32,721 nucleotides of DNA from Candidatus Kaiserbacteria bacterium RIFCSPLOWO2_12_FULL_50_10. GTDB taxonomy: Bacteria > Patescibacteriota > Minisyncoccia > Phycocordibacterales > UBA918. Of the stretch, positions 1-32,721 are shown one piece after another; within the stretch, counting starts at the first letter, position 1; each line of letters opens with the position of its first letter. Under the pieces are notes generated by a model that did no database searches, was not told the origin of the DNA, and saw only the letters and a program-made list of their open reading frames with translations. The stretch is taken from the NCBI GenBank assembly GCA_001783515.1, contig MFMN01000010.1, forward strand, positions 22,060-54,780, written 5' to 3'. Position numbers and translations under genes: made by a program.

Positions 1-1
1 C

Positions 2-94
2 GCTAAATTTCAGCCAGCGCTTCCCGCAGCAAAGGTGCTTGAAGTGCCTGCAGGTACCGCTAAAAAAGAGTGGGTTGGAACAGTTGTGAAGTAA
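2..94 (+). CDS. C-terminal fragment of an unidentified protein (truncated by window edge)
   Basis: Open frame from base 2 (AKFQPALPAAKVLEVPAGTAKKEWVGTVVK*) ending in TAA at 92-94. Confidence 0.55.
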   Translation, partial: AKFQPALPAAKVLEVPAGTAKKEWVGTVVK

Positions 95-128
95 ATGGTA
101 TACTGCGCACATTAAACGATCACCCTAT

Positions 129-611
129 ATGAAAAAAATATTCTACAGCGTACTCGGCGTCGGTATTCTTGCTACGCCCGTGATTGCCGCGATGGCGTTT
201 ACCAAACCATCGTTTCCTGAAACCTTCTACGCCGACACAAATGTGCTTTGTTTGCCGCGCGGACATCGTGACCTTGAGATTGTGTGGAAGATGCAGCTTA
301 CCATCATGGTTGACGGTGTTCCTGAAACAGTGCCGCACAACATTGGTAATACGATGGCGTGCGTGACCGAGCTGCACACCCACGAAGCAGGCGGCGTTGT
401 GTACGCGGAATTCTATGATGAAGGTCGCGCCGCACAGCTTACCTTTGCTGACTTCTTTGCCGTATGGGGCGAGTCACTCGAGCGCGAAGGGTATACCTAT
501 ACACTTTTGAAAGGAAGCGAACAAGTAGACTCACTCAACTTTTCTCTTGCGCCCGCACAGGAGGTGACCATCACGTACACAAGCAGTGCAACGTCAACGT
601 CTTCAAAATAA
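129..611 (+). CDS. Putative exported protein with N-terminal signal peptide/TM helix and a conserved-looking ELHTHEAGGVVYAEF...FFAVWG motif
   Basis: 160-aa ORF, hydrophobic N-terminus, TATACT box upstream, terminator immediately downstream. Confidence 0.75.
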   Translation: MKKIFYSVLGVGILATPVIAAMAFTKPSFPETFYADTNVLCLPRGHRDLEIVWKMQLTIMVDGVPETVPHNIGNTMACVTELHTHEAGGVVYAEFYDEGRAAQLTFADFFAVWGESLEREGYTYTLLKGSEQVDSLNFSLAPAQEVTITYTSSATSTSSK

Positions 612-613
612 CT

Positions 614-647
614 AAAATCACCCCTCCATTAATGGAGGGGTGATTTT
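614..647. terminator. Bidirectional intrinsic terminator between convergent genes
   Basis: aaaatcacccctccattaatggaggggtgatttt perfect hairpin with A/T flanks. Confidence 0.85.
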
Positions 648-650
648 CAC

Positions 651-887
651 TTATGCGAGTGCGAGGAGTTCGCGGATCTTTGGTTCATCGAAGCCGATGA
701 TAACGTTCTCGCCAATCATAATGACGGGAACACCCATCTGACCGGTGATTTCGCGCATTTCCTGACGCTTTTCAAGGTCTTCGGCGACGTTGTAGTCGGT
801 GTACTCAACCTTGTTCTCCGTGAAGAAATCCTTTGCCATGTGGCAGAAGTGACAGGTTGGTGTCGAATAGATTTTAACTTGTGACAT
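651..887 (-). CDS. Glutaredoxin-like protein
   Basis: 78 aa, KIYSTPTCHFCHMAKDFF redox motif and GVPVIMIGENVIIGFDEPKI, thioredoxin-fold glutaredoxin signature. Confidence 0.88.
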   Translation of the reverse strand: MSQVKIYSTPTCHFCHMAKDFFTENKVEYTDYNVAEDLEKRQEMREITGQMGVPVIMIGENVIIGFDEPKIRELLALA

Positions 888-922
888 ATGATGTTATTAC
901 TTTACAATGTACTGTGAGTGTA

Positions 923-1648
923 TCATACCCTCAGCGCTTGCTCAAGGGTGTAGATCCAGTCTTCTTCTCCTTGGGGTGCTTTCTGCTTTTCGTTAAGAAG
1001 CCACTTAAGATACGAGGCGTCTTCCTTTGCGACGTCGGTGACTTTCTTGCCTGCATGCTTCCCGAAGGTTATGGTTTTCAGAAGAGAAGGGAGGCGGGTA
1101 ATTTCCTGCATGGCGGCAAGTGCTGTAGCTTCATCGCCTCCTGCATTTGCAAGATACTTTGCAAAAAGTCGCTCAAAGAGCTGTTCGAGGACAAGTACGT
1201 CGCCCCATGCGTCGTGTGCGGTGGCATCATCAATCTCAATACCAAGCCTATAGCGAAGATATTGGAGTTTGTAATTTGAAAAGATACCAGCTTCGTCGAG
1301 TGCACGCGCCACTTTGAGCGTGCAGAGCATGTTGCGCGGCACAATGCCTTCACGCTGGAGGACGGCAGCATCAAAGGCGATATTATGAGCAACACAAATG
1401 GTGTCCTCTGATTCGAAGAACTCCTTTATGGCGCCGTAGCCTGGCGACTCTGCAAACGCAGGTTTGTCAGCAACCATTTTTTCGGTGATGTGATGCACTG
1501 CCATTGCCTCAAAGGTGATAGGAAGCGGTGGTTTATAGAGCTCGTTCACAACAGGCGCCGCGACGCCGCGGTCTTTTACGCCAAGTTGACACAGGCGGTC
1601 GTTTTCGGTATTGCCGGTTGTTTCTGTGTCGAAGAAAATGATGCGCAT
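923..1648 (-). CDS. DEDD-family 3'-5' exonuclease (DnaQ/ExoX-like)
   Basis: IIFFDTETTG Exo I motif, AHNIAFD, AHDAWGDVLVLEQLF; ExoX-like C-terminus (ITFGKHAGKKVTDVAKEDASYLKWLL). Confidence 0.87.
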   Translation of the reverse strand: MRIIFFDTETTGNTENDRLCQLGVKDRGVAAPVVNELYKPPLPITFEAMAVHHITEKMVADKPAFAESPGYGAIKEFFESEDTICVAHNIAFDAAVLQREGIVPRNMLCTLKVARALDEAGIFSNYKLQYLRYRLGIEIDDATAHDAWGDVLVLEQLFERLFAKYLANAGGDEATALAAMQEITRLPSLLKTITFGKHAGKKVTDVAKEDASYLKWLLNEKQKAPQGEEDWIYTLEQALRV

Positions 1649-1651
1649 AGA

Positions 1652-2107
1652 TTAGTTGTCTTTTTTATATCTCAGATAACGATCCTCGACTCTTTGGAGT
1701 GTACCAAACGTGAAGATAACAAGCAGTGTTGTTGCAATAGCTGCACTATAGAAGCCGAAGCCAACCGCCATGCCAATAGCTGCAGCAACCCACATGCCTG
1801 CGGCGGTCGTGAGGCCGTGCGTTCCTTCGCGATTGGTATACATAACCCCCGCGCCAAGAAAACCAACACCAACCACAATTTGCGCCGCAACACGAAGGGG
1901 GTCAAAATTTGTAGCGCCACTATACTGCTGGGTAACTAGGGTAGATATCACCACAAAGGAGGCGGAACCAAGCGCAACGAGTCCGTACGTGCGAAGGCCT
2001 GCTTGTCCACCTGCCTGGGTGCGCTCTATGCCAATCGCGAGGCCAAGGCCTAGCGCAATGAGGAGTCTCCCAATTGCCTCCCATTCGGTAATCACTATAT
2101 CGTACAT
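1652..2107 (-). CDS. MgtC/SapB family membrane protein
   Basis: RLLIALGLGLAIGIERTQAGGQAGLRTYGLVALGSA and GVGFLGAGVMYTNREGTHGLTTAAGMWVAAAIGMAVG motifs; ATG at 2107 is 6 nt after a TACACT box. Confidence 0.9.
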   Translation of the reverse strand: MYDIVITEWEAIGRLLIALGLGLAIGIERTQAGGQAGLRTYGLVALGSASFVVISTLVTQQYSGATNFDPLRVAAQIVVGVGFLGAGVMYTNREGTHGLTTAAGMWVAAAIGMAVGFGFYSAAIATTLLVIFTFGTLQRVEDRYLRYKKDN

Positions 2108-2205
2108 GCGCACAGTGTACTACGGATTTGAAAAAAATGATTGTCGGAATGGGCATGCTGTTTTTTTGGAAAGGGTGGTATACTGAGGGTCTCTATATTA
2201 TTATT

Positions 2206-3570
2206 ATGCAGATGGTGCGAATGACCCACAGAACTATGCTTCATACCTTGATGGCGGTACTAGCTGTTGTTTTTATGGCGGTCGCACCTGTGTTTGCACA
2301 AGAATCTCTCGAAGGAGCGCAAGAAATAACAAGCACAAGTACGCAGGAGACTTTTGAGACACCGCTCCCCGAAGAACTTTTCGACATCAGGCTCACGATT
2401 GACGTGCCGCACATTACTCCTGCAGATCAACTTGCTGCACGCGCGGAATTTATAAGTTTTGGTCGCGTGCCAACACCCGTCGCGCTTACTTGGACGGTGC
2501 TTGATGCCTATGGCGCCGAAGTCTATCGTTCAAAAACCGAAACACTCGTTGTTGAGACGGAGCTTGTCTATCCTCGACGTTTTGTAGATATGTCGAAGCT
2601 CACGAGCGGCACGTATACCTTACATCTCACCACACAGTATCACGAGGATGTTGTCGACACGTTCGAACAGTCATTCACGGTTGAGGAGGCAAAGGGCGAC
2701 ATCGTACCATTTCTTATCATTGGATTTATGGCGGTTATTGGTATCGGCTGGGTAGCGTATTTCCTCATGCATCATCGAGGACAGGTCTCGCACGAACGCA
2801 TCGTTACCGTGACTTCCCGCGCAGCCGTATTCCTTATTGCGGGAGCAGTCCTTCCGTCTGCAGGACTTCTTATTACCGAGCGCCTTAATGTAGAGGCGCA
2901 GCGGGGTGCGGTATACACAAGCTCGCTCGGACTTCGCACCACAACGGACACCGCAGCATTCATTACGCATGCCCGCGAGGTTGAAGATGCCTACGCGACG
3001 CTCAGAAAGGTTGTTGCATATGGCGATGATGCTGCTGTTCTTGAAGCGGTGCAGGCTCATGATGCGCTCAGTGCATTCCATATTGTCGACGAAACAAATG
3101 GCGTTGTACTCAGTATGCGCAAGGCGCTTGGATGGAGCGTCACGCCAGGTACGCTCTTTGCAATACCGCAGCAAGAAGGGCTCGTACAAGCAAACGATAC
3201 AAGCTGGTCGAGTGTTGCGCGCTTTCCACGTGCGGAAGGTGGCTACTACGTCGCACAGGCATCATTTGACACCGCGCTCGCAGCACTTACGGCACGGTCT
3301 CATGAAGACGAGCAGGTGTTCCTTGTGAATGAGGAGGGAAGAGTTGTGCTTGAAGCAGCCCGAGGAGCTGCTGGGGGTGCGCCTGCGGAAGTTTCTTCTG
3401 CTATGTGGGAGAAAATGCAGACGCACGAGTATTACGAAGGTCCGTGCGCCGGCGGTCGTTTCTTCATATCGCGACGCCTCTCTGTGTCAACAGGCACTGG
3501 CTATGCACGATACTATGTGGTCACTCGCGGACAGCAGCAGCTTTCGGCTACGACACACTTTGCGTTTTAG
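2206..3570 (+). CDS. Membrane-anchored protein with large extracytoplasmic region and two TM segments, possibly Cache-like sensor; no output domain
   Basis: Signal peptide (MLHTLMAVLAVVFMAVAPVFAQ), TM (IVPFLIIGFMAVIGIGWVAYFLM), TM (AAVFLIAGAVLPSAGLLI), then a soluble region to the stop. Confidence 0.7.
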   Translation: MQMVRMTHRTMLHTLMAVLAVVFMAVAPVFAQESLEGAQEITSTSTQETFETPLPEELFDIRLTIDVPHITPADQLAARAEFISFGRVPTPVALTWTVLDAYGAEVYRSKTETLVVETELVYPRRFVDMSKLTSGTYTLHLTTQYHEDVVDTFEQSFTVEEAKGDIVPFLIIGFMAVIGIGWVAYFLMHHRGQVSHERIVTVTSRAAVFLIAGAVLPSAGLLITERLNVEAQRGAVYTSSLGLRTTTDTAAFITHAREVEDAYATLRKVVAYGDDAAVLEAVQAHDALSAFHIVDETNGVVLSMRKALGWSVTPGTLFAIPQQEGLVQANDTSWSSVARFPRAEGGYYVAQASFDTALAALTARSHEDEQVFLVNEEGRVVLEAARGAAGGAPAEVSSAMWEKMQTHEYYEGPCAGGRFFISRRLSVSTGTGYARYYVVTRGQQQLSATTHFAF

Positions 3571-3602
3571 GGCAAATATGGTATCGTGGCGCGACATCGT
3601 CC

Positions 3603-3676
3603 CCCGGGGTAGCTCAGTCGGTTAGAGCGTAGGACTCATAAACCTAAGGTCGGCAGTTCGATTCTGCCCCCCGGGA
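3603..3676 (+). tRNA. tRNA-Met (CAT anticodon); elongator, initiator or Ile2 identity not resolved
   Basis: Cloverleaf: acceptor cccgggg/ccccggg, D-arm gctc/gagc, anticodon loop ctcataa, T-arm ggcag-ttcgatt-ctgcc; CCA not encoded. Confidence 0.88.
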
Positions 3677-3725
3677 CAGCCAGTAAAAAAGCGAGCTCTG
3701 CTCGTTTTTTTACTGCCGCTGTCCC
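3673..3725 (+). repeat. Long hairpin overlapping the 3' acceptor strand of tRNA-Met
   Basis: gggacagccagtaaaaaagcgagc-tct-gctcgtttttttactgccgctgtccc; about 24 pairs including one G-U, with a 2-nt bulge. Confidence 0.8.
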
Positions 3726-3933
3726 GCAGGGAAGAATGCACCTTCGTGCATTCTGTGCAGAATCGCACCACCGGGGCATTTCCATTTTTATAGTCGCTAT
3801 CGCTCCTTAAAAATTAGGTCAAAAACGGAGCCATGTCGCGCACAGCGAAGCGAGCACGACAGGCGAGTTCGGGGAGGAAGTGCACGGTACTCTTTGGATC
3901 AACGGGAACAAAGATACCGATGCAACTTGACCC

Positions 3934-3957
3934 CGATTCTGCCCCCCCCCCGGGACA
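3934..3957 (+). repeat. Partial copy of tRNA-Met 3' end
   Basis: cgattctg-C10-gggaca versus cgattctg-C6-gggaca in the tRNA at 3659-3678. Confidence 0.75.
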
Positions 3958-3961
3958 AGAC

Positions 3962-3989
3962 TAAAAGCCTGCTGGAAGCGGGCTTTTTT
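3962..3989 (+). terminator. Intrinsic terminator after tRNA-Met locus
   Basis: aaaagcctgctggaagcgggcttttttg. Confidence 0.75.
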
Positions 3990-4012
3990 GCGAGCTGAGG
4001 TATACTGCGGGC

Positions 4013-4849
4013 ATGCTTATTACGAAAGCGGACGGAACAACGCAGCAGTTTGACCCTACGAAGCTCGAGCGTTCACTTCGGCGTGCGGGTGCGCGCAACG
4101 GTGATGTTGCATCAGTGCTCGCAAAGGTTGAAGAAAGACTTACACCAGGCGTTACGACACGTGAGATTTATGCGAGCGCCTTTGATATTTTGAAACATCT
4201 CGGTGGGCCAATTGCAACGCGCTATACGCTTCGTGCCGCTATTCAAGAACTCGGACCAACAGGCTTCCCGTTTGAAGACTATATCGCACGCCTTTTTCAG
4301 TACGAAGGCTACGAAACCCTAGTGCGTCAAAATCTGCAAGGAGCATGTGCGCTCCATGAAATCGACGTTGTGGGACGGCGAGGCGACAAGGTCTTTATCG
4401 GCGAAGTGAAATTTCACAAAGACCCGGGTTATAAAAGCGACCTGCAAACAGCACTCTATTCCTATGCGCGGTTCCTCGATGTGCTCGACAGTAAAGTCTG
4501 TGCCGAAGACATCTGTGGCATCAATACCCTCAAAATCATCACCAATACTAAATTTACGCAAGCCATGCTTGAGTATTCGCTCTGCAAAGGTATAGAGCTC
4601 CACAGTTGGGGTTTCCCGCGAGGCGATGCTTCACTCGAAGCGCTTGTTGAAAAGTACCAGATGTACCCTATTACCATCCTCGCATCGCTTTCCGAACACC
4701 ACAAAATACTGCTCATGCAGCGCGGTATCGTGCTCTGCAAAGACCTTATCGAGAAACGTACCTCGCTTCCCGAATATAAAATTCCCGAGAAGATAATCGC
4801 CGCGGCTGTTGCCGAGGCAGAAGCACTTTTTGCACAGCAAATACCGTAA
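4013..4849 (+). CDS. ATP-cone domain fused to a PD-(D/E)XK (Mrr-like) nuclease-like domain
   Basis: N-terminal LITKADGTTQQFDPTKLERSLRRAGA...TTREIY (ATP-cone); ALHEIDVVGRRGDKVFIGEVKFHK D-ExK nuclease signature. Confidence 0.82.
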   Translation: MLITKADGTTQQFDPTKLERSLRRAGARNGDVASVLAKVEERLTPGVTTREIYASAFDILKHLGGPIATRYTLRAAIQELGPTGFPFEDYIARLFQYEGYETLVRQNLQGACALHEIDVVGRRGDKVFIGEVKFHKDPGYKSDLQTALYSYARFLDVLDSKVCAEDICGINTLKIITNTKFTQAMLEYSLCKGIELHSWGFPRGDASLEALVEKYQMYPITILASLSEHHKILLMQRGIVLCKDLIEKRTSLPEYKIPEKIIAAAVAEAEALFAQQIP

Positions 4850-4907
4850 CCGTCAAGCATACAAAACGTCGCGCCGGTGACGTTTTTTTGCTATACTAGG
4901 GACAATT

Positions 4908-6953
4908 ATGGCAGCAAAAAAAGAAAGCACCTACGACGCATCATCAATCAGTGTCCTTGAAGGACTTGATCCGGTCCGTAAGCGTCCGGGTATGTACATT
5001 GGCGGTACCGGCATCGACGGGCTGCACCACCTCATTTGGGAAATCTTCGACAACTCACGCGACGAAGCCATGGGTGGTTTTGCGGACCGTATTGAGGTCA
5101 TGCTCCTTCCTGACAACTACATTCGCATCGTCGACAACGGCCGTGGTATTCCTGTGGACAAGCATAAGCAGTCGGGTGTTTCTGCGCTCGAAACGATTCT
5201 TACCGTGCTCCACGCAGGAGGTAAATTTGGTGGTGACGAATCTGGCTACAAGGTTTCTGGCGGTCTGCACGGTGTGGGTTCGTCGGTAGTAAACGCGCTT
5301 TCAACGCACATGATTGCTGAAGTACATCGTGATGGTGGCTACTACATGCAAGAATACAGCATCGGCAAGCCAAAATACGATGTTAAGAAAGTAGGGAAGT
5401 CCGACCTGCGCGGAACGGCAATCACCTTCCAAGCCGACCCAACTATTTTCCCTGAAATTAAGTATGACTGGAAGACCATCGTTAATCGTCTCCGTCAGCA
5501 AGCGTACCTCGTGAAGGCGCTTCGCGTGACGGTTATCGACGCGCGTGAATTCGATGACAAGCAAATGAAGAAGCTTGAGTTCAAGGGCGCGCAGTATATC
5601 GGCGATCAAGCGCCCGAAGCACCGACGCAGACCTTCTTCTTTGAAGGCGGGCTCCGTTCACTTGTCACCTTTACGAATCAATATCTCGAAAAGGTCCACA
5701 AGAATATTTTCTACGTCGAAAAGTTCGATGTTGCGCCAAACGTGCATTCTGTCGAAATCGCCGTGCAGTATGTCGATGATATTTCTTCACGCGTCACCGC
5801 ATTTGCAAACAACATCTACAACCCCGACCAAGGAACACATATCACGGGCTTCAAAACAGCACTCACGCGTACGCTCAACACCTACGCACGTGCCAACAAT
5901 TTCCTCAAAGAAAAGGATGAAGCATTTACGGGTGAAGACGTGCTCGAAGGCATCACGGCAGTTGTCTCTATCAAGATGCCTGAGATTCAGTTCGAAGGAC
6001 AGACAAAGGGCAAGCTCGGCTCTGTAGAGGCGCGTGGTGCGACGGAATCAGTCTTCTCTGAAGCATTTGCCATGTATCTTGAGGAAAATCCCGACGACGC
6101 CAAGAACATGATTAACAAGGTAACCATTGCCGTCCGTGCGCGTAAAGCGGCAAAGGCAGCAAAGGATTCCATCATTCGTAAATCAGCCTTCGAAGGCTCA
6201 GCGCTTCCGGGTAAGCTTGCCGACTGTCAGACAAAAAGCGCCGCAGAATCCGAACTCTTCATTGTGGAGGGAGACTCTGCGGGAGGTTCCGCAAAAATGG
6301 GGCGCGACCGCCGCACACAGGCAATCTTGCCGCTTCGTGGAAAGATTCTCAACGTTGAACGTGCGCGTATCGATAAAATGCTCGCCTCTGAGCAGATTAA
6401 GAACATCGTCCTTGCGCTCAATACCGCCATTGGCGACGTCTTCAATATCGACAAGCTTCGCTATCATAAGGTAATCATTGCAACCGACGCCGACGTCGAC
6501 GGTGCACACATTCGTACACTTCTCCTGACGCTCTTCTATCGTCACTTCCGCCCAATCGTCGACGGTGGCTTCATCTACATTGCGCAGCCGCCACTCTATA
6601 AAATAGAGAAGGGAAAGGAGCGCTGGTACGCCTACACCGACGAAGAAAAATTCGCCATCATGGGCGACGAGCCAACCGATACGCAGGAAGAAGTCGAGGG
6701 CGAAGAAGGTGCTGAAGAAGAAACAAAGAAGGTTGGCAAGTTCAAGGTCCAGCGCTACAAGGGTCTCGGTGAAATGAACCCCGAACAGCTCTGGGAAACC
6801 ACCATGGACCCGGAAAACCGTATCTTGAAGCAAGTAACTATCGACGACGCCATCGAAGCCGACAAACTCTTCGATATCCTCATGGGTACCGACGTTAGCT
6901 CAAGAAAGTCATTCATCCAGTCAAACGCAAAACTCGCAAGCCTCGATTTGTAA
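4908..6953 (+). CDS. gyrB: DNA gyrase subunit B
   Basis: SVLEGLDPVRKRPGMYIGGTG, GLHGVGSSVVNALS, FIVEGDSAGGSAKMGRDRRTQAILPLRGKILNVE, QRYKGLGEMNPEQLWETTMDP. Confidence 0.97.
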   Translation: MAAKKESTYDASSISVLEGLDPVRKRPGMYIGGTGIDGLHHLIWEIFDNSRDEAMGGFADRIEVMLLPDNYIRIVDNGRGIPVDKHKQSGVSALETILTVLHAGGKFGGDESGYKVSGGLHGVGSSVVNALSTHMIAEVHRDGGYYMQEYSIGKPKYDVKKVGKSDLRGTAITFQADPTIFPEIKYDWKTIVNRLRQQAYLVKALRVTVIDAREFDDKQMKKLEFKGAQYIGDQAPEAPTQTFFFEGGLRSLVTFTNQYLEKVHKNIFYVEKFDVAPNVHSVEIAVQYVDDISSRVTAFANNIYNPDQGTHITGFKTALTRTLNTYARANNFLKEKDEAFTGEDVLEGITAVVSIKMPEIQFEGQTKGKLGSVEARGATESVFSEAFAMYLEENPDDAKNMINKVTIAVRARKAAKAAKDSIIRKSAFEGSALPGKLADCQTKSAAESELFIVEGDSAGGSAKMGRDRRTQAILPLRGKILNVERARIDKMLASEQIKNIVLALNTAIGDVFNIDKLRYHKVIIATDADVDGAHIRTLLLTLFYRHFRPIVDGGFIYIAQPPLYKIEKGKERWYAYTDEEKFAIMGDEPTDTQEEVEGEEGAEEETKKVGKFKVQRYKGLGEMNPEQLWETTMDPENRILKQVTIDDAIEADKLFDILMGTDVSSRKSFIQSNAKLASLDL

Positions 6954-6958
6954 AATGC

Positions 6959-6982
6959 AAAACTCTCCCCGGAGAGTTTTTT
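6959..6982 (+). terminator. Intrinsic terminator after gyrB
   Basis: aaaactctccccggagagtttttt. Confidence 0.85.
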
Positions 6983-7054
6983 GGGCAAAAAAATACCGGA
7001 ACACGAGCCTGAGGTCATGTTCCGGGTGTTGTGAATACTTACTGACTGTAATGT

Positions 7055-7549
7055 TCAGTAAAGTCTTTTGCAGAGAACTTGCCCCGTTCCTTCGAGATCG
7101 TACTCGGCATGCTGCCTGGCTTGCGCCATGATCTCGGGGTCGGTCAAGACCTCAAAGCCACAAGCGCGAAAGGCAGCGATGCTTTTTGGATTCCGTGTAC
7201 ATTCGTACACTTTGCGGATAGAGGAGGGTAGTCTCTTGCAGGCAAGCTCGATCATTATTCGAGAATAACCCTTCCTTCTGTGGGGTGGAAGTACCCCATG
7301 CCAACGAAGTCCTGCTTCGTTATCCCCCATGAGGTACCAGCCGGTAACACCGACAGGCTGCCCGTTCACATATGCGACAAGCACTTCTCCTGATTCCGTT
7401 CTGCTGTCGTGATCTTCCCAGCTTTTTGTGTGCAGTGCTGCCGTGGCCGACAGCTCAGGTGTCCAGATTGTATTAAGTTCTGGCACCTCCTCGAAAAGGG
7501 TGCGCTTCGGAGCCCTTGGTTGGGGGAGTAACATCAGAATATTCTGCAT
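7055..7549 (-). CDS. GNAT-family acetyltransferase
   Basis: VAYVNGQPVGVTGWYLMGDNEAGLRWHGVLPPHRRKGYSRIMIELA acetyl-CoA-binding motif; start at MQNILML preceded by SD-like gagagg. Confidence 0.78.
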   Translation of the reverse strand: MQNILMLLPQPRAPKRTLFEEVPELNTIWTPELSATAALHTKSWEDHDSRTESGEVLVAYVNGQPVGVTGWYLMGDNEAGLRWHGVLPPHRRKGYSRIMIELACKRLPSSIRKVYECTRNPKSIAAFRACGFEVLTDPEIMAQARQHAEYDLEGTGQVLCKRLY

Positions 7550-7665
7550 GACAAACCTCTCTTCTATGTGGAAAGAACATATGCGTACTTTAGCGGATAC
7601 AAACAAAAAACACAAGTTTTGTTTCCAGTCCTTGCAGGACAGGGGTTTTCGAGTATAGTTTGCGT

Positions 7666-8373
7666 ATGAATATCCACGTTATCACACTCTTTCCTGAAGC
7701 TTGCAAGGCGTATACTGATGCGAGTGTGCTTGGGCGTGCGCAGGTTGCAGAGAAGGGGAAGGGGGCGAAGCAGAAAGGGGTGCAGCTTTCGGTGAATTAC
7801 TATAATCCACGCGATTATTCGACAGAGCGACACAGTAAGGTTGACGATAAGCCGTTTGGAGGCGGTCCAGGTATGGTAATGGCAGCTCAGCCCATACTTT
7901 CCGCATATAAAGTGGCAATGCCTCGCGCAAAGAAGAATACTCGCGTGCTTATGATGTCGCCGCGTGGGCGGAAGTTCGACCAAGCGATGGCGAAAGAGCT
8001 TGCCGCAAGCACCGATAATCTTGTGCTTATCGCCGGACGCTATGAAGGAATTGATGCGCGTGTCAAAGAAATTCTTGGTGCAGAAGAGGTGTCTGTCGGC
8101 GACTATGTCCTCACGGGCGGAGAACTTCCTGCGCTCACGATTATCGACGCGGTCGCACGCCACATCCCTGGCGTTCTTGGAGACATCGACTCTCTCGAAG
8201 ACGACCGAGCAACCAGCGGCATCACGTACACAAAGCCTGTTGACCTTGTGTATAAAAAGAAACACTATCCCGTTCCCGAAATTCTCCTTTCAGGACATAC
8301 CGCCAACATCAACGCCTGGCGCGAAGGCAAACCGCTTCCTGATCCAAAACATGTTCTTAAGCGGAAGAAGTAG
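7666..8373 (+). CDS. trmD: tRNA (guanine-37-N1)-methyltransferase
   Basis: MNIHVITLFPEACKAY, DDKPFGGGPGMVM, LIAGRYEGIDARV, SVGDYVLTGGELPAL, VPEILLSGHTANINAWR. Confidence 0.96.
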   Translation: MNIHVITLFPEACKAYTDASVLGRAQVAEKGKGAKQKGVQLSVNYYNPRDYSTERHSKVDDKPFGGGPGMVMAAQPILSAYKVAMPRAKKNTRVLMMSPRGRKFDQAMAKELAASTDNLVLIAGRYEGIDARVKEILGAEEVSVGDYVLTGGELPALTIIDAVARHIPGVLGDIDSLEDDRATSGITYTKPVDLVYKKKHYPVPEILLSGHTANINAWREGKPLPDPKHVLKRKK

Positions 8374-8490
8374 TCAGACCATAAGCGTCGTGCTCTAGCG
8401 CCTGGATCCTTCCAGGATGACAAAAGTTACATTGATTGCTTTTGATTACTACATAGTTAAATCCGCGTGAAGCTAACCAGGCAGTATAAC

Positions 8491-8525
8491 AAAAACAGGT
8501 CTCCACTCACGGAGACCTGTTTTTA
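8491..8525. terminator. Bidirectional intrinsic terminator
   Basis: aaaaacaggtctccactcacggagacctgttttt. Confidence 0.85.
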
Positions 8526-8532
8526 CATTGAG

Positions 8533-8619
8533 CGGAAAAGGAGGGATTTGAACCCTCGATACCCGTTAGAGTATGCTTGATTTCGAGTCAAGTGCCTTCA
8601 ACCACTCAGCCACTTTTCC
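8533..8619 (-). tRNA. tRNA-Ser (CGA)
   Basis: Reverse complement folds as a class II tRNA with long variable arm; anticodon loop ctcgaaa; acceptor ggaaaag/cttttcc. Confidence 0.93.
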
Positions 8620-8635
8620 ATACGCTCGCATCCAT

Positions 8636-8710
8636 TGCTGCCAGACTAGGAATCGAACCTAGATAGGCGGAACCAAAACCCGCAGTCCTACCTTTAGACG
8701 ATCTGGCAGC
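8636..8710 (-). tRNA. tRNA-Gln (TTG)
   Basis: Reverse complement: acceptor gctgcca/tggcagc, anticodon loop ttttggt, T-loop ttcgatt. Confidence 0.92.
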
Positions 8711-8789
8711 ACCAGAAACGAACGTGTTGACACGATATCATTTTTTAAGAAAAGGTACAACCTTTATCTCATGTGTGGTGCTACGAGTG

Positions 8790-9926
8790 TTAGTCCTCAG
8801 CAAAAAGGGTGATGGTCATTGTTTGGTTGTGCCACTTGCAATTGACACCACTGTCCTCCGTTGGCGCGAGTTCGCCGTTGGTGTAGAAGCCAAATGTTGG
8901 TGTTGTGCCAAGTTCTTTTGCGAGTGCTTCTACCTCGAGATGAGTATTTTCCTTCATAAACGCCTTGCGTCCATAGCAACTTACCGGGAGCGCAAATTGA
9001 GGCTGCATACCAAGCTTTTCCATTGCCTTGTTTGCGGCGCGGCCAGCATGTTCGGCGAGAAGTTCATTAGTGGTATTCATAATGTAGGCATCGGTACCAG
9101 AAGGAATATCGCCGGCAAAAGTGAGACTTTGATGCTCTTTGTCGTATCCAATAACCGTGCGAATAACTTTGCTGCCATCTTTGAGCTGTAGTTCAAGCGG
9201 GAAGGCTCCGCCGGAGGTTGGCAAGTGCGCGGCAAGCTCCTCACCCATAATCTCGGTGAAGACCTCTACGGCAGGGCGGTTGTCGAGTTCGTAGAGTACA
9301 TTGCCGTCCGAGCGGGTAATGGTGTATTTTTTGCTCGTCGCATGCCAGCCGGTCTGCGATGAATAGGCGATATGGATGTGTTTGCCGTAAAAGCCAATGA
9401 GTCCAACCGTGTTGCGTTTTGGTTTTGCATTGAGTCCGACGTATGTTCGTTCCGAGCGGAAACCGTCCGCCGCGAGCGCTCCGGTAACCGCAATGGTATT
9501 GGGTATTGTTGCGTTAATGCCCTCAACAAGTTGTGAGCCGTTCACGCCGACGCCGTCACTTACGACAAAGGCGTGACGAAGGTCGGTGGTTGGCAAAAAT
9601 TCAGCAAGGCGCGCACCTACATCGCGACTCCTGTGAATGTCGTCTATGGTTGTCTCTGCGTACCAGATGCGTGTTTTCTCAAAATAGAGTGCCGCGAGTG
9701 AGAGTGTGCTGTCGAGCAGATCCTTCCCGAGGATTGTCCCCGCATTTGTTGCAATGAGAATGTGTGATTGCGGATAGAGCGTGCGCACCTGTGCGTACAC
9801 ATTCTTTGTTTCAATGATGGCGGTATCGCCAAAAATGAACACGAGCTGTGGTGCTTTGGGTAGCTTTTGTGAGGGCTGTGACCATCCAAGTGATTCGTCC
9901 CACGTGCGTGTATGAACATGTATCAT
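8790..9926 (-). CDS. FIST-domain (FIST_N/FIST_C) sensory protein
   Basis: 378 aa; IAVTGALAADGFRSERTYVGLNAKPKRNTVGLIGFYG and FPLELQLKDGS..VIRTVIGYDKEHQSLTFAGDIPSGT, C-terminal FGFYTNGELAP are FIST hallmarks. Confidence 0.85.
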   Translation of the reverse strand: MIHVHTRTWDESLGWSQPSQKLPKAPQLVFIFGDTAIIETKNVYAQVRTLYPQSHILIATNAGTILGKDLLDSTLSLAALYFEKTRIWYAETTIDDIHRSRDVGARLAEFLPTTDLRHAFVVSDGVGVNGSQLVEGINATIPNTIAVTGALAADGFRSERTYVGLNAKPKRNTVGLIGFYGKHIHIAYSSQTGWHATSKKYTITRSDGNVLYELDNRPAVEVFTEIMGEELAAHLPTSGGAFPLELQLKDGSKVIRTVIGYDKEHQSLTFAGDIPSGTDAYIMNTTNELLAEHAGRAANKAMEKLGMQPQFALPVSCYGRKAFMKENTHLEVEALAKELGTTPTFGFYTNGELAPTEDSGVNCKWHNQTMTITLFAED

Positions 9927-10068
9927 ATATCTCTATTAGTTTCTAAGAATACTACGATAAGCATACCACGGGTTTGCGGATTGCATACATCAGCTGGCTG
10001 TGCTTGAGGTGTTTTCAAGATATGTGCTACACTAAAACATAGAGACGCGGGACGTCTCCTGCAACACT

Positions 10069-10779
10069 ATGTCACTTTCAATGTTACTTCTTACCGCAGG
10101 CTCATATCTTCTTGCTATCATGGCAGTATGGTTTGCTGTGCTGGAGATGCGACGCAAAAAAAGCATCGCCCGCGGTATCCTGCTGTGGCTTCTGAGTGTG
10201 CCGTTTGCATTCGTTGCAAGCTATGCCTTTGGAGGCTCATTTCTTTTTGTGCCTGATTTCATGTCACACATTAATGGTATTGTGCTCCTTGCTTATTTTG
10301 CGATTGAGTTCCTTTTGTACGCAGAGATGCAAGGTGGACGCACGCAGATATATTGGCTCATTCTCGGCTCCTCATTTCTCGTTGTGCTCGGGCTTATCGG
10401 GGGATACTTTGTGCCGAATGCATACCATGAAGTTTTCTTCATCTCAATAAAACTACCAATCTTCTTGATGCTTGCGTACATGCTGGTGTATGTATGGCCA
10501 ACATTTATTCATGCTCACTTACGAGTGCTCTCGCTTCTGTGGGGTGCCGTCTTGATTATCGATGCGATTGGTGAACTTTTCTTTGAAATGCCAGAACTAT
10601 TGGATTCTGCGCTCCATATGTCAGGTGGGGTCCTTGGAGTATTCTTTATTATTGGGTATCTCAACGCGCTCGATATGCGCGAGTATTTGCCAGCATTGTA
10701 CTACTTTAATACGCGTCGAGCCTTACTGTACACGGTTTGTGTGCTGCTTGCGGCCGCAGGACTTGTCGCCCTTATGTAG
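10069..10779 (+). CDS. Polytopic (about 7 TM) membrane protein of unknown function, divergent from the FIST gene
   Basis: 236 aa with repeated hydrophobic segments. Confidence 0.7.
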   Translation: MSLSMLLLTAGSYLLAIMAVWFAVLEMRRKKSIARGILLWLLSVPFAFVASYAFGGSFLFVPDFMSHINGIVLLAYFAIEFLLYAEMQGGRTQIYWLILGSSFLVVLGLIGGYFVPNAYHEVFFISIKLPIFLMLAYMLVYVWPTFIHAHLRVLSLLWGAVLIIDAIGELFFEMPELLDSALHMSGGVLGVFFIIGYLNALDMREYLPALYYFNTRRALLYTVCVLLAAAGLVALM

Positions 10780-10875
10780 CCCAGAGCGAGCGTACTTTTT
10801 TCCTGTAAACTAAGGGAAAGCGGGAATCCCTCAAAAAGTTGCGTTTTTTAGAATTTCTTGTATAGTAGCGTCACT

Positions 10876-11202
10876 ATGGAAAAAGAAGTACAGTCATTCG
10901 CGGTCATCGAAACCGGCGGCAAGCAGTACAAGGTCGCGGTTGGCGATGTTCTTGATGTTGAACTCCTCGGCGAACTCGAAGAAGGCGCTGATGTTGTCTT
11001 CGATAAGGTTCTCCTTACAGAAAACAATGGCGACACTAAGATCGGTACCCCGTACCTCGCAGGCGCAAAGGTTTCTGCAAAGTATGTTGGTCTCGCAGCA
11101 GGTCCGAAGATTACTATCGTTCGTTACCAGCAGAAGAGTAACCGTGACCGCAAGCAGGGTCATCGCCAGAAGTACGCTCGTGTAGAGATTATGGCGATCT
11201 AA
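10876..11202 (+). CDS. rplU: 50S ribosomal protein L21
   Basis: FAVIETGGKQYKVAVGDVLDVELL...ITIVRYQQKSNRDRKQGHRQKYARVEIMAI. Confidence 0.96.
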   Translation: MEKEVQSFAVIETGGKQYKVAVGDVLDVELLGELEEGADVVFDKVLLTENNGDTKIGTPYLAGAKVSAKYVGLAAGPKITIVRYQQKSNRDRKQGHRQKYARVEIMAI

Positions 11203-11247
11203 TAAAAACAGTATTGTAAATTCTGAGCCCGATTGCGACACAGGATG

Positions 11248-11359
11248 AAACATAGTGCATTTGGAGCCGGCTTAGCTCAGTTGGTAGAGCAATGGTTTTG
11301 TAACCCATAGGTCGTCAGTTCGACTCTGACAGCCGGCTCCAAATGCACTATGTTTTTTT
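11248..11359 (+). repeat. Perfect 25-bp inverted repeat embedding tRNA-Thr, followed by T7
   Basis: aaacatagtgcatttggagccggct (11248-11272) versus agccggctccaaatgcactatgttt (11331-11355), exact reverse complements. Confidence 0.95.
11266..11341 (+). tRNA. tRNA-Thr (TGT)
   Basis: Acceptor gccggct/agccggc, discriminator t plus encoded CCA, anticodon loop tttgtaa, T-loop ttcgact. Confidence 0.93.
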
Positions 11360-11496
11360 GTGCCTGCCTATTTTTTACCCTAAACCAATAGGTATGAAGA
11401 GCCCGACCGCTTCGCGGACCAGGTCGGTCTCACTGCTAAGGATGTCGACCTCCGTCGACACTTCACAAATATGTTTGCTGGAGCAAACATAGCAGA

Positions 11497-11521
11497 TCAG
11501 TTCGACTCTGACAGCCGGCTC
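11497..11521 (+). repeat. Exact 25-nt copy of the tRNA-Thr 3' segment
   Basis: tcagttcgactctgacagccggctc identical at 11315-11339 and 11497-11521. Confidence 0.95.
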
Positions 11522-11540
11522 TCGGTACTTTATGAGGAGG

Positions 11541-11570
11541 ATACACTAATAATCTTAGTGTATTTTTTTT
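11541..11570 (+). terminator. Intrinsic terminator after the tRNA-Thr locus
   Basis: atacactaataatcttagtgtatttttttt. Confidence 0.85.
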
Positions 11571-11596
11571 GACAATTTACGCTGCGCCAGTATGCT
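11569..11596 (+). promoter_or_regulatory. Putative sigma-70-type promoter of valS
   Basis: ttgaca (11569-11574), 16-nt spacer, tatgct (11591-11596), 8 nt before ATG at 11605. Confidence 0.6.
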
Positions 11597-11604
11597 GTAC
11601 GAAT

Positions 11605-13824
11605 ATGAATGAAGGACAACTGAAGGGGAGCGCGCCGGAGATTTTTTCATCGGCGTATAATCACTTGGAGCACGAAGATACGCGATATAAGGAGTGGGAA
11701 GCTTCGGCGCTTTTTAGTCCTGATACTTGTATTGCAGAAGGTATTGCTGCGCCTGATGCGGAGACGTTCTCTATTGTGCTCCCACCGCCAAACGTCACAG
11801 GTACCCTCCATGTGGGGCATGCTTCCATGCTCGCCATTCAAGACATTCTCGTGCGGTACCATCGCATGCGCGGTCACAGAACGCTATGGATTCCTGGCAC
11901 CGACTCTGCAGCGCTTGCGACACAATCAAAGGTTGAAGAAATAATCTATAAAGCAGAAAAGAAAACACGTCACGATATTGGTCGTGAAGAGCTTTTGGTA
12001 CGTATCGATGCCTTTGCAAAAGAAAGTGAAGCAACTATTCTCGGACAAACAAGAAAAATGGGCTCCTCGCTCGATTGGTCGCGCTATGCATTCACGATGG
12101 ACGAAGCGCGCAACAAAGCTGTCACAGAAGCCTTTGTGCGCATGTACGAGAAAGGACTTATTTACCGCGGTAGTCGCATCGTGAACTGGGATCCAAACCT
12201 GCAAACAACGGTGTCTGATGATGAGATTGAGTATAAAGAAGAAACGACGAAGTTTTATTATCTCAAATACGGACCGTTTACCATTGGTACGTCTCGCCCG
12301 GAAACAAAATTCGGCGATAAGTATGTGGTGATGCATCCAGATGATGCTCGGTATGCGGAGTATACACACGGACAAAAAATAACTGTCGAGTGGATCAATG
12401 GGGAAGTCGAAGCAACTATCATCAAGGATGAAGCAATTGATCCAGAATTTGGTACTGGCGTCATGACAATCACCCCATGGCATTCTGCGGTTGACTTTGA
12501 AATTGCCGAACGGCACGGACTTTCTCGTGAGCAAATAATCGATGAGCGCGGCATCCTTCTCCCTATTGCCGGCGAATTCGCGGGGCAGCACATCAAGAAA
12601 GCGCGCGCGGCACTTATTGAAAAGCTTGCCGCAAAGGGGCTTGTGGAAAAAGTGGACGAAGCATACGTGCATAATCTCGCACTTAACAGTCGAGGCGGCG
12701 GCACAATAGAGCCGCAAATCAAAGCACAGTGGTTTATCGGTGTTGAAAAACCGTTTATCATTGAACACTCAGAAATATCAGGCGTGCCGTCGGGTTCTGA
12801 AGTTACCTTGAAGTCACTGATGAAGGCTGCGGTACAATTCGGTGATGTTACCATTGCACCGGATCGTTTCGATAAGATTTACTATCACTGGATTAACAAT
12901 CTTCGGGACTGGTGCATTTCACGTCAGATTTGGTACGGGCATCGCATTCCGGTGTGGTACAAAGGAGATGAAATTTTTGTAGGAACTGCCGCGCCAGAAG
13001 GCGAAGGCTGGACGCAAGAATCCGACACACTCGACACGTGGTTTTCTTCGGGGCTTTGGACCTTCTCAACACTCGGCTGGCCAGAACAAACAGCTGACCT
13101 TAAAAACTATCACCCAACCGCCGTACTCGAAACAGGCTACGACATTCTCTTTTTCTGGGTGGCACGCATGGTGCTTATGTCGACATTCCTCCTCGGGCAG
13201 GTGCCATTCAAAAATGTGTATCTTCACGGGCTCGTTCGTGACGAGAAGGGAAGAAAGATGTCAAAGTCACTTGGCAACATTGTGAATCCACTTGACCTTA
13301 TTGAGAAGTATGGCGCCGACGCGCTCCGTATGGGGCTTATCCTTGGTGCCGCACCTGGCAATGACCTCAACCTTTCTGAACAGAAAATAAAAGGCTACAA
13401 GCATTTTGCAAACAAGATGTGGAATATCACCCGCATGATTCTCATGAATACCGACGTGAGCCTCTACGCAAAACGAGCGGCGGTAGCACAGCATCCGCGC
13501 GATACTGAAATCCTTGCACAACTTGATGCGACGCATGCAGAAATTACGGCACACATGGAGGCATTCGAACTCCATCTCGCCGCAGAAAAGTTTTATCACT
13601 ATGTGTGGCACGAACTCGCCGATCAAATTCTCGAAGAGTCGAAAGAGGTGCTCCATGGTGAGGATGCAGGTGCTCGCGAAGCGCGGGCAGTCGCGCTCAT
13701 GCAGGTGCTTTTGAAGACCCTCACGATGCTCCATCCATTCATGCCGTTCTTGACCGAAACAATATATCAAAACCTTCCCGAAGAACTTCGGGAAGAGAAG
13801 TTCCTCATGGTTCGTAAGTGGTAG
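11605..13824 (+). CDS. valS: Valyl-tRNA synthetase
   Basis: FSIVLPPPNVTGTLHVGHA (HIGH), GRKMSKSLGNIVNP (KMSKS), NLRDWCISRQIWYGHRIPVWY; start placed at ATG 11605 because the upstream extension overlaps a terminator/promoter. Confidence 0.95.
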   Translation: MNEGQLKGSAPEIFSSAYNHLEHEDTRYKEWEASALFSPDTCIAEGIAAPDAETFSIVLPPPNVTGTLHVGHASMLAIQDILVRYHRMRGHRTLWIPGTDSAALATQSKVEEIIYKAEKKTRHDIGREELLVRIDAFAKESEATILGQTRKMGSSLDWSRYAFTMDEARNKAVTEAFVRMYEKGLIYRGSRIVNWDPNLQTTVSDDEIEYKEETTKFYYLKYGPFTIGTSRPETKFGDKYVVMHPDDARYAEYTHGQKITVEWINGEVEATIIKDEAIDPEFGTGVMTITPWHSAVDFEIAERHGLSREQIIDERGILLPIAGEFAGQHIKKARAALIEKLAAKGLVEKVDEAYVHNLALNSRGGGTIEPQIKAQWFIGVEKPFIIEHSEISGVPSGSEVTLKSLMKAAVQFGDVTIAPDRFDKIYYHWINNLRDWCISRQIWYGHRIPVWYKGDEIFVGTAAPEGEGWTQESDTLDTWFSSGLWTFSTLGWPEQTADLKNYHPTAVLETGYDILFFWVARMVLMSTFLLGQVPFKNVYLHGLVRDEKGRKMSKSLGNIVNPLDLIEKYGADALRMGLILGAAPGNDLNLSEQKIKGYKHFANKMWNITRMILMNTDVSLYAKRAAVAQHPRDTEILAQLDATHAEITAHMEAFELHLAAEKFYHYVWHELADQILEESKEVLHGEDAGAREARAVALMQVLLKTLTMLHPFMPFLTETIYQNLPEELREEKFLMVRKW

Positions 13825-13830
13825 CTATAT

Positions 13831-13855
13831 AAAAAGAGTACTCGGTACTCTTTTT
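13831..13855 (+). terminator. Intrinsic terminator after valS
   Basis: aaaaagagtactcggtactcttttt. Confidence 0.85.
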
Positions 13856-13886
13856 ATGTTATCTACATTGTTGTATACTCACAGGC

Positions 13887-14597
13887 ATGACAATTGAACT
13901 CATTCGATTCATGGTACTTACGGCGCTTTCGGTGACACTGCTGGTGCACTTCTCACTTATCACCTTCATTCTTGCGCGCTGCTCCAAAATAGTGAACGCA
14001 TGGATGCTGCTTGCTGTGGTGTTCTATTCAGCCTTGTGGGCGGGATCTGTTGTAGGTTCTATTCTTGCGCCAGACATCATGTGGCTTGCGCTGCGCTACC
14101 ATTTCGGTATTGGCATGCTTGGGTTTTTGTATCTCTATCTCGCGCATTTCCCGAAGGAGACAAAACTTCAGATGCGTCACCTTGCGGTTGCGTCTTTCGC
14201 ATTTGCTATTGCGCTGCTTGCATTTTTGCCAAACGCAATTGCGACGCAGCTTGATATGATTGGTTACGGCTATCAAAATACCTGGGACGGATGGCTCTAT
14301 CCGATTGCGCGATTTGCCATATTTTTTTCTTTTATCAGTGTGATAATCGTTTTGGTGAATCATTTGCGTAATGCAAAAGGTGCGGCGCATATCATTCTTT
14401 CACAGCTCACCATAAGTGTTTGTGCGATTCTGCTCATAAATCTACTCCTCGTTTCAATCCTCCCGTATTTTGGCATTACGTCGCTCGTTGCGCTCACACC
14501 GGTTTCTAACATCATTCTCCTTATGACCATCACGACATTTATAGTGACCGCGCCGATGGCGGGCCTAGACGCACAGTATCACGCTCGTGTGAAATAA
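13887..14597 (+). CDS. Polytopic membrane protein resembling an N-terminal 7TM sensor module of histidine kinases, without kinase domain
   Basis: 236 aa, about 7 hydrophobic helices; YLYLAHFPKE after TM3; TATACT 7 nt upstream of ATG. Confidence 0.6.
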   Translation: MTIELIRFMVLTALSVTLLVHFSLITFILARCSKIVNAWMLLAVVFYSALWAGSVVGSILAPDIMWLALRYHFGIGMLGFLYLYLAHFPKETKLQMRHLAVASFAFAIALLAFLPNAIATQLDMIGYGYQNTWDGWLYPIARFAIFFSFISVIIVLVNHLRNAKGAAHIILSQLTISVCAILLINLLLVSILPYFGITSLVALTPVSNIILLMTITTFIVTAPMAGLDAQYHARVK

Positions 14598-14677
14598 ATT
14601 GCTTGCTCACGAGTAGTAGTAGATATGACAAGTCGTGAGAAGCTTGCCATCAAGATAATCGTAATTTCTATAACTAT

Positions 14678-15553
14678 ATGAACAAAGCAAAATATATCAT
14701 CCTGCCAGCACTCGTAGGCACCATGGTACTTGGTAGCGCAGGTACCGCACTAGCTGCACAGGAAGGGCAGGATAACGGACAAGGCAAAGGGCGCGGACAA
14801 GAGATGCGTCTCGAAAAGCAAGAAGGAGGCGAACGAGGACGTTCTGATGAGGGGCGTCCTATGGATCGCATCATCGGCGAAATCACCGCACTCAGTGGTA
14901 CAACGCTTACGCTTACCATCAAGGGCCCTGAGGATGAGTCAAAAACACTCACGGTGGATGCATCAAGCGCGACATTTGAAAAAATCACGTTTGATGGAAC
15001 TATGGCGACCGGAACGAGGCCAACGCCAGTCACGCAAACAATTAGCGACCTTGCTGTGGGTGAAAAGGTTGCCGTCAGAATTGATGACGACGAAGATGTC
15101 GATGAAGACACAACCTCAGTTGTTGCAACAGTGGTAACTGAACTTTCAGGTGACATGCCAGAACGTCCCGTAATGATGGGCGGCGAACGACCTGCCTCGT
15201 CTACCAAACAAATGATGGATCCAGGAAAACGAGGCATCGTTGGTGAAGTCACTGATATGGATGGCGACACCCTTACGGTAAAAGCAATGAATGGTACAAC
15301 CTATACCGTTACAGCTTCCGATGCAGAAGTAAAGAACCGTACAACAACCGAGACACTTTCAGATATTGCAGAAGGTGATCGCATTGCTGTTCGCGGAGAG
15401 ATTACGGACACGACAATCGATGCAACCATGATTTTGACGGACATTCCTGCTGCTCCTGCAGACAAGAATGCTGATGACAAAGGGAAGGAGCGAAGCTTCT
15501 TCGGCAAAGTAGGCTCATTCTTCGGAAAGCTCTTTGGCAAGAAGGCTGAATAG
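14678..15553 (+). CDS. Secreted protein with two DUF5666-like beta-domain repeats and basic amphipathic C-terminus
   Basis: Signal peptide; repeats IIGEITALSGTTLTLTIKG..., IVGEVTDMDGDTLTVKAMNGTTYTVTASDAEV...LSDIAEGDRIAVRGEI; tail RSFFGKVGSFFGKLFGKKAE. Confidence 0.72.
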   Translation: MNKAKYIILPALVGTMVLGSAGTALAAQEGQDNGQGKGRGQEMRLEKQEGGERGRSDEGRPMDRIIGEITALSGTTLTLTIKGPEDESKTLTVDASSATFEKITFDGTMATGTRPTPVTQTISDLAVGEKVAVRIDDDEDVDEDTTSVVATVVTELSGDMPERPVMMGGERPASSTKQMMDPGKRGIVGEVTDMDGDTLTVKAMNGTTYTVTASDAEVKNRTTTETLSDIAEGDRIAVRGEITDTTIDATMILTDIPAAPADKNADDKGKERSFFGKVGSFFGKLFGKKAE

Positions 15554-15554
15554 T

Positions 15555-15583
15555 AAAAAGCGTGTTCTTGAACGCGCTTTTTA
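15555..15583 (+). terminator. Intrinsic terminator
   Basis: aaaaagcgtgttcttgaacgcgctttttat. Confidence 0.8.
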
Positions 15584-15634
15584 TATGAAAGAAATTGCAG
15601 GGAACTGAGTAATACTATAGAGTAACACTACGAT

Positions 15635-16201
15635 ATGCAGGATATTGATGCACTTTCTGACGAAACAATAATCAAGCGTGTTTGCGCAGGCGAGACGTAT
15701 TTGTATGGACATATTATGGATCGCTACGCTGACAAACTTGTGCGGTACGGGCGAAAATTTGTCACGGACAGCACCGCCATTGAAGACGCGGTACAAGACG
15801 TCTTTACGAGTGCCTACCTCAACATCAACAGCTTTGACACATCACGCAAATTTCAATCATGGATTTATCGCATTGCGCACAATGCCTTTGTGAATCTGTT
15901 GCGCCAGAAGAAACGTGCGTGGCTCTCGGTGGAATGGGATACGCTCGTGGCGTTCCCCTCATTTGACACGCACGATGAAGACGAGCGTCAGCGGAAAGAG
16001 ATAGCAAAACTTATAGACGCTGGTCTCGAGGGGCTCGATGAGAAATATCGCGAAATCCTTCTCCTCCATTATCAGCACAACTTCGCGTATAAAGACATCA
16101 GCGACGTGCTGCATATCCCGATGGGTACCGTTGCGATACGTATGAAGCGGGCGAAAGCAGCACTACAGAAACAGTTACCTCACGACATATATGAAAAATA
16201 A
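15635..16201 (+). CDS. ECF-type RNA polymerase sigma factor
   Basis: sigma2 region IEDAVQDVFTSAYLNINSFDTSRKFQSWIYRIAHNAFVNLLRQKK; sigma4 region LDEKYREILLLHYQHNFAYKDISDVLHIPMGTVAIRMKRAKAALQKQL. Confidence 0.93.
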   Translation: MQDIDALSDETIIKRVCAGETYLYGHIMDRYADKLVRYGRKFVTDSTAIEDAVQDVFTSAYLNINSFDTSRKFQSWIYRIAHNAFVNLLRQKKRAWLSVEWDTLVAFPSFDTHDEDERQRKEIAKLIDAGLEGLDEKYREILLLHYQHNFAYKDISDVLHIPMGTVAIRMKRAKAALQKQLPHDIYEK

Positions 16202-16880
16202 ATTTGATCACCTTAAGGAAAAACTCATGACCGATATTGCATCGGGGGTACTAACGCCTGCACCTCGCTGGAAAAAAATACTTCAGTCAGTGCTTTTAGT
16301 GACTCTCGTTCTCGCTATCTTTCTGCTTACGGCTCTAGTATTTGTCTATCTCTTCCACGCACTCCGCTCGGCCGGAATATCGGCGCTCCTCGGTTTTGGC
16401 TGGCGCGGCATCATCTTGTTTCTTTTTCTCATTCCGTGGAGTCTTATAGTTGTCGATATCCTTTTTGTCCTTCTGCTTATCCATATTGCAAAACGTTTTG
16501 AAATTGCTTGGAAAGTGCCACGCCTCTACCTTGCTATGTTCTTGCTTCTTGCTGCATGGAGCGCGGGCTACGTACTCGATAGGCCAGTGAATGAGCGTAT
16601 GGAGCGAGAGGAGCTTTACGAACGTCCTGCACCTCCGCCAGTAGGCGAGGGGTTCACGCACGGTATCATCCTTACGCTCGATGCACCCGAGTGTATCCTC
16701 AGCATTGTTGACGAACGCACGGGCGATACTATAGAAGTATGGGCGGTGCCACCAGCGTGCGAGCAGCTTGTGCGCTATGACGTTGGCGAAAGTGTCATAC
16801 TTGCCGGCACCGATGAAGATGGAATCCTTACGGTATACGGTATCAGGCATGATATCCGTCCATCACGAAGAGAGGACTAA
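16191..16880 (+). CDS. Membrane protein translationally coupled to the sigma factor; candidate anti-sigma factor
   Basis: Overlaps the sigma gene by 11 nt; short cytosolic N-terminus, 3-4 TM helices, soluble C-terminal domain. Confidence 0.7.
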   Translation: MKNKFDHLKEKLMTDIASGVLTPAPRWKKILQSVLLVTLVLAIFLLTALVFVYLFHALRSAGISALLGFGWRGIILFLFLIPWSLIVVDILFVLLLIHIAKRFEIAWKVPRLYLAMFLLLAAWSAGYVLDRPVNERMEREELYERPAPPPVGEGFTHGIILTLDAPECILSIVDERTGDTIEVWAVPPACEQLVRYDVGESVILAGTDEDGILTVYGIRHDIRPSRRED

Positions 16881-16909
16881 CAAAAGCACCGCACACGCGG
16901 TGTTTTTGT
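16880..16909 (+). terminator. Intrinsic terminator
   Basis: acaaaagcaccgcacacgcggtgtttttgt. Confidence 0.8.
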
Positions 16910-16931
16910 GTCGCCCTGGTATACTTACTGC

Positions 16932-17894
16932 ATGAAGAAAATATTTGTCACACGAGCCATTCCCGAGGCCGGCATTGCGAAATTGCGCGATGCAGCATAC
17001 GACGTTGTCGTGAGCAAAAAAGATGGCGTTCTTACCAAAGAAGAACTTATAGTTGCTTTGCATGCTGCGCCGTATGATGCGGTGCTCTCGCTCCTCACTG
17101 ACCACATTGACGGTGACGTGCTTGATGCGGTGCCAACCGCAAAAATAGTTGCAAACTATGCGGTTGGGTTTGATAATATTGATCTAACTGCAGCGAAAGA
17201 ACGAGGCGTGACGGTGACAAATACACCGGGCGTGCTTACGCAGGCGGTAGCAGAGCATACCTTTGCGCTTCTCCTTGCCGTAGCGCGCCGCATTCCCGAG
17301 AGTGACCGCTTCACGCGCGCAGGGAAGTATGTTGGCTGGGAGCCCGAGCTTCTTGTCGGTGCGGAGTTAAAAGGAAAGACACTTGGACTCCTTGGCGCAG
17401 GGCGTATCGGTGGCGAAGTCGCACGTATTGCGCTTGCCTTTGGTATGAAGGTTACCTACTACGATATTGCACAAAATGTGCCACTCGACGCGATTGGCGC
17501 AACGTACTCCGCGTCGGTGGATGATGTGCTCCGCGGCGCCGACTTTGTCTCAATCCACGTCCCGCTCCTACCAACAACGCAGCATCTTATCAGTGCTGAG
17601 CGCCTTGCGCTTATGAAGAGAGCGGCATACCTTATCAACACTTCGCGCGGGCCCGTTATTGATGAGGTGGCGCTTGTTGCCGCGCTTCGTGCTCATACTA
17701 TCGCAGGTGCTGCACTCGACGTCTTTGAGTATGAACCCGCGCTCACCGAAGGTCTTACCGAACTCGAGAATGTTGTGCTTACGCCACACATAGCTTCAGC
17801 AACCAAAGAAGCGCGCGACGCCATGGCGCTCCTCGCCGCTGAAAATATTATTACCTTCCTGAACGGAGAAGCTCCACCAAACAAAGTAGCATGA
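16932..17894 (+). CDS. D-isomer-specific 2-hydroxyacid dehydrogenase (glyoxylate/hydroxypyruvate reductase-like)
   Basis: GLLGAGRIGGEVARIALAFGMKVTYYD Rossmann motif; ADFVSIHVPLLPTTQHLIS; LINTSRGPVIDEVALVAAL; NVVLTPHIASAT. Confidence 0.92.
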   Translation: MKKIFVTRAIPEAGIAKLRDAAYDVVVSKKDGVLTKEELIVALHAAPYDAVLSLLTDHIDGDVLDAVPTAKIVANYAVGFDNIDLTAAKERGVTVTNTPGVLTQAVAEHTFALLLAVARRIPESDRFTRAGKYVGWEPELLVGAELKGKTLGLLGAGRIGGEVARIALAFGMKVTYYDIAQNVPLDAIGATYSASVDDVLRGADFVSIHVPLLPTTQHLISAERLALMKRAAYLINTSRGPVIDEVALVAALRAHTIAGAALDVFEYEPALTEGLTELENVVLTPHIASATKEARDAMALLAAENIITFLNGEAPPNKVA

Positions 17895-17954
17895 AACTCC
17901 CCGCACGGAGCGCTGGGTATCCCCCGCAGCACTCCGTGCGGTACCGGGGAGTTT
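17894..17954 (+). repeat. Long imperfect hairpin downstream of the dehydrogenase gene
   Basis: aaactcccc...ggggagttt outer stem with gcacggag/ctccgtgc inner stem. Confidence 0.75.
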
Positions 17955-18047
17955 ACTGCATGCATGCGCCGCCCGCCGGCGGCACTAATTTTTTGGTTGC
18001 ATTCATCCACTAGCAGAGCTAGTGGTGTTCTGCAACACTGCAGATAA

Positions 18048-18083
18048 AAACAACAGACCTCCGCGAATGGAGGTCTGTTGTTT
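18048..18083. terminator. Bidirectional intrinsic terminator
   Basis: aaaacaacagacctccgcgaatggaggtctgttgttt. Confidence 0.85.
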
Positions 18084-18085
18084 GT

Positions 18086-18409
18086 CTATTTCGGCACATT
18101 TGCAAAGGTATTAATTGCGGTGAGTACAGGCTTCAGCTTTTTGCCGTAGGATGTTATTGCGTATTCTACACGCGGTGGGTGGACAAGGAATTCTGTACGA
18201 GTGATGAGTCCCTCTTCTTCGGCGAGTTTGAGCTTGAGGGTGAGGGTGCGACGCGAGATGCCAGGGAGCAACTCGACAAGTTGTGTAAAACGTAGCGGTG
18301 ACGTAGCAATGAGTGCGCGAAGGATGAGGAGGAGCCAAAAATCACCCACAAGTTTTGTTGCGGTGCTCATGGGGCAATCCGTGCAGACTTTCGGTAGCTT
18401 TCGTGGCAT
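18086..18409 (-). CDS. HxlR-family winged helix-turn-helix transcriptional regulator
   Basis: CTDCPMSTATKLVGDFWLLLILRAL...RFTQLVELLPGISRRTLTLKLKLAEEEGLITRTEF...VEYAITSYGKKLKPVL. Confidence 0.9.
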   Translation of the reverse strand: MPRKLPKVCTDCPMSTATKLVGDFWLLLILRALIATSPLRFTQLVELLPGISRRTLTLKLKLAEEEGLITRTEFLVHPPRVEYAITSYGKKLKPVLTAINTFANVPK

Positions 18410-18442
18410 AGAGTACGTATACCACACGAATTGTTGTGTGTC

Positions 18443-18461
18443 TAGTTTACGAAGTAAACTA
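18443..18461. promoter_or_regulatory. Candidate HxlR operator
   Basis: tagtttac-gaa-gtaaacta perfect 8-bp inverted repeat in the divergent intergenic region. Confidence 0.6.
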
Positions 18462-18506
18462 AGAGATGGTATACAATGCTGTACAAAGTAAATCAAAAAA
18501 TAAAGT

Positions 18507-19148
18507 ATGCATTCAATCCATGACGCGCTCACGTGGCGCTTCGCAACCCATGCATTTGATACAGCCAAGAAAGTATCAGATACAGATATCGACGCCATCG
18601 CAGAAGCAGGGAATCTTATGCCGACCGCATATGGTCTCCAGCCGTTCCGTATTATCAGCATTGCTGACGATGCCAAGAAAGCAAAGCTTCTCGAAGCAAC
18701 CTATGGTCAGACACACTATGTAGAAAACTCACATCTTTTCGTACTTGCTATTCGTACCGATATTGATGCGGCTATGATTTCTGAATATGCGCGCCGTATT
18801 GAAACAACTCGAGGATTCTCCGAAGGTTCTGCATCAGCATTCGAAGATATGATGCTCGGCGACATTACGAATCGTCCGCAAGACTCACTCCCCGCATGGG
18901 CGACAAAGCAAGCGTATCTCGCGCTTGGCGGCATGATTGCAGAGGCGTCACTTCGTGGTATCGACAGTCACGTTGCAGAAGGATTCATGCCTGATGCATA
19001 TGACGAGATGCTTGGACTGAGGGAAAAGAATCTTCACACAGTCGTGATTATGGCAGTCGGCTATCGCGCGGCATCTCCGCTAGATGAGCAGCGCAAGTCG
19101 GCAGTGAAGGTGCGCGTGCCGAAGGAAGAAATGCACATAAAACTCTAA
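18507..19148 (+). CDS. Nitroreductase-family NAD(P)H oxidoreductase
   Basis: ALTWRFATHAFDTAKKVSDTDIDAIAEAGNLMPTAYGLQPFRI; GGMIAEASLRGIDSHVAEGFMPDAYDEMLGL; VIMAVGYRA. Confidence 0.9.
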   Translation: MHSIHDALTWRFATHAFDTAKKVSDTDIDAIAEAGNLMPTAYGLQPFRIISIADDAKKAKLLEATYGQTHYVENSHLFVLAIRTDIDAAMISEYARRIETTRGFSEGSASAFEDMMLGDITNRPQDSLPAWATKQAYLALGGMIAEASLRGIDSHVAEGFMPDAYDEMLGLREKNLHTVVIMAVGYRAASPLDEQRKSAVKVRVPKEEMHIKL

Positions 19149-19154
19149 GCATCT

Positions 19155-19694
19155 ATGACATTCAATCTCTACGAAGCGACCGTGCCCGGGTTCATCCGCG
19201 CACTTGCGGCACTTAAGGAAAACCTCAAGAAAGGCGAAGCGTACGCAGTCAGCCGCAAAGCGTTCTTTCATCAAGAAGGACAGCTCGAGGGCGACCTCCT
19301 CAAACAACAACTCATGTTTGATCAGTTTAACCTGCTGAAACAGGTGCAGATTGCGTGCGACAATGCAAAACTTGGCGCCGCACGTATTGCTGGCGTGGAA
19401 GCTCCGGTGCACGCAGATAACGAAACAACATTTGCGGAACTGTACGCGCGTATCGACAGCGTTATCGCCTTCCTGCAAACACTTGAACCGTCGGCATTCA
19501 CAGGAAAAGAAGAGACCGCTATCGGCAACCCCTATTGGGAAGGAAAGACCATGCCTGCGAGGGGCTACGTCGTGCATCATCTTGTGCCAAACTTTTATTT
19601 CCACGTCACTACCGCATATGCGATTATGCGTGCAAGCGGCGTACTCCTCGGAAAGTCCGATTTCTTTGGCGAGCGACGCTTTCTGCCTGCATAG
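19155..19694 (+). CDS. DUF1993-family protein
   Basis: FNLYEATVPGFIRALAALKENLKKGEAYA...LLKQQLMFDQFNLLKQVQIACDNAK...NFYFHVTTAYAIMRASGVLLGKSDFFG. Confidence 0.85.
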   Translation: MTFNLYEATVPGFIRALAALKENLKKGEAYAVSRKAFFHQEGQLEGDLLKQQLMFDQFNLLKQVQIACDNAKLGAARIAGVEAPVHADNETTFAELYARIDSVIAFLQTLEPSAFTGKEETAIGNPYWEGKTMPARGYVVHHLVPNFYFHVTTAYAIMRASGVLLGKSDFFGERRFLPA

Positions 19695-19744
19695 GAAGTT
19701 AAAGTGAAAATGGTATTTCTAGGATTACCGTATACACTATCCAT

Positions 19745-19969
19745 ATGGCAATGAGTAAGAAATTTCAGCCTAAGTATAAGCGCATGATGGAACGTCTACG
19801 TACGGCTCGTCTTGAAGCGAACATGACCCAAGAAGAGGTCGGTGCGAAAATCAAGCAGCCGCAGGCGTTCGTCTCCAAAATAGAACGCGGCGAACGAAAT
19901 GTCGACGCAATCGAAATGGCAGAACTTGCAAAGCTCTACAAGAAGTCAATCGACTACTTCGTAGGATAA
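19745..19969 (+). CDS. XRE-family helix-turn-helix regulator
   Basis: RLRTARLEANMTQEEVGAKIKQPQAFVSKIERGERNVDAIEMAELAKLYKKSIDYFV. Confidence 0.92.
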   Translation: MAMSKKFQPKYKRMMERLRTARLEANMTQEEVGAKIKQPQAFVSKIERGERNVDAIEMAELAKLYKKSIDYFVG

Positions 19970-20016
19970 CGGCCCCTTTATAACCAAAAGGGTACACCGT
20001 TGCTTATATCAAGGCA

Positions 20017-20054
20017 CCACAAGAAAACACTGCATATGCAGTGTTTTCTTGTGG
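20017..20054. terminator. 38-nt perfect palindrome; probable bidirectional terminator
   Basis: ccacaagaaaacactgcat/atgcagtgttttcttgtgg between convergent genes. Confidence 0.75.
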
Positions 20055-20064
20055 CCATTTCTCA

Positions 20065-20526
20065 CTATCCTGCGTGGTGATATTTGCTGCCGTGCGTAAT
20101 TGCTCGTGCGCGATACGCTTGCTCAAGCACCATGATGCGCGCAAGGTCGTGTGGGAAAATCATATCACTGAGCGAAATGACGACGTTTGCCCGTTTGCGT
20201 ACCGCATCGCTCATACCGTATGCACCACCAACAATACAGACGGCGCGCATGCTGTTCGACGCCACCTGTTCAAGAACATGTGCGAATTTTTCAGAAGAGT
20301 AGCGAGCGCCGCGCTCATCGAATGCGATCACGAAATCCTTGTCGTCGATTACTTTGAGCATTTTTGCGCCCTCGTCAGTGCGTCGTTTTCCTGCATCGGT
20401 TTCCTTACTGTTGATAAGCTGTACCGAAACCTTCTCCGTGCGGGAAAGTCTCGACTCGTAGTCGGTCCCAAGTGTTCGTGCGTCAGCGTCCCACGAACCA
20501 CCGCCAAAAAGAAAAAGTATTTGCAT
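20065..20526 (-). CDS. rlmH: 23S rRNA (pseudouridine1915-N3)-methyltransferase
   Basis: FVIAFDERGARYSSEKFA, VCIVGGAYGMSDAV, VISLSDMIFPHDLARIMVLEQAYRARAI..SKYHHAG. Confidence 0.93.
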   Translation of the reverse strand: MQILFLFGGGSWDADARTLGTDYESRLSRTEKVSVQLINSKETDAGKRRTDEGAKMLKVIDDKDFVIAFDERGARYSSEKFAHVLEQVASNSMRAVCIVGGAYGMSDAVRKRANVVISLSDMIFPHDLARIMVLEQAYRARAITHGSKYHHAG

Positions 20527-20610
20527 GCAAAAAGTGTAGCAGAATTATGTACTTTTGTCATTCGCTATGACGGGGTATACTGAAGATATTAGTGGTTAAG
20601 GAAAAAACAT

Positions 20611-20901
20611 ATGTTGACGTTATTTGTGAAGTCGGGCTGCCCGTATTGTGCGAAGGTGCTCATGGCAGCTGAGGAGCTCGGGCTCTCGTTTGAGGAGAAA
20701 AATATAGCTGACGACGCTGTGGCAGAAGAGCTCATTGCGCTCGGCGGCACACGACAAGTGCCGTATCTTGTTGATAGCGACCGGTCGGTGGCAATGTATG
20801 AATCCGACGATATTGTCGAGTATCTGCGCGCCCACTATGGCAGCCATCCGCTCGAGACGGAAGGGGAGACAGTGCCTGCGCACGATGGTGAAGAACTCTA
20901 A
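20611..20901 (+). CDS. Glutaredoxin / GST-N-domain protein
   Basis: LFVKSGCPYCAKVLMAAEELGLSFEEKNI...GGTRQVPYLVDSDRSVAMYESDDIVEYL. Confidence 0.9.
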   Translation: MLTLFVKSGCPYCAKVLMAAEELGLSFEEKNIADDAVAEELIALGGTRQVPYLVDSDRSVAMYESDDIVEYLRAHYGSHPLETEGETVPAHDGEEL

Positions 20902-20908
20902 GGAGTAT

Positions 20909-21142
20909 ATGTTCGTCCGTGTGCATGCTGTCCCGCATGCAAAAAAAGAGAAAATGCTCGCTGAGGCACAGGAACACGTCTATACCATTTCCGTACGCGA
21001 GCGAGCCGAGCAGAACGCGGCAAACAAGCGTATTCGTGAACTCGTAGCAGTTCACTACAAGGTTCCTGTCACGAAGGTGCGCATGCTCACAGGGCATCGT
21101 TCCGCCTCAAAGCTCTTAGAAATTATCCAAATAAATGAATAA
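20909..21142 (+). CDS. DUF167 (YggU-like) family protein
   Basis: MFVRVHAVPHAKKEKM...NAANKRIRELVAVHYKVPVTKVRMLTGHRSASKLLEI; SD aaggag. Confidence 0.8.
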   Translation: MFVRVHAVPHAKKEKMLAEAQEHVYTISVRERAEQNAANKRIRELVAVHYKVPVTKVRMLTGHRSASKLLEIIQINE

Positions 21143-21500
21143 TACTATGATTACACACATTAAGGGGTCACATGCAGATTTAAGCGACATTGAGCGCGAG
21201 CTCGTCGAAGAGCGCCTTGTCGTCCTTGAGTCGCTTCAAAATGGGGAAGAAGCCTACAGCTGCGAAGTTGAGGTTGAGCGCTCTGCGCATCACCTCAATG
21301 GCGACGTCGTGCGTGTTGAGGTTGTCCTTGCGCTGAGGGGAGACGTCTTCCGTGCAGTTGCAACACGCGACACGCTTGCGAATGCGCTCGATGAGGTCCG
21401 TGAAGAAATCACCCGTATGGTTCGTGAACATCGCGACAAAAAACACACACTCTTTAAGCGAGGCGCCCGAAAGGTACGCGCTTTGTTTGGGAAGGAATAG
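21135..21500 (+). CDS. Ribosome hibernation promoting factor / RaiA family
   Basis: YSCEVEVERSAHHLNGDVVRVEVVLALRGDVFRAVATRDTLANALDEVREEITRMVREHRDKK; start may be 21135 or 21147. Confidence 0.85.
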   Translation: MNNTMITHIKGSHADLSDIERELVEERLVVLESLQNGEEAYSCEVEVERSAHHLNGDVVRVEVVLALRGDVFRAVATRDTLANALDEVREEITRMVREHRDKKHTLFKRGARKVRALFGKE

Positions 21501-21521
21501 TCTCGCATCACCATCCATCAC

Positions 21522-21688
21522 TTGTCATCCTCGGGCATTATTAAAATAGTGAGCGATAGCGAACATATTTTAAAATGAACCGGAGATCCAGGCTGACGAG
21601 CGCTGCTTATAGTCCTGGATCCCCGGCTATATGAAAAGAATACACGGACTAGCATCCGTATTTCTTTTCTATATCCCGAGAATGACAA
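21522..21688. repeat. Inverted-repeat-bounded, hairpin-rich element (REP/MITE-like) between convergent genes
   Basis: ttgtcatcctcggg ... cccgagaatgacaa ends (1 mismatch); internal hairpins ttaaaata/tattttaa, ccggagatccagg/cctggatccccgg, gaaaagaatacacgga/tccgtatttcttttc. Confidence 0.75.
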
Positions 21689-21707
21689 TCCTTAGGGGGC
21701 CTAATTT

Positions 21708-22538
21708 TTATCTTATGAAATCCATCTCTTTTTTGCCCTCTGGAATCACGCGAAGTGGTGTGAAGGCTGTGCCGTCAAATGTTGCGGTGATAATTTTAAT
21801 ACGAACCATGGTGCCGGCGCGTTCCTCAAAAAAGTATGTCCCAATCGTATCGGCATATGCGCGATACTTTCGCCAGTTGTTTGCAGCATGCACCTCATCG
21901 AGCGTGAGTTCGCCGTCGCTTTTTTCAAATTTACCACAGCGTGTTGCGAGCGAATGCTCTTGTGGCTGCGGAATAATTTCTCCTGCAAGATACTGGGGGA
22001 GTGTTATGATAAGCATTTTGGCCCCGAGCTCGATAAGTTTCGGACGGAGCTCGCGAACGGTCCACTGCGGCTCAATTGCGATTTTCTCTTGTGCAATGAT
22101 ATCGCCCGCATCGAGTTCATAGACCATCTTTTGAATCGTTACACCGGTCTCCGCATCGTTCGCAAGAAGCGCTGCCTCCGTTGGGGTTGCGCCGCGGTAT
22201 TTTGGTAAGAGGGAATAGTGGATGTTCAGAATGCCCTGCGGGAACAAGACAATGAAGCGTTCAGGAATTATTTTGCCGTACGCGACACATATCGCATACG
22301 AAGCCTGCGCTTCCGCAAGTCGCACCTGCGCGTCGTCGTCAAGTTTCTCGGGCATGAAGACAGGGATATTGTGCGATTCTGCAAGAACTCTCACGGGCGA
22401 CGGCGTCATAACTCGTCCGCGTCCTGCGGGGCGGTCAGGATTCGTCACAACTAAGGACGGTACGAAACCAGCAGTGAGAAGCGCCTGCAGCGTCTCCGCA
22501 GCAACATGCGGCGTGCCAAAAAAGATAAAAGATTTCAT
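21708..22538 (-). CDS. fmt: Methionyl-tRNA formyltransferase
   Basis: FIFFGTPHVAAETLQALL, VTNPDRPAGRG, GILNIHYSLLPKYRGATPTEAAL, GVTIQKMVYELDAGDIIAQ. Confidence 0.95.
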   Translation of the reverse strand: MKSFIFFGTPHVAAETLQALLTAGFVPSLVVTNPDRPAGRGRVMTPSPVRVLAESHNIPVFMPEKLDDDAQVRLAEAQASYAICVAYGKIIPERFIVLFPQGILNIHYSLLPKYRGATPTEAALLANDAETGVTIQKMVYELDAGDIIAQEKIAIEPQWTVRELRPKLIELGAKMLIITLPQYLAGEIIPQPQEHSLATRCGKFEKSDGELTLDEVHAANNWRKYRAYADTIGTYFFEERAGTMVRIKIITATFDGTAFTPLRVIPEGKKEMDFIR

Positions 22539-22592
22539 TCCGTGCACTATAGCACATGCATATGTTTTGCACAGCCGTGCTATACTCCCGAT

Positions 22593-22640
22593 ATGTTCAT
22601 CGAGAGCCTTGAGCTTCGCTGGCACTTGTCATATGAATAG
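22593..22640 (+). CDS. Putative 15-aa leader peptide (MFIESLELRWHLSYE) overlapping the next start codon
   Basis: TATACT (22581-22586) 6 nt upstream of ATG 22593; ends in TAG at 22638-22640, overlapping the downstream ATG at 22633. Confidence 0.4.
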   Translation: MFIESLELRWHLSYE

Positions 22641-23727
22641 ACTCGCACATCTTCGTCTTACGACGATTTGGTACGCTGTATCCGCACTTATTGCTGCTGC
22701 CGCACTACTTGTCGGCGTTTTTGCGTTTGCGCCGGCCACAGAACTCACCATCTATACCTGGGAAGACTACATTGCTCCTGAGGTTGTCGCTTCGTTCGAA
22801 GAGACCTATCATGTCGAGGTCAGCATTCATGAATTTGAAAGTGAGTTTGACCTTGTTCGTGCATACCGTGAGCAGCCTGACCTCGACGCGTACGACCTTA
22901 TTTTCTTCAGTGACACCGTTGCAGAAGAACTCCGCCGGCTCGGGGTGCTCTCTTCCATAAAGAAGAATCAAGTACCAAATATTGAGTATATAGCACCGAC
23001 ACTCCTCGATACGCGCGTCAATGCAGAAGGGCTTCATGCCGTTCCGTATATGTTTGGCACGACAGGCATTGTGTATAACGAGAAATACGTTGATGCAGAT
23101 ACGGTGGATTGGAGCAGTTTTTGGGACGAGCAGTATAGAGGGAAGTCGTGTCTTTTAAATGACGAGTCTGAGGTTATTGCTGCTGCCGCATTGTCGCAAG
23201 GTTTCGATGCAGTCCCGACAAATGATGCGGCAATGCGCGAAGTCACCGCTCTCGTGCGTCAGTATACAGAGAACGACGGAACCTACTGCGGCGATGTTGG
23301 GCAAACGGAGGAGCTTGTACAAGAGCGCCTTTGGATTGCCCAAAACTGGAACGGCAGTGCGATTCCTGCGCTCGACGAAAACCCTTCGCTTGCCTACATT
23401 ATTCCGAGAGACGGTGGGCGACTTTGGTACGACATGATGGCAATTCCGCGCGGCGCAAAGCATGCGCGCACTGCAACCCTGTTTATTAACTTCATCAACG
23501 AGCCTCGCGTTGCGGCGGAGAATGTCATGTATCTTCAATACGCCTCGGTCAATGACGCTGCACGCGAATACATTGATCCAGAGATTCTTCAGAATGAAAT
23601 AATCTATCCGTCAAGCTCAACACGAGCACGCGTCCATGCCTCTGCAGATTTCCCCTACTATGAAGCCGTCGCCGACATGCGCGACGAAATAAACGAGATT
23701 ATGCAAGAAGGAAAGTTTATAGAATGA
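22633..23727 (+). CDS. Extracellular solute-binding protein, PotD-like (spermidine/putrescine type)
   Basis: N-terminal TM/signal; ELTIYTWEDYIAPEVVASFEETYHVEVSIHEFES...YDLIFFSDTVAEEL...VPYMFGTTGIVYNEKYV...IAQNWNGSAIPALDENPSLAYIIPRDGGRLWYDMMAIPRGA. Confidence 0.9.
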   Translation: MNRLAHLRLTTIWYAVSALIAAAALLVGVFAFAPATELTIYTWEDYIAPEVVASFEETYHVEVSIHEFESEFDLVRAYREQPDLDAYDLIFFSDTVAEELRRLGVLSSIKKNQVPNIEYIAPTLLDTRVNAEGLHAVPYMFGTTGIVYNEKYVDADTVDWSSFWDEQYRGKSCLLNDESEVIAAAALSQGFDAVPTNDAAMREVTALVRQYTENDGTYCGDVGQTEELVQERLWIAQNWNGSAIPALDENPSLAYIIPRDGGRLWYDMMAIPRGAKHARTATLFINFINEPRVAAENVMYLQYASVNDAAREYIDPEILQNEIIYPSSSTRARVHASADFPYYEAVADMRDEINEIMQEGKFIE

Positions 23728-23730
23728 AAA

Positions 23731-23755
23731 AAAGCGCACCGTGATGGTGCGCTTT
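23731..23755. terminator. Intrinsic terminator between convergent genes
   Basis: aaagcgcaccgtgatggtgcgcttt. Confidence 0.8.
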
Positions 23756-23781
23756 GCAATAATTGCAAAAAGTTTTGTGTA

Positions 23782-25827
23782 TTACTTTGCGAGTCCCAAA
23801 TAGGGAATCAGCTTCGACGGGTCGAGGTCGCGTCCGCGGAATGCGCGGAAGGATTCCGTCATGGAGCGTGAAGCGCCCGGTGCAAGAATTTCCTTGCGGT
23901 AACGCTCGGCAACGGCTGCATTTGTCAGCCCGCCTTCTTCCTTGAACGCAGCATATACATCCGCCACATACCCCTCGGCAATCATGTAGCTGCAGTAGCC
24001 CGCAGCATACCCTCCCGAAAAGATGTGGGTGAACGAATGTGGGACACGAAGTTCCGGATGACTCGGACGCATCAGGATTTCCTGCGAAAGGTCGGTATAC
24101 AACGCAAGGAGCTTATCTTCCGTATCACATGCATACAAATGTGCGAACCAGTCAAAGAAGCCGGACAAGACTTGCCGCGCAACCATCGAACCAGACTCCC
24201 AATGTCGTTGTGCAATGAGTGCATCGAGGAGCTCGTCGGGAATCGGCTTGCCACTTTCGTGGTGTGCAGACATCTCCTTGAGCACCTCGCGCTCCCAGCA
24301 CCAGTTCTCGAAGAATTGACTGGGGAGTTCGACGGTGTCCCACTCGACATGCATCATGCTGGTTGCGGCATAGCTTGTTTCTGCGAGGAGATGATGAAAA
24401 ACATGCCCCGACTCATGGAAGAGGGTGATCATCTCGTCGTGCGAGAGGCACGCCTCGCCACTGGCTGGCTTACGGAAGTTGCCCACAAGGTGTGCGACGG
24501 GAAGCTGTGTCACTTCGCCGTTCACCACACGACGACTGAGCGCCGAGTCCATCCATGCGCCACCCTGCTTGCCTGTGCGTTCAAAGAGGTCCATGTACAA
24601 GCCGGCGACCGTTTTGCCCTGTTTGTTTTTGACGGCAAACGCGGTGACACTTTCGTGCCACACGCTCGCGCCCTCAATCGGCGAGAGCGTCACGCCCCAC
24701 CAGTTCTCGAGAATTTCAGAGAGTTTGGCGAGCACCTTGCTCAGCGGGAAGTACGTGCGGACTTTTTCACTGTCGAACTGGAATTTCTCGTTTGCAATGA
24801 TGTTTGAGATGTATGCATTGTCCCATGGCTTGAGTTCATTGATACCAAGTTCCTTTGCCTTTCCTTGCCAGGTGGCAAAGTCTGCCTGGGCAGAGGATTG
24901 TGCTGCGACGCCAATGGTGTGAAGAAAATCTGCCACACCTTCAACGCCAACATCTCTCGCCGCCTTTGTGGCGAGAGACAGCTCATTGAATGACAAGAAC
25001 CCGAGCAGCTTTGCTTTACGCGCACGCAGCATAAGGATGCGCGGCATGAGTGCGCCGTTGTCAGCGTCTTTGGCGACGCGTGACAGCGAGGATGCACGTG
25101 CATAACGGGCGGTCCAAACTTCCTTGCGGAGCCAGCGGCTATGCGCGTGTTCGAGCACGGCCATCGTGTCACTTATCCCGAGCGTAATGAGCGCGCCGTC
25201 CAGCCCTTTCTTTTTGGCAGCGTCACGCATGGCGCTTTGCACTGCTTCGGGAATGCCTTCTAGGCGACGGCAGGCCTTCATCGGAACATGGAGCGACCAA
25301 GCATCCGTTGATGTGGTGACGTTGTTTGCGAACGTTGTTGCAAGCGACGCCAGTTCTTGGTTAATGTCGCGCAGCTCGTCCTGCTCTTTTTTCGGCAGGT
25401 CAGCACCCGCAAGCGTAAACGATTCAATGGCCTTCAAGACGATACGCTGCTGCTCCGCGGTAAGCGTCGTGAAATCATCGCGAGCGCGTACCTCTTTGAT
25501 GGCCGCAAACAAACCAGCATGGAAAACCATGTCCGCGCTGTACTGGACGTCAAGCGCATTCACTGCATCCACCGCTTCCTTGAGTTGTGGGTATTTCTCC
25601 TTCATCGTCATAAAGAGATGATGGAGCGGCCCGCGGAGGCGTGCGATCTCGTTGTCATTGTCCTCATCGGCATTGATGTCTGCAAACGTTGGCGACGCAA
25701 TCGACGCCACATGGTCAGCAAAAGCACGGCCGTTGTCATACAACCGCTGGAGCTCTGCAAGCGTCTTGGCTGCATCAAACGTCTCCCACACGGGGAGAGT
25801 CAAACCATCGCGAATTTCGTACTTCAT
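23782..25827 (-). CDS. M3-family metallopeptidase (oligopeptidase A/Dcp-like)
   Basis: 681 aa; TLFHESGHVFHHLLAE HExxH motif; GNFRKPASGEACLSHDEM; FSGGYAAGYCSYMIAE; SD-like aaaagggg before ATG. Confidence 0.95.
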   Translation of the reverse strand: MKYEIRDGLTLPVWETFDAAKTLAELQRLYDNGRAFADHVASIASPTFADINADEDNDNEIARLRGPLHHLFMTMKEKYPQLKEAVDAVNALDVQYSADMVFHAGLFAAIKEVRARDDFTTLTAEQQRIVLKAIESFTLAGADLPKKEQDELRDINQELASLATTFANNVTTSTDAWSLHVPMKACRRLEGIPEAVQSAMRDAAKKKGLDGALITLGISDTMAVLEHAHSRWLRKEVWTARYARASSLSRVAKDADNGALMPRILMLRARKAKLLGFLSFNELSLATKAARDVGVEGVADFLHTIGVAAQSSAQADFATWQGKAKELGINELKPWDNAYISNIIANEKFQFDSEKVRTYFPLSKVLAKLSEILENWWGVTLSPIEGASVWHESVTAFAVKNKQGKTVAGLYMDLFERTGKQGGAWMDSALSRRVVNGEVTQLPVAHLVGNFRKPASGEACLSHDEMITLFHESGHVFHHLLAETSYAATSMMHVEWDTVELPSQFFENWCWEREVLKEMSAHHESGKPIPDELLDALIAQRHWESGSMVARQVLSGFFDWFAHLYACDTEDKLLALYTDLSQEILMRPSHPELRVPHSFTHIFSGGYAAGYCSYMIAEGYVADVYAAFKEEGGLTNAAVAERYRKEILAPGASRSMTESFRAFRGRDLDPSKLIPYLGLAK

Positions 25828-25960
25828 TGGAAACCCCTTTTCAGTTAGTTAAGGAACAGAGAACTTTCTGCTGCCGACAGACTAGTACACTCTACTCAGG
25901 ATGTCAACGCATGCCGGCGCAGTACACTGTTTGAATCCTATGTCCTCTCGTTATAGCAAC

Positions 25961-25987
25961 AAAAAATCTGCGAGACGCAGATTTTTT
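25961..25987. terminator. Bidirectional intrinsic terminator
   Basis: aaaaaatctgcgagacgcagatttttt. Confidence 0.85.
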
Positions 25988-25996
25988 ATTATTTGG

Positions 25997-26083
25997 CGGA
26001 AGAGGTGAGATTCGAACTCACGGTCCCCTTTCAGAGACGACTGTTTTCAAGACAGTTCCGATAGACCACTCTGGCACTCTTCC
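25997..26083 (-). tRNA. tRNA-Ser (TGA)
   Basis: Reverse complement class II tRNA: acceptor ggaagag/ctcttcc, anticodon loop cttgaaa, long variable arm. Confidence 0.93.
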
Positions 26084-26192
26084 GTCCGTGTACTGTGCAT
26101 TTCACGGTGTCGATACTATATCATTTTTTTAAAAATAAACAACTTTTTTCCGAGGTGGTGCTCCATGTGACAATTAGCGCATCTGTGCACAC

Positions 26193-26226
26193 AAAAAAAG
26201 GCACCGCAGGGGAGTCCTGCGGCGCT
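26193..26226 (-). terminator. Intrinsic terminator for the 26231-26638 gene
   Basis: On minus strand ccgcaggactcccctgcgg...ttttttt. Confidence 0.8.
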
Positions 26227-26230
26227 GGAG

Positions 26231-26638
26231 CTAGACCATGATATGTCCATCGTCACCGGTGGGTAACAATTCGATTTCGTGCTCAGTGAACGGCACGTCT
26301 TGTTCACCGTCACGATGTGCATTGGGGGACGCAACATCATTGTGCGATGAACGCTTTCGATTCACCGCTTCGTGCTTACGGCGATGCGCGCGGGCTTCGT
26401 AGCAGTACAGTGCCATGCGAAGGTGGTAGAGCGCGTCTGCGGTTTCGTTGCAGGGAAGTACCTCGAACAGATACTTTGTGCGATCAATACATGCCCGTAA
26501 TACCTCTTGTGTCTGCACGCCACCCCATTCCTCAGAATACTGGATCGCGCCGCCTGAGCGTTTTACAAACTTGAGTTCGCAGGTGCCGCCACCGAGCTCG
26601 CGAAGTTCGTAGATGTGTCCTTGATCGAGAACCTTCAT
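26231..26638 (-). CDS. Conserved hypothetical of a phage-associated type, with a helical-hairpin-like segment
   Basis: MKVLDQGHIYELRELGGGTCELKFVKRSG...TQEVLRACIDRTKYLFEVLPCNETADALYHLRMALYCYEARAHRRK; SD aaggaag; dedicated terminator. Confidence 0.65.
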   Translation of the reverse strand: MKVLDQGHIYELRELGGGTCELKFVKRSGGAIQYSEEWGGVQTQEVLRACIDRTKYLFEVLPCNETADALYHLRMALYCYEARAHRRKHEAVNRKRSSHNDVASPNAHRDGEQDVPFTEHEIELLPTGDDGHIMV

Positions 26639-26804
26639 GTCAACTTCCTTTCTATAAAAAACAGCCTACAGAGAGGCTATCATGTTCTTCTCCAAATGCA
26701 ACACATGTGTATGTGTAGCGGTACAAAAAAGCCGGGCAGGGTTGGTGCTGCGCCGGCCGGGGTGGGTGAATGTGGTGCTGCATGTTTTAGCGCGCCTCCC
26801 AGAA

Positions 26805-27002
26805 CTAGTTGTCGCCGTGGTGGCGATGGAAGACAGTGATCCAGCAGTTGCCGTCGAGGTCGTGTGTCTGGATGGGTGGCAGCAGAATCTCGGTCGAGAG
26901 TCGCTGGTGCTTGACCCACTCATTGAACTTCCTCTTGAGCTGCTCCTCGTTCTTGCCTTTGATGATTTCCATCATCAGGCCCTGGGCGGAGATGCTTTCC
27001 AT
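26805..27002 (-). CDS. Small hypothetical protein (65 aa)
   Basis: Strong SD (aaggag, 6-7 nt before ATG); MESISAQGLMMEIIKGKNEEQLKRKFNEWVKHQR... Confidence 0.6.
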   Translation of the reverse strand: MESISAQGLMMEIIKGKNEEQLKRKFNEWVKHQRLSTEILLPPIQTHDLDGNCWITVFHRHHGDN

Positions 27003-27111
27003 GGTGTGCTCCTTTCAAACACGTAGGGTGCGCGATATGCGTCCCATTTGCTAAGAATACTCTTTCATCCTAAGAATGCAAGAAAGAATGAGGTGTGATA
27101 TGCTGGCAGAC

Positions 27112-27741
27112 ATGATTGAAGGTATTGCGATAGTAGGCATCCTCGTGATGTCGATTGTGCTCCATGAGGTTGCGCACGGATGGATGGCAAATGCGCTTGG
27201 TGACCCGACGGCCAGGCTTGCGGGAAGACTCTCGGCAAATCCTGTCTCACACATTGACCCGATTGGCTCGATTTTGATTCCTGGTTTTCTCTACCTCACG
27301 CAGGCAGGATTTATGTTCGGCTGGGCAAAGCCGGTGCCGTACAATCCGCACCTTATCCGTGCACCATTCGGACTACAGCATAAGTGGGCGGAAGCGCTGG
27401 TTGCATTTGCGGGACCTGGTATGAATATAGTACTTGCGCTCACCTTTGCGCTGCTTATTCGCGTGGTGCCGGCACCGAGCCTTGTGGCGCTCTTTACCAT
27501 TCCGATATACGTCAATATTCTTCTTGCGTTCTTCAACCTTATTCCATTTCCGCCGCTTGATGGCAGCAAGATTCTCTCGGCATTCTTGCCGCGCAGGGCT
27601 GCATATAGCTACGACCGCGCCATGCGTCGCGTTGAATCGTATGGTATGTTCGCGTCACTTCTCTTTATCTTCGTGTTTGTCACCTTCTTCTCAGTACCAT
27701 TTTTTAGATTCGTCACTATGATTGTCGCTGCGTTGACATGA
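27112..27741 (+). CDS. Site-2 protease-like M50 family membrane metallopeptidase
   Basis: VLHEVAHGWMANALGDPTARLAGRLSANPVSHIDPIGSILIP (HExxH) and NLIPFPPLDGSKIL (NPxPPLDG-like); start chosen at ATG 7 nt after TATGCT. Confidence 0.92.
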   Translation: MIEGIAIVGILVMSIVLHEVAHGWMANALGDPTARLAGRLSANPVSHIDPIGSILIPGFLYLTQAGFMFGWAKPVPYNPHLIRAPFGLQHKWAEALVAFAGPGMNIVLALTFALLIRVVPAPSLVALFTIPIYVNILLAFFNLIPFPPLDGSKILSAFLPRRAAYSYDRAMRRVESYGMFASLLFIFVFVTFFSVPFFRFVTMIVAALT

Positions 27742-27835
27742 TACAGAATTCGCGTACACTACACGAAGTCGCTGGCACTGCGCGCCACCTTTATGAGCGC
27801 CATGACAGCAATGTAAGAAATAAATAACACATTTT

Positions 27836-28213
27836 ATGCACGAAGATCAGAATTTTCTCGAGATGGTAGTCAAGGCTTTGGTTGATCATCCAGAAGCAGT
27901 TGTTATTACCCGTACCGTTGATGAAATGGGAGTCCTCCTTTCACTCAAGGTACACGCAGATGACATGGGTAAAATTATCGGACGTTCAGGCAACACTGCC
28001 AAGGCTATCCGTACACTCCTCCGTGTTGTTGGCATGAAGTACGACGCACGTGTCAACCTTAAGGTTGATGAACCAGAAGGCGGCCGCCGCCCTTCACTCT
28101 CTTCAGCAGACATTGCCGAAGCAAATGAAGCACCTACCGAAGTAGCAACAAACGGCTCAGGTCAGGTATCTGACGCGGACATCGATGCTGCAATTGACGG
28201 ACTTAAGATTTAA
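27836..28213 (+). CDS. KH-domain RNA-binding protein (KhpA-like)
   Basis: LEMVVKALVDHPEAVVITRTVDE...LKVHADDMGKIIGRSGNTAKAIRTLLRVVGMKYDARVNLKV. Confidence 0.92.
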   Translation: MHEDQNFLEMVVKALVDHPEAVVITRTVDEMGVLLSLKVHADDMGKIIGRSGNTAKAIRTLLRVVGMKYDARVNLKVDEPEGGRRPSLSSADIAEANEAPTEVATNGSGQVSDADIDAAIDGLKI

Positions 28214-28220
28214 CTCATTA

Positions 28221-28243
28221 CAAAAGGCGCTTCGCGCCTTTTG
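28221..28243 (+). terminator. Intrinsic terminator
   Basis: caaaaggcgcttcgcgccttttg. Confidence 0.8.
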
Positions 28244-28334
28244 CTTTGCTCGTAAAACCGCTATGGGAAGCACGCATATTCCGAGTTGTCCACATTGACG
28301 TTTTTGCTGAACTCTGCTATATTGGCGGGGTTTG

Positions 28335-28559
28335 ATGCCAGAAAAGATGAACGAAAAGGAACCCACCGTATTTGGGACCGTCACAGAGGTGTTACCAAAC
28401 ACCCTGTTTCGTGTTGTTTTAGATGGTACAACAGAACCAATTATTGCATACCTCGCGGGTAAGATGCGCAAGTTTCGCATCCGCGTACTTATTGGCGACA
28501 AGGTAGAGCTTGTTACCGACCCTTACGGCGGTAGAGCTCGCATTACGCGAAGAAAGTAA
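28335..28559 (+). CDS. infA: Translation initiation factor IF-1
   Basis: VFGTVTEVLPNTLFRVVLDGTTEPIIAYLAGKMRKFRIRVLIGDKVELVTDPYGGRARITRRK. Confidence 0.95.
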   Translation: MPEKMNEKEPTVFGTVTEVLPNTLFRVVLDGTTEPIIAYLAGKMRKFRIRVLIGDKVELVTDPYGGRARITRRK

Positions 28560-28748
28560 CAGGGAAGTATAGTTGGTATTTTTGTACCCACCCACGCACT
28601 ATATATGTCGGCGCTCTGGCAGTGAACGATATAGCATAGTACATGGCGTAACCTATTTTCTAGAAATAAGGTAGCTGAAGGGGGAACCAATCACATCAAT
28701 CCATCAAATCGTTTTCTTCGGAGAACATATTATTAGTCATACACTAGT

Positions 28749-28865
28749 ATGAAAGTACGATCATCAGTCAAAAAAATTAGTCCCGACGATCAAATCGTAA
28801 AGCGCCGCGGTGTAGTCTTCGTCATCAACAAGAAGAAGCCTCGCCATAAGCAGCGCCAGGGTTAA
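28749..28865 (+). CDS. rpmJ: 50S ribosomal protein L36 (cysteine-free form)
   Basis: [38 protein letters not shown] between infA and rpsM. Confidence 0.93.
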
Positions 28866-28876
28866 TCCGTATCTAT

Positions 28877-29254
28877 ATGCGAATTGTAGGTATCAATATT
28901 CCAGACAACAAGCATCTCTCGTACGGTCTTACCGCTGTGTACGGCGTTGGTCTCGCGCGAGCGCAGAGCATCCTCAAGGAGCTCGGCATCGACGAGTACA
29001 CCAAAGCCCCAGAGCTTACGACTGAACAAGAAAACGCGATTCGTGAAAAAGTTGAATCTTTCACAATCGAAGGTGACTTGAAGCGTGAAATCGCGGCAAA
29101 CATCCGTCGTCTCAAAGACGTCGGTTCGTACCGCGGTTCTCGTCACGCAAAACGACTTCCAGCGCGTGGTCAGCGCACGAAGACAAATTCACGCACCCTT
29201 AAGGGCGTGAAGAAGACTATGGGTAGCGGCCGCCGCAAACTCGAAAAGACCTAA
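28877..29254 (+). CDS. rpsM: 30S ribosomal protein S13
   Basis: MRIVGINIPDNKHLSYGLTAVYGVGLARAQSIL...RHAKRLPARGQRTKTNSRTLKG. Confidence 0.97.
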   Translation: MRIVGINIPDNKHLSYGLTAVYGVGLARAQSILKELGIDEYTKAPELTTEQENAIREKVESFTIEGDLKREIAANIRRLKDVGSYRGSRHAKRLPARGQRTKTNSRTLKGVKKTMGSGRRKLEKT

Positions 29255-29255
29255 A

Positions 29256-29375
29256 ACTTCCAAAATTGGTCCATCTGCACCTTGCAGAAGCTAATTTTTA
29301 TCTCCGCCGTATGTTGAATACGTCTACAATAAAAATTACCTCCTGCAAGACGCACCTGAACTCAATTTTGAAAGT
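29256..29375 (+). ncRNA. Structured intergenic element, copy A (rpsM-rpsK)
   Basis: Outer stem acttccaaaattg/caattttgaaagt; inner aattttta...taaaaatt and cgtat-gttga-atacg. Confidence 0.65.
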
Positions 29376-29437
29376 TTTAGACTCAAGAGATTACGTCTCC
29401 GTATTCTATAGTTTAAGACCACACACTAACTCATTAT

Positions 29438-29866
29438 ATGGGAAAGAAACGAATTATTAAAAAGTCAGGTGGTTCGTCAGCAAACGCACAGCGCGCACTC
29501 GCACGAGTGCCGAAGATGAAGGTTGCATCAGGTACGTTTAACGTAGCTGCGACGTTCAACAACACCATCGTCTCGCTCTGCGACACGAAGGGCAATCTTG
29601 TCCTTCAGGCGTCAGCTGGTGCAATCGGATTCTCCGGTTCACGTAAGTCGACACCGTTCGCTGCCACTAAGGTTGGCGAACTCCTCGCAGAGAAGGCAGC
29701 ACAGATGGGTATGAAGGAAGCGAAGGTTGTTATTAAGGGGGTTGGCCCAGGTCGTGAATCTGCACTCCGCGGATTCATTACTAAGGGTATCGTTATCACA
29801 TCCATCACTGATGTGACACCGGTGCCGCACAACGGTCCACGTCCGAAAAAGCCTCGCCGAATCTAA
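29438..29866 (+). CDS. rpsK: 30S ribosomal protein S11
   Basis: ASGTFNVAATFNNTIVSLCDTKGNLVLQASAGAIGFSGSRKSTPFAA...VKGVGPGRESALRG. Confidence 0.97.
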   Translation: MGKKRIIKKSGGSSANAQRALARVPKMKVASGTFNVAATFNNTIVSLCDTKGNLVLQASAGAIGFSGSRKSTPFAATKVGELLAEKAAQMGMKEAKVVIKGVGPGRESALRGFITKGIVITSITDVTPVPHNGPRPKKPRRI

Positions 29867-29878
29867 TCTGAACACACT

Positions 29879-30487
29879 ATGAAACTAGGACCAAAGTTTA
29901 AGCTCGCCAAGCGCCTCGGTGCCCCGATCTTCTCGAAGACCCAGTCAGTGAAGTTCCAGAACTCACTTGCGCGCCCCGGCCGTGTTCTCAAGAACCGCCG
30001 TGGCAATATGTCCGATTACAAGAAGCAGCTCCTCGAAAAGCAGAAGATGCGCTTCACGTACGGACTCTCTGAACGTCAGTTCAGTACCTACGTTGCAAAG
30101 TCAATCGAATCTGGCCATCAGCCGATTCCTGCACTCATGGCAATGCTCGAGTCACGACTCGACAGCGTCGTGTACCGTCTCGGTATTGCAAAGACTCGCA
30201 CACAGGCTCGTCAGCTCGTGACCCATGGTCACATCACGCTCAATGGTCGTAAGCTCAACATCCCTTCAGCTATTGTAAAAAATGGCGACGAAGTGGCTGT
30301 CCGTGAAGGAAGCCGTTCAATCGGACTCCTCGCAGGCTTCGCCGAAAAGCACGCTGCACAGTCAGTACCTGCATGGCTCACCTTCGATGCAAAGAAGATG
30401 AGCGGCACCATGAAGCAAACGCCGGTAGTAGATATGAAGGAGCAGCTCTTCAATCCAGAGCTAGTTCTCGAATACTACAGCCGATAG
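29879..30487 (+). CDS. rpsD: 30S ribosomal protein S4
   Basis: MKLGPKFKLAKRLGAPIF...KQKMRFTYGLSERQFSTYVAKS...LESRLDSVVYRLGIAKTRTQARQLVTHGHITLNGRKLNIPS. Confidence 0.97.
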   Translation: MKLGPKFKLAKRLGAPIFSKTQSVKFQNSLARPGRVLKNRRGNMSDYKKQLLEKQKMRFTYGLSERQFSTYVAKSIESGHQPIPALMAMLESRLDSVVYRLGIAKTRTQARQLVTHGHITLNGRKLNIPSAIVKNGDEVAVREGSRSIGLLAGFAEKHAAQSVPAWLTFDAKKMSGTMKQTPVVDMKEQLFNPELVLEYYSR

Positions 30488-30488
30488 T

Positions 30489-30611
30489 CATTCACTCAAA
30501 ATTGGCACACTTGCATCGACTTCACAGATTTTTATCCTCATCGTACTTCGGGTACGACTCCGGTAAAAATATGCTCCAGCCGAAGCAATTGCACTCAATT
30601 TTGAGCGAATG
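30489..30611 (+). ncRNA. Structured intergenic element, copy B (rpsD-rpoA)
   Basis: Outer stem cattcactcaaaattg/caattttgagcgaatg (15/16); inner atttttatcctcatcgtacttcgggtacgactccggtaaaaat. Confidence 0.7.
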
Positions 30612-30678
30612 CCAATTGTTCTAAATTACGTCTGTAATTTGAATGAAAGATTTATTAAACATATTAGACTAACGTACT

Positions 30679-31635
30679 ATGCTTGACACCACTGTTGCGC
30701 TCCCGTCGCAGCCACGCGCAATTCTCGAAGAGGGAAATGCAGGAACCTATGAGATTGACGGCTTCTATCCGGGTTACGGACATACGCTCGGCAACTCATT
30801 GCGACGCATTATTTTGTCGTCGCTTCCCGGAGCTGCTATCACGCACGTAAAAGTGCAGGGAGCAGAGCACGAGTTCTCGGTGCTCGATGGTGTTCGTGAG
30901 GACGTTCTCACGATTCTTCTCAACTTGAAGCGTCTTCGCTTCAAGATGCACGATACTACCGAGCCAATCACCGTTACGCTCAGCGTAAAGGGACCTGGTG
31001 TAGTATCTGCAGAGCATATCGATTGTCCGGCGACTATCGAGGTTCTCAATCCTGATCAGTACATTGCGGAAATCACCGGCAAAACTGACCTCACCATCGA
31101 AATGACCGTCGCACACGGACTCGGGTATGTCGCTCGCGACGTACACGAAAAAGAGCGCATGACAGTCGGTGTGATTGCGCTCGATGCGGTGTTTACACCA
31201 ATTCGTCGCGTCAACTACGATGTTGAACAGATGCGTGTCGGCGATCGAACCGACTACAACCGTCTCCGTATCACTATCGAAACTGATGGCACCATGACGC
31301 CGCGTGAAGCGCTCGAACGCTCTATCGCAACCATGATTCATCAGCTCAAGGCAATCATCGGCTTCCAAGATGAAGTCGCTGCTGCGCCGCAGGTAGCGCT
31401 CGAAGAAGTTGTGGCTGTCGAAGAACCAGACGCAGATACCCTCAAGACACGTATTGAAACACTTGACCTCACGGCACGCACCATGCGTTCACTCGAGGCA
31501 GCAAGTATTCGTACGGTCGGCGGACTCGTTCGCAAGACACGTGAGGATATCCTCGCGCTTGATGGCATCGGCGACAAGGGTCTCGACGAAATCGAGGACG
31601 TACTCAACAGTCTGAACGTTAGTCTAAAGGCATAA
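30679..31635 (+). CDS. rpoA: RNA polymerase subunit alpha
   Basis: FYPGYGHTLGNSLRRIILSSLPGAAITHVKVQGAEHEFSVLDGVREDVL...alpha-CTD SIRTVGGLVRKTREDILALDGIGDKGLDEIEDVL. Confidence 0.97.
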   Translation: MLDTTVALPSQPRAILEEGNAGTYEIDGFYPGYGHTLGNSLRRIILSSLPGAAITHVKVQGAEHEFSVLDGVREDVLTILLNLKRLRFKMHDTTEPITVTLSVKGPGVVSAEHIDCPATIEVLNPDQYIAEITGKTDLTIEMTVAHGLGYVARDVHEKERMTVGVIALDAVFTPIRRVNYDVEQMRVGDRTDYNRLRITIETDGTMTPREALERSIATMIHQLKAIIGFQDEVAAAPQVALEEVVAVEEPDADTLKTRIETLDLTARTMRSLEAASIRTVGGLVRKTREDILALDGIGDKGLDEIEDVLNSLNVSLKA

Positions 31636-31639
31636 ACCT

Positions 31640-31993
31640 ATGCGACATCACTCGAACATGCGCAAGCTCAGTCGAACTCGTCGTGGACGCACCGCACTCC
31701 TTCGTGGACTTGCAGTAGCACTCTTCACGCACGGGAAAATCGTTACGACTGAAGCAAAAGCACGCGAGCTCCGTCCGTTTGCTGAAAAGCTCATTACGGC
31801 AGGGAAGGCAGGCACCGTGGCAGCACGTCGCCTCATCGCCTCTGCACTTGGTGAGCCAAAGCCAGAAATCGTTCAGAAGCTCGTCGATGAAATTTCTGTA
31901 GCACACAAGGATCGTCCTGGTGGCTACACACGTATTATCAAGATGGGTCGCAGCCAAGCTGGTCGCGACGAGGCAGTCATCGAACTCGTATAA
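31640..31993 (+). CDS. rplQ: 50S ribosomal protein L17
   Basis: MRHHSNMRKLSRTRRGRTALLRGLAVALFTHGKIVTTEAKARELRPFAEKLIT. Confidence 0.97.
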   Translation: MRHHSNMRKLSRTRRGRTALLRGLAVALFTHGKIVTTEAKARELRPFAEKLITAGKAGTVAARRLIASALGEPKPEIVQKLVDEISVAHKDRPGGYTRIIKMGRSQAGRDEAVIELV

Positions 31994-31997
31994 TTCT

Positions 31998-32348
31998 ATG
32001 GAAACAAAGATCTACACACTCGATGCAACTGGCGCAAAGCCAGGACGTCTCGCAACACAGATTGCACACATCCTTCTTGGTAAGAACACACCTGATACAA
32101 CACGTAACCTTGTTGCGAATGTACAGGTTGTCGTCGAGAACGCATCGAAACTCGACATTACCGAAAAGCGCGGCACGGAAATCTTCCAGACCTACTCTGG
32201 TTACCAGGGCGGTCAGAAGAGCGAAACGTGGGCACACCTCGCGGCACGTCGTGGTATCTCTGAGGTACTCACGCGTATCGTCGGCGGCATGCTCCCGAAG
32301 AACAAGCTCCGTACTCCACGACTCAAAAACCTTATTATTAAGGATTAA
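31998..32348 (+). CDS. rplM: 50S ribosomal protein L13
   Basis: IYTLDATGAKPGRLATQIAHILLGK...KRGTEIFQTYSGYQGGQKSETWAHLAARRGISEVLTRIVGGMLPKNKLRTPRLKNL. Confidence 0.95.
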   Translation: METKIYTLDATGAKPGRLATQIAHILLGKNTPDTTRNLVANVQVVVENASKLDITEKRGTEIFQTYSGYQGGQKSETWAHLAARRGISEVLTRIVGGMLPKNKLRTPRLKNLIIKD

Positions 32349-32350
32349 TA

Positions 32351-32480
32351 GTACCGTTCTTCCAAAATTTGCGAATTTGTACTGGCTTCAGAGAATTTTT
32401 ATCCTCATCGTACTTGGGTACGACTCCGGTAAAAATTCTCCTCCACCCAGCACAACTTCATCAAATTTAGAAAGAAGTAC
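32351..32480 (+). ncRNA. Structured intergenic element, copy C (rplM-rpsI)
   Basis: Outer stem gtaccgttcttccaaaatttg/caaatttagaaagaagtac; inner aatttttatcctcatcgtacttgggtacgactccggtaaaaatt. Confidence 0.7.
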
Positions 32481-32492
32481 CAAACCCAAACA

Positions 32493-32721
32493 ATGGCAAA
32501 CTCATTTATTGAAGCGATCGGACGTCGTAAGACCGCATCCGCACGAGTCCGTTTGACTCGCGCGAACAACACCACTGTTACCGTTAACGACAAGGAAATG
32601 ACGACATACTTCCCGTATGTCACCCTTCAGAACATGGTAACCGATATCCTCAAGACAGAAGGCGCAGGCATCGAGAACTACACCATCACCGCACGAGTTG
32701 CAGGAGGTGGTATCGCATCTC
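32493..32721 (+). CDS. rpsI: 30S ribosomal protein S9 (truncated by window end)
   Basis: MANSFIEAIGRRKTASARVRLTRANNTTVTVNDKEMTTYFPYVTLQNMVTDIL...ARVAGGGIAS. Confidence 0.95.
   Translation, partial: MANSFIEAIGRRKTASARVRLTRANNTTVTVNDKEMTTYFPYVTLQNMVTDILKTEGAGIENYTITARVAGGGIAS

Follow-up and report, generated by a model that had tools for sequence, protein, structure and literature searches.

Why should a tRNA gene stand at the apex of a long, perfect palindrome? The question is raised by the only tRNA-Thr with a UGU anticodon found in a genome of 819 kb that lies close to Ca. Kaiserbacteria (G000, hereafter the window genome), from which a 32,721-nt stretch of DNA, the window, was analyzed. 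The sequences at 11248-11272 and 11331-11355 form a perfect inverted repeat (25 nt each, 100% complementary, separated by 58 nt), in which the seven pairs of the acceptor stem run on without interruption into 18 flanking pairs; the resulting long helix encloses the tRNA, coaxially stacked on its terminal stem. T73 and the encoded CCA fall within the right arm, a G-U adds a 19th outer pair, and the first three T of a closing T7 run pair with AAA at 11248-11250. A sequence-only reading of this DNA had described just such a 25-bp extension of the acceptor stem, with CCA and T7 included, and it is borne out by the complementarity and by the predicted fold (MFE of -64.2 kcal/mol versus -32.4 +/- 3.6 in shuffles, z = -8.9). 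The structure has the following parts:

11248..11265, + strand: left arm, the leader strand (AAACATAGTGCATTTGGA), perfectly complementary to 11338-11355
11266..11341, + strand: tRNA-Thr(UGU), nt 1-73 plus the encoded CCA at 11339-11341 (ARAGORN; Rfam RF00005, 68.6 bits)
11338..11355, + strand: right arm, the trailer strand, running from discriminator T73 and including CCA, assigned by its complementarity to the left arm
11353..11359, + strand: T7 run closing the helix end, read from the sequence

Other tRNAs of the window genome rarely look like this. A tRNA-Gln(CUG) has 34 leader-trailer pairs in its MFE structure, tRNA-Ile(GAU) has eight continuous leader/trailer pairs and tRNA-Gln(UUG) has a weak stem extension; the remainder show 0-1 continuous pairs, the best score being 4 for one tRNA-Ile(UAU). 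Together with the shuffle z and the leader/trailer swaps described below, this comparison rules out a chance origin of the 25-bp helix. Rfam at its gathering threshold returned nothing except the tRNA between 10700 and 11700, and a permissive search, extended to the loci of ten relatives, otherwise gave matches below gathering only, arguing against a known RNA family other than tRNA. A second genomic copy of the arms was not found at a sensitivity of about 20 identical nt, which argues against a mobile family built of the arms. Downstream of the tRNA lies a 751-aa ORF with the Pfam domains tRNA-synt_1 and Anticodon_1, from which we read it as a putative valyl-tRNA synthetase; it is 89% identical to its counterpart in Ca. 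Kaiserbacteria bacterium RIFCSPHIGHO2_02_FULL_49_34, where the tRNA-Thr locus has the same arrangement as in the window. On the upstream side (window 8532-11265, compared with L063/L004), the rplU/tRNA-Ser/tRNA-Gln segment is arranged differently in the window genome and its same-genus relative.

The palindrome recurs well beyond this genome, a recurrence that, like the nesting described below, goes beyond the sequence-only reading. When tRNA-Thr(UGU) loci were gathered from the family and the order and pairing was measured in register with the tRNA ends, 15 of the 43 family loci had at least 10 (10-19) continuous leader/trailer pairs. Values from two to nine did not occur at any of the 42 loci with full flanks, so that stem lengths are bimodal. 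When leaders and trailers were exchanged among family loci, 5 of the 1722 combinations reached at least 10 continuous pairs, against 15 of 42 real loci; these swaps and the z of -8.9 put the perfect match over 18 flanking bases, which the earlier reading took to suggest selection or recent origin, far beyond chance. Arm sequences vary by locus (for example attgattcccctga/tcaggggaatcaat in G022 and gtaaaaggcttgga/tccaagccttttat in G064). Elsewhere in the order, 89 of 90 tRNA-Thr(UGU) loci had 0-1 pairs and the other had 14. Comparable stalks surround tRNA-Gln(CUG) in five of 30 fetched genomes, the window genome among them, as imperfect helices whose MFE structures contain 30-34 leader-trailer pairs; across the tRNA-Thr and tRNA-Gln(CUG) stems, z ranged from -4 to -10. 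As a separate observation, five genomes of the family (G057, G004, G011, G015 and G023) carry tRNA-Thr(UGU) in the same intergenic slot with its orientation flipped relative to conserved neighbours.

The stalked tRNA of the window also sits among pieces of what appears to be an older copy of itself, in part recognized only by alignment to clearer remnants in G001, a genome of the same genus:

11227..11234, + strand: putative 5'-terminal remnant of an outer tRNA-Thr copy, weakly preserved (GCCCGATT versus GCCGGCTT) and recognized only through alignment to the clearer G001 remnant
11383..11393, + strand: outer-copy remnant comprising the 3' strand of the anticodon stem and the variable loop (AACCAATAGGT), from alignment to AACCCATAGGT of G001
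11398..11502, + strand: E1, a multi-hairpin element of ~105 nt between two outer-copy pieces, its last bases being those of the copy; dispersed in the window genome
11497..11521, + strand: 25 nt that make up the outer copy's 3' end and match the functional tRNA exactly in its T-arm and acceptor 3' strand (direct repeat with 11306-11339)

In G001, the corresponding region is a nearly whole tRNA-Thr copy with hairpin insertions, GAGCCGGCTT lying upstream and GGCTCAGTTGG... downstream of the stalked tRNA. Insertions interrupt the outer tRNA-Thr copies of G001 and G021, close to nt 8 and within the anticodon loop; it is in this loop that the G021 copy is split. Among tRNA-Thr loci, significant downstream tRNA copies (a count that takes in one 5' piece and one anticodon piece) accompanied 11 of 15 stems and 8 of 61 loci without a stem (p = 1e-5); three of the 15 stem-bearing loci had no detectable tRNA remnant on either side. 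Outside the family, one locus (L310) repeats the tRNA 3' end downstream, along with the right arm. Nesting extends to tRNA-Gln(CUG), where significant local alignments in G000, G001, G011 and G024 place outer nt 1-19..34 upstream and nt 14..33-71 downstream. In G024 (L239, contig C4), a second, otherwise intact tRNA-Gln copy is broken in its D-loop, where an intact tRNA-Gln(CUG) stands on a long hairpin; both parts of the broken copy (nt 1-20 upstream and ~19-72 downstream) are identical to the inner tRNA.

Signals for the end of transcription differ between loci with and without the stem. A classical terminator followed within 120 nt of tRNA-Thr at 1 of 14 stem-bearing family loci versus 15 of 26 without (p = 0.002), a contrast that is not significant within 80 nt (1 of 14 versus 7 of 26). 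TTTT occurred in the first 28 nt of the trailer at 10 of 14 stem-bearing loci versus 2 of 26 others (p = 6e-5). In the window, a consensus terminator scan of 11150-11650 found none, and the one candidate read by eye is too AT-rich for that scan:

11541..11570, + strand: AT-rich hairpin resembling a terminator, with T8, ~200 nt beyond the tRNA, read from the sequence

The idea that the tRNA itself could form the loop of a terminator thus survives in part: the missing terminators and the T-runs fit it. A T4 run is lacking at 4 of the 15 family tRNA-Thr stems, so that termination cannot account for everything, and the hairpin at 11541-11570 also speaks against a terminating stalk in the window. 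Nor does it appear universal, given that tRNA-Gln stems show no enrichment of T-runs.

We propose, with moderate confidence, that tRNA-Thr(UGU) is a stalked tRNA nested in an older copy, and that its leader-trailer helix acts as both terminator and processing stalk. The functional tRNA forms the apex of a long palindrome inside a decaying older copy of the same tRNA, the palindrome having probably formed or been inserted as one unit. If the leader is transcribed, the arms would fold coaxially on the acceptor stem, and helix plus U-run would take the place of the classical terminator found behind tRNA-Thr(UGU) in most family relatives. To release the tRNA end, the helix would then have to be cut or opened, presumably by RNase III, with RNase P and 3' trimming acting afterwards. 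Two or more pairs between leader and RCCA slow bacterial RNase P in published kinetics (PMC9433436); because such pairing is inhibitory, RNase P alone should be slow on the stalk, and the earlier suggestion that the helix hides the RNase P site is biochemically sound. The window genome encodes RNase III (240.9 bits, above the cut-off), as does every well-assembled relative tested; its match to RNase P RNA, at 91.4 bits (E 6e-29), falls short of the gathering score of 100.

The main rival to this stalked tRNA is a process acting on DNA and without RNA function. A palindrome produced by fold-back template switching at the acceptor-stem repeat, or by palindromic insertion, would yield an RNA helix that is incidental and unselected; we regard this as somewhat unlikely, and several of our observations are what it would lead one to expect. 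On a tree of three flanking proteins, from which G000 and G001 were left out, Fitch parsimony gave 13 changes for 14 stem-bearing tips, and shuffled labels did as well. Such scattered presence rules against inheritance of the stem from a single ancestor, indicates that whole stems are gained and lost fast, and agrees with a DNA-level origin, as do the all-or-none stem lengths and the hairpin insertions in tRNA remnants. So too do inverted copies (11-19 nt) of a tRNA's own 3' end, generally just past the terminator hairpin, which lie downstream of the Ala, Val, Trp, Gly, Pro and His tRNAs of the window genome (L041, L043, L044, L046, L047 and L058) and of tRNAs in many relatives. Palindromic rearrangement is therefore common around the tRNAs of this genome, and we take the tRNA-Thr stem to be one product of it.

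Comparison of relatives, which the sequence-only reading had recommended as a check on pairing despite sequence change, cuts both ways. Each arm shows two differences between G000 and G001: an A-T pair in one genome is G-C in the other, a compensatory change, and a G-C pair of G000, among the 18 outer ones, is a mismatch in G001. Between G021 and G024, a 2-nt TG/CA indel is mirrored in both arms. For tRNA-Gln(CUG), G000 and G001 have an identical tRNA and dissimilar arms, with 34 leader-trailer pairs in each. Pairing in these cases mostly survives sequence change, which is consistent with selection and also with repeated fold-back copying; fold-back correction could mimic compensation, and dissimilar arms in sister genomes also suit a DNA-level process. 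Neither the scarcity of classical terminators nor the T-runs would be expected from that process, however, and against it the arms, compensated pair included, change more slowly between G000 and G001 than the intergenic DNA beyond them.

Hairpin elements also occur near the stalked tRNA. E1 has several copies in the window genome (C3, C9, C23 and C28 among the sites) and on several G001 contigs, and two of its stems show paired changes between G000 and G001. Most copies adjoin tRNA genes (Phe, Ile, Lys, Tyr/Leu and Thr), and at Phe, Ile and Lys the element sits in the D-loop of a partial copy of a tRNA; one E1 copy (L290) had no tRNA in the fetched flanks. The window copy matched nothing in Rfam at the gathering threshold. 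It is possible, but rather doubtful, that hairpin elements of Patescibacteria insert into tRNA loops and that some carry a complete target tRNA at the tip, replacing the tRNA they break. The tRNA-Gln(CUG) of G024 would be the clearest case of an element replacing its target at the moment of breakage, and its nested arrangement could yield two tRNAs from one transcript.

Further structured sequences occur around these tRNAs. E2 is a hairpin insertion in the tRNA-Thr copies of L006, L281, L260 and L164, with a conserved internal loop (TGCNCTCG or TTCTCTCGTTCG / CTCGNTT), and E2-like motifs are present in the tRNA-Gln(CUG) stalks of G000, G001 and G024; apart from four or five clear cases, a motif script for E2 barely exceeded shuffles. 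A tRNA-like element lies 75-120 nt upstream of tRNA-Thr(UGU) at L166, L026, L013, L203 and others, and at L195 downstream as well. It consists of tRNA-Thr nt 1-24 followed by a hairpin, mostly with a YGGGR loop and a strongly covarying stem, and often by a second hairpin around the anticodon. Clear examples occur in about ten of the 297 order genomes, and a covariance model of the element (R1) mostly matched the 5' half of tRNA-Thr itself. Behind tRNA-Thr at L195 (G105), L206 (G046) and L032 (G018) are tandem units of ~84-105 nt, each ending in the tRNA 3' end.

Control of maturation, in which a helix hiding the CCA and the RNase P site would make release of tRNA-Thr(UGU) depend on a slow or regulated step, seems improbable. 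The kinetics of leader:RCCA pairing (PMC9433436) and the covering of T73 and CCA by the window helix speak for it; against it, 28 of the 43 family loci manage without the helix, stem presence is scattered, and no downstream gene or signal is tied to the helix.

The left arm also contains a candidate promoter element:

11251..11256, + strand: -10-like CATAGT within the left-arm sequence, 9 nt ahead of the tRNA, from hexamer scoring and a consensus match only

A distance of 9 nt is the commonest -10 position among the other tRNAs of the window genome, and the counterpart within the left arm of G001 reads CATAAT. The arm may therefore not always be transcribed, and some tRNA-Thr transcripts may start inside it. 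These same hexamers could be taken to mean that the left arm holds a -10 box and that the right arm is its inverted copy, driving antisense transcription. We judge such a mirrored promoter very unlikely: a minus-strand consensus promoter was not found, and several other stem-bearing loci have their better -10-like hexamer outside and upstream of the arm, 24-35 nt before the tRNA (L007, gap 24; L009, gap 28; L016, gap 34; L006, gap 35). False palindromes from assembly or amplification, conceivable in what appear to be many-contig metagenome assemblies, are the least credible explanation, given that stems appear in many independent assemblies and always in register with tRNA ends, and that the same locus has diverged arms in G001 and in the Kaiserbacteria record L063.

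In the open-access literature searched, we came across no tRNA gene described as standing on a terminator-like stalk or lying within a copy of itself, though the stalked tRNA shares traits with several known systems. The leader-trailer helices of pre-16S and pre-23S rRNA are long, coaxial with the RNA ends, supported by covariation and cut by RNase III (PMC10250234). Like them, the tRNA stalk is a long helix built from the two flanks of a structured RNA and coaxial with the ends of that RNA; unlike them, it flanks a single tRNA, occurs in relatives only one time in three, frequently closes with a U-run and sits inside a tRNA remnant. With intrinsic (Rho-independent) terminators it shares a stem followed by a U-run (here T7 directly at the stem end) and the absence of a classical terminator where the stem is present. 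Those terminators have a G+C-rich stem and a loop of 3-9 nt, whereas the loop of the stalk is the whole 72-nt tRNA and its U-run is partly paired, or absent at some loci.

Integrative elements at tRNA 3' ends likewise leave a downstream direct repeat of the tRNA 3' end (25 nt here, 11497-11521). In the window, however, only ~160 nt separate tRNA and repeat, with no integrase and no ORF of at least 80 aa in the interval; moreover, the break in the clear cases falls within the D-loop or the anticodon loop, and duplication takes in the entire tRNA. Rickettsia palindromic elements and mitochondrial repetitive hairpin-forming elements (PMC2800124) are small hairpins scattered in or beside genes, and E1 resembles such dispersed palindromes in having several related genomic copies. 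The stalk differs from them: its arms are not a repeat family in the window genome, its loop is a functional tRNA, and its site is the tRNA's own older copy. Finally, the halves of the outer copy are parted by other sequence, as in the split and permuted tRNA genes of archaea and algae (PMC3978253), but the functional tRNA is contiguous (11266-11341) and the outer copy usually degenerate.

If the stalked-tRNA explanation is right, a terminator and processing stalk can be made around the tRNA itself, and RNase P, slowed by pairing between leader and CCA, would need the help of another enzyme in these reduced genomes. Nesting and the family-wide gain and loss of stems provide a natural series for how palindromes arise at tRNA genes, a series that also bears on why tRNAs are targets of insertion and on whether the fragments of the outer copy are used.
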